Below the pieces are notes generated by a model. The model worked only from the letters and a program-made list of their open reading frames with translations, was not told where the DNA came from and did no database searches. The position numbers were made by a program, and so were the translations under genes. Source: Myxococcaceae bacterium (GTDB lineage Bacteria > Myxococcota > Myxococcia > Myxococcales > Myxococcaceae). From it: a stretch of DNA of 60,763 nucleotides. The DNA lies in NCBI GenBank assembly GCA_019694595.1, contig JAIBBQ010000014.1:1-60763 (forward strand), read 5' to 3'. This document shows, one piece after another, positions 1 through 60,763 of this stretch (positions within the stretch are counted from its first letter, which is position 1; every line of letters begins with the position of its first letter).

Positions 1-45
1 GGGCGGTGGCTCCGCGGGCGGTGGCTCCGCGGGCGGTGGCTCCGC
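1..45 (+). repeat. Three exact 15-bp tandem repeats encoding GGGSA
   Basis: The unit GGGCGGTGGCTCCGC occurs three times without change. It is coding and in frame, giving the GGGSA linker at the start of the partial IPT/TIG protein. The array may continue upstream of the window. Such units can change copy number by slippage. Confidence 0.9.
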
Positions 46-1216
46 GGATGCTGGCCCGGCTCCGGTCCTGACGGCGCTCGGTCCTTCGAGCACGGCCCGC
101 GACGCGGGGCCGAGCGGCTTCTACGTGAACCTCGCCGGCAGCAGCTTCACCAGCCCGATGTCGTGGTCGGTGAACGGCAAGAGCCGCGGCGGAGCGGTCT
201 TCGTCGACGCCGGCCTGGTGCGTGGCTTCGTGGATCGGTCGATCACCTCGACGGCCGGCACCTACGCCTTCTCGGTGCAGAACCAGGGCGGGCTCTCGAG
301 CTCGGCGGTGACCTTCACGGTGACCGGCTCCAACCCGGTCCCCGTGGGGAACGCCATCACCCCGTCGAGCCTCGGCCAGGGCTCGGGCGCAACCGGCGCG
401 ACCATCAGCGGGTCCGACCTCATCTCGGGGACCACCATCACGGCCAGCAACGGTCAGACGACCTACCCGCTGACCCCGCCGGATCCGAGCGGGAACCCGT
501 CGCAGACGACGGTCCTGCTCCCGGAGGCGATGCTGGCCACCCCGGGGCTCTGGACCATCACCCTGGTGACCCCTGCGCCCGGCGGCGGGACGTCGACGGT
601 GGACGGAGGCTTCACCGTGGTCGCGGGAAACCCCACGCCTGCAGTTCGCAGCTGGACTCCCTACTTGCTCGTCTCCGATGGGGGCGCGCAGGACCTCACC
701 ATCAGTGGCACCGGTTTCTACCAGGGCTCGGCGGTGGTCGATCAGACCTCCCTCGCCACCTTCCCGACGGTCTCCGCCACCTCCACGTCACTGGTGGTCA
801 CGGTGCCCGCGGACCACGTGGCGCTCGACGGCTTCCGCACGCTGCGCGTGGTCAACGCGGCGCCCGGTGGTGGGCAGTCGAACCTCTTCCAGGTGTCGGT
901 GAAGGTGAAGCCCACGCTCAGCCAGGTCTCGCCTTCGACCGCGACCGCGAACAGCGGGGCCGTGCTCACGCTGACGGGAACCGGCTTCGTTCCGAACTTC
1001 TCGTTCGTCCAGCTCCGCTGCCCGGCGCCCGGCTGCAGCATGCTGGCCGACGGCGGCTACCTGCCCACCCGCACCATCTATCTCGCGGTGAGCAGTGACA
1101 CCCAGGGCACGCTCGATCTGACGCCGACCCAGATTCCCACCGCCGGCACCTACGGCGTCGCGGTGAGCATCGAGGGCGGACACACCAGCAACGAGCTGCC
1201 GCTCACCGTGCAGTAG
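2..1216 (+). CDS. IPT/TIG-repeat surface protein, 3' part (5' end outside window)
   Basis: The frame is open from the first bases of the window, so this is the C-terminal part of a longer protein. It begins in a flexible linker of three GGGSA repeats, followed by an Asp/Ala/Pro stretch. Then come about four Ig-like blocks of 85-95 residues. Several open with P-x-hydrophobic-x-x-hydrophobic-x-P and carry an 'ISGxGF' or 'LTGTGF' strand, as in IPT/TIG folds, and they end in strands such as '[11 protein letters not shown]'. It stops with TAG at 1214. A Gly/Ser linker before Ig-like domains is typical of myxobacterial exported lipoproteins, but the signal peptide lies outside the window. A structural or adhesive surface role is inferred; no catalytic motif is visible. 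Confidence 0.75.
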
Positions 1217-1224
1217 CGGGTTCG

Positions 1225-1260
1225 CCTCCCGGGCCCGGAGGTGACCTGGGCCCGGGAAGG
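1225..1260 (+). terminator. GC-rich stem-loop after the IPT/TIG gene
   Basis: The arms CCTCCCGGGCCC (1225-1236) and GGGCCCGGGAAGG (1248-1260) pair through ten consecutive base pairs plus two more beyond a one-base bulge, around an 11-nt loop. It lies 9 nt after the stop codon and 18 nt before the next start. No T-run follows, so a Rho-independent terminator is only a possibility. Confidence 0.45.
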
Positions 1261-1278
1261 CTGGTAGGCGTAGCGGCG

Positions 1279-3174
1279 ATGCCTGCCGCGCCCGACCGCT
1301 CTCAGTTCCTGCCGATGACCGCCGCCGACCTCAAGGCGCGCGGGGTCGAGCAGCTCGACGTGGTCATCGTCACCGGCGACGCCTACGTCGACCACCCGGC
1401 GTTCGGGCCGGTGCTGATCGCCCGCTTCCTCGAAGGTCGCGGCTTCTCGGTGGGGATCATCGCCCAGCCCGACTGGCACTCGGCCGAGGCGTTCCGCGCG
1501 CTGGGGCGGCCGAAGCTCTTCTTCGGGGTGTCCGCGGGCAACCTCGACTCGATGCTCAACCGGCTCACCGCGCAGAAGAAGAACCGCGGCGAAGACCAGT
1601 ACTCGCCGGGCGGGGCGACCGGGCTGCGGCCGGACCGCGCGTCGCTGGTGTACACCCAGCGCTGCCGCGAGGCCTTCCCCGGGGTGCCGGTGGTGCTCGG
1701 CGGCATCGAGGCGTCGCTGCGGCGCATCGCGCACTACGACTACTGGTCGGACACGGTGCGGCGTTCCATCGTCCTCGACTCCAAGGCCGACCTGCTGGTG
1801 TTCGGCATGGGCGAGCGCGCCATCTGGGACGTGGCGCGGCGGCTCAAGGCGGGCGAGCCCATCGACGCCATTCGCGACGTGCGGGGCACCGCGTTCCCCA
1901 TCAACGACGCCGAGCTCAAGCGCCACGAGGCGGACCCGGCGAAGCGCGCCGCCGACCGCAAGGTGGTGGTGCTGCCGAGCTACGAGCAGGTGGTGGAAGA
2001 CAAGCGGGCCTTCACCCGCATGAGCCACGACTTCCAGCGCGAGACCAACCCCGGCAACGCGCGGCCCATCGTGCAGCGCCACGGCCAGCGCGGGGTGTAC
2101 TTCAACCCGCCGGCCTTCCCGCTCGAGGACGGCGAAGGCCAGGGCGGCATCGCGATGGACGAGCTGTACGACCTGCCCTTCACCCGGGTGCCCCACCCCC
2201 AGTACCGGGACAAGATCCCCGCGTACGAGACGGTGAAGCACTCGGTGGTTCTGATGCGGGGCTGCTTCGGCGGCTGCTCCTTCTGCTCCATCACCGAGCA
2301 CGAAGGCCGCGTCATCCAGAACCGGTCGCAGGCGAGCGTGCTGCGCGAACTGCGCGCGGTGCGGCGCATGGGTGACTTCAAGGGCACCATCACCGACCTC
2401 GGCGGCCCCACCGCCAACATGTACAAGATGAAGTGCAAGTCGGAGGCGATCGAGTCCAAGTGCCGGCGCCTGTCCTGCGTGCACCCGGGCATCTGCGAGA
2501 ACCTGGTCACCGACCACGACCCGCTGGTGGAGCTGATGGGCGCGGCGCGGAAGGAAGAAGGCATCAAGCACGTCTTCATCGCCTCCGGCGTGCGCTACGA
2601 CCTCGCCGAGCGCTCGCCGAAGTACATCGAGGCGCTCGCCGAGCACCACGTGGGCGGGCACCTCTCGGTGGCCCCGGAGCACGTGAGCAAGCGCGTGCTG
2701 GAGAAGATGAAGAAGCCGGGCATCGAGAGCTTCGAGCGCTTCGCGGAAGCCTTCGCCTGCGCGAGCCGCGACGCCGGCAAGGAGCAGTACGACATTCCGT
2801 ACTTCATCAGCGGGCACCCGGGCTCGACGCTGGCGGACATGGTGGAGCTCGCGCTGTGGCTCAAGGAGCACAACCGCCGCCCGCGCCAGGTGCAGGACTT
2901 CATTCCCACGCCGATGTCGATGGCCGCGTCGATGTACTTCACCGGCCTCGACCCCGACACCTTCGAGCCGGTCGCGGTGGCGCGGGGGCTCAAGGAGAAG
3001 AAGCTGCAGAAGGCGCTGCTGCTGTACTGGAACCCGGAGTCCTGGCCGCTGGCGCGGGAAGCGCTGATCCAGGCGGGGCGGGCCGACCTCATCGGCCGCG
3101 GCCCCAAGGCCCTGGTGCCGCCGGAGTCACCCGCCGAGCGCGCGCGCCGAGGCAACCGGCCCCAGCCGGACTAG
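1279..3174 (+). CDS. ygiQ: YgiQ family radical SAM protein
   Basis: Predicted radical S-adenosylmethionine enzyme of the YgiQ/UPF0313 family, 631 residues, within the family range. The iron-sulfur cluster motif CFGGCSFC is intact with C329, C333 and C336. The N-terminal half carries a cobalamin-binding-like Rossmann region starting near '[16 protein letters not shown]', the family hallmark. The C-terminal part contains the conserved 'QDFIPTPM' segment. The natural substrate of YgiQ proteins is not established, so no reaction is assigned. The start is ATG at 1279; no good Shine-Dalgarno sequence is visible. The gene ends 13 nt before the kinase gene and may be co-transcribed with it. Confidence 0.93.
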
Positions 3175-3187
3175 CGTCAAACCCGTC

Positions 3188-6100
3188 ATGCGCGCGGGCG
3201 ATCGACTGGGTGGCCGCTTCGAGCTCGTCTCGGTGGCGGGCGAAGGCGCGATGGGCGTGGTGTGGCGCGCCCGGGACCTCTCGACCGGGGGCGACGCGGC
3301 GGTGAAGCTGCTGTCGGGCTCCGGCGCCGACGTGGCGCGCTTCCGCCGGGAATCGCAGGTGCTGGCCTCGCTCCAGCACGACGCCATCGTCGGCTGGCTG
3401 GGCCACGGCGACCTCGACGGTGGCGCCCCCTGGCTGGCGATGGAGTGGCTCGAAGGTCAGGAGCTCGCCCAGGTGCTCAAGCGCGGGCCGCTCGCGCCCG
3501 ACGCGGTGGTGACGCTCGCCCACCGGCTTCTCGACGGCCTCGAGGCCGCGCACCAGGCCGGGGTGGTGCACCGGGACCTCAAGCCCGCCAACGTGGTGCT
3601 GCCGGGCGGCGAGGTCGCGCTGGCCAAGCTGGTGGACTTCGGCATCGCGCGCCCGAGCGAGGAGAACGCGCGGCTCACCCGCACCGGCATGATCCTCGGC
3701 ACGCCGGCGTACATGGCGCCGGAGCAGGTGCGCGGCGTGATGACGCTCGACGGGCGCACCGACCTCTACGCGCTGGGGGCGGTGCTCTTCGAGTGCCTCA
3801 CCGGCCGCCCGCCGTGGGTCGGCGACCAGGTGATGGCCGTGCTGGCGCGCATCCTCCTCGAGCCGGCGCCGCACGCGGCCCAGGTGAACCGCGACGTGCC
3901 GCCCTGGCTCGACGAGGCGGTCGCCCGGCTGATGGAGCGCGAGGTCGCCGATCGCCCCTCGTCCGCCGCCAGGGCGCACGCCCTCTTCGCCCGGCAAGCC
4001 GAGCCGCAGGCCGCGCCGCCCCCCCAGCTCACCCACCAGGAGCAGCGCCTGGTCGGCGTCATCGCGGCCCAGCTCTCCCGCCGCGACGACGGCCTCGCCG
4101 ACACGCTCTCGCCGATCGAAGGGGCGCAGATCGACGAGCACGCGCTCGAGCTGGTGCGCGCGCACGGCGGCCGGGCCGAGCGCCTGGCCGACGGGTCGGT
4201 CTTCGCCGTCTTCACCGCCTCGGCGGCGACCGACACCGCCGCCCAGGCCGCGCGCCGTGCGCTCGCGCTGCGGCAGGCCTTGCCGGGCGTGCGCCTCGCG
4301 CTGGCGATGGGCCGCGGGGTGAGCGGCGCCGCGGTGCCGCTGGGCGAGGCGGTGGACGCCGCGGTCGCCGCGCTGGCCAGCCCGTCGTCGCTGGGGCCGG
4401 GCGTGCCCATCGACGCGCTGACCCGCGGGCTGCTCGCCGAGCGCTTCGAGCTGCACGAGGTGCGCGGCCGCAGCATCGTCACCGGCGAGCGCAGCGGCGG
4501 GGTGGCCGAAGCCCGGCTGCTGCTCGGCAAGGCGTCGCCCTTCGTCGGGCGGGCGCGCGAGCTGTCGGTGCTCGAAGGGCTGGCGGCCGAATCGGCCGAG
4601 GAAGGCGTGGCCCGCGCGGCGCTGGTGCTGGCCTCGGCCGGCATGGGCAAGTCGCGGCTGCGGCGCGAGCTCGAGCAGCGGCTGCGCACGCTGCCGCGGC
4701 CGCCGCGGGTGCTGGTGGCGCACGCGGTGCAGAACCAGGCCGACGCTCCGCTGGCGCTGGCGGCGCTCCTGGTGCGCGGCGCCGCGCCCAAGGGCCTCGA
4801 CGCCCACCTGGCGATGGTGGCCCCCGACGAGGAACTCGCGCGGCTGCGCACCTTCCTGGGCGAGCTGGTGGGCGCGCCGTCGGGCCACGACGCCAACGGG
4901 CTGCTCAAGGCCGCCCGGTCCGACGCGGCGGTGATGGGCGACCAGCTGCGCCGCGCCTTCGTCGACTGGCTGGGCTTCATGGCGGCGCAGGGGCCGCTCG
5001 TGGTGCTGCTCGACGACGTGCACTGGGCCGACGCGGCGAGCCTGGAGTGGCTCGATGCCGCGCTGCGCGCGCTGGAGCACCGCCCCTGGTGCCTGCTCGC
5101 CTTCGGCCGCCCCGAGCTGCGCACCCGCTTCCCCACCCTGTGGGCGAACCACCCGCTCGAGGAGCTGCGGCTCGCCGCGCTGTCGAGCCGAGCCGCGGAG
5201 CAGCTGGCGCGCGAGGTGCTGGGCGAGGCCGCGGCGCCCGCGGTGGTGGCGCGGGTGGTGGAGACGGCGAGCGGCAACGCCTTCTACCTGGAAGAGCTGC
5301 TGCGCGCGGTGGCGCAGGGCGCGTCCGACCTGCCGGCCACCGTGAAGGCGATGGCCCAGTCGCGCCTGGAGGCGCTCGACGCCGACGACCGCAAGCTGCT
5401 GCGCGCGGCGAGCGTGGTGGGCGAGGTCTTCTGGACCGGCGCGGTCCGGGAGATGAGCGGCCAGGCCGACGCCGCCGAGCGGCTGCAGCAGCTGGCGCGC
5501 CAGGAAGTGCTGGTGCAGCGGCCGTCGAGCCAGGTCGACGGCGAGCAGGAGTTCGCCTTCCGCCACGCGCTGCTGCGCGACGCCGCCGACGGCATGCTCA
5601 CCGACGACGACCGCAAGGTGGGTCACCGGCTCGCGGCGCAGTGGCTGCTCGCCCACCGGGCCGCCGCACCCGCGGTGCTGGCGCGGCACTTCGAGCTCGG
5701 TGAGCGCCCGGCGGACGCGGCCACCTGGTGGGGCGCGGCCACCGCGGACGCGCTCGCCGCCAACGACTTCGACGGGGTGCTGCAGGCGGCCAAGGCCGGC
5801 CACGCCAACGCGCCGCCCCCCGAGCTCACCTGCCGGCTGTTGCTCGCCGAGGCCGAGGCCCTGCGGTGGAACGACCGGGCCCCCGACGCCCAGCTGCGCC
5901 TGGAGCGCCTGTGGGCGCTGGTCGAGCCGGGGAGCGTCACCTGGCTGCGGGCGGCGGCGCTCGGGGCCTACGTGGCGGGGACCCGCCGCGACGTGAAGGA
6001 GATGGTGCGCCTCGGCCAGGCGCTGCTGTCGGTGCCGCAGACCGACGCCAACGCCGCGCCGTGGGTGGTGGCGGCGGGGCGCATCGGCACCGCGCTGGAG

Positions 6101-6970
6101 GTCAACGGCCAGTCGGCGCTCGCCGCGGCGCTGGTCGACCGCGCGCAGCCGTGGCTCGAGCGCGCCCAGGCGCAGGAGCCCGCGAGCCCGGGGTGGCTGT
6201 ACGAGGCGCTGTCCTTCCGGCGGCGCTCGCCCGGGAACGCCGACGAAGACCTGCTGGCCAAGGCCATCGCGACGTTCGAGGCCGCCGGCGACCTGCGCAA
6301 CGGCTGTGCGCTGCGCGCCAACGTGGTCTTCGGGCTGCTGTTCCGCGGGTACGTGGAAGACGCCGCCGAGAAGGCCAGGGGCCTGCTCGCGCGGACCGAG
6401 CGGCTGGGGCTGGCGCGGCTCACCAACAGCGTGCAGCTGCTCCTGCTGATGCAGTGCGCGCTGCGCCGGCCGCTCGAGGAGACGCTGGAGGCGGCGAAGA
6501 AGTGCGCCGGGCTCTTGCAGTCCATCGAAGCGCGCAACGTGGCGATGTACTCCGGGTCCATCACCTACGCGTACCTGCGCCACGGCAAGTTCCTCGAGGC
6601 CGAGGCCGCGGCGCGCGCGGGCATCGCGCAGCTGGGGCGCATCGGGCAGGCGCAGCTGACGCTGAGCGGGCTCCTGGCGCGCGCGCTGCTCGGGCAAGGC
6701 CGCGCCGAGGAAGCGCTCGCGCTGGTGCCGGTGGAGACGGGGTCCGAGCCGAGCTTCGTGCCGGTCATCATGGGCCGCCCGCACCGGCTCCTGGTGCGCG
6801 CCGAGTGCCTCGACGCCCTCGGCCAGGCCGCCGAGCGCGACCTCACCCTGGCCGCCCTGCAGCAGGAGATCCGCCAGGTGGCGGGGCGCTTCGGAGGCGA
6901 CATCGACCGCTGGCAGGAGATCGACCCCCTGGGCGACGCCGCCTTCCGCCGGCTCACCGGCCGCGCCTGA
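3188..6970 (+). CDS. Ser/Thr protein kinase with cyclase-like and AAA/TPR-type ATPase domains
   Basis: A 1260-residue cytoplasmic signalling protein. Residues 10-270 form a Hanks-type kinase: glycine loop 'GEGAMGVV', catalytic 'HRDLKPAN' with H128 and D130, DFG aspartate D150, then 'GTPAYMAPEQ'. Residues about 285-455 resemble a degenerate class III cyclase domain ('HGGRAERLADGSVFAVF' then 'LALAMGRG'), but metal-binding aspartates are not evident. From about 460 there is an AAA-type ATPase, 'FVGRARELSVLE', a P-loop 'ASAGMGKSRL' near 485 (first glycine replaced by alanine) and Walker B 'LLDDVHWAD' near 607. The last 450 residues are helical and TPR-like. Related multi-domain kinases occur widely in myxobacteria. 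The substrate is unknown. Confidence 0.92.
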   Translation: MRAGDRLGGRFELVSVAGEGAMGVVWRARDLSTGGDAAVKLLSGSGADVARFRRESQVLASLQHDAIVGWLGHGDLDGGAPWLAMEWLEGQELAQVLKRGPLAPDAVVTLAHRLLDGLEAAHQAGVVHRDLKPANVVLPGGEVALAKLVDFGIARPSEENARLTRTGMILGTPAYMAPEQVRGVMTLDGRTDLYALGAVLFECLTGRPPWVGDQVMAVLARILLEPAPHAAQVNRDVPPWLDEAVARLMEREVADRPSSAARAHALFARQAEPQAAPPPQLTHQEQRLVGVIAAQLSRRDDGLADTLSPIEGAQIDEHALELVRAHGGRAERLADGSVFAVFTASAATDTAAQAARRALALRQALPGVRLALAMGRGVSGAAVPLGEAVDAAVAALASPSSLGPGVPIDALTRGLLAERFELHEVRGRSIVTGERSGGVAEARLLLGKASPFVGRARELSVLEGLAAESAEEGVARAALVLASAGMGKSRLRRELEQRLRTLPRPPRVLVAHAVQNQADAPLALAALLVRGAAPKGLDAHLAMVAPDEELARLRTFLGELVGAPSGHDANGLLKAARSDAAVMGDQLRRAFVDWLGFMAAQGPLVVLLDDVHWADAASLEWLDAALRALEHRPWCLLAFGRPELRTRFPTLWANHPLEELRLAALSSRAAEQLAREVLGEAAAPAVVARVVETASGNAFYLEELLRAVAQGASDLPATVKAMAQSRLEALDADDRKLLRAASVVGEVFWTGAVREMSGQADAAERLQQLARQEVLVQRPSSQVDGEQEFAFRHALLRDAADGMLTDDDRKVGHRLAAQWLLAHRAAAPAVLARHFELGERPADAATWWGAATADALAANDFDGVLQAAKAGHANAPPPELTCRLLLAEAEALRWNDRAPDAQLRLERLWALVEPGSVTWLRAAALGAYVAGTRRDVKEMVRLGQALLSVPQTDANAAPWVVAAGRIGTALEVNGQSALAAALVDRAQPWLERAQAQEPASPGWLYEALSFRRRSPGNADEDLLAKAIATFEAAGDLRNGCALRANVVFGLLFRGYVEDAAEKARGLLARTERLGLARLTNSVQLLLLMQCALRRPLEETLEAAKKCAGLLQSIEARNVAMYSGSITYAYLRHGKFLEAEAAARAGIAQLGRIGQAQLTLSGLLARALLGQGRAEEALALVPVETGSEPSFVPVIMGRPHRLLVRAECLDALGQAAERDLTLAALQQEIRQVAGRFGGDIDRWQEIDPLGDAAFRRLTGRA

Positions 6971-6973
6971 GGC

Positions 6974-7002
6974 TTTACGACGCACCGCGTTACCTCTAGG
7001 GT
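6974..7002 (+). promoter_or_regulatory. Possible promoter of the ammonium transporter gene
   Basis: TTTACG (6974-6979) and TAGGGT (6997-7002) are spaced by 17 nt. The second box ends 8 nt before the ATG, so a transcript from here would be leaderless or nearly so. The match to sigma-70 consensus is weak (4/6 and 3/6). No sigma-54 TGGCAC/TTGC element is seen in this gap. Confidence 0.25.
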
Positions 7003-7010
7003 GCGCCGCC

Positions 7011-8261
7011 ATGAACGAGGCGGCGACGATCGACTCCGGCTCCACGGCGTGGATGCTGGCGAGCTCCGCGATGGTGCTGCTGATGGTGCCGGGGCTGGCG
7101 CTCTTCTACGGCGGCATGGTGCGCCGCAAGAACGTGCTCACCACGATGATGATGAGCTTCGTGGCGATGGCGATCATCGGCGTGCAGTGGGTGCTCATCG
7201 GCTACGGGCTCGCCTTCGGCCAGAGCCTCGGCGGCTGGCTCGGCTGGTCGAGCGAGCTGTGGGGGCTCGCCGGGCTGCCGCACACGCGCCTCTACGCGGA
7301 CAAGGCGATTCCCGAGCTGGTGTTCGTCATGTTCCAGGGGAAGTTCGCCATCATCACCCCGGCGCTCATCTCCGGCGCGGTGGCGGAGCGCATGAAGTTC
7401 CGCAGCTACGTCATCTTCATCCTCCTCTGGGCGACCTTCATCTACTGCCCGCTGGCGCACTGGGTGTGGGCGAGCGAGGGCTGGCTCTGCAAGCTGGGCG
7501 TGCTCGACTTCGCGGGCGGCACGGTGGTGCACATCGCGGCGGGCATCTCGGCGCTGGTGCTGGCGCTCCTGCTCGGGCCCCGGCGCGACGTGCAGCGCGG
7601 CCAGCCGGTGCTGCCCAACAACCTGGTGCTGACGCTCACCGGCGCGGGGCTCCTGTGGTTCGGCTGGTTCGGCTTCAACGCCGGCTCGGCGGTGGCGGTG
7701 GAGCACCCGGTGGCGGGCGGCGTGGCGGGCCTGGCGTTCACCACCACCCAGTCGGCGGCGGCGGCCGCCGGCCTGATGTGGATGCTGGTCGAGCGCTGGC
7801 ACCACGGGAAGATGACGTCGCTGGGCCTGGCCTCGGGCATCGTCGCCGGGCTGGTGGCGGTGACGCCGGCCGCGGGCCACATTCACCCCTGGGCGGCGCT
7901 GGTGCTGGGCGCGCTCGCCTCGCTCGTCTGCTACTGGGCGGTGCAGCTCAAGTCCAAGCTCGGCTACGACGACAGCCTGGACGCCTTCGGCGTGCACGGG
8001 GTGGGCGGCATCCTGGGCGCGCTGCTCACCGGCGTCTTCTGCTTCACCCCGGTGGCGGGCGCGCTCTCGGGCGACTTCACCCAGCTCGGCAAGCAGGCCA
8101 TCGGCGTGCTGGTGGCGCTGGTCTTCGCGGGCCTGGGCACGCTGGTGCTGGGCCTTTTGCTCAAGTGGACGGTGGGGCTGCGCACCACCGAGGCGGCGGA
8201 ACGCGAAGGCCTGGACCTTCACGTCCACGGTGAGCGCGGTTATCACTTCGACCAGACCTGA
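7011..8261 (+). CDS. amt: Ammonium transporter (Amt/MEP/Rh family)
   Basis: Inner-membrane ammonium channel of 416 residues, the usual Amt length, with about eleven hydrophobic segments. Recognisable signatures are 'ALFYGGMVRRKNVL' near the N-terminus, 'DFAGGTVVHIAAG' in the middle (the Amt family signature region) and 'DDSLDAFGVHGVGG' holding the second pore histidine. The N-terminus starts almost directly with the first membrane helix; there is no obvious cleavable signal peptide. It is followed after 32 nt by a PII gene, the classic amt-glnK pairing, in which PII blocks the channel when nitrogen is plentiful. The start is ATG at 7011 with no clear ribosome binding site. Confidence 0.96.
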   Translation: MNEAATIDSGSTAWMLASSAMVLLMVPGLALFYGGMVRRKNVLTTMMMSFVAMAIIGVQWVLIGYGLAFGQSLGGWLGWSSELWGLAGLPHTRLYADKAIPELVFVMFQGKFAIITPALISGAVAERMKFRSYVIFILLWATFIYCPLAHWVWASEGWLCKLGVLDFAGGTVVHIAAGISALVLALLLGPRRDVQRGQPVLPNNLVLTLTGAGLLWFGWFGFNAGSAVAVEHPVAGGVAGLAFTTTQSAAAAAGLMWMLVERWHHGKMTSLGLASGIVAGLVAVTPAAGHIHPWAALVLGALASLVCYWAVQLKSKLGYDDSLDAFGVHGVGGILGALLTGVFCFTPVAGALSGDFTQLGKQAIGVLVALVFAGLGTLVLGLLLKWTVGLRTTEAAEREGLDLHVHGERGYHFDQT

Positions 8262-8293
8262 CCGTCACCCGTTCCGTGCGAGGCTAGCGGCCC

Positions 8294-8653
8294 ATGAAGA
8301 TGATCATCGCCATCATTCGTCCCGAGCGGCTCGAGGCCGTGGAAGAGGCGCTGCGCGCCGTGCTCGACGAAGCCGACCACTACCGCCTCACCGTGGACAC
8401 GGTGGAAGGCCACGGCCGGCAGGAAGGCGAAGTCGAGCTGTTCCGCGGCCAGAAGGTGCGCAACCCGCGCGTGCAGAAGACGCGCATCTCCATCGGCGTC
8501 AACGACGCGTACGTGGAGAAGACCATCGGCGCGATCGTGAAGGCGGCGCGCAGCGAGGGCGCCGGCCAGGTGGGCGACGGGAAGATCTTCGTCACCCCGC
8601 TGGAAGAGGTGGTGCGCATCCGCACCGGCGAGCGCGGCAGCCAGGCCATCTGA
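8294..8653 (+). CDS. glnK: PII nitrogen regulatory protein, T-loop without the modifiable tyrosine
   Basis: Trimeric PII-type signal protein of 119 residues; typical family length is about 112. It starts 'MKMIIAIIRPERLEAV' and retains the B-loop and C-loop signatures 'GAGQVGDGKIFV' and 'IRTGERG'. The T-loop reads 'GRQEGEVELFRGQKV'; aligned with E. coli GlnB, Tyr51 is V55 and Tyr46 is F50, so classical uridylylation is not possible. The region 'VLDEADHYRLTV' is a few residues longer than in GlnB. By position it should regulate the upstream Amt, sensing ATP/ADP and 2-oxoglutarate. The ATG at 8294 is clear. Whether to call it glnK or glnB is a judgement from gene order. Confidence 0.93.
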   Translation: MKMIIAIIRPERLEAVEEALRAVLDEADHYRLTVDTVEGHGRQEGEVELFRGQKVRNPRVQKTRISIGVNDAYVEKTIGAIVKAARSEGAGQVGDGKIFVTPLEEVVRIRTGERGSQAI

Positions 8654-8683
8654 AGCTCCGCACCGCGCCGCGCGCTCCCCCCG

Positions 8684-10645
8684 ATGCTGACCCGAGACTT
8701 CGTCGCCGCGCTGTCCAAGCGGCTCGCCCAGAGCCCCGAGGAGGCGCAGGGCCTGCTCGCAGACGCCGCCACCAGGAAGGACGCCGACGAGGCCGCGGCG
8801 GTGCTGCTCGCGCGCCTGGAGGCCGGGCAGGACGTGGCGCTCGACGAGGTGCTGCCGTGGGTGCGCGACCTGAGCGTGGCCGACCTGCTGCTCGCGCTCC
8901 TCTCTCGCGCCAAGGGCAAGGTGCCCGACGCGGTGGCCGCGCTGCTCGCCGACGACGCGCTCGACGTCGACCGGCTGTGCCTGCTGGTGGCCGCGGCCGC
9001 GCTGCACCTGGACGGCGCCAAGGTGCCGGCGAAGCTCAAGGCCCAGGTCATTCGCCTCGCGAAGCGCGACCTCCCCGACTCCGCCTACGAGGTGCTGGTG
9101 GCGGCCTGCCACCTCCTGGGCGACGACGAGGTGCTGGCGGCCCGCCAGAGCCTCGAGAAGTGGATGACCGCGGCCGACCTGAAGCAGGTCACCGAGTCAC
9201 TGGCGCTCGACGCCGAGTCGCCGCTCGACCTGCTGCCCGAAGGCGAGGTGCCGCTCCCGCAGCTGACGGTGAAGCACGAAGGCAAGGAGCCGGGCCGCAA
9301 CGACCCGTGCCCCTGCGGCAGCGGCCAGAAGTACAAGAAGTGCCACGGCGCCGACGGCCAGCGCAGCGGCGGGGGCGGCACCCGCGCCGAGCGCCTCGCC
9401 GCGCTCTGCCCCCAGCTCGCGCCCAAGCACGTGCAGGCGCTCTGGCTGAGCGACCTGCGCGCGCTCGACCCGGCGACGCTCACCGTGGAAAGCCACCTCG
9501 CGGGTGCGCGGCGCCTCATCGGGCTGCGCCGCTGGGACGACGCCGAGCGCTGGTGGCAGGCCTACGTGCCCCGGGTGGCGGAGTCGTCGCGCGACGCGGC
9601 GTGGGAAGAGCTCCTGTGGCACGCGGCGAGCGACGGGGAAGACGCGCTGGTCGAGCGCTGCCGCGCGGCGCTCACCAGCCCCGACGCGGTGGGCAAGGTG
9701 GCCGAGCTGCAGCTCTCGCTGCGCAAGCTGCCCCCGGCGGTGGCCACCATGAACCTGGTGTGCGGGCAGGCGCTGGCGAAGAGCCACTTCTTCGAGGCGG
9801 TCGACCTGGCCTACGCGCTGCTGCAGCACGCGCCCGCGCTCGGGGTGCTGGTGGGCGACGGGCTCCTGCCCAAGCTCGCCAACCGCGCCGAGGCGGAAGA
9901 CCTGTGGTGGGCCATCGACGTGGCGCGCGACGGCCTGGGGCTCGGCCGGGTGCCTTTCCTCGGCAAGGGTGGCCGGCCGGTGGCGGCGCGCGACCGCTCG
10001 GGTGACCGGGCCCCGTCGTCTCCCGCGACCGCGGCGCCGGCGGCCCCGGTGGACAGCGCGCCGTACGAGGAGCTGGAAGCCGCGCGCCGCCGCATCATCG
10101 AGCTCGAAGGTCAGCTCAGCGCCGCCAGCCAGCCCGGGCGGACCCAGGCGGCCCCGGAAGGCGCGCGCCGGGAGCTGCGCTCGCGGGTCGACGAGCTCGA
10201 AGGCCGCATCCGCGAAGGCAACGAGGAGCGCGCGCGGCTGCGGCGCGAGGTGGCGGAGCTGTCGGCGAAGCTCAGCGCCCCCAGGGACGAGGCCCCGGAA
10301 GAGAGCGTCGAGGAGCTGCCCGAGCCCGAAGGCGTCGACGGCTCGCAGGCGCGGCCGCGCGGGCTCACCCTGCCCCGCTTCGTGCCGCGGGCCCAGGAAG
10401 CGCTCGAGGCGCTGCCCGCCCGGGTGGCGCGCGAGGTGCTGTTCCGGGTCTCCGACCTCTGCAGCGGCGAAGCGCCCGGCTGGCGCGAAGTGAAGCAGCT
10501 GCAGGGGGTGGCGGGGCTCTTCTCGGCCCGGGTGGGCATTCACTACCGGGTGCTCTTCCGCCCGGCGCCCGAGGCCCGGGAGCTGATCATCGAGGACGTG
10601 GTGGCCCGCGAGGCCTTCGACACCGCCATTCGCCGCTACAAGTGA
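8684..10645 (+). CDS. SEC-C motif protein with coiled coil and RelE/ParE-like C-terminus
   Basis: A 653-residue protein. Residues 1-200 are alpha-helical and leucine/alanine-rich. A SEC-C zinc motif, 'NDPCPCGSGQKYKKCHG', follows with C209, C211, C220 and H221. Residues 225-440 are again helical with tryptophan-rich segments; 460-540 form a charged coiled coil ('RRIIELEGQL', 'ELEGRIREGNEERARL'). The last 75 residues read like a RelE/ParE fold: helices, then 'REVKQLQG', 'LFSARVGIHYRVLFR' and a final 'FDTAIRRYK'. SEC-C motifs bind zinc and mediate SecB or other protein contacts; a full SecA is not present. Function unknown. The ATG at 8684 lies 30 nt after the PII gene. Confidence 0.8.
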   Translation: MLTRDFVAALSKRLAQSPEEAQGLLADAATRKDADEAAAVLLARLEAGQDVALDEVLPWVRDLSVADLLLALLSRAKGKVPDAVAALLADDALDVDRLCLLVAAAALHLDGAKVPAKLKAQVIRLAKRDLPDSAYEVLVAACHLLGDDEVLAARQSLEKWMTAADLKQVTESLALDAESPLDLLPEGEVPLPQLTVKHEGKEPGRNDPCPCGSGQKYKKCHGADGQRSGGGGTRAERLAALCPQLAPKHVQALWLSDLRALDPATLTVESHLAGARRLIGLRRWDDAERWWQAYVPRVAESSRDAAWEELLWHAASDGEDALVERCRAALTSPDAVGKVAELQLSLRKLPPAVATMNLVCGQALAKSHFFEAVDLAYALLQHAPALGVLVGDGLLPKLANRAEAEDLWWAIDVARDGLGLGRVPFLGKGGRPVAARDRSGDRAPSSPATAAPAAPVDSAPYEELEAARRRIIELEGQLSAASQPGRTQAAPEGARRELRSRVDELEGRIREGNEERARLRREVAELSAKLSAPRDEAPEESVEELPEPEGVDGSQARPRGLTLPRFVPRAQEALEALPARVAREVLFRVSDLCSGEAPGWREVKQLQGVAGLFSARVGIHYRVLFRPAPEARELIIEDVVAREAFDTAIRRYK

Positions 10646-10707
10646 ACCGCTGGCGCGCGGATCCGCGAACGCGCGGCGGCGAGCTGGCCTAGGCTTGCGC
10701 CAACCCC

Positions 10708-11019
10708 GTGGCCCCTGACGACGACGAAGAGATCAGCCTGTCGTTCCAGCTGGAGCTCCAGTCGCTCCAGGTCACGCCCGGACCTCGCACCGGCCGGCTG
10801 CAGAACGTCGCCATCCCCGAAGGGGTCCGCGGCGTGCTGCGGGCGCTGGCGCGCGGGGTGATGGCGGCGCGGGCCCAGCGCTGGGACGAGGTCGCCTGGG
10901 CCATCGGCGAGGCCGAGAAGGGCGAGACGGCGCTGGTCGAGTACCTCGACGCCACCGCCTTCGAGGCGTTCTCGGTGGCCCTGCAGTCGCTCAAGGCGCA
11001 GCTCGCCGCCCACCGCTGA
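10708..11019 (+). CDS. Hypothetical protein, 103 aa
   Basis: A small acidic, helical protein with a GTG start at 10708. The first 40 residues include a run of alternating hydrophobics ('ISLSFQLELQSLQV'), and the rest is predicted helix ('VLRALARGVMAARAQRWDEV'). There is no signal peptide, membrane segment or motif that I recognise. It sits between the SEC-C gene (62 nt upstream) and the TonB receptor gene (87 nt downstream) on the same strand. Third-position GC bias supports coding. A sequence TAGGCT at 10690-10695 could be a -10 box. Confidence 0.6.
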   Translation: MAPDDDEEISLSFQLELQSLQVTPGPRTGRLQNVAIPEGVRGVLRALARGVMAARAQRWDEVAWAIGEAEKGETALVEYLDATAFEAFSVALQSLKAQLAAHR

Positions 11020-11040
11020 GCCCCCGGGCGTCCGCGGCAG

Positions 11041-11071
11041 AAAGTTCGCGCTCCGGCCCGGGGCCAACTTT
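11041..11071 (+). promoter_or_regulatory. Inverted repeat upstream of the TonB receptor
   Basis: AAAGTT (11041-11046) and AACTTT (11066-11071) flank a GC-rich centre that contains GGCCCGGGGCC. It is 36 nt upstream of the GTG start and AT-rich at its edges, unlike the surroundings. It may be an operator, or the terminator of the preceding small gene. Confidence 0.25.
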
Positions 11072-11106
11072 GCTATCCGATCGGACCGTTTTCGGAAGGG
11101 ACTGAC

Positions 11107-13152
11107 GTGCTGCTACCCACGGTCGTGCTGCTCGCCCTGTCTGCGCTCGACGGCGGCGCCGAGCAAGACATCGCCAACCTGGACCTCGAGTCGCTGCTCG
11201 ACACGCCCATCGCGGCGGTGAGCCGCGCCGAGGAGAAGAGCAGCGACGCGCCGGGCGACATCTTCGTGGTGAGCCGGGAAGACCTGGAGCGCCACGGCTT
11301 CCGCTCGCTCGACGAGGTGCTGCGCTACGTGCCCGGGCTCTTCGCCGACGACGACCGCCTGTACGAGGGCGTGGGCATTCACGGCCTGCACCTCCTGGGC
11401 GACAACAACACCCGCATCCTGGTGCTGCTCGACGGGCACCCGCTCAACAACCAGGTGGGCACCGGGCAGAGCTACCTGGGGCGCGACCTGCCGGTCGCGA
11501 TGAGCGCGCTGGAGCGGGTGGAAGTGATCCGCGGGCCGGTGGGAGGCATCTACGGCCCCACCGCCTACTTCGGAGTGGTGAACCTGGTGACCCGGGGGGC
11601 GGCGCAGCAGGGCGGCGAGGTGCTGGCGAGCGGCGAGGTGGCGCAGAACCGGCCCAACGCCGGCGAGCTCGCGCTGCACTACGGGCGCGAGGTGGGCGGG
11701 GTGCGCTTCGCGCTGCACGGCGGCTTCTACCGCTCGCGGGGCTTCGACTCCGCGCTGCCCATCACCGACCGGCCGATCCCCGCCGACGGCATCATCCGCG
11801 ACGCCGACTGGCGCCAGGCGTGGAACGTCTACGGCACCGCGGAATGGAACGGCCTCTGGCTGCGCTCGGGCTTCAGCGACCGCCGCCGCGGGTTGCCCAC
11901 CGCGCCCTACTCCGTCATCCCCGGCGACCTGCGCACCGACGTCGTCAACACCACCTTCTTCTCCGAGGTCGGCTACCAGCGCCAGGTGACCGACTGGGCG
12001 CACCTCCAGGCCCGGCTGAGCTACGACGACTTCGGGTACCGCGACGACCTCGCCTACCCGCCGCCCCCGCCGACGCCGTTCCTCGACCTGGCGAGCGACC
12101 GCTGGGTGTCCGGCGAGGTGCGCGCGACCTTCACGCCCCGCATCGATCACAAGGACGTGCTGGGCGTGCAGGTGGAACAGCACTGGACCCGGCAGCACAG
12201 CTTCTACGAAGGCGTGCCGTCGATGACCCAGGACCCGGTCAACGGCGTGGGCGTCGACCCCATCGTGGTGAACTTCACCACCGTCAACGTGTCGGCGCTG
12301 GTGGAGCAGAAGCTCTTCGAGCGGCTCAAGCTCCAGGCCGGGCTCACGCTCTTCGCCCACTCGCTCTACGGCGCGCGGCTGACGCCCAAGCTGTCGGTGG
12401 TGTGGAACGCCGGAGAGCACGACGTGATCAAGGCCGTGTACACGGAAGGCTTCCGCCCGCCGACCGCGTTCGAGGCGTACTTCGCCGACGGGCTCGACTT
12501 CGTGCCCAACCCCGAGCTGCGCGCCGAAGGGGCCCGCGCCATCCAGGGCGTGTGGGAGCACCGCTTCCTGCCCCAGCTCGCCTTCACCCTGCGCGGCCAC
12601 GCCGACCACTTCGAAGGGCTCATCGCCCCGCGCACCGTGCCGGCGCCGGGGCTCGACCACGAGCCGATGGGGCCCGAGGACTATCGCCAGCAGTACGCCA
12701 ACACCGCGGCGGTCAACGTGGCGGGGGGCGAGGCGGGGCTCACCGCGGCCTTCGAGCCGTGGATCCGCGGGTGGGCGGGCGTGTCGGTGCAGGGCGCGGA
12801 CTTCCAGGGAGCGCCGACGAGCAACTTCGCCCCCTGGCTCTTCAACGCCGCGGTCTCCACCCGGGCGGTGCACCCGTCACTCACCGTTGCGGCGCGGGCA
12901 ACCTACGTCGACCGGCGCACGGTCGACCTGGCGGCCACCACCACCGAGCCGGCGACGGTCGAGCCCTATTTCTGGGTTGATTTCAGCGTGTTGTGGGAAG
13001 TGCCGTGGGTGAAGGGCCTCGCCGCCCAGGGCACCCTGGTGAATCTCTTCGACGTCGTGGCGTTCGATCCCCTGGTGGCCGACCACGCCCCCTTGACCCG
13101 TCTCCAGAAGACCCCTCGTGAAGCGCGGCTGACCCTGCGTTATTCGTTCTGA
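11107..13152 (+). CDS. TonB-dependent outer-membrane receptor
   Basis: Outer-membrane beta-barrel receptor of 681 residues. A short signal peptide ('LLPTVVLLALSAL') is followed by 'NLDLESLLDTPIAAVSRAEE', the N-terminus seen in a TonB receptor subfamily. Then comes the plug domain: 'FRSLDEVLRYVPG', 'RILVLLDGHPLNN', 'ALERVEVIRGPVG' and 'YGPTAYFGVVNLVTRG'. The remainder shows alternating aromatic barrel strands and ends in 'REARLTLRYSF', a terminal aromatic as expected for BAM recognition. The start is GTG at 11107 with 'GGAAGGGA' 7-14 nt upstream. The ligand cannot be read from the sequence. A YfiR-like gene follows after 4 nt. Confidence 0.93.
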   Translation: MLLPTVVLLALSALDGGAEQDIANLDLESLLDTPIAAVSRAEEKSSDAPGDIFVVSREDLERHGFRSLDEVLRYVPGLFADDDRLYEGVGIHGLHLLGDNNTRILVLLDGHPLNNQVGTGQSYLGRDLPVAMSALERVEVIRGPVGGIYGPTAYFGVVNLVTRGAAQQGGEVLASGEVAQNRPNAGELALHYGREVGGVRFALHGGFYRSRGFDSALPITDRPIPADGIIRDADWRQAWNVYGTAEWNGLWLRSGFSDRRRGLPTAPYSVIPGDLRTDVVNTTFFSEVGYQRQVTDWAHLQARLSYDDFGYRDDLAYPPPPPTPFLDLASDRWVSGEVRATFTPRIDHKDVLGVQVEQHWTRQHSFYEGVPSMTQDPVNGVGVDPIVVNFTTVNVSALVEQKLFERLKLQAGLTLFAHSLYGARLTPKLSVVWNAGEHDVIKAVYTEGFRPPTAFEAYFADGLDFVPNPELRAEGARAIQGVWEHRFLPQLAFTLRGHADHFEGLIAPRTVPAPGLDHEPMGPEDYRQQYANTAAVNVAGGEAGLTAAFEPWIRGWAGVSVQGADFQGAPTSNFAPWLFNAAVSTRAVHPSLTVAARATYVDRRTVDLAATTTEPATVEPYFWVDFSVLWEVPWVKGLAAQGTLVNLFDVVAFDPLVADHAPLTRLQKTPREARLTLRYSF

Positions 13153-13156
13153 CCTC

Positions 13157-13705
13157 ATGCACCTGCGCTGGGCCACCGTGGTTGCGCTGCTGGCGATGCC
13201 CGCCCTGGCGCAGGACGCCCCGCCTTCGGTCTCGGTGCTGCTGATGCTCAAGCTGGTGACGTACGACCAGGCGCTCGCCACGCGGGGCACGGGCGACTTC
13301 GTGGTCGCGATTCCCTACGAGAAGTCGCAGACCAAGGCGCTCGACGAGGTGCTGCTGGCCGCCAAGGGCCTGCCGCAGACCCGGATCGCCAGCCGGGCGC
13401 TACGCTTCGTGAGCGTGAGCGACCCGGGCGACGACGCCAAGCTGGCCAAGGCGCTCGACGAGGAGGCGCCGGCCGCGCTGCTGGTGCTCCCGGGCTCGAG
13501 CCGCACCGCGGCGTACACCCGCCTGGCGCGCGAGAAGAAGCTCTACACGCTGGCGGTCTCGGCGGCCGACGCCGAGCTCTTCGCGCTCTTCGGCGTCACC
13601 ACCAAGGACGGCAAGCCACTACCGGTGGTGAACCTGGCGGCGGCGCGCGAGCTGGGCGTGCAGCTGCCGAGCTCGGTGCTGAAGATCTCGAAGACCGTGC
13701 AGTAG
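13157..13705 (+). CDS. YfiR-like (DUF4154) periplasmic protein
   Basis: A 182-residue exported protein with signal peptide 'MHLRWATVVALLAMPALAQD'. The mature part begins 'VLLMLKLVTYDQAL' and ends 'PVVNLAAARELGVQLPSSVL', matching the start and C-terminal 'INLxAAxxxGLxxSSxLL' pattern of the YfiR/DUF4154 family. In Pseudomonas, YfiR restrains a diguanylate cyclase from the periplasm; no cyclase gene is present here, so that role should not be transferred. The gene starts 4 nt after the TonB receptor stop, so the two are almost certainly one transcript and may act together. The ATG is at 13157. Confidence 0.75.
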   Translation: MHLRWATVVALLAMPALAQDAPPSVSVLLMLKLVTYDQALATRGTGDFVVAIPYEKSQTKALDEVLLAAKGLPQTRIASRALRFVSVSDPGDDAKLAKALDEEAPAALLVLPGSSRTAAYTRLAREKKLYTLAVSAADAELFALFGVTTKDGKPLPVVNLAAARELGVQLPSSVLKISKTVQ

Positions 13706-13706
13706 G

Positions 13707-13731
13707 CGCCGCGACGGTTCAGCGCGCGGCG
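13707..13731. terminator. Stem-loop between convergent genes
   Basis: CGCCGCG (13707-13713) and CGCGGCG (13725-13731) form a 7-bp perfect stem with an 11-nt loop exactly between the convergent YfiR-like gene and the minus-strand gene, whose stop codon lies in the loop. It could serve both directions. No U-tract is present. Confidence 0.35.
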
Positions 13732-14507
13732 TCGAAGGTGTCGAGGTGGTAGTGCGCCACCACGAGGTCGTACTTCGCAGGCGGCTGCCCCTTGGGGATC
13801 AGCAGCCCGAAGTTCGAGGCCTCGAACACCTTGCCGCTCTTGGTCGTCACCTGGAAGCGGGAGTTCTTGCCGTCGGTGACCTTGAAGCGCTCGCCGCCGA
13901 CCGCCTGCGCCAGCGGCAGCGACGGGAGCCGCTTGATGAGCCGGTCGAGGATGAAGGCGGACTCGCACTCCGCGCCGACCAGCCCGCCCTTGTCGCTCAC
14001 CAGCACCGCGCGGGTGCGGGTGGGCTCGCTCTCGTCCTTGGCGGCGAGGCTCGCCTGGAACAGCAGGCCGTGCTCGGTCTTGACCGCCTTCTCGGGGATG
14101 CGGGCGTCGTACTCCTTCAGGTCCCGCGGGGGCTCGAAGACGATGGGCAGGGTGTCGGCGAAGGAGATGATCTTCCAGGGGTTGCCGAGGATCTCCACGC
14201 CCCCGGCCTTGGTGCCGAAGAGCGCCGCGGGGTCGACCTGGGCCTTGCCGAAGACGGCCTGCTCCTTGGGGGTCGCCTTGTGCAGGAGCGGGTTGGTGGT
14301 GCGGGCGGTGGCCTGCACGTTCCAAAGGTCGTCGACCTTCGCCGACGGCATCAGGGGCTGCGCCGGGGCGGCAGTGGGCTTCTTGGTCACCGGCGCGGCC
14401 TCGGTCATGCGCTGCAGATCCTGGATCTGCTTCACGCGGTCGGCAGTGCTCGGGGCAGGGGTGCCGCCGATGGGCGTCGCCTTGCGGCCCTGGGAAGGGT
14501 CACTCAT
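13719..14507 (-). CDS. Hypothetical protein, 262 aa
   Basis: A soluble-looking protein with no signal peptide or membrane segment. The first 80 residues are low-complexity, rich in Pro, Ala, Thr and Lys ('KKPTAAPAQPLMPSAKVDD'). The rest looks like a beta-rich globular domain ('VEILGNPWKIISFADTLPIVFEPP' region, then 'FQVTTKSGKVFEASNFGLLI'). I do not recognise the family. It is transcribed away from the ABC-F gene, with a 124-nt gap upstream that contains a weak hairpin at 14553-14570. A scaffold or regulatory function cannot be inferred from the sequence. Confidence 0.6.
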   Translation of the reverse strand: MSDPSQGRKATPIGGTPAPSTADRVKQIQDLQRMTEAAPVTKKPTAAPAQPLMPSAKVDDLWNVQATARTTNPLLHKATPKEQAVFGKAQVDPAALFGTKAGGVEILGNPWKIISFADTLPIVFEPPRDLKEYDARIPEKAVKTEHGLLFQASLAAKDESEPTRTRAVLVSDKGGLVGAECESAFILDRLIKRLPSLPLAQAVGGERFKVTDGKNSRFQVTTKSGKVFEASNFGLLIPKGQPPAKYDLVVAHYHLDTFDAAR

Positions 14508-14631
14508 TGAGACCGACTGTGCCAGGCCTCACGGCCTCTCAGCAAGCGACGCGGGCTTGGGTTGAAGCCCATTCCAGTCACCCGCGCGCTGGCCCGTTGC
14601 ACACCCGGGGCCCCTCGCGGGTCGTGCGCCG

Positions 14632-16269
14632 TCACTTCGCCTTGTCGAGGGTCCGCAGGCCGGGCGCCTCGCGGCCGGTGCGGGCCACGTACTCGGTGTA
14701 GCCGCCGCCGTAGACCACCGGGCCCTGGGGGGTGAGCTCGAGCACCCGGTTGGACAGCGCGCCCAGGAAGTGGCGGTCGTGGCTCACCATCAAGAGCGTG
14801 CCTTCGAAGTCCTTCAGCGCGTCGATGAGCATCGCCTTGGTGGCGAGGTCCAGGTGGTTGGTGGGCTCGTCGAGCACCAGGAAGTTCGGGGGGTCGTAGA
14901 GCATCAGCGCCAGCACCAGCCGCGCCTGCTCTCCGCCCGAGAGCACCCGCACCACCTTGTCCGCCTCGTCGCCGGGGAAGCCGAAGCAGCCGGCGAGCGT
15001 GCGCAGCGCGCCTTCGCCCGAGCGGGGAAAGGCCCGGACCAGGGTCTCCCAGACGGTGAGCTCCTTCTCGAGCACTTCCATCGCGTGCTGGGCGAAGAAG
15101 CCCATCTTCACGCTGTTGCCCACGGTGACGGTGCCGGAGTCGGGCTGGCTGCTGCCCGCGACCAGCTTGAGCAGGGTCGACTTGCCGGCGCCGTTGACGC
15201 CCAGCACGCACCACCGTTCCCGCCGGCGAATGAGGAAGTCGAGGTCCTGGTAGATCTTCAGGTCGCCGTAGGCCTTCGACACCCGGTCGAGCTTGGCGAC
15301 GTCTTCCCCTGCGCGCGGCGGCGGCTTGAACTCGAAGCGCACCTTCTCGATGCGGCGCGGCGGCTCGACGCGCTCGATCTTCTCGAGCTTCTTCACCCGC
15401 GACTGCACCTGGGCCGCGTGGGACGCGCGCGCCTTGAAGCGGGCGATGAACTCCAGCTCCTTCTTGAGCATCGCCTGCTGGCGCTCGAAGGTCGCCTGCT
15501 GCTGCTGCATGGCGATCGCCTTCTGCTGCTCGTAGAAGTCGTAGTTGCCCGAGTAGCTGGTGAGCACGCCGCCGTCGATCTCCAGGATGCGGTTGCACAC
15601 CCGGTTGAGCAGCTCGCGGTCGTGCGAGGTCATCACCAGCGCGCCCTCGTACCGCTTGAGGAACTCCTCGAGCCACAACAGCGACTCGAGGTCGAGGTGG
15701 TTCGACGGCTCGTCGAGCAGGAGCGCGTCGGGCTGCATGAGGAGGATGCGCGCCAGCGCCACCCGCATCTTCCAGCCGCCGGACAGCGCGCCCACGTCGT
15801 TCTCGATGACCGAGTCGCGGAAGCCCAGGCCGGCGAGGATCTCGCGCGCCCGGCCTTCGAGCGCGTAGCCGCCGAGCTCGTCGAAGCGCGCCTGCACCAC
15901 GCCGAAGCGCTCGATGAGCTTCTCCATCTGATCGGCCTTGTCGGGGTCGGCCAGGTCGCGCTCGAGCTGCTTGAGCTCGCGGCCCACCGCGCTCACGTCG
16001 CCCGCGCCGTCGAGCGTCTCCTCGAGCACCGTTCGGCCCGACATCTCGCCCACGTCCTGGCGGAACCAGCCCATGGTGACGCCGCGGTCGATGGCCACCG
16101 AGCCTTCGTCGGGCTGCTCTTCCTTCATCAGGTACCGGAAGATGGTCGACTTGCCGGACCCGTTCGGACCCACCAGGCCGACCTTCTCGCCCTTGTGCAC
16201 CGCCGCCGAGGCGTCGATGAAGAGAATCTGCTTCCCGTGTTGCGCGCTGACGCCGTCGAGCCGGATCAC
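14632..16269 (-). CDS. ABC-F family ATP-binding protein
   Basis: A 545-residue soluble protein with two ABC ATPase domains and no membrane helices, as in ABC-F translation factors. Domain 1 has Walker A 'GPNGSGKST', signature 'LSGGWKMRVALA' and Walker B 'LLLDEPSNHLD'. Domain 2 has 'GVNGAGKST', 'LSGGEQARLVLALM' and 'VLDEPTNHLD'. Between them is the charged helical linker of the P-site tRNA interaction motif type ('FYEQQKAIAMQQQQATFERQ'). ABC-F proteins bind the ribosomal E site and either help stalled translation or protect against antibiotics; which applies here is not determinable. The start is GTG at 16269. A divergent hydrolase gene begins 57 nt away. Confidence 0.93.
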   Translation of the reverse strand: MIRLDGVSAQHGKQILFIDASAAVHKGEKVGLVGPNGSGKSTIFRYLMKEEQPDEGSVAIDRGVTMGWFRQDVGEMSGRTVLEETLDGAGDVSAVGRELKQLERDLADPDKADQMEKLIERFGVVQARFDELGGYALEGRAREILAGLGFRDSVIENDVGALSGGWKMRVALARILLMQPDALLLDEPSNHLDLESLLWLEEFLKRYEGALVMTSHDRELLNRVCNRILEIDGGVLTSYSGNYDFYEQQKAIAMQQQQATFERQQAMLKKELEFIARFKARASHAAQVQSRVKKLEKIERVEPPRRIEKVRFEFKPPPRAGEDVAKLDRVSKAYGDLKIYQDLDFLIRRRERWCVLGVNGAGKSTLLKLVAGSSQPDSGTVTVGNSVKMGFFAQHAMEVLEKELTVWETLVRAFPRSGEGALRTLAGCFGFPGDEADKVVRVLSGGEQARLVLALMLYDPPNFLVLDEPTNHLDLATKAMLIDALKDFEGTLLMVSHDRHFLGALSNRVLELTPQGPVVYGGGYTEYVARTGREAPGLRTLDKAK

Positions 16270-16326
16270 GCCCGCGCGAGTAGCAGAAACGGCGCGCCGG
16301 TGGCACGGGTGTTAGACGTTCGCCCC

Positions 16327-17379
16327 ATGTCACGAGCGGGTTCGGTCTTCGGGGCGAAGGCGACGGGGGCGCGGCTCGAGCGGGTGACCGCGTCCAAGCG
16401 CTTCAAGGACGGGGTGTTCCACAACACCAGGGCCGTGGCGCCCGGGCTCAAGGGCAACCCCCTGCCGCTGCTGGGGGAATACTTCTTCGGCACCAACCAG
16501 CGCACCCCGCCCGCGCCGCTGCCGATGCTCGACCCCAAGGGCCACTGGCGCTCGCGCGCCCAGTCGGGGCTGCGGGTGACCTGGCTCGGGCATTCCACGG
16601 TGCTGCTCGAGCTCGACGGCCGCCGGGTGCTGACCGATCCCGTCTTCGGGGAACGGGCCTCGCCCATGGGCTTCGCGGGCCCGAGGCGCTTTCACCGCCC
16701 CCCGGCGAGCCTCGCCGAGCTGCCCCCGCTCGACGCGGTGCTCATCTCCCACGACCACTACGATCACCTCTGCCTGCCCACGGTGCGCGAGCTCGCCAAG
16801 CTCGAGGTGCCCATCGTCACCTCGCTGGGCGTGGGCGCCCACCTCGAGGCCTGGGGCGTCGCCGCGAGCCGCATCACCGAGCTCGACTGGTGGGAGAGCC
16901 ACGAGGTCAACGGCCTGCGCTTCACCGCGGCCCCCGCCCAGCACTTCTCCGGCCGGGGCATGCGCGACCGCAACACCACGTCGTGGGCCTCGTGGCTGGT
17001 GCAGAGCGACCGGCGCAAGGTCTTCTTCAGCGGCGACACCGGCCTCACCGAGGAGTTCAAGGACATCGCCCAGCGCCTCGGGCCCTTCGACCTGGTGATG
17101 CTGGAGATCGGCGCCTGGCACCCCGGCTGGGGCGACATTCACCTCGGCCCCGAGAACGCGCTCACCGCCTTCGAGTGGCTGGGCGGCGGCACCCTGCTGC
17201 CGGTGCACTGGGGCACCTTCAACCTCGCGCTCCACGCGTGGGACGAGCCGGCGGAGACGCTGCTCTCGCTCGCCGCCGCCAAGGGGCAGCGGGTGCTCTT
17301 CCCCCGGCTGGGCGAGGCGCTGGAAGCCGACCACCACGACGGGCCCACGCCCTGGTGGCGCGAGGTGCGCGCTCGATAA
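16327..17379 (+). CDS. Metallo-beta-lactamase-fold hydrolase (NAPE-PLD/UlaG-like)
   Basis: A 350-residue metal-dependent hydrolase. The metal motif SHDHYDHL provides H142, H144, D146 and H147. Further ligands are expected at H206 ('PAQHFSGRG'), in 'FSGDTGLTEEF' and in 'LPVHWGTFNLA'. The leading 'FKDGVFHNT' and the 'HWRSRA...VTWLGHSTVLLE' arrangement match the branch related to N-acyl-phosphatidylethanolamine phospholipase D. Cytoplasmic or peripheral membrane; no signal peptide. I chose ATG 16327 because the domain begins there, although the frame stays open far upstream across the antisense ABC-F gene. Substrate unknown; a phospholipid-like diester is only a family-based guess. Confidence 0.9.
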   Translation: MSRAGSVFGAKATGARLERVTASKRFKDGVFHNTRAVAPGLKGNPLPLLGEYFFGTNQRTPPAPLPMLDPKGHWRSRAQSGLRVTWLGHSTVLLELDGRRVLTDPVFGERASPMGFAGPRRFHRPPASLAELPPLDAVLISHDHYDHLCLPTVRELAKLEVPIVTSLGVGAHLEAWGVAASRITELDWWESHEVNGLRFTAAPAQHFSGRGMRDRNTTSWASWLVQSDRRKVFFSGDTGLTEEFKDIAQRLGPFDLVMLEIGAWHPGWGDIHLGPENALTAFEWLGGGTLLPVHWGTFNLALHAWDEPAETLLSLAAAKGQRVLFPRLGEALEADHHDGPTPWWREVRAR

Positions 17380-17433
17380 GGGCGCTGCCCCTTGGTAGAC
17401 CCATGCGCGACACCTCTCGAAGGGGGAATCGCC

Positions 17434-19920
17434 ATGCGCCGTCTCACGCTCCCGTTCGTCGTCACCACCCTGCTCTCGCTGGGCTGCAACAACGGCGCTC
17501 CCCCCAACCCCGGGGTGCCTCCCGGCGCAGGCATCAACGGCGCCTGCGACGCACAGACCGAGTGCCGCAAGGGCCTGGTGTGCGACGCGGCGTCGATGAA
17601 GTGCGCCGCCGGCAACAGCATCGACGACGGCCAGTCGTGCACCATCGGCGCGGAGTGCAAGAGCGGCCTCTGCGGCCCCGGCGGCGTGCGCGGCAAGTGC
17701 GGCCCGGCGGGCACCGGCACGCTGGGCGCGGCCTGCGAAGGCGACGCCGACTGCGCGAGCGGCTTCAAGTGCGCCTTCGACGGCGCCACCCTCTTCCCGT
17801 CGTGCCAGCCGTCGGGTGCGGGCGACGTGGGCGTGGCGTGCACGCTGAACAAGGACTGCGCCCAGGGCCTGTACTGCAAGGAAGGCAAGTGCGGCACCAC
17901 CGCGCTCGAAGGGTCGATGGCGCCCAAGGGCTACCCGCCGGTGCTGCCGACGCTGACCCCGCCCTGGGCCGGCGCCAAGTGCCCCGCCGACAAGGAGACC
18001 GGCCTCACCGCGTTCTGGGAATTCCCCCGGGCGGGCGACCCCGACGAGGTGAAGGAAGACTTCTACCGGCTCCCGTACCCCAACGACGCGCGGCGCGACG
18101 AGAGCGGCAAGGTCGACTTCTCGCGCCACCCGAAGGACCCCGCCCCGCCGTTCGGCTTCGACGCGCTGGGCCGCTACCTCACCGCGCTGGAGAAGGAGCC
18201 GTTCGGCAACGCCGGCACGGTGGTGATGCGCTTCGACGGCCCGGTGGACTTCGACTCCCTCAAGGCCGACGGCGTGCTGCGCTGGGTCAACCTCACGTCG
18301 GGGCCGCAGTTCGGCCAGGGGCGCGGCCTGTTCTTCTTCATCTCCGGCGGTCGCAACCGCTACGTGTGCGGCAACTGGCTCGGGGTGCGCACCCCTGACG
18401 GAGATCCGCTGCCTGCCGGCACCCACGCGGTGCTGATGCTCAAGGGCGTGAAGGACACCAAGGGCGCCGAGGTGTCCCCCTCGCCCGACCTGGTGGCGCT
18501 GCTGGGCGCCGCCGCGCCGGCCGACGCCGCGCTCGCCCGCGCCTACGCCGCCTACGCGCCGCTGCGGCAGTACCTCGCGATGCAGAACATCCCCGCGTCG
18601 AGCGTGCTCAACGCAGCCGTCTTCACCGTGGGCGACGCCACGACGCTGATGCAGAAGGTCGCCAAGGGCGTCGCCGCCGCCGAAGCGCCCACCGCCGAAG
18701 CGTGGGTGAAGTGCGGCGGCACCACCCCGTCGCCCTGCGCCTCGCCCGACGGCGGCGTGGAGCGCGCCTGCGGAACGGACCCCAACTTCGACGAGTGGCA
18801 CAGCCGCATCGAGCTGCCCATCTTCCAGGCGGGCACGCCGCCGTACCTCTCGCCCGCCGAAGGCGGCGGCATCGACGCCAGCGGCGCCACGGTGGCCCCG
18901 GTGCGCAAGGAGAAGGTCTGCGCCGCGCTCACCGTGCCCAAGGGCACCCCGCCGGCGAACGGCTGGCCGCTGGTGCTCTACGCCCACGGCACCGGCGGCA
19001 ACTTCCGTCTGCACGCCGTCGACGGCGCCGGCCTCTCGCTCGCCCAGGCCGCGCTGCCGCAGGGCACGCCGGGGGTGGCGGTGCTCGGGTTCGACCAGGT
19101 GGGCCACGGCCCGCGCCGCGGCGCCCGGCAGGACGTGCGGCCCGACGACGTGGTGTTCAACTTCGGCAACCCGGCCTCGGCCCGGGGCACCATGGTGCAG
19201 GGCGCCGCGGACCTCCACGCGGTCACCCGCCTGCTGCAGGGGTGGAAGGCCGCACCGCCCGCCGAGCTGCCGGCGCTGGACCTGGGCCACCTCGCCTTCT
19301 GGGGCCACTCGCAGGGCGCCACCGAGGGCGCGCTCTTCCTGGCCACCGACTCCAGCGTCGACGGGGCGCTCCTCACCGGCGCCTCCGCCAGCCTGACCAA
19401 CGCCATGCTGTCCAAGGAAGCGCCGGTGAACATCAAGGCCGCCATCTGGCTCGCGGTGAGCGAGGCGTCGCCCGACATGGTGAACGAGTTCCACCCCGTG
19501 CTCTCGCTGCTCCAGCAGTGGTCCGACCCGGCCGACCCGCTGAACGCCGCGCGCGCCGGCGTGACCCGGCCTGCGGTGACGGGCGGCCTCGGCGCCTACG
19601 CGCACCACGTCTTCCAGCAGTGGGGGAAGGACGACAAGTTCACCGCGCAGCCGGTGCAGTCGGTCTTCGCCCGGGCGGCGGGGCTCACCTGGGTGGGGAG
19701 CAAGGAAGACGCGTTCGTCGGCGGGCCGGACCCGGTCGCCAACGTCACCGGCAACGTGGTGACGCCGAGGTCGGTCACCGCGGCGATGAGGCAATACGTG
19801 CCGCCCAGTGGCGTCGATGGGCACTTCGTGGGCTTCAGGAACGAGACCGCGAAGCGCGACGGGGCGAGGTTCCTGCTCCGCGTGCTGCACGGTGAGGTGC
19901 CGATCGTCCCCGAGCCGTAG
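17434..19920 (+). CDS. Cys-rich lipoprotein with alpha/beta-hydrolase domain
   Basis: An 828-residue predicted lipoprotein. The start is ATG 17434, preceded by 'GAAGGGGGA' 9 nt upstream. The signal peptide ends in the lipobox 'LSLGC' with C18. Residues 30-160 carry several CxxGxxC-type modules ('CRKGLVCD', 'CASGFKC', 'CAQGLYCKEGKC') common in myxobacterial surface proteins. Residues 185-370 hold a beta-rich domain with 'YRLPYPNDARRDESGKVDF', as found upstream of bacterial lipase-like domains. From about 480 an alpha/beta-hydrolase fold follows: 'LVLYAHGTGG', and the nucleophile elbow 'GHSQGA' with S626. A secreted or outer-surface esterase/lipase is likely; the substrate is unknown. Confidence 0.85.
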   Translation: MRRLTLPFVVTTLLSLGCNNGAPPNPGVPPGAGINGACDAQTECRKGLVCDAASMKCAAGNSIDDGQSCTIGAECKSGLCGPGGVRGKCGPAGTGTLGAACEGDADCASGFKCAFDGATLFPSCQPSGAGDVGVACTLNKDCAQGLYCKEGKCGTTALEGSMAPKGYPPVLPTLTPPWAGAKCPADKETGLTAFWEFPRAGDPDEVKEDFYRLPYPNDARRDESGKVDFSRHPKDPAPPFGFDALGRYLTALEKEPFGNAGTVVMRFDGPVDFDSLKADGVLRWVNLTSGPQFGQGRGLFFFISGGRNRYVCGNWLGVRTPDGDPLPAGTHAVLMLKGVKDTKGAEVSPSPDLVALLGAAAPADAALARAYAAYAPLRQYLAMQNIPASSVLNAAVFTVGDATTLMQKVAKGVAAAEAPTAEAWVKCGGTTPSPCASPDGGVERACGTDPNFDEWHSRIELPIFQAGTPPYLSPAEGGGIDASGATVAPVRKEKVCAALTVPKGTPPANGWPLVLYAHGTGGNFRLHAVDGAGLSLAQAALPQGTPGVAVLGFDQVGHGPRRGARQDVRPDDVVFNFGNPASARGTMVQGAADLHAVTRLLQGWKAAPPAELPALDLGHLAFWGHSQGATEGALFLATDSSVDGALLTGASASLTNAMLSKEAPVNIKAAIWLAVSEASPDMVNEFHPVLSLLQQWSDPADPLNAARAGVTRPAVTGGLGAYAHHVFQQWGKDDKFTAQPVQSVFARAAGLTWVGSKEDAFVGGPDPVANVTGNVVTPRSVTAAMRQYVPPSGVDGHFVGFRNETAKRDGARFLLRVLHGEVPIVPEP

Positions 19921-20051
19921 GGCGCGGCGGAGGAGGAAGCCGGGTTCGGGTTCGCGTGCGTTCACGGGGCTGCGGAGACGGGGCTCCGGAGTGGACGGGA
20001 ACGGCGACAGGGGAAACGGCGGTCGGGCCCCTGAGACCAACCCGTGAGCGC

Positions 20052-20924
20052 TCAGGTGAGTCCGGCGGGGACCGGCGCCTCGAGCTCCAGCGCCGCCCCC
20101 GTCACCGGGTGCGCGAGCGACAGGCGCCAGGCGTGCAGCAGGTAGCCTTCGTCGCCCGGGAGCGCGTCAGCGAGGGCGCCGCCGGGCAGGTAGAGCGGGT
20201 CACCCACCAGCGGGTGGCCGGCGTGCGCGAGGTGAATGCGGATCTGGTGCGGCCGCCCCGTCACCAGCTCGAGCTCGGCGAGCGTGTCTGCGCCGCGCGG
20301 CTCCGCGCGCTCGAGCCGCGTGCACGACGGGCTGCCTGCGGGCGACGCCGCGTGCACCGTGCCCAGCCGGGCATGCGGCACCGGCCCGATGGGCGCCTCG
20401 AAGACCGCCGGCGCGGTGAGCGTTCCGCTCGCCAGGCCGAGGTAGCGCTTGCTCAGCCCGTGCGAGCGCATCGCCGCGCTCAGCGCGCGGTGCGCCGGCG
20501 TGTTCAGCGAAAACAGCACCAGCCCCGAGGTGCCCCGCCCCAGCCGGTGCACCGGCCGCGCGTCCGGCGCGCCCCGCTGCACCAGCGCCATCAGCGTGTG
20601 CTCGAGGTAGCCGCCCGCGGGCATCACCGGCAGCCCCGACGGCTTGCTCACCGCGAGCAGGTGCGCGTCGCGGTAGAGCTCCTGGCAGTGCAGCGGCACC
20701 GGCGGCTCTTCCCACGGCGGCCGCGACCAGGTGAGCCACTGGCCGGGGAACAGCGGCGCGTCGGCCGCGAGCACCACGCCTTCGTCGGTCAGCTCTCCCC
20801 GCGCGATGCGCTCCGCCCACACCTCGCGCGTGGAATGGGGGAACTCCTCGGCCATCAACCCCAGGGCCGTCGCCCCCTTCGCCTCGGGGCCCAGCTGCCA
20901 GCGGTGCACGTACCCGTGGTTCAC
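20052..20924 (-). CDS. RluA-family RNA pseudouridine synthase-like protein, catalytic Asp replaced
   Basis: A 290-residue protein with the RluA fold: 'VNHGYVHRWQLG' start, 'LLAVSKPSGLPVMPAGG', the motif 'VHRLGRGTSGLVLFS', 'SKRYLGLASG', and the C-terminal 'TGRPHQIRIHLAHAGHPLVGDPLY'. In most RluA enzymes the signature is HRLDxxTSG with the Asp acting as nucleophile; here that residue is G129. The GTG start at 20924 overlaps the acyltransferase stop by 4 nt (GTGA), which supports this start over the much longer open frame. No S4 domain is visible. It may be a pseudo-enzyme or use another residue. Confidence 0.85.
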   Translation of the reverse strand: MNHGYVHRWQLGPEAKGATALGLMAEEFPHSTREVWAERIARGELTDEGVVLAADAPLFPGQWLTWSRPPWEEPPVPLHCQELYRDAHLLAVSKPSGLPVMPAGGYLEHTLMALVQRGAPDARPVHRLGRGTSGLVLFSLNTPAHRALSAAMRSHGLSKRYLGLASGTLTAPAVFEAPIGPVPHARLGTVHAASPAGSPSCTRLERAEPRGADTLAELELVTGRPHQIRIHLAHAGHPLVGDPLYLPGGALADALPGDEGYLLHAWRLSLAHPVTGAALELEAPVPAGLT

Positions 20925-21592
20925 GGCCCGAAGTGCTCGCGCCCAGTCTTGCGCCGGTCGCCGACGACGCGCGCGGGCACGCCGGCGACGATGGCCCACT
21001 CGGGCACGTCGCGGGTCACCACCGCCCCCATCGCCACCACCGCGTGGTCGCCGATGGTCACCCCGTCGGTCACCCCGGCGTGGGCGCCGATCCACACGTC
21101 GGCCCCCACCCGGATGCCGCGGGAGGTGACCGGCTGCTCGCGCACGGGCCGCGAGGGCTCGAGGCCGTGGTCGAAGGCGTAGAGGCTCGCCCCGGTCGCG
21201 ATGCGCGTGCCCGCGCCGATGACGATGCCCTTGCCGCCGCCGTCGAGGCTCGCCCGCGCGTTGACGCTCACCTCGTCGCCCAGCGTGAGCGGTCCGTGGA
21301 GAAAGGCATGCGAGGCCACGCTGCAGCGCGCCCCCAGCACCACCGCCCGGCCGGGCTCCGCGAAGATGGCCGCGTCGGGGGCGATCATGCACCCCGGCCC
21401 CAGGGTCACCGTCTCCTGGGAGGTGAGCCGCGCCTGCACTTCGGCCTGCCAGGCTTCTGCCCAGCCGCGGTGCTTCTCGTGCAGGGAGAAGTAGAGCCAC
21501 GGCATCCACGAGAGCCGGGCCTTGTGCTGCTCGCGGTACTGGAGGAGCGCGTCCACCCTGCCCGTCTGCCTGGCCAGGGGACTTCGACGCAA
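20921..21592 (-). CDS. Hexapeptide-repeat acyltransferase (left-handed beta-helix)
   Basis: A 223-residue soluble acyltransferase of the LbH class. From about residue 60 to 210 it shows repeated [LIV]-G-x-x hexapeptides ('VTLGPGCMIAPDA', 'IVIGAGTRIATGA', 'IRVGADVWIGAHAGVTDG', 'VTIGDHAVVAMGAVVTRDVP') and ends 'AIVAGVPARVVGDRR', as in maltose/galactoside-type O-acetyltransferases. The catalytic histidine is probably in 'SLYAFDHG'. The start is uncertain: TTG 21592 gives the full frame, and GTG 21556 is an alternative. It lies 15 nt after the coiled-coil gene and overlaps the RluA-like gene, so the three form one operon. The acceptor sugar is unknown. Confidence 0.85.
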   Translation of the reverse strand: MRRSPLARQTGRVDALLQYREQHKARLSWMPWLYFSLHEKHRGWAEAWQAEVQARLTSQETVTLGPGCMIAPDAAIFAEPGRAVVLGARCSVASHAFLHGPLTLGDEVSVNARASLDGGGKGIVIGAGTRIATGASLYAFDHGLEPSRPVREQPVTSRGIRVGADVWIGAHAGVTDGVTIGDHAVVAMGAVVTRDVPEWAIVAGVPARVVGDRRKTGREHFGP

Positions 21593-21607
21593 GCGGCGCC
21601 TGGCGCG

Positions 21608-21955
21608 CTAGCCGTGCTGCAGGCGCCCGGCGGCCTGCGACAGCCGGCGGCGCAGCTGCGACACCACCACCATCAGGTACTCGAGGCGGTTGAGCACGCG
21701 GAAGTCTTCGGCGAGCTCCGCCACCTTCACCGGCGTGAGCTTGGCCGTGGAGAGCGTGTCGAGGATGTCGGTGAAGTGCCCTTCGACCTCGGCGATGGCG
21801 TCGAGCCCTTCGCGCAGGTCGTCTTCCAGGAAGTCGAGGATCACCGCGGTGTCCTCGCGCTGCGGCAGCAGCGCCTCCAGCCGCTGCACCGACTCGCGGA
21901 CCGAGTCGACCACGGGGCGAAGCTGGGTGACGCTCGCGAGCTCGGGCTGGGCCAT
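21608..21955 (-). CDS. Hypothetical coiled-coil protein, 115 aa
   Basis: An all-helical acidic protein with heptad-like spacing of leucines and valines ('VDSVRESVQRLEALLPQ', 'RLEYLMVVVSQLRRRLSQA'). It has no cysteines, signal peptide or catalytic motif. It is the first gene of a three-gene minus-strand operon with the acyltransferase and the RluA-like protein. A clean promoter ends 7 nt before the ATG, so the mRNA is probably leaderless. I do not recognise the family; a role as a small structural or adaptor protein is a guess. Confidence 0.65.
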   Translation of the reverse strand: MAQPELASVTQLRPVVDSVRESVQRLEALLPQREDTAVILDFLEDDLREGLDAIAEVEGHFTDILDTLSTAKLTPVKVAELAEDFRVLNRLEYLMVVVSQLRRRLSQAAGRLQHG

Positions 21956-21962
21956 GTCGCAA

Positions 21963-21990
21963 ACGCTACAGGCACGATCAGCCCGGTCAA
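21963..21990 (-). promoter_or_regulatory. Promoter placing transcription start at or next to the ATG
   Basis: On the minus strand TTGACC (21990-21985) and TAGCGT (21968-21963) are separated by 16 nt; the second box ends 7 nt before the ATG at 21955. With usual spacing the transcript begins at or within a base or two of the start codon. There is no Shine-Dalgarno sequence. Confidence 0.45.
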
Positions 21991-22000
21991 TTTTACGATC

Positions 22001-22023
22001 GCCGGGGGCAGGTTTCCCCCGGC
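22001..22023 (-). terminator. Strong hairpin after the DUF507 gene
   Basis: GCCGGGGG (22001-22008) and CCCCCGGC (22016-22023) form an 8-bp perfect GC stem with a 7-nt loop. It lies 13 nt downstream of the DUF507 stop and just upstream of the next promoter. On the minus strand it is preceded by TTTT and followed by GATCGTAAAATT rather than a U-run, so intrinsic termination is probable but not certain. Confidence 0.5.
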
Positions 22024-22036
22024 AAAACAGCGGTTT

Positions 22037-22555
22037 TCAGATCAGACCGCGGGCGCGGCGGATCTGCTCGACGGTCTTCTGGTACTCGATCTCGAACGCG
22101 CTGGTGCCTTCCTGCAGGTGCTTCAGGCGGGAGCGGGCTTCGCGGTCGATGTCGTCGTCGACGTCGAGGTGCTTCTTCATCACCTCGAAGATCTTCATGC
22201 GCATCACGTTGTCGGCCGAGAACACTTCCTCGACGTTCCGGCTGATGAGCAGGAACTCCAGCATCTGGTTGATGACGTCTTCGATGCCTTCGTCGCCCAT
22301 CTTGAAGCCGCGCACGTCGGCCATCTCGCGCTTCACCTGGGCGAACTTGGAGTGATCGTACCCACGGCGTTCCAGGGCCTCGCGGGTCGCCTGGTTCACC
22401 TTCTCTTCCTGGGTGAGGTACTCGCGCATGATCGCCGCGAGATCGAGCTCAGCATCGTTGATGCGCGTCGCCTCGACCTCGATGTCCTTGTCCGACATCA
22501 GCCGCGCGATGACCTCGCGGGAGACGATCGGAATGACCTTGGGGAACAGCCGCAT
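22037..22555 (-). CDS. DUF507 family protein
   Basis: A 172-residue protein beginning 'MRLFPKVIPIVSREVIARL' and containing 'EVEATRINDAELDLAAIMREYL' and 'SADNVMRMKIFEVMKKHL', the pattern of DUF507, a family of small helical proteins found in deltaproteobacteria-like lineages and others. It is rich in charged helices and has no export signal. The function of the family is unknown. The gene is monocistronic by layout: a hairpin follows its stop, and a divergent gene starts 106 nt upstream. The ATG at 22555 is the natural start. Confidence 0.85.
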   Translation of the reverse strand: MRLFPKVIPIVSREVIARLMSDKDIEVEATRINDAELDLAAIMREYLTQEEKVNQATREALERRGYDHSKFAQVKREMADVRGFKMGDEGIEDVINQMLEFLLISRNVEEVFSADNVMRMKIFEVMKKHLDVDDDIDREARSRLKHLQEGTSAFEIEYQKTVEQIRRARGLI

Positions 22556-22661
22556 CGGTAAACCTCGGAAAGTCGAAGGGGTTACAGCCGCTAGTGGTGT
22601 CGTTTACGCCACGGGGAGCGCCTGGCCAACGAAAACCGACGCCCGGCGCTATGAAGATCTC

Positions 22662-22964
22662 ATGATCCCCCTGACCCGCGAAGGGGCGCTGGCCAGCATC
22701 GAGGCCGAGGCCCGGCAGGAACGTGCGTCCGCGCTGGGCCGGGTCGGGCGCATCCTCGAAGCGCACCTCGACGAAGCCCACGCGCTCAAGGCCCGGTGGG
22801 AGCAGGCGCCTGCGTCGGCGCAGCCCGCGCTCGAGGCGGCCTTCGCCCAGGCGGTCGACCTGGCCAGGAAGTACCGCTGGTACCTCGAGGTGCAGCGCGA
22901 GGCCATGGGCCTGCGCCAGCACCAGGAAGTCGAGCGGCAGTACCCCATTCCGCACCTGCGGTAA
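22662..22964 (+). CDS. Hypothetical protein, 100 aa
   Basis: A small helical protein, 'MIPLTREGALASIEAEARQE' at the start and 'RKYRWYLEVQREAMGLRQ' near the end, rich in Ala, Glu and Arg. No signal peptide or known motif. The first ATG in frame that gives a sensible N-terminus is at 22662; an ATG at 22651 is in another frame. It is divergent from DUF507 and followed by the heat-shock gene. Codon use is like the neighbours, so I consider it a real gene. Confidence 0.6.
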   Translation: MIPLTREGALASIEAEARQERASALGRVGRILEAHLDEAHALKARWEQAPASAQPALEAAFAQAVDLARKYRWYLEVQREAMGLRQHQEVERQYPIPHLR

Positions 22965-22978
22965 CGCAGGTCCGGGTC

Positions 22979-23008
22979 CCGTCAAGGCCCCCTGGACCGA
23001 CTTGACGG
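22979..23008 (+). promoter_or_regulatory. Inverted repeat and possible heat-shock-type promoter before hsp20
   Basis: CCGTCAAG (22979-22986) and CTTGACGG (23001-23008) form an 8-bp perfect inverted repeat spaced by 14 nt. The right arm contains CTTGAC, followed after 16 nt by CCATCT (23023-23028), a loose match to a sigma-32 pattern (CTTGAA ... CCCCAT). It sits 73-103 nt upstream of the hsp20 ATG. It does not match the CIRCE element. Confidence 0.35.
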
Positions 23009-23081
23009 ACGGAAAATCGGATCCATCTCCAGAGTGCTGGACGGTGCTTCGCCGCCCACTTCACTCGAACGGAGAAACGCC

Positions 23082-23516
23082 ATGACGACCCTCACCCGCT
23101 TCAGCCCCTTCACCGCCGCCACCCTCTTCAGCGACTTCGACCAGCTCTTCCAGGGAGCGACGCGCGCCGCCGAAGGCCCGGTGACCTTCACCCCGGCGAC
23201 CGACATTCACGAGACCAAGGACGCGCTCGAGCTGAGCCTCGATCTGCCCGGGTTCGCGCCCGAGGCCATCGACGTGAAGGTCGAAGGCGACGTGCTCACC
23301 ATCACCGCGGAGCGCAAGGCCGAGCGCGCGGTCAACGACGAAGGCTACGTGCGCCGCGAGCGCCGCTACGGCACCTACAGCCGCTCGTTCGTGCTGCCCG
23401 AGATGGTCGACGGCAACGCCCCGGCGGCCAAGTACGCCCACGGCGTGCTCACGGTCACCTTCCCCAAGAAGGAAGAGGCCAAGCCGCGCTCGGTGCAGGT
23501 GAAGGTGGTCGGCTGA
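23082..23516 (+). CDS. Small heat-shock protein, Hsp20/alpha-crystallin family
   Basis: ATP-independent holdase chaperone of 144 residues. The N-terminal arm 'TLTRFSPFTAATLFSDFDQLF' is followed by the alpha-crystallin domain from about residue 40 ('PATDIHETKDALELSLDLPG' to 'YAHGVLTVTFPKKEE'). The AxxxxGVL motif is present as 'AKYAHGVL'. The C-terminal IxI/V anchor is only weakly represented ('VQVKV'). I chose ATG 23082 because GGAG lies 8 nt upstream; an in-frame start at 23034 would add an unlikely 16 residues. It is monocistronic, convergent with the DUF3501 gene. Confidence 0.95.
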   Translation: MTTLTRFSPFTAATLFSDFDQLFQGATRAAEGPVTFTPATDIHETKDALELSLDLPGFAPEAIDVKVEGDVLTITAERKAERAVNDEGYVRRERRYGTYSRSFVLPEMVDGNAPAAKYAHGVLTVTFPKKEEAKPRSVQVKVVG

Positions 23517-23552
23517 CGCCACGGCCGACGGATCAGCGACGCGGCGCCGCCG

Positions 23553-24110
23553 TCAGGACTCGAGGTCCGCGGCGAGCGCCGCGCGCTGCGCTTCGCTCAA
23601 GGTGGCCTCGGCGGCGATGTCCGGCAACTCGCAGCCGAGCGCCACCGGCAGCTGCCCCTGGAGGTCGAACGTCAGGTAGTGCACCGACGACAGCCGGCGC
23701 TCGGAGATCTGCCGCTCGTCGAAGCTGGGCCGCACCTTGGTGCCGTCGGCGAGCTTGGCGTACAGCGTCTTGGGCAGCTGCTGCCAGCGCGAGAGCTTCT
23801 CGTCGCGCTCCTGCGGCGACTCGATCTCGATGAGCAAGGTCGCCCCCAGCGCGCCCGGCTGCGCGGGGATGAGCTCGTTGTACGTCTTGAGCTCGTGGAG
23901 GATGTCGGCCTCCTTCACGATGCGCTCGGTGAGCATCATCTCCTGCACCTGGTAGCGCACGGTGAGCGGGTTCTCGAACAGGAAGGTGAGGCAGTTGCCG
24001 ACGTGGATGCGGCGCGGCTCCTTCTGCGCCAGCACGTGCGCGCGGAAGGTCTCGCGGCCTTCGCGGTAGGTCTCGAAGTCCTTCAGCTCGCTGCGCTCCA
24101 CCCGCTTCAC
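23553..24110 (-). CDS. DUF3501 family protein
   Basis: A 185-residue soluble protein starting '[20 protein letters not shown]' and containing 'VGNCLTFLFENPLTVRYQVQEM' across residues 37-58, the core of DUF3501. Its ATG overlaps the stop of the Fe-S protein gene by 4 nt, so the two are translationally coupled. DUF3501 genes are commonly found next to rubrerythrin and a GlpC/HdrD-like Fe-S protein, suggesting a subunit or assembly partner of a peroxide-reducing electron chain; the biochemical role is not known. It is the last gene of the four-gene operon. Confidence 0.85.
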   Translation of the reverse strand: MKRVERSELKDFETYREGRETFRAHVLAQKEPRRIHVGNCLTFLFENPLTVRYQVQEMMLTERIVKEADILHELKTYNELIPAQPGALGATLLIEIESPQERDEKLSRWQQLPKTLYAKLADGTKVRPSFDERQISERRLSSVHYLTFDLQGQLPVALGCELPDIAAEATLSEAQRAALAADLES

Positions 24111-25471
24111 GATTCACCGTCCTTCTTCTTGGGCGCCACCGGGGTCGGGAAGCCGTCCTTCCGGTAGGCGCGCGCCAGCACCGTCATCGGGTGCAGCGCC
24201 TTCTTGCCCGCGTGCTGCTCGAACTGCTTCGCCGCGAGCGGGCACTCGGTGACCCACACCTCGGCCTCGGCCGACTTGAGGCTCTCGAAGCTCTTCTGCC
24301 CCACCCGCTTGGACGCCTCGAAGGTCTCCACCTTCATCGCGTAGGTGCCGTCGTGGCCGCAGCACTCGAGCGTGGTGGCCGGCTCGACGCCGGGAATGCG
24401 GCGCAGCACGTCGCGGCCCTTGAAGCCCTTGCCCTGGGCCCGCAGGTGGCAGGGCGCGTGGTAGGCGACCTTCTCACCGGGGGTGGACTGGAAGTCCTGG
24501 TTGAAGCGCGGCTCCTGGCGAATGCTCCAGAGGTACTCGCCGGTGTCCATCACCTGCTCGGCGACCAGCTTGGCGCGCTCGCGGTCTTCCGGCGCCACCA
24601 GCTCGGGGTACTCGCGGCGGAGCATCATCGAGCACGTGGGGTTGATGGCCAGCACCTTGGCGCCCGCCTTCACGTGCGGCACCAGCAGGTCGAGGTTCCT
24701 GCGCGCGGCCTTCTGCAGGCCTTCGAGGTCGCCGTGCTCCCAGGCCGGCATGCCGCAGCACACCAGCCCTTCGACGCAGGCCACCTTCACCTGGCTCTTC
24801 TCCAGCACCTCGACGGTGTCCTTGCCGATCTCCGGCTCGTTGTTCTGCACGTAGCAGGTCTGGAAGAGCGCCACTTCGGCGCCGGGCGGCTTCACCTTGC
24901 CTTCCTTCACCGCCCACGACTCGAAGGTCTGGCCGGCGAAGTCGGGCAGGAGCTTGTCGCGGTGGATGCCCAGCACCTTCTCCATCACGAAGCGGTGCGC
25001 GGACACCCGGTTGGCGACGTTGGCGATGCCGAAGCTCAGGCGCGCGAAGGCCGCGGTGCCGTCGGGGTCGCCCAGCACCTGATCGCGCAGCGAGGTGCCT
25101 TCTTCGCGCTGGCGCTGCGCCTGGTAGCGGTGCACCAGCTTGGGGAAGTCGAGCTGGTACTCGTGCTTGTCCCGCGGCGTGTACGGGCACTGCACCTCGC
25201 ACAGCTTGCACTGGAAGCAGTGGTCCATCACCTGCCGGGTCTCGCCCGCGGTGAGCTTGGTCACGTCACCGCCGTGCGCGGCGTCGTCGATGAGCGAGAA
25301 GAGCGTGGGGAAGCTGTCGCAGTATTTGAAGCACATGCGGCAGCCGTGGCAGAGCTCGAAGGCCCGCTCGAGCTCCTTCTTGAGCGCCTCGGGCTCCCAG
25401 TACTTCGCCTCCGCGGGGTCGTACGAGAGCCCGTCGGTCGGCTGGTAGGAGATGGGACGGTCGGCGGCCAT
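24107..25471 (-). CDS. Fe-S oxidoreductase, GlpC/HdrD-like, two 4Fe-4S clusters and CCG domains
   Basis: A 454-residue electron-transfer protein. Two ferredoxin-type motifs lie in the N-terminal third: '[11 protein letters not shown]' and '[12 protein letters not shown]'. The C-terminal half carries two cysteine-rich CCG domains, seen as 'FQTCYVQ...GLVCCGMP' and '[10 protein letters not shown]...LECCGHDG', which in heterodisulfide reductases bind an unusual cluster. There are no membrane helices. It lies between rubrerythrin (124 nt upstream) and DUF3501 (4-nt overlap) and is the likely electron donor module to rubrerythrin. The gap upstream holds several GCGTGA/GCGTCA repeats and a 12-bp palindrome at 25558-25569. 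Confidence 0.9.
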
Positions 25472-25595
25472 GGAGCGTCACCCGCGGTGCGGCGAGAAGG
25501 ACTGCGTGGAGCGTGAAAGGAGCACGAGGGGCGCGTGACCCGGACCACCCCGACGGGCGGCCCGGGCCGACGCGCGTGCAGCGTGAAGCGGTGCT

Positions 25596-26018
25596 TCAGC
25601 TGATGCCGTCGAGCATCTTCTGGAAGCGGCCGGCGTGGCTCTTCTCGGCCTTCGCCAGGGTCTCGAACCAGTCGGCGATCTCGGAGAAGCCCTCGTCGCG
25701 CGCGGTCTTCGCCATGCCCGGGTACATGTCGGTGTACTCGTGGGTCTCGCCGGCCACCGAGGCCTTGAGGTTCAGGCGGCTGTCGCCGATGGGCAGCCCG
25801 GTCGCCGGGTCGCCGACCTTCTTCAGGTAGTCGAGGTGGCCGTGCGCGTGGCCGGTCTCGCCTTCGGCGGTCTCGCGGAAGTTCGACGCCACTTCCGGGT
25901 AGCCTTCGACGTCGGCGACCTTGGCGAAGTACAGGTAGCGGCGGTTGGCCTGCGACTCGCCCGCGAAGGCGTCCTTCAGGTTGCCGTGCGTCTTGGTGCC
26001 CTTCAGTTCCTTGGCCAT
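25596..26018 (-). CDS. rbr: Rubrerythrin without the rubredoxin domain
   Basis: A 140-residue diiron protein that reduces hydrogen peroxide. The four-helix bundle has paired carboxylate motifs '[16 protein letters not shown]', '[14 protein letters not shown]', '[14 protein letters not shown]' and '[10 protein letters not shown]', supplying the expected Glu and His ligands. Full-length rubrerythrins (about 190 aa) end in a CxxC rubredoxin domain; here there is none, so electrons must come from another protein, plausibly the Fe-S protein downstream. It starts 35 nt after the Fur-family stop; AAGGAG lies 5 nt before the ATG, a good ribosome binding site. Confidence 0.95.
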
Positions 26019-26052
26019 GTGCTTCTCCTTGTGGGTGCTGCGGTACTGCGGG

Positions 26053-26499
26053 TCAGGCCGACGCGCGACTGCAGCGGCGGCAACGTCCGTGAATCGACAC
26101 GCTCACGCTCTGCGCGGTGAAGCCGCCCACCTTGGGCGCCCTCAGAGCCGAGAGCTTCTCGTCGACGAAATCTTCGATGTCGTTGCAGACGTCGCACACC
26201 AGGTGGTGGTGCGGCGCCATGTACGCGTCGTAGCGCTTGGCATCGCCGGTCGACGGCAGCTCGGCGACCATGCCGAGCTCCACCAGGGTGTCGAGCGTCT
26301 TGTAGATGGTGGCGAGCGAGATCGACGGCAGCCGGGGCCGCACGCGCGCGTACAGCGTCTCCGGGCTGGGGTGGTCGAGCGAGCCCCAGAGCGCCTGGAA
26401 GATGGCGAGCCGCTGGGGCGTCAACGACAACCCCGCCGCGCGGCAGCGCTCCGCCAGCGTCTCGAGCGGCGGAGCGGCTTCGCGGGCGGGGCGGCGCAT
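26053..26499 (-). CDS. Fur-family repressor, PerR-like
   Basis: A 148-residue metal-dependent DNA-binding regulator. The N-terminal winged helix includes '[16 protein letters not shown]' and '[19 protein letters not shown]' (recognition helix). The dimerisation domain has '[18 protein letters not shown]' with the regulatory histidines and the first CxxC, and a second CxxC near the end ('GRCRRCSRA'), so a structural zinc site is complete. As first gene of the rubrerythrin operon it is probably a peroxide-sensing PerR rather than an iron-sensing Fur, but this rests on context. A perfect palindrome covers its promoter, implying autoregulation. The ATG at 26499 has no ribosome binding site. Confidence 0.92.
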
Positions 26500-26501
26500 C
26501 A

Positions 26502-26524
26502 GGGCGGAGAACTATTCTCCGCCC
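26502..26524 (-). promoter_or_regulatory. Perfect 23-bp palindrome, probable Fur/PerR operator
   Basis: Arms GGGCGGAGAA (26502-26511) and TTCTCCGCCC (26515-26524) are perfectly complementary over 10 bp around the centre CTA. It lies 2 nt before the Fur-family start codon and contains the inner motif GAGAA-N3-TTCTC. It overlaps the predicted -10 box. The symmetry, spacing and location fit an autoregulatory operator better than a terminator, as no U-run follows. Confidence 0.6.
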
Positions 26525-26538
26525 CACGAATTTGTCTA
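26511..26538 (-). promoter_or_regulatory. Predicted promoter of the peroxide-stress operon
   Basis: On the minus strand TAGACA (26538-26533) and AATAGT (26516-26511) are separated by 16 nt. The -10 ends 11 nt before the Fur-family ATG, so the leader would be only a few nucleotides. The -10 box lies inside the palindrome, so bound repressor would block polymerase. Confidence 0.4.
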
Positions 26539-26554
26539 CCGAAACTTCAGCCCT

Positions 26555-29401
26555 TCAGGGCACCGGCGTCGGGCTGACGGTCACCAGGGTGTTGCCCCCC
26601 ACGTTGCCGCGCAGCGCGCTCACCGTGGTGCTGCCGGGCGAGAGCCCCTTCACCTGGCCCTGCTGGTAGGCCGCGTTGCTGACCTTGGCCACCGCCTGGT
26701 CGCTCGAGAGCCAGGTGCAGTACCCGGTGATGTCCATCACGAAGCCGTCGGCGAAGGTGCCGGTGGCGGTGAGCTGCTTCACCACCTGCTCGCCGATGGT
26801 GGGGTTCACCGGGCCGACCGCGATGCTGCTCAGGCTGGCCCCGGTGACGGTGAGCTGCTCGGACCCGACGACGCCCTGGTAGTTGGCGCTGATGCGCGTC
26901 TGGCCGGCGCCGATGGGCCGCACCTGCCCGTAGGAATTGACCGACGCGACCGACGTGGCGCTCGAGGTCCAGGAGGCCTCGTAGGACACGTCCTGGGTGG
27001 TGTTGTCGCTGAAGACCACCGTCGCGCGGAAGTAGGTGTCGAAGCCCACCGGGAGCTTCGGAGCGAAGGGGGTCACCTGCACCTGGGTGATGGTGGCGCT
27101 GCTCACGGTGACCGTGGTGCTGGTGGTGACCCCGTCCATGTCCACGGTGATGACCGCGGTGCCCGGGCCCATCGCCTTCACCTTGCCGCGGTTGTAGGTC
27201 TGCGAGTTGTCCACCGTGGCGACCGCGGGGTTCGACGAGGTCCAGGTCGCCCAGTACTTGAGGTTGCGCGTGGACAGGTCGCTGAAGACGCCGACCAGCG
27301 CCATGTCGACCGTGCTGCCCGGTGCCAGGCGCGGCTGGGCGGGGGTCAGGTCGAGCGAGGTCAGGGTGGCGTTGGTGACGGTGACCGTGCAGGTGGCGCT
27401 CTGGCCCTGGGCGGTGGTGGCGGTGATGGTCGCGGTGCCGGGGTTCCCGGACACCAGGTACGCGTAGGAATCGCCGCCACCGCCCTGGAACACCTGCACC
27501 TCGGCGACGCTGGCGTTGGTGGTGGACCAGGTGACGGTGGTGCTCACGTTCTCGGTGGTGCCGTCGTTGTAGGCGAGCGACGCTTCCATGTACTCGTAGT
27601 TCTGCTGCGGGAGCCGCACCTGCGACGGCGCGAGCGACAGCGAGAGCACCGCGCGCTGGGCGACGGTGATCTTCGCGACGGCGCTCTTGCCCTGGTAGGT
27701 CGCGGTGACGTCGGCGCTGCCGACCGCGCTGCCCGACACCAGGCCCCGGCTGCCGGGGACGGAAGAGACCACCGCCACGGTGGTGTTGGAGCTCGACCAC
27801 GACGCCTGCTCCGACACGTCTTCCACGTGGGCGTCGGCGAAGCGGGCCATCGCCTTCACCGGCAGCGACTTGCCGGGCGTCAGGGTGAGCGCGTTGGGCG
27901 CGACCTCGAGCGCCACCAGCGGCGAGGTCGCCGGGGTGACGGTGAGCGCCGCGGTGGCCTGCAGGCCGCCGAAGGTCGCGCGCAGGGTGGTGGTGCCCGC
28001 GGCGAGGCCCTTCACCGTGAGGCCGCCGACGGCGGGCGCGACGCTGCCCAGCGACGGGGTGTCGAGTGCCACCGAGGCGGTGCCCGAGACGTCTTCCTTC
28101 GTGCCGTCGGCGCGGGTGGCGATGACGGTCGCCGAGACGCTGGCGCCGACCTGCACCGAGAGCACCGCGGGCTGCACCTCGAGCGACTTGTAGCCCTGCG
28201 GCAGCACCTGGAGCTGCGCGCTGCCCGACACCGCGCCGACCGAGGCGGTGATGGTCGCGGTCCCGGCGGACAGGCCGGTGGCGAGCCCGCGGGAGCCCGC
28301 GGCGTTGGACACCGAGGCGACGTTCGCCGGCGAGGCGGAGAAGACCGCGGTGGCGGTGAGGTCGGCGGTGTGGCCGTCGGCGTAGGTGCCGGTGGCGGTG
28401 AAGGGCTGCACGATGCCCTTGGCCACGGTCGCCATGGGCGGCGTCACGCTCAGGGTCTTGAGCGGCGAGTCGAACACGTTGACGCTGGAGGTGCCCGAGA
28501 GCCCCTGGAAGGTGGCGGTGACGGTGGCGGAGCCGGAGCTCACCCCGTGCACCACGCCCGCGCTCGAGACCTGCACGCCGGGCGACGACGAGGACCAGGT
28601 CGCGGAGGCGCTCACGTCGGCGAACGTCTCGTCGTCGAAGCGGGCGCTGGCGGTGAGGGTGCCGCTGGTGCCGCGGGCCAGCGCGAGCTGGGGAGGCGCG
28701 ACGGTGACCGCGACCGCCTTGCGCACGGTGACGTCGACCAGGGCGCTCGCCAGCACCCCGCCGTAGCTGACGGTGAGCGACGCGGTGCCGCCGCCGATGG
28801 CGCGCACCTGCCCGCCCGGCGCCACGGTGAAGACGCCGGCGGCGCTCGAGCTGTAGGTGGCGAGCGCGGTGACGTCGAGCGAAGTGCCGCCGGACAGCGT
28901 GGCGAGCACGCTCACCTGCGCGCTCGCGCCCTGGGGCAGCTTGAGCCGCGCCGGGGTCACCACCAGCCCGGTGACCGTCTGGTCGATGACCTTGAGCACC
29001 GCGGTCGCCTGGCGCTTCTCCAGGGTGGCGATGAGCGTGCCTTCCCCGGCGATCAGCCCGCGCACCACGCCCTGCTCCACCCCGGCGAGGTTCTGGGAGT
29101 CGGTCGACCAGTTGGCCCGCGCGGTGACGTCTTCCGACTGGCCGTCGTTGAAGACCAGCAGCGCGCGCGCCGCCACCGTCTGGCCCTTGGGCACGGTGAC
29201 CGAGGCGGGGGAGATCTCCAGGCGATCGGGCGACACTTCACCGCCGCCGCTGCCGCCGGTGGCCCCGCCCCCCGACGACGAGGTGCCGCCTCCCGCACTC
29301 GCGGTACCGCCGCCGGAACCATCGGCGCCTTCGCCGGTGGCCTTGAAGCACCCGGTGAGGAGGAACAGGACCGCGGACACTGCCAGCATCGTGGTCTTCA
29401 T
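26555..29401 (-). CDS. BIG2 (bacterial Ig-like group 2) repeat lipoprotein
   Basis: A 948-residue surface lipoprotein. The start is ATG 29401, giving signal peptide 'MKTTMLAVSAVLFLLTGC' with a perfect lipobox; a longer open frame upstream lacks any signal. After a Gly/Ser/Ala linker come nine to ten Ig-like repeats of 85-95 residues. Each has 'LxVxPxxxxxxxGxxxxLxAxGxxxDGxxxDVT', 'WSSSxxxVAxV' and 'GxxxGxATITA' strands, typical BIG2. They end in '...NTLVTVSPTPVP'. Probably an adhesive or spacer protein on the cell surface. It stops 55 nt before the Fur gene, so the palindrome there separates two transcription units. Confidence 0.9.
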   Translation of the reverse strand: MKTTMLAVSAVLFLLTGCFKATGEGADGSGGGTASAGGGTSSSGGGATGGSGGGEVSPDRLEISPASVTVPKGQTVAARALLVFNDGQSEDVTARANWSTDSQNLAGVEQGVVRGLIAGEGTLIATLEKRQATAVLKVIDQTVTGLVVTPARLKLPQGASAQVSVLATLSGGTSLDVTALATYSSSAAGVFTVAPGGQVRAIGGGTASLTVSYGGVLASALVDVTVRKAVAVTVAPPQLALARGTSGTLTASARFDDETFADVSASATWSSSSPGVQVSSAGVVHGVSSGSATVTATFQGLSGTSSVNVFDSPLKTLSVTPPMATVAKGIVQPFTATGTYADGHTADLTATAVFSASPANVASVSNAAGSRGLATGLSAGTATITASVGAVSGSAQLQVLPQGYKSLEVQPAVLSVQVGASVSATVIATRADGTKEDVSGTASVALDTPSLGSVAPAVGGLTVKGLAAGTTTLRATFGGLQATAALTVTPATSPLVALEVAPNALTLTPGKSLPVKAMARFADAHVEDVSEQASWSSSNTTVAVVSSVPGSRGLVSGSAVGSADVTATYQGKSAVAKITVAQRAVLSLSLAPSQVRLPQQNYEYMEASLAYNDGTTENVSTTVTWSTTNASVAEVQVFQGGGGDSYAYLVSGNPGTATITATTAQGQSATCTVTVTNATLTSLDLTPAQPRLAPGSTVDMALVGVFSDLSTRNLKYWATWTSSNPAVATVDNSQTYNRGKVKAMGPGTAVITVDMDGVTTSTTVTVSSATITQVQVTPFAPKLPVGFDTYFRATVVFSDNTTQDVSYEASWTSSATSVASVNSYGQVRPIGAGQTRISANYQGVVGSEQLTVTGASLSSIAVGPVNPTIGEQVVKQLTATGTFADGFVMDITGYCTWLSSDQAVAKVSNAAYQQGQVKGLSPGSTTVSALRGNVGGNTLVTVSPTPVP

Positions 29402-29763
29402 CGGCGTCTCTCTCGTCTGCAGTGGACCGCGGGCCCCTTGCCCCGCGGACCGTCGACGGGCTCCCGGCCCGCCTCGCGCGCAGTCGCCCACCCCGGCCGG
29501 TGTGCCGGAGCTGTTGCGGGGCCCTGCGCCATTCCGTCACGCATCGCGAGTTGCCCCTAGGCAACCCCCGTGCCGCCCTGGGTCTCGTGGTTTACGCCCC
29601 CTGGGCAGCGCCCTGCCCTGTCGCCCATGGCGTGGGCGCCACGGAACTCTGAGGCGTCGTCAGAAAGCTGGCAGGCCCCGCGCGGGTCACTTCCGGTGCT
29701 GCCAAGGGCCGCTGCCTGGGCTAAGCGAGCCCCTTCACGCCGTCATTTGCTCGGGGGTGCGCC
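29402..29763. other. Intergenic region of 362 bp between divergent genes
   Basis: This gap must contain promoters for the BIG2 lipoprotein (minus) and the SRPBCC gene (plus). I see a GC-rich inverted repeat with CCGCGGG and CCCGCGG arms near 29427-29448, the palindrome at 29550-29565 and a TGGCG/CGCCA repeat near 29628-29641. A 65-codon open frame (29570-29767) overlaps the next gene and has atypical composition; I do not call it. No RNA gene was recognised. Confidence 0.5.
29550..29565. promoter_or_regulatory. Palindrome in the divergent intergenic region
   Basis: GTTGCC (29550-29555) and GGCAAC (29560-29565) flank CCTA; the core GCCCCTAGGC is nearly symmetric. It lies midway between the BIG2 lipoprotein and SRPBCC genes and is a candidate operator for either. 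Confidence 0.3.
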
Positions 29764-30384
29764 TTGAAGAAGGTCCTCATCGGTCTGGTGGTGCTGCTGG
29801 GTGGTTTCTCGGCGTTCGTCACCACCCGCCCCGACGACTACAAGGTCGAGCGCAGCGCGACGATGGCGGCCCCGCCGGAGCTGGTGTTCGCCCAGGTGAG
29901 CGACTTCCACAACTGGGGCGCCTGGAGCCCCTGGGAGAAGCTCGACCCCACGATGAAGAAGGACTACTCGGGCGCGGACAAGGGCGTCGGCGCCAGCTAC
30001 CACTGGGTGGGCAACGACAAGGTCGGCGAAGGCCGCATGACCATCACCGACGCGACCGCGAGCTCGCAGGTGGGCATCAAGCTCGAGTTCATGAAGCCCT
30101 TCGAGTCGACCTCCACCACCACCTTCACGCTCGCCCCGGTCGCCGAAGGCACCAAGTTCACCTGGTCGATGGCGGGCAAGAACAACTTCGTCAGCAAGGC
30201 GATGGGCGTCTTCGCCAGCATGGACTCGATGATCGGCAAGGACTTCGAGTCCGGCCTGGCGAACCTCAAGGGCGTGGTGGAGCCGATGGCCAAGGAGCAG
30301 GCCGAGGCAGCCAAGAAGGCCGCCGAGGCCGCAGCCGCGGCTGCCCCGGCGCCCGAGGCCGCGCCCGCGCCCGTCGCGCAGTAA
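29764..30384 (+). CDS. SRPBCC family protein with N-terminal membrane anchor
   Basis: A 206-residue protein. The start is TTG 29764, preceded by 'CGGGGGTG'. An N-terminal hydrophobic helix, 'KKVLIGLVVLLGGFSAFV', anchors or exports it. Residues 28-165 form a START/polyketide-cyclase-like (SRPBCC) fold: 'VERSATMAAPPELVFAQVSD', 'WGAWSPWEKLDPTMKK', 'GASYHWVGNDKVGEGRMTI'. These bind hydrophobic ligands in other families. The tail is Ala/Pro-rich ('EAAAAAAPAPEAAPAPVAQ'). The ligand is unknown. A cytochrome c gene follows 73 nt downstream on the same strand. Confidence 0.85.
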   Translation: MKKVLIGLVVLLGGFSAFVTTRPDDYKVERSATMAAPPELVFAQVSDFHNWGAWSPWEKLDPTMKKDYSGADKGVGASYHWVGNDKVGEGRMTITDATASSQVGIKLEFMKPFESTSTTTFTLAPVAEGTKFTWSMAGKNNFVSKAMGVFASMDSMIGKDFESGLANLKGVVEPMAKEQAEAAKKAAEAAAAAAPAPEAAPAPVAQ

Positions 30385-30457
30385 GGCGCCCGCGCGCCGC
30401 ATCAGCCGTTCGCCGTTGCCGTTCGTCGTCAACCCGCAGGGGGGAGGGCCGGACTCC

Positions 30458-31714
30458 ATGTTGAAGTGGCTAGGTCGTGTCGTGCTGGTGCTGGTGCTGG
30501 CGGTGGGCGGTTTCGCCGCCTACGTGAACTTCAAGCCGTGGCCGCACTTCACGCCCGAGAAGATCGCGCTGAAGGTGGAGTCGAGCCCGGAGAAGGTCGC
30601 GCGCGGCAAGAAGTGGGCGCAGCTGCTCTGCGCCGAGTGCCACATGAACCGGCAGACGGGCCGGCTGTCCGGCAACGACATGCAGGCGACGGAGTTCGGC
30701 GACATCTGGTCGCTCAACATCACCCAGCACCCCACCAAGGGCATCGGCGCGTGGAGCGACGGGGAAATCATGTACCTCCTGCGCACCGGCATCGCGCGCG
30801 ACGGCCGCTACACCCCGCCGTGGATGGCGAAGCTCCCCCACATGGCCGACGACGACGTGGAGTCGATCATCGCCTTCCTCCACTCCGACGACCCGATGGT
30901 GCAGGCGGCCGACGTGCAGAACCACGTCAACACGCCGAGCTTCCTCTCGAAGTTCCTCGGCACGGTGGCCTTCGGGCCGCTGCCGTACCCCAAGGAAGTG
31001 GTGCCGATGCCCAACACCAGCGACCAGGTCGCCTGGGGCAAGTACCTGGTGTTCAACACCGACTGCTGGACCTGCCACTCCGAGGACTTCAAGAAGCTCA
31101 ACAGCATGCACCCCGACCAGACGCCCGGGTACCTCGGCGGCGGCAACCCGATGCCCGACGGCAGCGGGAGCATCGTCACCACCACCAACCTGACGCCCGA
31201 CGACGAGCACGGCATCGGCAAGTGGACCGAGGCCCAGTTCGTCAAGGCGCTGCGCTACGGCATTCGCCCCGACAACACCGCGGTGCGGCTGCCCATGGCC
31301 GCGTACACCGTGTTCACCGAGGACGAGGCCAAGGCCATCTACGCGTACCTGCGCACGGTGCCCAAGCTGGCGCGCGCCAACGCGCCGCGCGTCACCACGC
31401 CGCCGCCGGCCAACGCGGACACCGGCCAGAAGCGCTACTACCAGTACGGCTGCAACACCTGCCACGGCGAGAAGGGCACCGGGCCCCTGTGCGACCTCAC
31501 GCACAACAAGGAGAACTACCCCACCGACGAAGGGTTGCTCGCCTTCATCCGCGAGCCGTGGAAGACGCACCCCGACACCAAGATGCCGTCGTGGGGCGAG
31601 CTCATTCCCGACGACGAGCTGAAGACCATCGCCCAGTACGTGCGCACGCTCTCGGTGGAGCCGCCCGTGAAGCCTCCGGAGCCGCCCCCCACCGAGGCGC
31701 CCAAGCAGGAGTAG
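30458..31714 (+). CDS. Membrane-anchored triheme c-type cytochrome
   Basis: A 418-residue periplasmic electron carrier. The start is ATG 30458 with 'GGGGGGAGGG' about 10 nt upstream; an in-frame TTG at 30416 is less likely. An N-terminal helix 'VVLVLVLAVGGFAAYV' is a signal anchor. Three CxxCH haem sites are visible: C58-x-x-C61-H62, C203-x-x-C206-H207 and C332-x-x-C335-H336, each followed at a distance by a candidate axial methionine. Three class I domains in tandem resemble the cytochrome subunits of alcohol/aldehyde dehydrogenases, but no dehydrogenase gene is adjacent. The C-terminus is a Pro/Glu-rich tail. Confidence 0.93.
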   Translation: MLKWLGRVVLVLVLAVGGFAAYVNFKPWPHFTPEKIALKVESSPEKVARGKKWAQLLCAECHMNRQTGRLSGNDMQATEFGDIWSLNITQHPTKGIGAWSDGEIMYLLRTGIARDGRYTPPWMAKLPHMADDDVESIIAFLHSDDPMVQAADVQNHVNTPSFLSKFLGTVAFGPLPYPKEVVPMPNTSDQVAWGKYLVFNTDCWTCHSEDFKKLNSMHPDQTPGYLGGGNPMPDGSGSIVTTTNLTPDDEHGIGKWTEAQFVKALRYGIRPDNTAVRLPMAAYTVFTEDEAKAIYAYLRTVPKLARANAPRVTTPPPANADTGQKRYYQYGCNTCHGEKGTGPLCDLTHNKENYPTDEGLLAFIREPWKTHPDTKMPSWGELIPDDELKTIAQYVRTLSVEPPVKPPEPPPTEAPKQE

Positions 31715-31729
31715 CGCGCTCCCTTCGCT

Positions 31730-32623
31730 TCAGCGGGCCTCGAAGAGCACCGGCAAGGTGACCTTCGACGGCCCGCGGGCGCGCGGGAGCTGGAACGCCG
31801 ACACCGCGGCGAGCAAGCGGCGGCGCAGGGCCGCGCGGGCGCGCTCGTGCCCGTGCGGGGCGCGGGTGGTGTCGGCGAGCACGGCAGCGCGGCGCACCTT
31901 GCCTTCGGCGGTCACCTCCAGGCGCAGGCTGGTGAGCCCTTGCACGGGGGCGAGGGCCGAGCGGCCCAGCGCGTCGGGGAGCCCTTCGAGCGCGCGCGCG
32001 AGCGCCTTCACCGGCAAGGGCCCTTCGATGAACGGCCGCGGCTGCACGAACCAGCCGTGCACCACCAGCCGCGCGTGCCGCACGTCGCGGGTGCCGCGCA
32101 CCTCGCGCACGCCGTGGGGAATGCGGGGGTCGAAGACCACCAGGCGGTTGAAGCGGGGCTCCACGGTGTGCAGGAGCTCGTCGGCTTCGTGGAAGGCGCT
32201 CGCCTCGCTGCCGCTCCACCAGTCGAGCACCCGGTCCTTGAGGAGAATCGTCTCGCCCCCTTCGAAGTGGGGCGACGGGAAGTGGGTCAGCGAGAAGACG
32301 AAGGCGAACGGCCCGTGGGGCACGTCGGCGTGGAGCTGCTGCCCGCACCCGTCGACGTAGGCCGACAGCCAGGGCGGCGACACGTCGTGGCAGCCCAGGG
32401 TGCGCCGGCCCCACCACACCAGCGCCTGGTGAAAGGCCTGGTAGCGCTGGCGGGGGAACAGCTCCCAGGCCGGGGTGCGCAGCTGGGTGTACTGCCCGGG
32501 CACGTGCCAGTAGTCCCACACGAAGCGGCCACCGTCGGCGCGCCGGGGGTCGGCGAAGCGCTGGTCGAAGTGGGCGCGCAGGGCGCGGGCGTGGGGCGAG
32601 AAGCGGTCGACGGTGAGGATCAT
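31730..32623 (-). CDS. 2-oxoglutarate/Fe(II) oxygenase-like protein with TonB-C/AgmX-like tail
   Basis: A 297-residue protein. The first 205 residues form a double-stranded beta-helix oxygenase: the iron triad is H98-x-D100 ('LHADVP') and H170 ('IPHGVREV'), with 'FEGGETILL' and 'RLVVFDPRIPHG' strands as in prolyl-hydroxylase-like enzymes. The last 70 residues ('LRLEVTAEGKVRRAAVLADT', then 'VSAFQLPRARG' and 'KVTLPVLFEAR') resemble the C-terminal domain of TonB or the AgmX/PglI family. There is no signal peptide. The gene converges on the cytochrome with a 15-nt gap. The substrate is unknown. Confidence 0.75.
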   Translation of the reverse strand: MILTVDRFSPHARALRAHFDQRFADPRRADGGRFVWDYWHVPGQYTQLRTPAWELFPRQRYQAFHQALVWWGRRTLGCHDVSPPWLSAYVDGCGQQLHADVPHGPFAFVFSLTHFPSPHFEGGETILLKDRVLDWWSGSEASAFHEADELLHTVEPRFNRLVVFDPRIPHGVREVRGTRDVRHARLVVHGWFVQPRPFIEGPLPVKALARALEGLPDALGRSALAPVQGLTSLRLEVTAEGKVRRAAVLADTTRAPHGHERARAALRRRLLAAVSAFQLPRARGPSKVTLPVLFEAR

Positions 32624-32673
32624 CGCCTGCCCGTGATGCCACGCCGGCGCGGCGATGGACAGCGGCGGCCGCT

Positions 32674-33525
32674 ATGCTCTGCGACGTGAAGCTCTGGGCC
32701 TTGAGTGACCTGCACGTGCGCTACGCCGAGACGCGCGCCGCGCTGGAGCGCCTCGACGACCACGGACAGGACTGGGTCATCCTCGCGGGGGACATCGGCG
32801 AGACCGAGGAGCACCTCGAGTGGACGCTGGAGTGCTTCCAGCGCCGCTTCGCCAAGGTGCTCTGGGTGCCCGGCAACCACGAGCTCTGGGGCGTCTCCAG
32901 CCGGGGCCCGGGGAAGCTCGACGGGCCGGTGAAGTACGACGCGATGGTGTCGCTGTGCCGCGCGCGCGGCGTGGTGACGCCCGAGGACCCGTACCTGGTC
33001 TGGCCGGGCGCCGGTGCGCCGACCACCATCGCGCTCTGCTTCGTGGGGTACGACTACTCGTTCCGCCCCGCGGACGTGCCGCTCGACCAGGCGCTCGACT
33101 GGGCGGCGGAGACGGGGGTGCGCTGCACCGACGAGTCGATGATCAAGCCCGCGCCTTTCGCGAACATGATCGAGTGGTGTCAGGCCAGGGTCCGCCACAC
33201 CGAGGCCCGGCTGGCGGCCATCCCGGAGACGCACCGCACGGTGCTGGTGAACCACTTCCCGCTGCGCCACGACCTGGTGTGGATTCCCCGGGTGCCCCGC
33301 TTCTCCATCTGGTGCGGCACCACGCTCACCGAGACCTGGCACACCCGCTTCCGCGCGTCGGTGGTGGTCTCCGGGCACCTGCACGTGCGCTCGGGCCAGC
33401 TGCGCGACGGGGTGCGGTTCGAGGAAGTCTCGCTCGGCTACCCGCAGCAGTACGACGTGGAGAAGGGCCCCAGGGCGTACCTCCGGCTCATCCTGCCGGA
33501 GCTGGCGGCCCACGGCCCGGCCTAG
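32674..33525 (+). CDS. Calcineurin-like metallophosphoesterase
   Basis: A dimetal phosphoesterase of up to 283 residues. All metal-binding motifs are present: 'LSDLHVRY' (DxH), 'LAGDIGET' (GD), 'VPGNHELWG' (GNHE), 'VNHFPLRHD' and 'SGHLHVRSG' (GHxH). The true start may be GTG 32686 ('MKLWALSDLH'), which fits the family N-terminus better than ATG 32674; TATGCT at 32673-32678, 7 nt before that GTG, could be a -10 box. Cytoplasmic; the substrate could be a nucleotide, a protein or RNA ends and cannot be read from sequence. It converges with the DUF1571 gene. Confidence 0.92.
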   Translation: MLCDVKLWALSDLHVRYAETRAALERLDDHGQDWVILAGDIGETEEHLEWTLECFQRRFAKVLWVPGNHELWGVSSRGPGKLDGPVKYDAMVSLCRARGVVTPEDPYLVWPGAGAPTTIALCFVGYDYSFRPADVPLDQALDWAAETGVRCTDESMIKPAPFANMIEWCQARVRHTEARLAAIPETHRTVLVNHFPLRHDLVWIPRVPRFSIWCGTTLTETWHTRFRASVVVSGHLHVRSGQLRDGVRFEEVSLGYPQQYDVEKGPRAYLRLILPELAAHGPA

Positions 33526-33543
33526 AAGACGCCTAGAGGCCGG
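33517..33543. terminator. Stem-loop across convergent stop codons
   Basis: CCGGCCT (33517-33523) and AGGCCGG (33537-33543) make a 7-bp perfect stem around a 13-nt loop that contains one stop codon (TAG 33523-33525 at its edge) and the other (33533-33535). It is placed for bidirectional termination; no U-tract. Confidence 0.3.
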
Positions 33544-34348
33544 CCCCGTCGACGGTGAAGTGGGTCGCTTCCAGCTTCACCGGCTGCACGTTGGTCGACT
33601 CGTACTTCTCGAGCAGCGTGTTCTTCAAGTCGTAGCTCTCGACCCGCCCGGGGATGCCTTCGGCGAGGTCGGTGCAGATGCGGGTGAGCGGGGCCGAGAA
33701 GCCCTGCCCCTGGTTGGGCATGGTGTACATCGTGCAGTAGCGGCCCTGGTCGTCCCACCCCTCGTGCTTGATGCCCACGCCGCCCTGCGCCTTGGCCCGG
33801 GAAAGGTCGCGGTCGAGCCGGCGCACCAGGTTGCCCAGGCCAGCTTCCACCACGGTGTGGTTGGAGTCGCCCTTGGCCATGCCGGAATCCACGTCGATCC
33901 ACACCGCGCCGGCGATGCCGAGGAAGCCCGCTTCCTTCACCCGGAACTCGCCCTTCCTGAGCGCCGAGTTGTAGAGCACCCGGCGCCCCTTCGCGGGGCC
34001 GCCCACGAAGTCGAGGCGAATGGCGAACGGCGTCTCGCGCACGGTGGCGTCGATGTCCTGGGCTTCGAGCAGCTCGCCCTTGACCCGCTCCTGCTTGCGC
34101 AGCCGGTAGCGGTAGGTGCCGAGCTCCTCGATGCAGCGGCGGGAGGTGGCGATGAGCACCTCGGGCGGCGTGGCGTCGAGCAGGGCCTGCTGCTCGGCGC
34201 GGGTCGACTTCTTCACCAGCTCCCGGCGCTGGGCGTTGGTCATGGGCACCGAGAGGTCCACCGCGGGCGCGGCGGCCGCCACCACACCGGCATCGGACAG
34301 GGGGGCGGTCGTCTGGGCGGCGAGCAACGCGAGGACGGTGGCGATCAT
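33533..34348 (-). CDS. DUF1571 family exported protein
   Basis: A 271-residue protein with a short signal peptide ('MIATVLALLAAQTTA'). The mature part contains 'YRYRLRKQERVKGELLEAQ', 'RETPFAIRLDFVGGPAKGRR', and 'VVEAGLGNLVRRLDRDL', the conserved order of DUF1571, a family of periplasmic proteins of unknown function related to lipoprotein carrier-like folds. A single pair of cysteines ('RYCTMY', 'TRICTD') could form a disulfide. It is divergent from the zinc-ribbon gene with only 26 nt between starts, so the promoters overlap the coding ends. Confidence 0.75.
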   Translation of the reverse strand: MIATVLALLAAQTTAPLSDAGVVAAAAPAVDLSVPMTNAQRRELVKKSTRAEQQALLDATPPEVLIATSRRCIEELGTYRYRLRKQERVKGELLEAQDIDATVRETPFAIRLDFVGGPAKGRRVLYNSALRKGEFRVKEAGFLGIAGAVWIDVDSGMAKGDSNHTVVEAGLGNLVRRLDRDLSRAKAQGGVGIKHEGWDDQGRYCTMYTMPNQGQGFSAPLTRICTDLAEGIPGRVESYDLKNTLLEKYESTNVQPVKLEATHFTVDGAGL

Positions 34349-34374
34349 CGCGGTGACGATACACTGCGCCGGAC

Positions 34375-35502
34375 ATGGCCGAGCGCGTGCGGATCATCGA
34401 GGGGACCTGGCGCTGCACCTCCTGCGAGACCAAGGACATTCCGGCGAGCAAGCTCTCGTGCCCGTCGTGCAACAACCCGCGGGAAGAGTCCGGCAAGGAA
34501 TCGGAGTTCGACTTCGGCGCGCGCACCGCGTCGGGCGGCCTGGCCAGGGGCTCGGTCGCCGACGAGAAGGGCCTCGAGCGCGCGGCCCAGGGGCCCGACT
34601 GGTACTGCGCGTACTGCGGCTCGGCGAACCCCGGCGGCCTCGAGGCCTGCCGCAGCTGCCACGCGAAGCGCGCCGAAGGGAAGCAAGGACAGGCCTCCGA
34701 GCTGCCGCCCCCGGCGGCGCCGGTCGCCCCGCCCGCGGCGGTGAAGCGCCGGCGCTGGCCGTACGTGGTGCTGGGGCTGCTCGGCACCTGCGGCGGCTTC
34801 GGGGTGTGGGCGACGCGCACCCACGAGCTGCGCGCCCGGCGGGTGGAGTCGAGCTGGGAGCGCACCTCGCGGCTCGAGCAGTTCACCGCCACCACCAAGC
34901 AGGGCTGGCGCGACCAGCTCACCGAGGCGGCGCCGGTGATGCCGGTCGACGGCGCGGGGGAGCGCGCCGGGGTGACCAACGTGCGCGCGTGCGCCAACGC
35001 CCAGCGCGGCACCCGCCAGGTCCCCGACGGGACCCAGCGCGTCTGCCACACCCGCACCAAGCAGGAAGTCTGCGGCCACGAAGAGAAGTGCTCGGTGCAG
35101 CAGCTGGGCAACGGCTACGCCAAGGAGACCTGCCGCGACGTGCCCCGCTACTGCTCGAAGAGCTACGAAGAGTGCCGCGACGAGCCCAGGTACCGCACCG
35201 AGCCGGTGTACGCGCTGCGCTGCAGCTACGACACGTTCGAGTGGCGGCCGCTCGACACGCTCAAGACCCAGGGCGCCGACGACGCCCCGAGCTGGCCCGC
35301 GCGTGGCGCGCTCGACGGGCCGCAGCGGGAAGTGCGCGAAGAACGCTACCGCGTGGTCTACGAGTACCCCGACGGCAAGAGCCCCAAGCGCTGGACCAAG
35401 GAGCCCGCGAGCGAGGCCGAGTTCGTCCAGTGGCGCGCGGCGCACGAGGTGGTCCTCACGGTGAACAACCTGGGCAGCGTCACCCAGGGCGCCCTGCCCT
35501 GA
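34375..35502 (+). CDS. Membrane protein with two zinc ribbons and a Cys-rich external domain
   Basis: A 375-residue protein. Two N-terminal zinc fingers are seen, 'WRCTSCETKD...SCPSCNN' and 'WYCAYCGSAN...ACRSCHAK', the second RanBP2-like. A basic stretch 'KRRRWPYVVLGLLGTCGGFGV' leads into a single membrane helix near residue 130. The outside portion has coiled and cysteine-rich segments ('VCHTRTKQEVCGHEEKC', 'TCRDVPRYCSKSYEEC') suited to disulfides. The cytoplasmic zinc fingers joined to an exported Cys-rich domain suggest a sensor or assembly factor, but no family is recognised. TACACT at 34360-34365, 9 nt before the ATG, is a possible -10. Confidence 0.7.
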   Translation: MAERVRIIEGTWRCTSCETKDIPASKLSCPSCNNPREESGKESEFDFGARTASGGLARGSVADEKGLERAAQGPDWYCAYCGSANPGGLEACRSCHAKRAEGKQGQASELPPPAAPVAPPAAVKRRRWPYVVLGLLGTCGGFGVWATRTHELRARRVESSWERTSRLEQFTATTKQGWRDQLTEAAPVMPVDGAGERAGVTNVRACANAQRGTRQVPDGTQRVCHTRTKQEVCGHEEKCSVQQLGNGYAKETCRDVPRYCSKSYEECRDEPRYRTEPVYALRCSYDTFEWRPLDTLKTQGADDAPSWPARGALDGPQREVREERYRVVYEYPDGKSPKRWTKEPASEAEFVQWRAAHEVVLTVNNLGSVTQGALP

Positions 35503-35505
35503 CCG

Positions 35506-36321
35506 TCAGGGCCTGCGGACCAGGCGCTCCAGCGAGCGCACCACCTTGAAGTACTGCGTGGGCACCCAGCGCTGCAGCCGGTCGAGCGCGCGTGCGTCGG
35601 GGCCCACCAGGAGCCGTTCCCGGCCCTTGGCCACCGCGTCGAGGATCTGCGTCGCCGCGGCCTCGGGCGTGGTGCGGGCCACCTTGCCGAAGTCGCGCTG
35701 CATCTTGGCCTTCGACGGCCGCCCCTTGTCGTCGACGTAGAAGCGGGAGCTGCTCACGATGTTGGTGGCCACCCCACCGGGGTGCACGCAGAGCGCCTTC
35801 ACCCCGGTGCCGTCGAGCTCGAGCCGCAGCGACTCGGTGAAGCCGCGCACCGCGAACTTCGACGCGCAGTACGCGCTCTGCGACGGCCAGCCGATGAGGC
35901 CGAAGAGGCTGCTCACGTTGACCAGGGTGCCGCTGCGCTGCTCGAGCAGGTGCGGCAGGAAGGCCTTCACCTGGTGCACCACGCCCCAGAAGTTGATGCC
36001 CATGAGCCACTCGAAGTCTTCGTAGGTGAGCTCGGCGGTGCGCTGGGACACCGTGACCCCGGCGTTGCTCACCACCACGTCGGCGCGCCCGAAGCGCCGG
36101 AGCACCTCGGCCGCGAAGGCCTCGACCTGCGCGCGCTGGGCGACGTCGACCACCTGGGCGAGGTGCGCCCCCGGGAGCGAGGCCCGCGTCTCCTCGAGGC
36201 CCTGGGCGTTCACGTCGCTCAGCGCCACCGTGGCCCCGCGCGCGGAGGCGAGCTGCGCCAGCGCGCGGCCGATGCCCGAGGCCGCACCGCTCACCACCAC
36301 CACCTGACCGGCGAGCGACAT
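35506..36321 (-). CDS. Short-chain dehydrogenase/reductase
   Basis: A 271-residue classical SDR. It has the NAD(P) motif 'VSGAASGIGRALA', 'NAGV' after strand 4, the catalytic Ser in 'NVSSLFG' and the YxxxK pair in 'SAYCASKFAV'. Its ATG at 36321 shares one base with the stop of the flavin monooxygenase (TGATG), so they are translationally coupled. In this context it probably oxidises an alcohol to the ketone used by the monooxygenase, as in cyclic-alcohol catabolic clusters; the substrate is not determinable. It is the second gene of the minus-strand bicistron. Confidence 0.92.
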   Translation of the reverse strand: MSLAGQVVVVSGAASGIGRALAQLASARGATVALSDVNAQGLEETRASLPGAHLAQVVDVAQRAQVEAFAAEVLRRFGRADVVVSNAGVTVSQRTAELTYEDFEWLMGINFWGVVHQVKAFLPHLLEQRSGTLVNVSSLFGLIGWPSQSAYCASKFAVRGFTESLRLELDGTGVKALCVHPGGVATNIVSSSRFYVDDKGRPSKAKMQRDFGKVARTTPEAAATQILDAVAKGRERLLVGPDARALDRLQRWVPTQYFKVVRSLERLVRRP

Positions 36322-37874
36322 CAGCGTGCTCCGCCCGCGGCCTGGCGCAGCGGCGCCGGCACCAGCTCGAGGGGCCGCGGCTGCCGGGCGTAGGCCTCGA
36401 CGTCGAAGCGCGCGAGCAGCCGCGAGAACTCGAGCGTGGTGCCCGGCCAGAGCGTCGTGTTGCGGCCCTGGGCGTCGTGGTACCAGCTCGAGCAGCCCGA
36501 GGCCCACACGCTCCCGCCCAGGCGGGCCTGCAGCTGCGCGTTGTAGGTGGCCTGCGCCGCCGGCTTGACGTCGAGCCAGGCGAGCTGGCCTTCGCGCAGG
36601 GCGTCGAGCGCGCCCAGCACGTAGCGAATCTGCGCTTCGATCATCAGGATCATCGAGTTGTGGCCGAGGCCGGTGTTGGGCCCCACCAGGAAGAAGAGGT
36701 TGGGGAACCCGGCGACGGTGGTGCCGCGGTATGCCTCGAGCCCGCCGCGCCAGGCGTCGTTCAGGTCCACCCCGCCCAGCCCGCGGAGCGTGAGCGGCGT
36801 GAAGAGGTCGGTCGCCCGGAAGCCGGTGCCGAGGACGATGGCGTCCACCGCGTGCTCCTGGCCGTCGCGCGTGCGCACCCCGGTGCCGGTGACCGAATCG
36901 ATGCCCTGGGTGACCAGCTCCACGTTGGGCGAGGCGACCGCGGGGAAGTAGTCGTTCGACAGCAGCACCCGCTTGCAGCCCAGGCGGTAGTCGGGCGTGA
37001 GCCTGGCGCGCAGCGCCGGGTCCTTCACCTGGCGGCGCAGGTGGGCGCGGGCCAGCCGCGCTCCCAGCGCCGACAGCCGCTCGTTCTGCAGGGCGAAGTA
37101 GCGCAGCTCGTGCTGCCAGAAGATCTTCCGCCGCAGCGCGGCCTGCGCGGCGGGCACGCGGCGGTAGAGCGCGCGCTCGAGCGGCCCGTGCGCCCGGTCC
37201 GCCTTGGGGAGGATCCACGGCGGCGTGCGCTGGAAGAGCACCAGCTTCTTCACCAGCGGCTGCAGCCGCGGCACGAACTGGATGGCGCTCGCCCCGGTGC
37301 CCACCACCGCCACCGTCTTCCCTTCCAGCGGCACGTCGTGGCGCCACTGCGCCGAGTGGAAGGTGACCCCTTCGAAGCGCTCCAGCCCGGGCAGCGCGGG
37401 GATCGCCGGCCGGCTGAGGCCCCCCATGCCGGAGACGAGCACCCGCGCGGTGACGGTCTGCCCGGTGGTGAGCTCGAGCACCCAGTGCCCACGCGTCTCG
37501 TCGAACGCGGCGTGCGCCAGGCCCTGCCCGAAGCGCAGGTGCGGCGCGAGCTCGTACTTCCGGGCGCAGTGCTCGAGGTACGCGAGGATCTCCGCCTGCC
37601 CCGAGTACAACCGGGTCCAGTCGGGGTTGGGCTCGAAGGAGAACGAGTAGAGCGGCGACGGCACGTCGCACCCCGCGCCGGGGTAGTGGTTGTCGCGCCA
37701 GGTGCCGCCCAGGCCCTTCGCCTGCTCGAAGATGGCGAAGCGCGTCTCGCCCCGCTGCCTGAGCGCGATGCCCATGCCCAGCCCGGCGAAGCCGGAGCCG
37801 ATGATCGCCACCTCGAGGTCGCTCTGCGCCACGTCGGCCACCTTTCTGACAACGACTCGTGTCTGATTTGCCAT
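36321..37874 (-). CDS. Baeyer-Villiger-type flavin monooxygenase
   Basis: A 517-residue FAD/NADPH enzyme that inserts oxygen next to a ketone. Motifs: first Rossmann 'AIIGSGFAGLGMG', the fingerprint FxGxxxHxxxW as 'FEGVTFHSAQW', second Rossmann 'VVGTGASAIQF', and 'GLGGTWRDNHYPGAGCDVPS', typical of this class. The annotated start ATG 37874 places the first eleven codons over an operator-like sequence; GTG 37841 ('VADVAQSDLEVAIIG') may be the real start, leaving both operators outside the coding region. It is divergent from a TetR regulator that probably controls it. Confidence 0.92.
   Translation of the reverse strand: MANQTRVVVRKVADVAQSDLEVAIIGSGFAGLGMGIALRQRGETRFAIFEQAKGLGGTWRDNHYPGAGCDVPSPLYSFSFEPNPDWTRLYSGQAEILAYLEHCARKYELAPHLRFGQGLAHAAFDETRGHWVLELTTGQTVTARVLVSGMGGLSRPAIPALPGLERFEGVTFHSAQWRHDVPLEGKTVAVVGTGASAIQFVPRLQPLVKKLVLFQRTPPWILPKADRAHGPLERALYRRVPAAQAALRRKIFWQHELRYFALQNERLSALGARLARAHLRRQVKDPALRARLTPDYRLGCKRVLLSNDYFPAVASPNVELVTQGIDSVTGTGVRTRDGQEHAVDAIVLGTGFRATDLFTPLTLRGLGGVDLNDAWRGGLEAYRGTTVAGFPNLFFLVGPNTGLGHNSMILMIEAQIRYVLGALDALREGQLAWLDVKPAAQATYNAQLQARLGGSVWASGCSSWYHDAQGRNTTLWPGTTLEFSRLLARFDVEAYARQPRPLELVPAPLRQAAGGAR
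37847..37863. promoter_or_regulatory. Operator copy 1 for the TetR-type regulator
   Basis: TGACAACGACTCGTGTC matches copy 2 (37876-37893) at 15 of 17 positions and is spaced from it by 29 bp start-to-start. It is an imperfect inverted repeat TGACA/TGTC(T). It lies inside the currently predicted monooxygenase frame, supporting a shorter protein. Confidence 0.5.
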
Positions 37875-37875
37875 G

Positions 37876-37893
37876 TGACAACGTTTCGTGTCA
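37876..37893. promoter_or_regulatory. Operator copy 2 for the TetR-type regulator
   Basis: TGACAACGTTTCGTGTCA has 5-bp perfect outer arms (TGACA/TGTCA) and further partial symmetry. It covers the GTG start proposed at 37888, so translation of the regulator more likely begins at ATG 37909. Confidence 0.55.
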
Positions 37894-38565
37894 ATAAGCG
37901 ACCTGGCGATGGCGAAGCGCGTGCGCGGCAGGACGTACGGTGGCGTGGACCCCGAGGCCCGGGCGGCCGAGCGCCGGGAGAAGCTGCTCGCGGCAGGCCG
38001 GCAACTCTTCGGCGCTCGCGGCTACCACCAGGCGACGGTGAAGCAGCTGTGCACCGCGGCCGGGCTCACCGAGCGCTACTTCTACGAGTCCTTCGAGAAC
38101 ACGGAGGCGCTCTTGCTCGCCGTCTACCGGCGGATCATCGAGCAGCTGCGGGAGCGCACCCTGCTCGCGGTGGCCCAGGTGCCTCCGGAGCCCGAGGCGA
38201 TGGCGCGCGCCGCGCTCACCGCGTACTTCCGTTCCATCCGCGACGATGCCCACGCGGCCCGGCTGATGCTGATGGAGGTGCTGGGGGTGAGCCCCAGGGT
38301 CGACCAGGCCTACCGCACCACGATGGCCGATTTCGCGGACCTCCTGCTCGAGCTGGCGCGCCCGCTCCTGCCCGGCGGGCGGCTGCCGAAGGGCGACGAG
38401 GGGCTGGTGGCCACCGGCTTGGTGGGGGCGGCCGTTCACATCGCCTTCCGCTGGCTCCTCACCGGCTGCGAGCAGCCGCTCGAGGTGGTGGTGGACAGCA
38501 CCATGGTCATCTTCCTGTCGGTGGTGCGCGACGCCCCTGCGGCGCGGCTCAAGGTGGCGCGATGA
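37888..38565 (+). CDS. TetR/AcrR family transcriptional regulator
   Basis: A regulator of up to 225 residues. The helix-turn-helix reads 'LLAAGRQLFGARGYHQATVK' followed by 'LCTAAGLTERYFYESFENTE', classic TetR. The ligand-binding region is helical with 'LVATGLVGAAVHIAFRWLL'. The longest frame starts at GTG 37888, but ATG 37909 ('MAKRVRGRTYGG') is preferred because an operator covers 37876-37893. It is divergent from the monooxygenase/SDR pair and overlaps the hydrolase start by 4 nt (ATGA). It probably represses the cluster until an intermediate or substrate binds. Confidence 0.9.
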   Translation: MSISDLAMAKRVRGRTYGGVDPEARAAERREKLLAAGRQLFGARGYHQATVKQLCTAAGLTERYFYESFENTEALLLAVYRRIIEQLRERTLLAVAQVPPEPEAMARAALTAYFRSIRDDAHAARLMLMEVLGVSPRVDQAYRTTMADFADLLLELARPLLPGGRLPKGDEGLVATGLVGAAVHIAFRWLLTGCEQPLEVVVDSTMVIFLSVVRDAPAARLKVAR

Positions 38566-39491
38566 AGCATGCGGCCCGTCCTCCGGTGGCGATCCGCGCG
38601 GTGGCGCAGGCGCTCGGCGTCGTCGACCGGGTGAGCCCCGGGACCGGCGTGCGGCTGGCGCTCCGGCTCGAGCGGCGGCGGGCCGGGCTCACCGCGGCGC
38701 GGCAGACGGTCGACGGGCTCGAGCTGCACTTCACCCAGGGCGGCCGCGGTGAGCCGCTGCTGCTCCTGCACGGCATCGGGGCCGACAAGGACCACTTCAC
38801 CCGCGTGGCCGCGCACCTCACCCCGCACTACCGGGTGGTGGCGGTGGACCTGCCGGGCTTCGGCGACAGCACGCGCAACCCGAGGCTCAGCCACACGCCA
38901 GCGGCCCAGGTCGAGCGGCTGCGGGCCTTCGTGCGCGCCCGCGGGCTCGGGCGGGTGCACCTCGGCGGCAGCTCGATGGGCGGGTTCATCGCCGCGCAGT
39001 GGGCGAGCCTCTACCCCGACGAGGTGCGCAGCCTCTGGCTCCTGGGGCCGGCCGGCGTCGCCGCGAACGACAGCGAGATGCTCACCGAGTTCCGCCAGAG
39101 CGGCCGCTGCCTGCTCTTCGCCCGCAGCGAGGCGGAGTTCCGCGAGGTGCTGAAGCGCTGCTGCGCGAAGGAGCCCTGGCTCCCGGCCAACCTGCTGAGC
39201 GTGCTCGCGGCACGGGCGGCGAGAGACCACGACCTGCACCTCGACGTGTTCCACGAGCTGGTGCTGGGCGACCTGCTCGACGAGGCCGCACTGGCGCGGG
39301 TCACGGCGAAGACGCTCGTCGTCTGGGGCGCGCAGGACCGCATCCTCGACCCGTCGGGCGGGCCGGTCTTCCAGCGCGGCATCCCCGGCGCCACCCTGCG
39401 GGTGATGGACGGCATCGGTCACCTGCCGATGGTGGAAGACCCGCGCACCACCGCGCGCGACTACCTGCGCTTCCAGGGCAAGACGGGGTAG
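38562..39491 (+). CDS. Alpha/beta-hydrolase
   Basis: A 309-residue soluble esterase-like hydrolase. Its oxyanion segment is 'LLLLHGIGADKDHF', the nucleophile elbow 'LGGSSMGGFIA' (GxSxG), the acid in 'VVWGAQDRILDP' and the histidine in 'DGIGHLPMVEDP', so the triad is complete. The ATG at 38562 overlaps the TetR stop (ATGA), which is strong evidence for this start even though the frame is open far upstream. Together with the monooxygenase it suggests hydrolysis of the ester or lactone made by Baeyer-Villiger oxidation. Confidence 0.92.
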   Translation: MKHAARPPVAIRAVAQALGVVDRVSPGTGVRLALRLERRRAGLTAARQTVDGLELHFTQGGRGEPLLLLHGIGADKDHFTRVAAHLTPHYRVVAVDLPGFGDSTRNPRLSHTPAAQVERLRAFVRARGLGRVHLGGSSMGGFIAAQWASLYPDEVRSLWLLGPAGVAANDSEMLTEFRQSGRCLLFARSEAEFREVLKRCCAKEPWLPANLLSVLAARAARDHDLHLDVFHELVLGDLLDEAALARVTAKTLVVWGAQDRILDPSGGPVFQRGIPGATLRVMDGIGHLPMVEDPRTTARDYLRFQGKTG

Positions 39492-39503
39492 CGCGCCCCA
39501 CCT

Positions 39504-39544
39504 CGGTCGGCCCTTGTCCCTTTCGCTGGGAGGGCCTACGACCG
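39504..39544 (+). other. Stem-loop upstream of eutB
   Basis: CGGTCG-GCCC (39504-39513) can pair with GGGC-CTA-CGACCG (39532-39544) with a 3-nt bulge and an 18-nt loop. It lies 13 nt after the hydrolase stop and 9 nt before the eutB GTG, so it may be a terminator or a leader structure acting on eutB. It does not contain a cobalamin-riboswitch B12 box. Confidence 0.3.
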
Positions 39545-39552
39545 GGGCCCTC

Positions 39553-40935
39553 GTGCAGCTCACCACCCGCGTCCAGGGCGAGCACTTCACCTTCCCTTCG
39601 CTGAAGGACGTGCTGGCGCGCGCCAACGAGCCCCGCTCGGGCGACGTGCAGGCGGGCCTCGCCGCGCGCTCGATGCGGGAGATGGCGGCGGCCAAGCTGG
39701 TGCTGGCCGACGTGACCCTGCAGGAGCTGCGCGAGAACCCGTCGGTGCCGTACGAGCAGGACGAGGTCACCCGGGTGGTGGAAGACGCGATGGGCGCGCC
39801 GCTCGCCCGCCGCGCCTACGCCAAGGTCTGCGGGTGGACGGTGGCGCAGCTGCGCGAGTGGATCCTCGACAACCACACGCCGGGCAGCGAGGTGGCCGAG
39901 CTCTCACCGGGCCTCACCCCCGAGATGGCGGCCGCGGTCGCCAAGCTGATGTCCAACCTCGACCTGGTGCTGGCGGCGAAGAAGATCCGCGTGGTCGCCC
40001 GCTGCAACAACACCATCGGCCTCGAAGGGCGCCTGGCGTCGCGGCTGCAGCCCAACCACCCGCTCGACGACGTGCAGGGCATCCTCGCCGCGGTGAAGGA
40101 CGGGCTGTCCTTCGGCAACGGCGACGCGGTCATCGGCATCAACCCGTCGACCGACGACGTGGACAAGGTCGCCGACATCTTGAAGGCGGTGAAGGACCTG
40201 ATGCGCAAGGTCCGGGTGCCCACGCAGAACTGCGTGCTCGCCCACGTCACCGCGCAGATGGCGGCGGTGCAGCGCGGCGCCCCGCTCGACCTCATGTTCC
40301 AGTCGATCGCCGGCTCGGAAGGCGCCAACACCAACTTCGGCGTCAGCGTGGCGCTGCTCGACGAGGCGTACGATCTCGCCAAGCGCGAGGGCACCGCCCA
40401 GGGCCCTCAGGTGATGTACTTCGAGACCGGCCAGGGCACCGCGCTCAGCGCCAACGCGCACCACGGCACCGACCAGGTCACCATGGAAGCCCGCGCCTAC
40501 GGGCTCGCCCGTCGCTACTCGCCGTTCCTGGTGAACAGCGTAGTGGGCTTCATCGGCCCCGAGTACCTCCGCGACGCCAAGCAGATCACCCGCGCCGGCC
40601 TCGAAGACCACTTCATGGGCAAGCTCCTCGGCATCTCGATGGGCTGCGACGCCTGCTACACCAACCACGCCAACGCCGATCAGAACGACCAGGAGAACCT
40701 GGAGATGCTGCTCGCCATGGCCGGGGTGAACTACCTCATGGGCATCCCGCTCGGCGACGACGTGATGCTGAACTACCAGACCACCTCGTTTCACAACAAC
40801 GCGGCGCTCCGCGAGCTGCTCGGCCTCAGGCCGTCGCCGGAGTTCGAGGCGTGGATGGAATCGGTCGGCCTCTGGCGCCACGGCAAGCTCACCAGGCGCG
40901 CGGGCGACCCGTCGCTCTTCGCGGGGGGCCGCTAG
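39553..40935 (+). CDS. eutB: Ethanolamine ammonia-lyase, large subunit
   Basis: A 460-residue adenosylcobalamin-dependent subunit that converts ethanolamine to acetaldehyde and ammonia. Characteristic segments are 'FPSLKDVLARANEPRSGD' at the N-terminus, 'FQSIAGSEGANTNFGVS', 'YFETGQGTALSANAHHG' and 'GCDACYTNHANADQND'. Family length is about 453. I chose GTG 39553 because 'VQLTTRVQGEHFTFPSLKDV' aligns with the E. coli start; an in-frame TTG at 39514 would add 13 unconserved residues. It is followed with no gap by eutC. Confidence 0.96.
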   Translation: MQLTTRVQGEHFTFPSLKDVLARANEPRSGDVQAGLAARSMREMAAAKLVLADVTLQELRENPSVPYEQDEVTRVVEDAMGAPLARRAYAKVCGWTVAQLREWILDNHTPGSEVAELSPGLTPEMAAAVAKLMSNLDLVLAAKKIRVVARCNNTIGLEGRLASRLQPNHPLDDVQGILAAVKDGLSFGNGDAVIGINPSTDDVDKVADILKAVKDLMRKVRVPTQNCVLAHVTAQMAAVQRGAPLDLMFQSIAGSEGANTNFGVSVALLDEAYDLAKREGTAQGPQVMYFETGQGTALSANAHHGTDQVTMEARAYGLARRYSPFLVNSVVGFIGPEYLRDAKQITRAGLEDHFMGKLLGISMGCDACYTNHANADQNDQENLEMLLAMAGVNYLMGIPLGDDVMLNYQTTSFHNNAALRELLGLRPSPEFEAWMESVGLWRHGKLTRRAGDPSLFAGGR

Positions 40936-41811
40936 ATGGACAAGGCCGCCATCGAGGCCCTGGTGCGCCAGGCCGTGCAGGACGCGCTCGCCAAGGGCGC
41001 CGAGGCGAATGCCCCCAAGGCCGCCGAGCCGTGCTGCGACGGCGACAACTGCAAGCCGCGGGTGGTGAAGCCGCCGCCGGTGCGCGACCCCGACGCGCTC
41101 AGGAAGCTCGCGCAGAGCACGCCCGCCCGCATCGTGCAGGGCCGCACCGGCACGCGCTACCTCACCAAGGTCTACGTGGGCATCCGCGCGGAGCACGCCA
41201 TCGCGCTCGACGCGGTGCATTCGGCGGTGCCGCCCGAGTTCGCCGCGTCGCTCGGCGCGCTTGCGCTCACCACCCAGGCCGATGACAAGGAGGACTACCT
41301 CCTCTTCCCCGACAAGGGCCGCCGCCTGAGCGCGGAGAGCAAGGCGCTCCTGGAGAAGGAGGCCACCAAGGGCGTCGACGTGCAGGTCATCGCCGCCGAC
41401 GGGCTGTCGGCGTGGGCGATCCTGCGGCAGGGGCAGGCGCTGGTGCCGGCGCTGGTGAAGGAGCTGTCGGCCAAGGGGCTGTCGGTGGGCCGCCCGCTCT
41501 TCGTCACCCACGCGCGCATCGGCGTGCAAGACGAGATCGGCGTGCTCACCCAGGCGCGCTCCACCGTCATCCTGGTCGGCGAGCGGCCCGGGCTGGGCAC
41601 CGGCGACTCCTTGAGCCTCTACACCGCGTACAAACCGCGGCTGAACCAGGACAACGCGGAGAAGAACTGCATCTCCAACGTGCGCCCGCTGGGCCTGCCG
41701 CCCGAGAAGGCGGCGCGCGCCTGCGCCGAGCTGATGCGCAAGACGTTCGACGCCGGCGGCGGCGGGGTGCACCTGGTGCGGCCGCAGCGCGACCTCGTGG
41801 TGCGCGGGTGA
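40936..41811 (+). CDS. eutC: Ethanolamine ammonia-lyase, small subunit
   Basis: A 291-residue partner of EutB that completes the cobalamin site. Conserved parts: 'STPARIVQGRTGTRYLT', 'DVQVIAADGLSAWAI', 'VGRPLFVTHARIGVQDEIG', 'VILVGERPGLGTGDSLS' and 'KNCISNVRP'. The first 20 residues ('DKAAIEALVRQAVQDALAKG') form an amphipathic helix followed by a Cys-containing linker, just like the encapsulation peptide of microcompartment-targeted EutC. It starts one base after the eutB stop and overlaps eutL by 4 nt, so the three genes are one unit. Confidence 0.96.
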   Translation: MDKAAIEALVRQAVQDALAKGAEANAPKAAEPCCDGDNCKPRVVKPPPVRDPDALRKLAQSTPARIVQGRTGTRYLTKVYVGIRAEHAIALDAVHSAVPPEFAASLGALALTTQADDKEDYLLFPDKGRRLSAESKALLEKEATKGVDVQVIAADGLSAWAILRQGQALVPALVKELSAKGLSVGRPLFVTHARIGVQDEIGVLTQARSTVILVGERPGLGTGDSLSLYTAYKPRLNQDNAEKNCISNVRPLGLPPEKAARACAELMRKTFDAGGGGVHLVRPQRDLVVRG

Positions 41812-42491
41812 GCCTCACCGACCTGTGGCCCAAGCTGCTCGCGTGCCGGCAGCTCGACCAGGTCGACGCCCAGCTCGGCAAGGCGCTGGGCCTGGACCCG
41901 GCACGCCACCGGAGCGCGGGCCTCGTCACCTGCGACCAGGACGACGCGCTCTACGTGGCGCTCGACCACTGCACCAAGTTCGCCGACGTCGACGTCACCT
42001 TCGGGCAGTCGTTCTACGCGGGGAGCGCGCACGCGTCGGGGCCGCTGTCGGGCGAGGTGATGGGCATCGTCGCCGGCGCGCACCCGGACCACGTCGCGGA
42101 GGCGCTGTGGGCGCTGAAGGGCCACCTCGCGGTGGTGCGCTTCCAGACCTGGGCGCCGGTGGGGAGCCACCCGAGCTTCCTGGCCCACGTCATCTCCGAG
42201 ACCGGCCGCTACCTCGCGCCGCAGGCGGGGCTCACGCCAGGCGCGCCGATGGCGTACCTCATCGCGCCGCCGCTCGAGGCCACCATCGCGGTCGATGCCG
42301 CGCTCAAGACCGCGGGGGTGACGCTGGCCAAGTGGCTGCCGCCGCCGTCGGAGACCAACTTCGCGGGCGCCTTCCTCTCCGGCGAGCTGCCGGCGCTGGA
42401 GGCCGCGCGTGACGCCTTCGTGGCCGCGGTGCACGACGTGGCGCGCACTCCGCTCGCGGCCGCCCGCCGGCCGTCGCATCAGCGCCGATGA
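41808..42491 (+). CDS. eutL: EutL-like bacterial microcompartment shell protein
   Basis: A 227-residue tandem-BMC-domain shell protein that in Salmonella and E. coli makes trimers with a gated central pore. The match is extensive: 'DQDDALYVALDHCTKFADVD', 'FYAGSAHASGPLSGEVMGIV', 'SFLAHVISETGRYLAPQAG', 'GAPMAYLIAPPLEATIAVD' and 'WLPPPSETNFAGAFLSG'. The GTG start at 41808 overlaps the eutC stop (GTGA). A basic C-terminal extension of about ten residues is beyond the E. coli end. No other BMC gene (EutM, EutN, EutS, EutK types) occurs in the window. Confidence 0.93.
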   Translation: MSLTDLWPKLLACRQLDQVDAQLGKALGLDPARHRSAGLVTCDQDDALYVALDHCTKFADVDVTFGQSFYAGSAHASGPLSGEVMGIVAGAHPDHVAEALWALKGHLAVVRFQTWAPVGSHPSFLAHVISETGRYLAPQAGLTPGAPMAYLIAPPLEATIAVDAALKTAGVTLAKWLPPPSETNFAGAFLSGELPALEAARDAFVAAVHDVARTPLAAARRPSHQRR

Positions 42492-42522
42492 CCGCGCGCA
42501 TCCGCTTCCGCACCGCCCCTGG

Positions 42523-42933
42523 TCAGGCCGCCAGGGCGCGCGCGCCGTTGTGCGCCTTGAACTTGAAGTCGCGGATCGAGAACACGTCGGTCTTGCCCAG
42601 CGCCTTGGGGTCCCGGCTGGCGACCAGCCTGTAGCCGCCCTTGGGCGCGGGCTCGAGCGTGAAGGGCGACTGCTTGTTGAGCCCCTGCATCCACTCCGCT
42701 CGGCCCCGGGCGTGGGGCTCGAGCCGGATGGTGAAGCGGCCTCCGGGCGGCAGCTGGATCTCCGGCATGCCCTGGAGCGGCTTGCCTTGCAGGTCCTTCC
42801 ACCCGGCGAGCACGAACTTCTCGAACGCCTTGGAGCCGCCGAACGTCTTGCCGTTGGGAATGGTGACCGGCCCCACCGCCGGACCGCGCCAGACGTTGTT
42901 CACCGCAGGAACCGCACCCGTGACTCGACCCAT
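42523..42933 (-). CDS. Hypothetical protein, 136 aa
   Basis: A small protein without signal peptide or membrane segment. It starts at ATG 42933 with an excellent ribosome binding site (AGGAGG, 42939-42945 region). It appears to be a beta-rich single domain: 'VGPVTIPNGKTFGGSKAFEK', 'EIQLPPGGRFTIRLEP', 'GGYRLVASRDPKALGKTDVF'. I do not recognise the family. It is convergent with eutL and divergent from the porin unit, and an 11-nt sequence shared with the TetR operator lies in its upstream region at 42991. Confidence 0.6.
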   Translation of the reverse strand: MGRVTGAVPAVNNVWRGPAVGPVTIPNGKTFGGSKAFEKFVLAGWKDLQGKPLQGMPEIQLPPGGRFTIRLEPHARGRAEWMQGLNKQSPFTLEPAPKGGYRLVASRDPKALGKTDVFSIRDFKFKAHNGARALAA

Positions 42934-43089
42934 GACCACCTCCTGCGGGTGAGTGACCGGAGCGCGGCGGCGAGGCTCACGCCTTCGCAGCGTTTCGTGT
43001 CTCAGGAGAACAACCTCTTGAAACGGCAGCGAATGAGCGCGCTCGGCGGCGCAGCCCGCTGGTACGGTCGAAGCGGAGGCTGCACGCGA

Positions 43090-43161
43090 ATGCATCGACC
43101 ACTGACGCTGGGCCTGCTGCTGCTCACCGGATGCCTGCAGCAGCTCTGCCTTCCTCAGTGA
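43090..43161 (+). CDS. Putative 23-aa lipopeptide, overlapping the porin start
   Basis: A 23-codon reading frame, 'MHRPLTLGLLLLTGC' followed by eight residues and TGA. It has a positively charged start, a hydrophobic stretch and a perfect lipobox LTGC, with GGAGG 10 nt upstream of its ATG, so it is better equipped for translation than the porin frame that follows. The mature peptide would be only nine residues after the lipidated cysteine. Its stop overlaps GTG 43158 of the porin frame as GTGA. It may be a tiny lipoprotein or a leader that couples translation. Confidence 0.4.
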   Translation: MHRPLTLGLLLLTGCLQQLCLPQ

Positions 43162-44366
43162 TTGCCATCGCACTCGCCGCGGCGCTGGTCCTCGGGCAGC
43201 AGGCGCCGAGCGCTCCGGAAGACGCCTGGTTCCAGGGCGAGCACTTCACCGGCGACTGGGGCGGCGCGCGCTCACTGCTCGCCGACCACGGCCTCACCAT
43301 CGACGCCATCTACTCCGCCGAGCTCTTCGCCAACGCCACCGCGCTCGCCCACCAGGAACGGGCGCTCACCATGCTCGGCCACCTGGACCTGGCGCTCACG
43401 CTCGACACCGGGAAGCTCGGGCTCTGGCCGGGCGGAAAGTTCTACGCGCTCGGACAGAACAACCACGGCGACGGCATCAACGAGGTCACCGGCTCCGCCA
43501 ACGTCATCAGCAACCTGGAGACCGGCGCACCGTACACCCAGCTCACCGAGCTCTTCTTCGAGCAGGCGCTCTTCGGCGAGCGGCTCAAGTTCCGCGTCGG
43601 CAAGCAAGACGCCAACCGCGAATTCGGCACGCCCCGCTACGGCGGCAACTTCCTCAACGACAGCTTCGGCATGTACCCGACGTCGCCGCTCCCGTCGTAC
43701 CCGAGCACCGGCCTCGGCGCGGTGGTCATCGGCCAGCCGCTCGAGTGGCTGAGCGTCAGGGCCGGGCTCTACGAAGGCTCGCCAGTCGCAGGCAGCGGCC
43801 TCGACTCGGCCTTCAAGCCCGGGGCGGGCTTCGCGGTCGTCGGCGGGCTCGCGGTGAGCCACCGCTACGGCGCCGACCACCGCAACGGCGGCGTCACCAG
43901 CGTGGGCGTCTGGTACCAGTCGGTGGAGCTGCCCGAGCTCACCGACGTGGCGCCTCCCCGCACCTTCGGCAGCGACGTGGGCGTGCTGGTGCAGAACGAC
44001 GAGCGCATCTACTCGTCGCCGTCGAACCCCGACGACCCGGGAGGCCTCAACATCATCACCCGCTTCGCCTGGTCCCAGCCCGACCGCACGCCCATCGCCC
44101 TGTACGCGGGAGGCTCGGTCGCCTGGCACGGCCTCGGCGAGCTGCGGCACGACGACACCGTGGGCCTGGGCTTCGGGTACTTCTCGGTCGCGCAGCAGCT
44201 CAACGGGCACCTCGGCCCCGGCGCCGAGTACTTCGTCGAGGCCTTCTACAAGCTGCGGCTCACCCGGTTCCTGAGCCTGCAGCCCGACCTCGAGCTCTAC
44301 CGGCACCCGGGCGGCGACGGCCGCGACGCCGTGCTCGCCGGCATGCGGCTCAAGGCAAAGCTGTAG
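43131..44366 (+). CDS. OprB-family carbohydrate porin
   Basis: An outer-membrane porin of up to 411 residues. The mature part begins 'WFQGEHFTGDWGGARSLLAD', the characteristic OprB start, and continues with 'GLTIDAIYSAELFAN', 'LTELFFEQALFGERLKFRVGK', 'YGGNFLNDSFGM' and alternating barrel strands. It ends 'AVLAGMRLKAKL', so the final residue is not aromatic. ATG 43131 is the longest start; GTG 43158 overlaps the lipopeptide stop and gives a signal peptide lacking basic residues. Carbohydrate import is inferred from family only. It converges with uup. Confidence 0.88.
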   Translation: MPAAALPSSVIAIALAAALVLGQQAPSAPEDAWFQGEHFTGDWGGARSLLADHGLTIDAIYSAELFANATALAHQERALTMLGHLDLALTLDTGKLGLWPGGKFYALGQNNHGDGINEVTGSANVISNLETGAPYTQLTELFFEQALFGERLKFRVGKQDANREFGTPRYGGNFLNDSFGMYPTSPLPSYPSTGLGAVVIGQPLEWLSVRAGLYEGSPVAGSGLDSAFKPGAGFAVVGGLAVSHRYGADHRNGGVTSVGVWYQSVELPELTDVAPPRTFGSDVGVLVQNDERIYSSPSNPDDPGGLNIITRFAWSQPDRTPIALYAGGSVAWHGLGELRHDDTVGLGFGYFSVAQQLNGHLGPGAEYFVEAFYKLRLTRFLSLQPDLELYRHPGGDGRDAVLAGMRLKAKL

Positions 44367-44375
44367 CGCGGTCGC

Positions 44376-46243
<1,868 letters not shown>

Positions 46244-46247
<4 letters not shown>

Positions 46248-46879
46248 GCCTGGGCCACCTTGGACAGCGCGGTGACCGCCCACAGCCGGTCGATGCGCAG
46301 CTCGCCCTTGCCCGGCGCGAGGCTCGACCAGTGGCCGGTGCTCTCCACCAGCTTGTCGAGCGCGCTGTGGAGCACCGGCGGCGTGCCCTGCGAGGCGCCG
46401 GGGAGCACCCAGCGCACCAGCGCGGCCGCGCGGTCCACCGCGTCGAACAGCAGCACCTGGTTGAGGTCGTGCTGCGGCAGCGACGACAGCAGCAGCACCT
46501 TGGCGAGCTCCACCGCCCAGTCTTCCAGGCCGGCGTCGAGGAGCTTCACCTTCTCGACCAGCGCGTTGAGCGACGGCACCAGACGCAGCGTGCCGGTGGC
46601 GCCGGAATGCGAGAAGTCGCGGGCCGCCTTCTCCATCTTGAGCTCGCCGCCGACCACCACCTGGCAGAAGTACTGCCGGTCGGGGTCGTGGAAGAGGAAG
46701 TCGCCTTCCAGCGGGGCGCGCCGGCCGCACGCGCCGCACACCAGCAGGTTGAGCGTGCCCGCGAGCAGCTTGGCCTTGAGCTCGGGCTGCTCGCGGGTGT
46801 TGAGGCTGCGCGCCAGCTCGAGCTGGTGCTCCGCCTTGCAGTCCGGGCAGGTGACGGTGACCTGGGTCTTGACGCTCAC
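46244..46879 (-). CDS. CpXC zinc-binding domain protein
   Basis: A 211-residue protein starting 'VTVTCPDCKAEHQLELARSL' region and carrying a second 'LVCGACGRRAPLEGDFLFHD', together the CpXC domain, in which two CxxC pairs hold zinc. The rest is helical ('LNALVEKVKLLDAGLEDWAV'). No export signal. It overlaps both neighbours by GTGA: the oxygenase gene upstream (46876-46879) and uup downstream (46244-46247). The function of CpXC proteins is unknown; coupling to an ABC-F factor and an oxygenase suggests a role near the ribosome. Confidence 0.85.
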
Positions 46880-47607
46880 GCGCTCACCCGGGCGTCGAGG
46901 AAGGTGCCCAGGAGCACCCAGCGGCGGGCGTGCGCGTCCTGGCCGCGGCGCGCGAGGAGCGGCGTGGTGTAGTGCCAGAAAGGCAGGCGGTACGCGGTGA
47001 GGCCGCCCAGGGTGGCCACGCTCGCCTGCGCGCTCAGGTGACCGCGTTCCTCGTAGACCAGCGTCTGCGCCGCGACGCCCCGGGTGCAGAAGGTGAGGTG
47101 CACGTCGGTGTAGCCGTCACGCGCCTCGGGTTCCTCGGGGTGGTGATCGGTGTGGGGCCCGGCGTAGTCGCTCGGTCCGTAGGCGAGCACCTGGGTGCCG
47201 AAGTGGCGGCGCAGCTTGCGCCCCGAGAGCACCTCGGCCAGCGCGCGGAAGGTGGGCGAGCCCACGAGGCCGCTGAGGCCGATGGCCTTCGCCACCTGGC
47301 TCGAGCGCGCGCGCGAAGACGCGAGCAGCGCGGTGCGGCAGCGCACCGCCTTGGGCAAGAGTTCCTCGTAGTTGCGGCGCATGCCGAAGATGGTCTGCGG
47401 AGGAATCGGCTCGTCCATCGGCGAGAGGTGGGGCGCGAGGTTCCGCTCCAGCACCTCGACCACGCGGCGGCACCCCGCGGGGCTGAAGAGCCCCGGCACC
47501 GCGACGAAGCGCTTGCCCGTCTTCAGGATGCCGGTGAGGGCCGGATCCTTGCCCAGGAGCACGCGGCGGCCGCGGGCCGAGAGCAGCGCGTCGAAGGTGG
47601 GGAGCAT
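46876..47607 (-). CDS. 2-oxoglutarate/Fe(II) oxygenase-like protein
   Basis: A 243-residue protein with an HxD...H iron site: H152-x-D154 in 'GPHTDHHPEE' and H212 in 'LPFWHYTTPLL', in a beta-helix context ('TQVLAYGPSDYAGPHTDHH', 'VHLTFCTRGVAAQTLVY'). An arginine-rich strand ('ARRWVLLGTFL') sits where the 2-oxoglutarate-binding basic residue is expected. There is no signal peptide. It is the first gene of the coupled oxygenase-CpXC-uup operon. The substrate, small molecule or protein, is unknown. Confidence 0.75.
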   Translation of the reverse strand: MLPTFDALLSARGRRVLLGKDPALTGILKTGKRFVAVPGLFSPAGCRRVVEVLERNLAPHLSPMDEPIPPQTIFGMRRNYEELLPKAVRCRTALLASSRARSSQVAKAIGLSGLVGSPTFRALAEVLSGRKLRRHFGTQVLAYGPSDYAGPHTDHHPEEPEARDGYTDVHLTFCTRGVAAQTLVYEERGHLSAQASVATLGGLTAYRLPFWHYTTPLLARRGQDAHARRWVLLGTFLDARVSA

Positions 47608-47679
47608 CGCGAGGCGATCGTTACCCGGCCTTTCGACCGGGCGTGAGCGCGAACTGCACGCGCCCGCCGATTCGGTCGC

Positions 47680-48468
47680 TCACCAGGGGTCGAAGGTGGG
47701 CGCCGCCGGCTGACCGAAGGTCAGCGTGAGCCCGAGCGAGGTGGCGAGCGTCTGCAGCACCTTGGCCGCCGCGTCGGTGGGCGCCACGCAGCCGAAGTCG
47801 CTGGAGCTCGAGCGCCGGGCGAGCTCGCGCAGCACCGCCTGCTGACGGTTGCGGTAGAGCGGCTGGAGCGCGTCGACCATGGCCTTCGCCTCGTCGACGC
47901 CCAGGTTGTACCGGGAAGGCTTGCCGTTGCCGGGCCAGAAGTTGTCGTTGGAGCGCTTGGAGCACGCGTCCAGCAGCGACTGGGTGACCTCGGCCGGCGT
48001 CCCCTTCCAGTCGAAGCGCGGCGCGCGCGCCGGCTTCACTTCGGGAAAGTCGAGGTCGGCGCTGGTGCGGCCCTTGTACGCAGCGACGAAGGCGAGGAAC
48101 GACTTGTCGCTCACGTTGCGCAGCTTCTTCACCTCGGCGTCCTCGAGGAAGCCGTCGCCGTCGGTGTCCGCCGCGCGGGCGCGCGTCTTGAGCTCTTCCA
48201 CGGCCGCCTTGACGTCGCGCACCTCGCGGCTGCCCGACAGGCGGGTGGCGAACTCCGCCGCGCCGCGCACCGCGTAGTAGAGGCGCGAGGCGTCGTCGTC
48301 CTTGGTCCACCAGTTGCCGCGGGAGTTCTGCGGCGTCTGCAGGTGCTGACGCAGCTTCTCGAGGTCGCTGGTGCGCACCGCGCCGTCGGCGTTCAGGTCG
48401 GCCTTGTCGATGGCCTTCTTGAGCAGCGCGGCGCCCCTGGTGATGTCGGTGAGCTTGAGCTTGGCCAC
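47680..48468 (-). CDS. EF-hand calcium-binding protein
   Basis: A 262-residue protein with two EF-hand loops: 'DLNADGAVRTSDLEKL' near residue 24 and the canonical 'DTDGDGFLEDAEVKKL' near 99. No signal peptide is visible: the start (GTG 48468) leads directly into 'AKLKLTDITRGAALLKKAID'. The remaining sequence is helical, with 'AKAMVDALQPLYRNRQQAVL' and a conserved-looking 'GNWWTKDDDASRLYY'. It is 9 nt after the small lipoprotein gene, so it ends the surface-lipoprotein operon. It may stay in the cytoplasm or be exported by another route. Confidence 0.8.
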   Translation of the reverse strand: MAKLKLTDITRGAALLKKAIDKADLNADGAVRTSDLEKLRQHLQTPQNSRGNWWTKDDDASRLYYAVRGAAEFATRLSGSREVRDVKAAVEELKTRARAADTDGDGFLEDAEVKKLRNVSDKSFLAFVAAYKGRTSADLDFPEVKPARAPRFDWKGTPAEVTQSLLDACSKRSNDNFWPGNGKPSRYNLGVDEAKAMVDALQPLYRNRQQAVLRELARRSSSSDFGCVAPTDAAAKVLQTLATSLGLTLTFGQPAAPTFDPW

Positions 48469-48477
48469 CTGGCCGCC

Positions 48478-49020
48478 TCAGCCCGCGTCGGGGAGCGAGA
48501 GGTACTTCGCCGCGTCGATGCCGCCGCAGACGCCGCCGTCGGGCGCTTCGAAGACGTTGACCTGGTCGGCATACGGAGTGCCCGTCTGCACCGGGAGCGC
48601 GTCGTTCACCCGCTCGACGTAGAGGAGCGTGCCGCTGTCGAGGTCGTCGGTGGGGTAGCCGACCTCGAAGTAGAAGTAATTCGCGCTCGGCGGCAGGCAG
48701 GCGATGCCCGACCAGTAGCCGGCGTCGAAGTCGTCCATCGGGTACTTGCCGGTGGGCAGCACCAGGCGGGCGTCGACCTGGTCCGTCTCGTGAGGGAGCG
48801 CGAAACGCACCACACAGCAGCCCGCGTCCAGGAAGCCGCCGCCGGCCGCGAGCGGGTCGGTGGGCATGACCTTGGTGACGTTGGGGCCCACCTCGCCAGC
48901 GGGGAGGTCGCGGGTGATGAGGTCGGGCGCCTTGGGCGAGCCGCCGCACGCCAGCAGCGCGCTCGCCAGCACCGCGGCCATGCCGCCCCCCACCGTGGAC
49001 AGCTGCCTGCGCGCGCTCAT
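48478..49020 (-). CDS. Small lipoprotein, 180 aa
   Basis: Predicted lipoprotein: a long basic start, hydrophobic 'MAAVLASALLAC' with lipobox LLAC, then 'GGSPKAPDLITRDLPAGE'. The mature part is acidic with several aromatic residues ('SANYFYFEVGYPTDDLDSG') and four cysteines, including an adjacent pair ('DAGCCVV'). The ATG at 49020 overlaps the stop of the lipid-transfer-like gene (ATGA). I recognise no family. Coupling suggests it forms a stoichiometric complex with the upstream products. Confidence 0.75.
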   Translation of the reverse strand: MSARRQLSTVGGGMAAVLASALLACGGSPKAPDLITRDLPAGEVGPNVTKVMPTDPLAAGGGFLDAGCCVVRFALPHETDQVDARLVLPTGKYPMDDFDAGYWSGIACLPPSANYFYFEVGYPTDDLDSGTLLYVERVNDALPVQTGTPYADQVNVFEAPDGGVCGGIDAAKYLSLPDAG

Positions 49021-50906
49021 CGGAACACCTCCAGACGCTCTTCCCGGGTGAGGATGGTGCCGAACTGGTTCAGCACCTGGGTGCCCTTCGCCCGCTCCCA
49101 GCGCGCGTGTTCCACCAGCGCCTTGCGGGTCTCGGGCTCGTCCTTCACCGCGCTCTGGGCGATCAAGAACACCATGTTGCGGCGGGTGTACGCCGATTTG
49201 GTGCTGCGCAGCTCGGACAGGGTCTGATCGACCAGCTCCTTGCTCGCCCCCTGCTGCATGTCGACGTGCTGCTGCTGGAAGACCCGGTACATCTCCTTCT
49301 TCACGAAGGGGCTCGTCTCGCGCTTGAGCAGCTCCACCTCGGTGGCGTCGGTCGCCGCCGGCGGCATGCGGGAGAACACGTGCACCGCCGCCTTGCGGGT
49401 GTCGATGTCGGCCGACGCGAGGAACCGGTCGGCCACCGGCAGGAGCGTCAGGTCGCCGGTGTTGCCGATGGCGTGCAGCGCGACGTGGGTGGGGTGGGTG
49501 GTCTCGCCCTGGCTGCTCAGCACGCTGGTGAGCGCCTCGCGGGTGGTGTGCGCCACGTCGGTGTCGTTGCGCAGCCCGCTCATGGTGGACAGCGCGAGCA
49601 TCGATTCCCCGGCGAGGAAGTCGGAGTCGTGGTTCCCGCGCGCGACGTGGCGGTGCACGTCGGCGGCGAGCTCCTGGGCCAGGCCCGGGCCCACGTCGGT
49701 GCGGGTCACCAGCGCGAACATCGCGCGGACCTGGTCCATCATCACCGCGCCGTCGTCGCGCTTGATGGCCAGGAGCAGCTCCCGCGCCTCGTCGTTGCGC
49801 GTCTTGCCGAGCGCGAGGAAGAAGTCGCCCGCCGAGCTCGGCGGCAGCTCGCCCTTGAGGTACTTCGAGTACGCGGGCTTGATCGCGTCGGGGTGCACCT
49901 CGAAGTAGGCCGAGAGGTCAGGCCACTTGTCCATCGTGCCGCCGCCGGCCGACTGCTTGGCGACGAAGGCGTCGAGCGCCTGCGGCAAGGTCAGCGGGGC
50001 CACCCGCTCCTGGCGCTCCCGGTCGAACCGGGTGAACGGCCGCGCCACCAGCTCGAGCTTGGGCTGCCGGGTGAGGAGGTCGCCCCAGACGTAGTTGCCC
50101 TGGTCGCGCTCCGCCGGCGCGAAGGCCACCTCGGCCGCGTCACGCTTGAGCAGCAGCCTGGAACGGTTCGACAGCTTGGTCGCCAGCTGGGCGCGGCTCG
50201 AGTCCAACGACTCGAACCAGGGGCCGGGCCCCAGGTCGACGGTCATGCGCCCTTCGACCTTCAGGTCGGCAGGCTCGCCCGGCCAGGTCGACCGGTACCC
50301 GTCGAGGGAACGCTGCAGGAGGTCCCCCTTCGACGCCTGGGTCGCCGCCGCGATGCCGCTCGAGTCCTTCACCCCGAGCTCACGCACGCCGAGGCGGAAC
50401 TGCGCGTCCCACAGCAGCGCTTGCTGGGTGCGCGCCACCTGCTCGGCCGCCGGCTTCCAGCGCGCGAAGGCCTGCAGCTGGCAGGCGCGGTCGATGGTGA
50501 CCAGGAACGGCGCCCGGAACGCCTTCACGTCGAAGAACGACTGGGTCGCCTTGGGCGCCAGCGTCACCTTCGCCACCAGCGTCGCCGCCTCCTCGGTGGA
50601 CGACAGCACCTCGAGCTCCAGCCGGCCCGTGAGGTCGGCCTTGGCGTGCGCGGGCAGGTTGAGCCCCGGAGTCTCGTGGTGCAGCTCGGCTTCCAGACCC
50701 GCCGCGTAGGAGAGCGTCTGCCCCGGCTCGAACCGGCACGCGACGCGCGACGCCTGGAGCGGCGCCGCGGCCTGGGCCGCGCTCGGCGCGCCCCCCACCT
50801 CGGGCGTCTCCCGCGGCGCCTCGCTCGGACCACGGAGCGCGAGGACCGCCGCGCCGCTGCCCAGCAGCAGCGCACCACCCACCACCATGCCAATGCGCGT
50901 CTTCAT
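49017..50906 (-). CDS. Large lipid transfer protein-like (vitellogenin/apoB N-terminal module) envelope protein
   Basis: A 629-residue protein with an N-terminal signal or anchor ('MVVGGALLLGSGAAVLAL'). Residues 50-330 are beta-rich, opening 'CRFEPGQTLSYAAGLEAEL'. Residues 350-629 are a helical superhelix of HEAT-like pairs, with 'HVALHAIGNTGDLTLLPVAD' (N482), 'DTRKAAVHVFSRMPP' and 'SPFVKKEMYRVFQQQ'. This order of beta-barrel then helical superhelix, and the GNxG and 'RKAAVxxxxRMPP' pattern, are what I know from the LPD_N/vitellogenin_N domain of apoB and MTP. The ATG overlaps the preceding stop by one base (TGATG). The lipid-carrier role is inferred. Confidence 0.65.
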   Translation of the reverse strand: MKTRIGMVVGGALLLGSGAAVLALRGPSEAPRETPEVGGAPSAAQAAAPLQASRVACRFEPGQTLSYAAGLEAELHHETPGLNLPAHAKADLTGRLELEVLSSTEEAATLVAKVTLAPKATQSFFDVKAFRAPFLVTIDRACQLQAFARWKPAAEQVARTQQALLWDAQFRLGVRELGVKDSSGIAAATQASKGDLLQRSLDGYRSTWPGEPADLKVEGRMTVDLGPGPWFESLDSSRAQLATKLSNRSRLLLKRDAAEVAFAPAERDQGNYVWGDLLTRQPKLELVARPFTRFDRERQERVAPLTLPQALDAFVAKQSAGGGTMDKWPDLSAYFEVHPDAIKPAYSKYLKGELPPSSAGDFFLALGKTRNDEARELLLAIKRDDGAVMMDQVRAMFALVTRTDVGPGLAQELAADVHRHVARGNHDSDFLAGESMLALSTMSGLRNDTDVAHTTREALTSVLSSQGETTHPTHVALHAIGNTGDLTLLPVADRFLASADIDTRKAAVHVFSRMPPAATDATEVELLKRETSPFVKKEMYRVFQQQHVDMQQGASKELVDQTLSELRSTKSAYTRRNMVFLIAQSAVKDEPETRKALVEHARWERAKGTQVLNQFGTILTREERLEVFR

Positions 50907-53900
50907 CAGAACCCCACCGGGAAGTCTTTGAAGTCGTACTCGAACTCGGTCAGCGTGCCTTCGCCCTCGTTGAAGCCCTCGTACTCGAACAGCGTGTACG
51001 AGATGCCGAGGAGGGGCGTCACCACCTTGATCTCCAGCGCGCCACTGAGCAGGTGAACGCTCCAGGTCACCTTGGCCCCGAACTTCGTCTGGCTCGCCGA
51101 CAGGCCGGCGTTGTTGCTCACCTTGGTGTGGGTGACGCTGACGCCGGGGGTCAGCTTGGCCTCGATGAGGTTCATCGAGCCTTCGAGGCACACCCCGAGC
51201 TCGTCGCTGGGCACGCAGAAGGCCACCGAGAAGCCGGCCGCCGCCACCACGTTCAGCTTGATGCCCACCTCGTGCGAGGTGCCCTTGGACAGCAGCGGGC
51301 GAATGCACGCGGCCGGGTGCGACTCGCTCATGCTCCGCATGCGCATGGTGTTGTTCTGGAGCGTGACCGCGCTGTCGACCGGCTTCTGCAGCAGCGGGGA
51401 GTCGACCGACACCTTCTGGCCGCCCAGCTGCGGGAGTGTGGTCTCGTAGTCCTCGAAGGCGCCGAAGTTGCGGGAGCGCTTGAAGTTCGCCGAGTCACTC
51501 AGCCAGCGGAAGTACTGCGAATGGCCGCTCTGGCAGGCCGAGCTGTTCCAGTTCGTCGCGCAGTCGGACTTGTTCTGGTACTCGTTGCCCACCTGCGCCG
51601 CGATCCAGGTCTCGGTGTCCGCCGGGATGACCGAGCGGATCTTGTCCGCGTCGGCCTGGGTCCGCGGCTCCATCAGCCGGCCGCCGAGGAAGTAGCAGAG
51701 CGAGCGCGCCTGCAGGAACGAGGTGTCGGGGATCTTGAGCACCGGGTCGGGGCAGCCGTCGGCCTGGGTGCCGTCGGCCTTGGTGGTGGCGCACTTCGAT
51801 TCCACCTTCGGGTTGTACTTGTGGAACACCTCGATGTTCATGCCCGCGCCGGCACCGACGCCGAAGATGAGCTCGCCCATCAGCGGCGGGTAGGTCACCG
51901 GGATCTTGTACTCGAAGCCCACGCTGAGCCCGTTGACCGACGCCGAGACGCGCTTGCCTTCGATCTTGAAGGCGGGGAACGGCTTGCCGAACGCCTTGGC
52001 GATGGCCTCGTAGTTCGGGCTGATGGTGAGCACCGTCTCGACTTCCTTCACCTCGCCGTTCTCGGCGGTGTCGAGCACGTCGAAGCCGAACATCTTGAAG
52101 GTGGTGGAGAACTTGTTCGAGGTGTCGTCCTCTTCCTGATCGCCGACGATCGACAGCACCGTCGCCTTGATGGGCGCGTCGGTGCCGCCCAGGTTCTGGT
52201 CGGTGGTGGTCTCGCAGCGAGCGCCCACGCAGTCCTGGGTGGTGTCGGAGTTGAACGTGCCTTCCAGCTTCGACGGGTCACCGCTGGTCGTCGGCTGCAG
52301 GTCGCTCGCGTCGCCGTCGCCGTCGTCCACCTCGGCGATCGGCACCACGATGTTCTCACCCTTGAAGGTGAACACCGGGCTGGTGGCGCAGTTGTTCTTG
52401 GCGACCTTCAGGTTCGACGCGGCCCCATCAGGCAGGAGATTCACCGCGGTGGGGTCGAACTTTCCGTTGAAGCTCTTCGCCGGGTCCGCCGGAGCGACCC
52501 GGGCGTGCTTCACGTACTTGAACTTGTTGTCCTGAAGCCCCTTGTACTCACCGTTGTAGGTGAGCGTGTAACTGGCATCGATGGAGATGTCGAAGTCCTC
52601 GGTCACCTCGTTCTGGCCGCAGACCTGCAACACGTAGGTGACCGTGCTGCCGGGAACGAGCGGGTACTTCTTGTTGTCGAAGAGCGCCGAGCGGACCTTG
52701 CTGTTGATCCGCACCCGCATCAGCGCGTTGGCGCCGGTCTCGCTCAGCGATCCGTCGAACTTGATGCCCAGCGCCTCTTCGGGCACCGAGACCATGGCGG
52801 TGTAATCGAGCACCGGCTGCCCGTTCGCATCGAGCTTCGCCGGGTCGGGCACCGGCACCAGCGCGGTGATCTTCGAGCCGTCGAACGCCCCGATCGGGAA
52901 CACCGGGCTCACGACCGAGGAAGCGAGCGCCATCTTCCGACCCTGCGATGAGACGTCGCGGGTCATCTCGAACTGCTTCTTCGGGTACTCGTCGTAGAAG
53001 CTCGAGCCCTTGAACCGGTCGGTCTTGGTCTGGAGGAAGCGGCCCCAGGTCTCGGAATCGGGCCCCGAGAGCGCCATCACCACCGTGGCGTCGATGGAAC
53101 CGCGCGCGCGGCCGGCCTTGTTGACCTTGTATTCCAGCACCGGCACCTCGACGCCGGTCACGGCGACCAGGTTCGCGGGGACGGTGTTGAACAGCACCGG
53201 AGGCGTCTTGCCGGGCGAGCGGCCCCGGTGGTCCAGCGGCACCTGGGTCTGCGAGTAGTAGTCGTAGCTGCGGTGCGCCTTCGCTTCGTAGTTGTAGAAG
53301 AAGTCGATGGGGTTGGGCGCGCAGGTGTTCTCTTCCGTCACCGAGCCCGACGTGAGAATGGCGTTGCCTTCGAGGTCGTACGACGCCATCAGCTCGGTGG
53401 ACAGCGCGGTGGTGACCGAGCCCGCGCCCGAGGCGTCGTAGCCGGCGGCGCTCCACGCGGACTGAACGGCCGAGCTGAACCGCGCCCCGTCGTTGCACTC
53501 CGGTGGCACGCGCAGGAACTCGTCGAACGGCACCGACCAGCCGCTCGCGGTCTTCACCGCCTTGCGCTTCTTGAGATCGATGCGGCCCAGGAAGCACCGG
53601 AAGATGTCCATCGAGGCCCCGGCGTTGCCCGGCTTGGCGACGGTGCTCTTGAACCACAGGGTGAGCAGCTGCTGCGGCGACACCGCACCCTGGGTCTCGA
53701 CCGCGCCCTTGAGGTGGTACATCTGGTCCTGGTCGAGCGTGATGACCCGCGCGCCTGCCGCGCCCGAGTACGCGTCGGGAGAGTCGCGCGACGGGTCCTG
53801 GAGCGGGCGCTCGAGCGAGTCCACCAGCACCTTGATGGTGTCCTTGGGCTCCGCGACCTTGATGAGGTCGGGCGCGCAGGCCAGCTCGGAGGTGCGGCGC

Positions 53901-54415
53901 GTGTGGCCGTAGCAATTGGCCGGCACGCAGGCGAGCTTCTGCTCGGTGCGGGGCGAGCAGAGGACCTGGGCGTAGTCGGCGGTGTGGTCCGCGGTCTCGC
54001 GCGCGCAGCCGTACGTCACCGTGATCCGGCTGCCGTTGCACTTCGCGCGGTCGAACATCACCGCGTAGGAGTCCTTCGTGCCCGCGCACTCCCAGTTCTT
54101 GGCCGAGCAGTACTTCTTCACGTCGTCGGTGACGTCGATGGCCGCCTTGCCCGGAGGCGTGCAGGTGGCCGACTTGACGATGACGTAGTTGCTCTCTTCG
54201 GAGCGGGCGCCGTTGATGCCGGCGTCGCCCTGCAGGCGGCGGAGCGACTGGTCGTCGAGCCCGGTGGGGAACTTGTAGAAGTCCCACGGCACCATGCCGG
54301 CCGGGCACGAGGAGATCGCCAGCCCCTGCCGCGTCGAGTCGGCGCCGCCGGCGCCGTCGCACCCGGCAACCACCGCCGCCAGCACCACCAGCGAACCGCG
54401 AATCGTCATCTTCAT
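50906..54415 (-). CDS. Giant lipoprotein, 1169 aa, with C-type-lectin-like segment
   Basis: Predicted lipoprotein: 'MKMTIRGSLVVLAAVVAGC' with lipobox VAGC. The ATG at 54415 overlaps the upstream stop by 4 nt. The N-terminal 200 residues are cysteine-rich; the middle is beta-rich, including 'VPLDHRGRSPGKTPPVLFNT'. Residues about 900-1040 resemble a C-type lectin domain: 'ARSLCYFLGGRLMEPRTQAD', 'ETWIAAQVGNEYQNKSDC', 'YFRWLSDS', then a late cysteine in 'PAACIRPLL'. The last 120 residues are strands alternating hydrophobic and polar residues. I do not recognise the full-length family. Coupled to the lipid-transfer-like gene downstream. Confidence 0.8.
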   Translation of the reverse strand: MKMTIRGSLVVLAAVVAGCDGAGGADSTRQGLAISSCPAGMVPWDFYKFPTGLDDQSLRRLQGDAGINGARSEESNYVIVKSATCTPPGKAAIDVTDDVKKYCSAKNWECAGTKDSYAVMFDRAKCNGSRITVTYGCARETADHTADYAQVLCSPRTEQKLACVPANCYGHTRRTSELACAPDLIKVAEPKDTIKVLVDSLERPLQDPSRDSPDAYSGAAGARVITLDQDQMYHLKGAVETQGAVSPQQLLTLWFKSTVAKPGNAGASMDIFRCFLGRIDLKKRKAVKTASGWSVPFDEFLRVPPECNDGARFSSAVQSAWSAAGYDASGAGSVTTALSTELMASYDLEGNAILTSGSVTEENTCAPNPIDFFYNYEAKAHRSYDYYSQTQVPLDHRGRSPGKTPPVLFNTVPANLVAVTGVEVPVLEYKVNKAGRARGSIDATVVMALSGPDSETWGRFLQTKTDRFKGSSFYDEYPKKQFEMTRDVSSQGRKMALASSVVSPVFPIGAFDGSKITALVPVPDPAKLDANGQPVLDYTAMVSVPEEALGIKFDGSLSETGANALMRVRINSKVRSALFDNKKYPLVPGSTVTYVLQVCGQNEVTEDFDISIDASYTLTYNGEYKGLQDNKFKYVKHARVAPADPAKSFNGKFDPTAVNLLPDGAASNLKVAKNNCATSPVFTFKGENIVVPIAEVDDGDGDASDLQPTTSGDPSKLEGTFNSDTTQDCVGARCETTTDQNLGGTDAPIKATVLSIVGDQEEDDTSNKFSTTFKMFGFDVLDTAENGEVKEVETVLTISPNYEAIAKAFGKPFPAFKIEGKRVSASVNGLSVGFEYKIPVTYPPLMGELIFGVGAGAGMNIEVFHKYNPKVESKCATTKADGTQADGCPDPVLKIPDTSFLQARSLCYFLGGRLMEPRTQADADKIRSVIPADTETWIAAQVGNEYQNKSDCATNWNSSACQSGHSQYFRWLSDSANFKRSRNFGAFEDYETTLPQLGGQKVSVDSPLLQKPVDSAVTLQNNTMRMRSMSESHPAACIRPLLSKGTSHEVGIKLNVVAAAGFSVAFCVPSDELGVCLEGSMNLIEAKLTPGVSVTHTKVSNNAGLSASQTKFGAKVTWSVHLLSGALEIKVVTPLLGISYTLFEYEGFNEGEGTLTEFEYDFKDFPVGF

Positions 54416-57400
54416 GGCAGGCACCTCACGACCACGCACCCATTGCCGGCAGACCCAGCGGTGACGCCCTTGCCGGCGTTCCCCGCGCACAAGTTGATGT
54501 AGTCCTCGGTACCGTTGCCTCCGGGGTTGCCCTGGAGGTCGCCCGGCGTCGAGGTGAAGCCCGACGGCAAGGGGCCGAAGCTGCCGCCGAGCCCGGGCAT
54601 CGCCGACATGCCGGCCGAGCCGCCCTTCTCACCTGCCCCGCCGCCGCCCGCGGTCGAGCCACCGGCCGCGTCGCCGCCGGGCCGGGTGCTCAGGTCGCCC
54701 GAGCCGGTGTCACCCGCCGGCTTGCCCGGCTGAGAGGACCCCGCGCCGCCGCCGCCCGGCACCACCAGCGCGTTGAGCTGGCTGCCTCCGGCCGTCGCGT
54801 GCAGGAGGCTGGTGAGCCCGCCGCCGCCGCCGCCGGTGTCGTTGCCGGCCGTGCCGTCGCCCTTGCCGCCGTTGGTCACGGTGCCCAGGTACGAGCCCAG
54901 GCCGTCGACGGCGCTGCCGAGCGACGAGACGTCGCCGGCGTTGCCCACCCAGGCGGTGAACTTCTGGCCCGGGGTGACGTTGAGGATGCCGGTGACGTAA
55001 CCGCCCGCCCCACCGAGCTGCGGAATCGGGAAGCCCATGAAGCTCTGCTGGCCCGTGCCTCCTGCGGCGCCCCACGCGTCGACGCGCACCTGGGAGCAGC
55101 CGGTGGGCACGGTGAAGGTGCCCGACGCGGCGACGCCGTCGGTGGTCGGGGTGGAGCTCGAGAACTTCCCGGCGCCGCAGTGGCCCGAGTTGCCCGCGCA
55201 GTTGCCCGAGGTGTCGCCGCAGTAGCAGTCGGCGCCCGTGGCGCAGTCGCTGTCGGTGGTGCACAGCGGGCCGCTGCCGGCGTCCTGCGGGCCCGCGTCG
55301 ACCCCGGCGTCGAAGCCCGCATCGAAGCCCGCGTCCTTGGGACCGGCGTCGGTGTTTCCGGCGTCGTTGCCGCCCGCGTCGCTGGCGCCGGCGTCGGAGC
55401 CCGCATCGGTCTTGCCGGCGTCGGTGGCCCCGGCGTCGCTGCCGCCGTCGATGGCGGGGAAGCCGCCGTCGGGCTCCACCGTGCAGGTGCAGCTCACGTT
55501 GGCGACCACGTCGTTGCCGAAGACGCCGGTGGTGGGCGAATCGATCTGACAGGCGTAGCGCCACTTCTTGGGCGGCGGCAGGGTGGCCACGAAGTCGCGC
55601 GCGCGCTGCTCGCTGTACGTGGGGAAGTAACCCGCGCCGATCGACGGCGCGCCCATGGTGAGCGAGTACGCGGTGCCACCGTCGTACAGCCCGGTGATGG
55701 ACACGCCGCCGGTCTGCACGTCGAAGCTGCGGTTGACGATGGTGGTGTTGTAGTTCTCGACCGAGATGCCGGGGTGCAGCGAGGCGATGGTGATGCTCGG
55801 CGACTTCACCCGGTACTCGGTCACCACGAAGCCGGCGTCAGACCGGTAGTCGACCTCCGCCGGGCACGCGCTGCCGTTGGTGCGGAACGACACCTTGGCG
55901 TAGGCGCGCTTGCACCGCAGCGTGTTGTTGACGTTCGACGGCGCCGAGGTGCGGTCCCACACCCAGCGGCCCTGCGAGTCGGCGTTGTCGAAGGTGCAGT
56001 ACGAGCGGCTCTGGAAGCCGGGCGCGAAGGTCATCACCACCTGCTGGTAGGCGCTCACCGACCGCGTGAGCGCGGCGCCACCGGCGGCGCCGAGGTCGGT
56101 GATGAGGTACGGCTTCTGGCCGTCGAGCGACACCTGCACCGCGATGGGCGCGTCGCTCGCCGCCCCGATCACGGTGAGCGTGTGCGGCGTCGCCGCGTGG
56201 CAGCTGCCGGTGGCCCCGAGCGGCCGGCCGCCGGACGAGCCACCGTCGGGCCCGTAGCAGTCGAGCCCCGACCTGCAGTCGGCCATGATGGTGCAGGCCT
56301 GGTTCTCGGAGCAGAGGCAGTAGCGGTAACCCGGCGCACAGTCGACGTCGACCTCGATGCCGTTCTTGCGCCCGTCGCTGCAGCTCACCGCGACGCACGT
56401 GCCGTTCAAGCAGTCGCCCGGCGCGTCGATGGCGGCACCGACCCCGTTGGCCGCCGTGTAGCTGCAGTCGGCGGCCTTGCTACATTTCTTGTTCAACACA
56501 CAGCGCCCGTCTCCGTCGTGCTCGACCTGGCCGTGGCAGAACTCGCCGCAGTCGACGTCGGTCTCCATGGGGTCCTTCTTCCCGTTGAGACAGACCGCGT
56601 AGTTGACGTTGTTGTTGACCGTGGCCGTGCCGGCGACCGCGTCGACGGTGAAGGCCACGTCCTTGCCGCCCATCGTGGTGCCCGCGGCGTTGGTGGTGGT
56701 GGTCGACCCATCGGGCTTGGTCACCGCGGTGGTGACGTGCACGTTGGTGGTCGAGGTGGTGACGTCGCAGGTGACCTTGACGTTCTTGGGGTCGCTGGCG
56801 TCGACGGTCACTCCGGTCGCGGCCTTGTCCAGGGTGACGGTGACCGTGGTCTCGGAACCGTCGGCGTTCTTGGTGGTGGTGATGATGGTGGTGCCGGCGT
56901 CGGAGGTGGAGTTGTAGGTGACCGTCTTCGCGGCCGGGTCCACCGTCACCGAGGCTGCGCCCTGGGGCTCGACCTTCGCCGCCACGGTGGAGCTCATCGC
57001 GTACACGGTGCCGGCGTCGGCGCCCACGCTGACCGTCTTCGCCCCGTTGCCCGCGACCATCACGTTGGTGATGCCGGTGGGCGCCTTGCAGAAGCAGTCG
57101 GCGGCGCCCGGCAGCGCGAGGCCGCCATTCTCGATGAGCTCGCCGTTCTGGAACCCGACCTTCGCGCCGTCGCCCTCCACGTAGAGCGTGCCCGAGGCCG
57201 ACGCCGAGAAGCCGTCGGTGAACGGCGCGGTGAAGGTGCCCATGCGGGCGGTCACCGGCGAGAAGTAGAGGAGGTTGCCGTTGTCTGCGGTGCCTTCGTA
57301 CGAGCGCGGCTTCGTCGGATCGGGCGAGCCTTCGTACTTCCAGCTGTTGGTCTCGGCGTTGACCTCGATGCGCCGCTCCTCGGCGGGGAAGTTCGGGTCG

Positions 57401-58056
57401 TAGATGCGAATGAAGTACTGCCCCTTCTCGGTGCCACGGAAGTAGCCGAACGGCACCACCGCGTGGCCGGCGTGGAAGCCGGTCGCGTCGCGCTGCGACA
57501 GCAAGAGCCGCCAGCCTTCGTTGGCGTCGGGGAGCGCGGTGGCGAGGAAGGCCAAGGCGTCGCGCGCACCGAGCTTCTTGTCCTTGGCGTGCGCGGCCTG
57601 GAGCTTCTGGGTGGCGGCCCAGTACGCGAGTTCGGCGCGCAGCGCGCCCTTGTCGAGCGAGAGCGCCGCGGCGTTGGCGCCGCCGAAGTCGTTCGGGTTC
57701 ACCTTGCCCAGCGACATCAGCAGCGACAGCACCGCCATGCCTTCGCTGTGGCCGAAGGTCATCTGCGCGTTGACGTCGTCGAGCCACACCTGCGCCGCGG
57801 CGCGCGGGCGGCAGGTCGCGCCGGCGCCGGTGAGGCACACCGCCTGGTCGCCGAACATGCGCGCGGCGAGCGTGGCGTCGACCGTCGCGCCACCGACGCT
57901 GTCGTCGAAGTTGTTGAAGAGGAAGGCGTCCTTGGTGAAGTCGAACTTCCCGTTCACCTGGTCCGGAAAGGCCGGGCCGCAGGCCCAGAACACCGCCGAG
58001 CCGAGCACACCGCACACGAGCGCCGTTGAAACCGCGCTCCGACGTAGACGCATCAT
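54412..58056 (-). CDS. Giant lipoprotein, 1214 aa, papain-like domain and glycine-rich C-terminus
   Basis: Lipoprotein with lipobox 'VFWAC' after 'MMRLRRSAVSTALVCG'. Residues 90-240 look like a papain-fold domain: 'TFGHSEGMAVLSLLMSLG', 'GFHAGHAVVPFGYFRG' and 'FIRIYDPNFPAEERRIEVN', placing S104 where a Cys is expected, with H198 and D220. Residues 350-520 are beta-rich with many Thr/Val; 530-640 Cys-rich ('CLNGTC', 'CRSGLDCYG'). A DAG-repeat linker precedes a C-terminal glycine-rich domain ('VRVDAWGAAGGTGQQ', 'GGGGGGLTSLL'). A good ribosome binding site GGGGAGGAG precedes ATG 58056. First of the tightly coupled set. Confidence 0.8.
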   Translation of the reverse strand: MMRLRRSAVSTALVCGVLGSAVFWACGPAFPDQVNGKFDFTKDAFLFNNFDDSVGGATVDATLAARMFGDQAVCLTGAGATCRPRAAAQVWLDDVNAQMTFGHSEGMAVLSLLMSLGKVNPNDFGGANAAALSLDKGALRAELAYWAATQKLQAAHAKDKKLGARDALAFLATALPDANEGWRLLLSQRDATGFHAGHAVVPFGYFRGTEKGQYFIRIYDPNFPAEERRIEVNAETNSWKYEGSPDPTKPRSYEGTADNGNLLYFSPVTARMGTFTAPFTDGFSASASGTLYVEGDGAKVGFQNGELIENGGLALPGAADCFCKAPTGITNVMVAGNGAKTVSVGADAGTVYAMSSTVAAKVEPQGAASVTVDPAAKTVTYNSTSDAGTTIITTTKNADGSETTVTVTLDKAATGVTVDASDPKNVKVTCDVTTSTTNVHVTTAVTKPDGSTTTTNAAGTTMGGKDVAFTVDAVAGTATVNNNVNYAVCLNGKKDPMETDVDCGEFCHGQVEHDGDGRCVLNKKCSKAADCSYTAANGVGAAIDAPGDCLNGTCVAVSCSDGRKNGIEVDVDCAPGYRYCLCSENQACTIMADCRSGLDCYGPDGGSSGGRPLGATGSCHAATPHTLTVIGAASDAPIAVQVSLDGQKPYLITDLGAAGGAALTRSVSAYQQVVMTFAPGFQSRSYCTFDNADSQGRWVWDRTSAPSNVNNTLRCKRAYAKVSFRTNGSACPAEVDYRSDAGFVVTEYRVKSPSITIASLHPGISVENYNTTIVNRSFDVQTGGVSITGLYDGGTAYSLTMGAPSIGAGYFPTYSEQRARDFVATLPPPKKWRYACQIDSPTTGVFGNDVVANVSCTCTVEPDGGFPAIDGGSDAGATDAGKTDAGSDAGASDAGGNDAGNTDAGPKDAGFDAGFDAGVDAGPQDAGSGPLCTTDSDCATGADCYCGDTSGNCAGNSGHCGAGKFSSSTPTTDGVAASGTFTVPTGCSQVRVDAWGAAGGTGQQSFMGFPIPQLGGAGGYVTGILNVTPGQKFTAWVGNAGDVSSLGSAVDGLGSYLGTVTNGGKGDGTAGNDTGGGGGGLTSLLHATAGGSQLNALVVPGGGGAGSSQPGKPAGDTGSGDLSTRPGGDAAGGSTAGGGGAGEKGGSAGMSAMPGLGGSFGPLPSGFTSTPGDLQGNPGGNGTEDYINLCAGNAGKGVTAGSAGNGCVVVRCLP
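55272..55455 (-). repeat. Degenerate Asp-Ala-Gly tandem repeats
   Basis: About a dozen short units encoding SDAG, TDAG, FDAG or similar, roughly 12-15 bp each, form a linker between the Cys-rich and the glycine-rich parts of the 1214-aa lipoprotein. Such DAG linkers are common in myxobacterial surface proteins and may bind calcium weakly. It is coding, not a CRISPR array. Confidence 0.85.
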
Positions 58057-58081
58057 CGAGAACTCCTCCCCAAACGGACCG

Positions 58082-58101
58082 CGCGCCTCAAAAGAGGCGC
58101 G
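58082..58101 (-). terminator. Hairpin between caspase-like gene and the lipoprotein operon
   Basis: CGCGCCTC (58082-58089) and GAGGCGCG (58094-58101) form an 8-bp perfect stem with a 4-nt loop, 26 nt upstream of the 1214-aa gene. It could terminate part of the transcription from the caspase-like gene or act as a leader hairpin. On the minus strand it is not followed by a U-run. Confidence 0.4.
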
Positions 58102-58210
58102 GAGTTTCAGGGGAGCGAGATCTGCCGTCGAGAAATTTCTTCAGGCGCCGCCGTGCGACAGCCGCGCACACTGTGTGGCGCGCGGCGCAACGGGTGCTTC
58201 CAGATTCGCT

Positions 58211-59827
58211 TTACTGCGCGCGACCGGTGAGCGTGACCTGCGAGCTCGCCGCGTAGCCGCGCACCATCACGTGAATGCTGGTCGGGGCGGTGAGATTCAG
58301 AACGCACTGCTCGCTCGAGCCGTTCTGGTACGGGCGGCAGCTGTACGTGGTGGTGGTGGGCGCCGCGCCGTCGCGCACGTAGAGGTCGGCGTCGCCGGTG
58401 CCGGAGATGGCGAAGCGGTAGCTGCCCGCGGGGAGCACCGGCGTCTGGAAGCGGGCTTCCTGCGCCTTCGCCACGGTGACGTTCTCGTTGAGCCCGGCCC
58501 ACGACGGCGTCACGTTGCCGGGGGTGAAGACGTTGTCCTCTTCACCGGTGACCATCACCACCTGGTTGCGGTCGACCGACTGGAAGATCTGCTGGTAGGT
58601 CATCGGCGCGTCGGTCTTGAGCAGCCCCTTCATCAGCGCCACCGTCGCGCCGGGCATCGACGAGAAGAAGGCCGGCATGCCGTTGGTGACGATCTCCATG
58701 TACTTGGTGCCGGTGGGGTCGTCGGGGTTCAGCCGCGCGCGGTCCTGCGCCAGCGAGCCGTCGACGTAGGCGAAGGTGTCGCAGCCGTTCATGAAGAAGA
58801 TGGCGTACTGGCCGGCCACGAAGCGGCCCTTGCGCGAGAGCGCGCGCACGTTCTGACCGAGGCCCGCGTGGCCGTTGTAGACGATGAGGTCGGCGCGGGT
58901 GCTCAGGCCCTCGTAGCGGCGGTCGAACGCTGCGCCCGCGGTGCTCACGTTGTCGACCAGCAGCGCGGTGACCACCACCTGCTTGCCGTTGGGCAGCGTG
59001 GCGGTGAAGGTGACGTCGGGCGTGCTGACGCCGGGGCTGTCGGGCAGCACCGCCGGGGTGGTGGTGACCGAATACGCGCGCAGCTCGGTCTTCATCGCGC
59101 GGATGAAGGCGTTGAAGCCCGCGATGCCCGCGTCCTGCGTGGTGGTGGCCCCGTCCTCGTACTTGCCGAAGATGGCGACCACGCGCAGCGCGCCGTCTTC
59201 CCAGACCTTGCCGTACTCGGGGTACTTGCCGGTGGTGTTCTCGTTCGACTTGGTGGCGGTGGCGGTGAAGCGCACCACGTCGGTCTCGGCGAGCGCGCAG
59301 CCGCTCGTGCGCGGCCGGTAGTAGTACCAGATGCTGCCCGAGTCGACGTCGTGCGCGCCGAAGTCCACGCACTTGCCCTTGTACTTCTCGGTGAAGGCCT
59401 CGATGCCGGTGGCGTCGACCGCGCGCGGCAAGGTGAAGGCGTAGGTCGACGGCAGCGAGGTCTGGCTGCCCCACGAGACCGGCAGCAGCACCGTGTAGGT
59501 GATGCGGGTGCCGGTGCCTTCGGCCACGGTGCGCACGTTGGAGATCTTGATGCGGTCGAGCCGGCCGACCGCCTTGTCCGCGTTCAGGTGCCCGATGGTG
59601 AAGAGCATCTGCTCGTCGATGGCCGAGCGCGCCCCGAAGCTCGACACGGTGCCCGCGGTCCACAGGGTGGCCTCGAACTGGAAGTTCATCAGCGTGCCCA
59701 CCGCGCTCGAGAACTTCTGGCCGGTGGTGTCGACGGTGTCGTTCGCCTCGTCGGCTTCCTCGAGGAACGACGCGTTGGGCGCACAGGCGCCCGCCACGAC
59801 CGCGAACAACACGATGATACGCTTCAT
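58211..59827 (-). CDS. Caspase/gingipain-like lipoprotein with PPC domain
   Basis: A 538-residue predicted lipoprotein ('KRIIVLFAVVAGACAPNAS', cysteine near 15). Residues 60-290 are beta-rich. A caspase/C25-type core follows: H320 in 'IVYNGHAGLGQNVRAL' and C349 in 'IFFMNGCDTFAYVD' form a His-Cys dyad with hydrophobic strands before each. Residues about 455-538 form a bacterial pre-peptidase C-terminal (PPC) domain ('LPAGSYRFAISGTGDADLYV'). ATG 59827 has a weak ribosome binding site. It precedes the lipoprotein operon by 154 nt and may be its first gene. Peptidase activity is inferred from the dyad only. Confidence 0.75.
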   Translation of the reverse strand: MKRIIVLFAVVAGACAPNASFLEEADEANDTVDTTGQKFSSAVGTLMNFQFEATLWTAGTVSSFGARSAIDEQMLFTIGHLNADKAVGRLDRIKISNVRTVAEGTGTRITYTVLLPVSWGSQTSLPSTYAFTLPRAVDATGIEAFTEKYKGKCVDFGAHDVDSGSIWYYYRPRTSGCALAETDVVRFTATATKSNENTTGKYPEYGKVWEDGALRVVAIFGKYEDGATTTQDAGIAGFNAFIRAMKTELRAYSVTTTPAVLPDSPGVSTPDVTFTATLPNGKQVVVTALLVDNVSTAGAAFDRRYEGLSTRADLIVYNGHAGLGQNVRALSRKGRFVAGQYAIFFMNGCDTFAYVDGSLAQDRARLNPDDPTGTKYMEIVTNGMPAFFSSMPGATVALMKGLLKTDAPMTYQQIFQSVDRNQVVMVTGEEDNVFTPGNVTPSWAGLNENVTVAKAQEARFQTPVLPAGSYRFAISGTGDADLYVRDGAAPTTTTYSCRPYQNGSSEQCVLNLTAPTSIHVMVRGYAASSQVTLTGRAQ

Positions 59828-59869
59828 GATTTTCGCCCTGTTTCCCGAGACCTGCGTTTGATGTCGGCG

Positions 59870-59899
59870 CGTGTAGGACAAAGCCCCACCCGCCGTCAA
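59870..59899 (-). promoter_or_regulatory. Possible promoter of the caspase-like gene / surface operon
   Basis: On the minus strand TTGACG (59899-59894) and TACACG (59875-59870) are separated by 18 nt, about 43 nt upstream of the ATG. The -35 matches consensus at 5 of 6, the -10 only at 3 of 6. Confidence 0.35.
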
Positions 59900-59916
59900 G
59901 GTGGAGAACCCGCGCG

Positions 59917-59945
59917 CTGGGAACCGAGCGCAATTTCGGTATAAG
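59917..59945 (+). promoter_or_regulatory. Possible promoter of the 61-aa protein gene
   Basis: TATAAG (59940-59945) is a strong -10 in this GC-rich context; 17 nt upstream is CTGGGA, a poor -35. The start codon is 44 nt downstream. Confidence 0.4.
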
Positions 59946-59989
59946 GCCAGCCGTTCGTTCTTCAGGCTCACACCACTGCGAGGCTTCCC

Positions 59990-60175
59990 ATGTCGATGAA
60001 CGTCAAGTCCACCAAGCGGCAGAAGGAACAGGCCCGGTTGGAGCACCGGCAGAAGAAGGACGCGGCGCGGGAATCGCGCAAGCTCGAGAAGGCCAACCGC
60101 CCGCCGCGCCAGCCGGGCGACGTCGACCCGGACATCGCGGGCATCATTCCCGGGCCGCAGCCGCTTCCCGAATAA
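59990..60175 (+). CDS. Small basic protein, 61 aa
   Basis: A lysine/arginine-rich helical protein ('NVKSTKRQKEQARLEHRQKK') with a defined acidic and proline-containing end ('GDVDPDIAGIIPGPQPLPE'). The well-ordered end suggests a conserved small protein rather than chance. It has no membrane segment; it may bind RNA or ribosomes. The gene lies 3 nt before the NYN nuclease gene and is probably co-transcribed with it. Confidence 0.7.
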   Translation: MSMNVKSTKRQKEQARLEHRQKKDAARESRKLEKANRPPRQPGDVDPDIAGIIPGPQPLPE

Positions 60176-60178
60176 CGG

Positions 60179-60763
60179 ATGACTGGAACCGAGCGGCGGA
60201 TCGCCCTCTTCATCGATTTCGAGAACCTCGTCACCAACACGGGCATCAGCCCGTCGAACTTCGACCTGCGCCCCTCGCTCGACCTCTTGCTCGAGCGGGG
60301 AAAGGTCATCTTCCGCCGCGCGTACTGCGACTGGTCGCGCTTCCGCGAAGCGAAGGCCGGCCTGCACGAGGCCGGCGTGGAGCTGGTCGACGTGCCGCCG
60401 TCGACCCGCGCGGGCAAGAACGGCGCCGACATGCGCCTGGTCATCGACGCGCTCGAGCTCAACTACGCGCGCCAGCACATCGACACCTTCGTCATCGCGT
60501 CCGGCGACAGCGACTTCTGCCCGCTCGCCAACAAGCTGCGCGAGAACGACAAGCGGGTCATCGGCCTCGCGGTGAAGGAAGCGACCAGCCCCTTCTTCGT
60601 GCGCGCCTGCGACGAGTTCCTCTACCTGCCGCGCACCAACGCGCGCGGCGGGCACGGCGAGTCCCGCGGCGGCGAGCGCAAGGCCCACCGCGAGCGCGGC
60701 GGCGGGCGCAGCAGCGGCGGCGGCGGCGGCGAGGCGAAGCCCAAGGGCACGGTGCCGGAGCTG
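60179..60763 (+). CDS. NYN-domain (LabA/DUF88-like) nuclease, 5' part (3' end outside window)
   Basis: A protein of at least 195 residues, cut by the window end. It begins 'RRIALFIDFENLVTN' with the first catalytic aspartate (D in FIDFEN) and continues 'GKNGADMRLVIDALELNYA' and 'FVIASGDSDFCPLANKLREN', giving the three acidic clusters of the NYN/PIN-like fold. From residue about 155 it is an Arg/Gly-rich linker ending in a run of glycines. Predicted metal-dependent ribonuclease, possibly with an OST-HTH (LOTUS) domain downstream of the window, which would be usual for this family. ATG 60179 starts 3 nt after the small basic gene. Confidence 0.88.
   Translation, partial: MTGTERRIALFIDFENLVTNTGISPSNFDLRPSLDLLLERGKVIFRRAYCDWSRFREAKAGLHEAGVELVDVPPSTRAGKNGADMRLVIDALELNYARQHIDTFVIASGDSDFCPLANKLRENDKRVIGLAVKEATSPFFVRACDEFLYLPRTNARGGHGESRGGERKAHRERGGGRSSGGGGGEAKPKGTVPEL

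Follow-up and report, generated by a model that had tools for sequence, protein, structure and literature searches.

A myxobacterial gene cassette encoding a probable stand-alone relative of the large lipid transfer protein N-module

The protein P0002, encoded in a 60,763 nucleotide stretch of DNA from a Myxococcaceae bacterium (contig JAIBBQ010000014.1 of assembly GCA_019694595.1, hereafter the window), is very probably related, as a bacterial protein that stands alone, to the N-terminal module of the large lipid transfer proteins (LLTPs), in which an N-sheet barrel is followed by a helical superhelix. The LLTPs, which include vitellogenin, apolipophorin, apoB, and MTP, are described as an animal system that moves fat, and the beta-sheets that follow their superhelix make a lipid cavity. 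What is new here is that an N-module of LLTP type forms a protein of its own in bacteria. No relevant description of bacterial or myxobacterial vitellogenin or LLTP proteins was found in the open-licence literature; sequence databases may carry automatic labels like 'Vitellogenin domain-containing protein' for them.

Open reading frame and predicted architecture of P0002

The open reading frame of P0002 spans positions 49017-50906 on the minus strand and encodes 629 amino acids (all positions of the window given below are on the minus strand). The original prediction placed this frame correctly without naming a strand, and the motifs that it listed are all present, FEPGQTLSYAAGLEAEL at residues 59-75, GNTG at residues 482-485, and RKAAVHVFSRMPP at residues 504-516. 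P0002 is not the product of a chance open reading frame, because relatives with 25-44% identity over nearly the full length are encoded in related genomes. Its predicted tight coupling to the neighbouring genes is borne out by overlaps of 1-4 nucleotides at the junctions of a run of four genes. The ATG of P0002 and the TGA stop codon of the upstream gene, P0003, have one base in common. As calculated from the coordinates, P0004 (54412-58056) and P0003 (starting at 54415) overlap by four bases, as do P0002 (ending at 49017) and the downstream gene, P0006 (starting at 49020).

The AlphaFold model of P0002, which was built with six sequences, has a mean pLDDT of 71.6 and a pTM of 0.54, with pLDDT values mostly of 80-94 in the superhelix and partly below 50 in the barrel. 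This model upholds the proposed two-part layout, in which a beta-rich N-terminal part precedes a helical superhelix. The N-terminal beta domain (residues 57-292, 50031-50738), which matches the LLTP N-sheet barrel according to AlphaFold, Foldseek, and hhalign, consists of strands at residues 64-254 and a single embedded helix at residues 155-167, and is predicted with low confidence at residues 165-255. The HEAT-like superhelix (residues 293-629, 49020-50030), identified by AlphaFold, Foldseek, and profiles, has about 17 helices at residues 293-628. It contains the GNTG motif (49452-49463), whose Asn residue is conserved in every one of 41 bacterial relatives and matches the GN(A/M)G of lipovitellin, vitellogenin, and apoB. 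The chain stops at residue 629, where the superhelix ends, and no C-terminal beta-sheets follow.

Residues 1-55 are predicted to be disordered (pLDDT below 50). They include an N-terminal hydrophobic segment (residues 1-24, 50835-50906) and a Pro/Ala-rich linker (approximately residues 25-56, 50739-50834). The hydrophobic stretch is present and lacks a lipobox in all 41 aligned members of the family, and the linker ahead of the barrel, which is Pro-rich in most members, has a median length of 30 residues with 21% Pro. These features suggest that P0002 is probably held in the membrane by its N-terminal segment, although this segment may instead be cleaved. Membrane anchoring is thus more probable than the simple export that had been proposed.

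Relationship to the large lipid transfer proteins

When 98 related genomes are searched with the protein sequence, relatives of P0002 are detected at 25 places, which are distributed over 18 genomes and include a second copy in the genome of P0002 itself. The named contigs among them are those of Archangium and Myxococcaceae MAGs. Relatives of P0002, but not P0002 itself, exceed the Pfam cut-off for Vitellogenin_N (PF01347). Such matches are found in 48 of the 145 genomes of the order, mostly in open reading frames of 630-760 amino acids, and in 41 of the 146 genomes sampled across the phylum, whereas a PF01347 search of the genome of P0002 gives no match. As judged from their sequences, the P0002-type and Vitellogenin_N-positive proteins are one family. 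Comparison of the two groups by hhalign gives E values of 1e-29 for the full length and 1e-10 for the N domains, with nothing detected in the reversed controls. P0002 also directly matches a Vitellogenin_N-positive locus (L052; E 2e-7, residues 28-537), and 27 of the 41 members of the P0002 family alignment match Vitellogenin_N at E≤0.01.

When the AlphaFold model of P0002 is compared with PDB structures by Foldseek, the six best matches are all LLTPs, with alignments of 603-651 columns. The E values are 3.6e-10 to 2.1e-9 for three MTP chains, 7.6e-9 for lipovitellin, and 1.2e-5 and 5e-5 for apoB. The first match other than an LLTP is an ARM/HEAT protein (2.3e-4, 410 columns). Hence neither of the outcomes that the original prediction had named as evidence against itself, a best match to generic HEAT/ARM repeats only or the lack of any LLTP match, is obtained. 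The LLTPs have low TM-scores (0.27-0.34), which would be explained by a poor prediction of the relative orientation of the two domains of P0002.

The relationship is also detected by profiles. The profile of the Vitellogenin_N-positive group finds lipovitellin (1lsh) at 6e-10 in a single stretch, and that of the 41-member family finds lipovitellin at 1.8e-7 and MTP at 0.03. When the 41-member family is compared by hhalign with lipovitellin, vitellogenin, and MTP, a match of 96% (E 2.3e-9) is obtained, with columns 76-532 colinear with 5-484. In these comparisons the MTP N-module query differs from the PDB chain at one residue, the lipovitellin query was taken from search output, and the only check on the chicken vitellogenin query was that it matches lipovitellin (1.6e-130). 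The N domain was also compared alone, so that an effect due to HEAT repeats only would be excluded. The N domain of the 41-member family matches the LLTPs at 81% (E 1.3e-5, score 42.6), while the best of 100 column shuffles scores 18.8 and the reversed control gives 0.1%. For comparison, the known pair of MTP and lipovitellin plus vitellogenin reaches E values of only 2e-4 (full length) and 0.003 (N domain) in this test. The LLTP match is therefore not accounted for by HEAT repeats alone, because the barrel domain by itself matches LLTPs at the family level.

Searches with P0002 as a single sequence do not reach the LLTPs. Pfam gives only a weak match to HEAT_2 below the cut-off (E 0.0012) and none to PF01347, and nothing meaningful, including any LLTP of the PDB, is detected in NCBIfam or the PDB. 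These misses reflect a limit of sensitivity, because lipovitellin and apoB are likewise missed at E≤1 when MTP is used as a single sequence. The N-domain profile of the P0002 subfamily itself does not directly match the LLTPs (hhalign 0.1%), indicating that the link goes via the wider family and the fold. Likewise, the LLTPs are not matched when the PDB is searched with the N-domain profile alone, so that the case for the N domain stands on the profile-profile comparison and the structure.

HEAT/ARM repeat proteins resemble P0002 in their superhelix of helical hairpins, but lack an LLTP-like N-terminal barrel. It is very unlikely that P0002 is a periplasmic scaffold made of generic HEAT repeats and a beta domain of other origin, matching LLTPs by convergence of repeat helices: the weak HEAT_2 match, the HEAT/ARM proteins that have the best VIA-align Z values (residues 296-629), and the alphaRep designs that top the family profile search are in its favour, but the LLTP match is colinear across both domains, Foldseek places every LLTP above every HEAT/ARM protein, and the LLTP N-sheet is matched even by the isolated barrel region, with negative reversed and shuffled controls. 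The absence of LLTPs from the best 50 VIA-align matches listed, which are HEAT/ARM proteins, shows nothing either way.

The resemblance to the LLTP N-terminal module that had been proposed is thus borne out by the six best Foldseek matches, by Vitellogenin_N in the relatives, and by the barrel match at the family level, and the kinship is well supported. The M subunit of MTP, the best Foldseek match (3.6e-10), shares with P0002 the colinear order of an N-terminal barrel and a helical domain. P0002 differs from it in that it is bacterial, lacks the C-terminal lipid-binding beta-sheet domain, and is probably membrane-anchored; there is no evidence for a PDI partner. Lipovitellin/vitellogenin (PF01347) shares with the P0002 family the profile match over both domains, the GN-x-G motif, and a beta domain with an embedded helix. 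It is, however, longer than 1000 amino acids, as compared with 629 for P0002, which lacks the lipid-cavity sheets and is itself under the Pfam threshold.

Gene cassette and partner proteins

The genes of the run are arranged in the order P0004-P0003-P0002-P0006, and this cassette recurs at eight or more further loci of the P0002 type. A second complete four-gene cassette is present in the genome of P0002 (L067, on contig G000:C47), and its P0002-like protein is 44% identical to P0002. Other subfamilies keep only the pair of the partner and the P0002-like gene.

P0003, the upstream partner, is a lipoprotein of 1169 amino acids from the ATG at 54415 (50906-54415). According to a low-confidence model, its C-terminal part (residues 816-1162, 50930-51970) has long beta strands, several of them clearly amphipathic, on either side of a C-type-lectin-like domain (residues 885-1043, 51287-51763), which is identified by a structure match with a Z value of about 12 over 112 residues at 2.8 Å. 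A C-type lectin domain is also present near the N-terminal end of the partner at locus L077 (Pfam Lectin_C, 3.5e-11).

A gene for a secreted protein or lipoprotein with a beta-rich C-terminus is located near the P0002-like gene in 28 of the 33 loci examined, a count that describes linkage and involves no statistical test, several of these loci having been used to train the partner profiles. The partner C-termini were assigned by two profile groups, and the copy at L067 was counted from a tblastn match. The partner domain is absent in the remaining five of the 33 loci, and is downstream or divergent in a few. The shorter partner groups are related to one another (98%, 4e-14; 87-92%, 4e-6 to 5e-7), and the P0003-type partner is weakly related to the other groups (E 7e-4; cross matches 1.9e-5 and 8e-4). 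The subfamily at L060 and L062 has no partner beta domain nearby. At L056 and L064, a Pfam ADYC protein replaces the usual partner upstream of the LLTP-like gene (7.6e-45 at L056; 76% identical at L064), and at L064 the usual partner is located downstream.

The first gene of the cassette encodes P0004 (54412-58056), a probable lipoprotein of 1214 amino acids with a Gly-rich C-terminus, which has no Pfam match but is highly conserved, with 45-50% identity in the closest cassettes. A cysteine-peptidase-like GHAVVPFGY...RIYDPN stretch is seen in it by eye. The fourth gene encodes P0006 (48478-49020), a small lipoprotein of 180 amino acids. Next to the cassette, the product of the frame at 58211-59800 is secreted and contains a PPC domain (3.1e-10), and a caspase-like YNGHAG...NGCDT stretch is seen in it by eye; only its C-terminal part matches at the loci of the relatives.

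Possible role of P0002

P0002 may well act as a dedicated assembly factor that is anchored in the membrane and has P0003-type proteins as its clients, and this is the reading favoured here. The N-terminal hydrophobic segment would anchor P0002 in the inner membrane and the Pro-rich linker would present its folded part to the periplasm, where the barrel and superhelix may hold the long beta strands of P0003, possibly with lipid, until this protein is folded and passed on. This reading joins the MTP parallel to a foldase-like layout. The domains of MTP that match those of P0002 bind apoB (PMC3337244). Lipase foldases are membrane-anchored and have disordered linkers, and their tether prevents export of the chaperone together with the client; LipH shares one operon with its client (PMC13381987). 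P0002 resembles Lif/LipH in having a probable anchor, a disordered Pro-containing linker, a probable folding domain in the periplasm, and an operon with a secreted candidate client. In contrast, no sequence relation between them is seen, P0002 is predicted by AlphaFold to be a barrel with a HEAT-like superhelix, and the proposed client is a beta-rich lipoprotein rather than a lipase. No foldase family is among the Pfam matches of the P0002 family, and Lif structures are not among the matches listed.

P0002 has been proposed to resemble a lipid-carrier module, but this wording is not supported, because P0002 consists only of the barrel and superhelix and lacks the lipid-binding C-terminal sheets. 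Because it ends with the superhelix, it is classified as a relative of the N-module and not as a full LLTP; it has counterparts of the protein-binding domains but not of the lipid domain. P0003 was considered as a supplier of the lipid sheets. Its strands are long and partly amphipathic, but the model has a pLDDT of only 53, Foldseek matches mainly its lectin-like domain, and LLTP sheets are not among the structure matches of this model. A split system for lipoprotein assembly in myxobacteria, homologous to the animal one, in which the N-module belongs to an MTP-like membrane-anchored loader and the lipid-holding sheets to a secreted apoB-like client, perhaps sharing a common ancestor with vitellogenin, apoB, and MTP of animals, is put forward only tentatively.

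It is unlikely that P0002 is a lipid transfer protein proper, which would bind lipid in a hollow between the barrel and superhelix and carry it across the periplasm, as had been proposed. Its fold kinship with lipid carriers, its envelope location, and the amphipathic beta strands of its partners are consistent with this role, but the end of the chain at the end of the superhelix argues against it. It is likewise unlikely that P0002 is a permanent structural subunit, acting not as a chaperone but as a scaffold in a stable complex of the four cassette proteins in the envelope or at the surface. Conservation of the four-gene cassette, the three probable lipoproteins encoded by it, and the C-type-lectin-like domain of P0003 would fit such a complex. 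However, other subfamilies retain the pair without the cassette, and foldases that are not secreted along with their client typically have such an anchor and disordered linker (PMC13381987).

The existence of a widespread bacterial family that has the barrel and superhelix without the lipid sheets suggests that the module may originally have served to bind and assemble a client made of beta-sheets, as the same half of MTP does for apoB. If P0002 is such an assembly factor, it may serve as a small bacterial model, in which client assembly can be examined separately from lipid transfer, and it has a bearing on the origin of animal lipoproteins. One relative (L051:7836-9029) lacks the beta barrel but keeps a signal peptide and the superhelix, with partner and small lipoprotein genes alongside. 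The barrel is thus not needed in every case, and this relative suggests that the superhelix is able to do part of the job alone.
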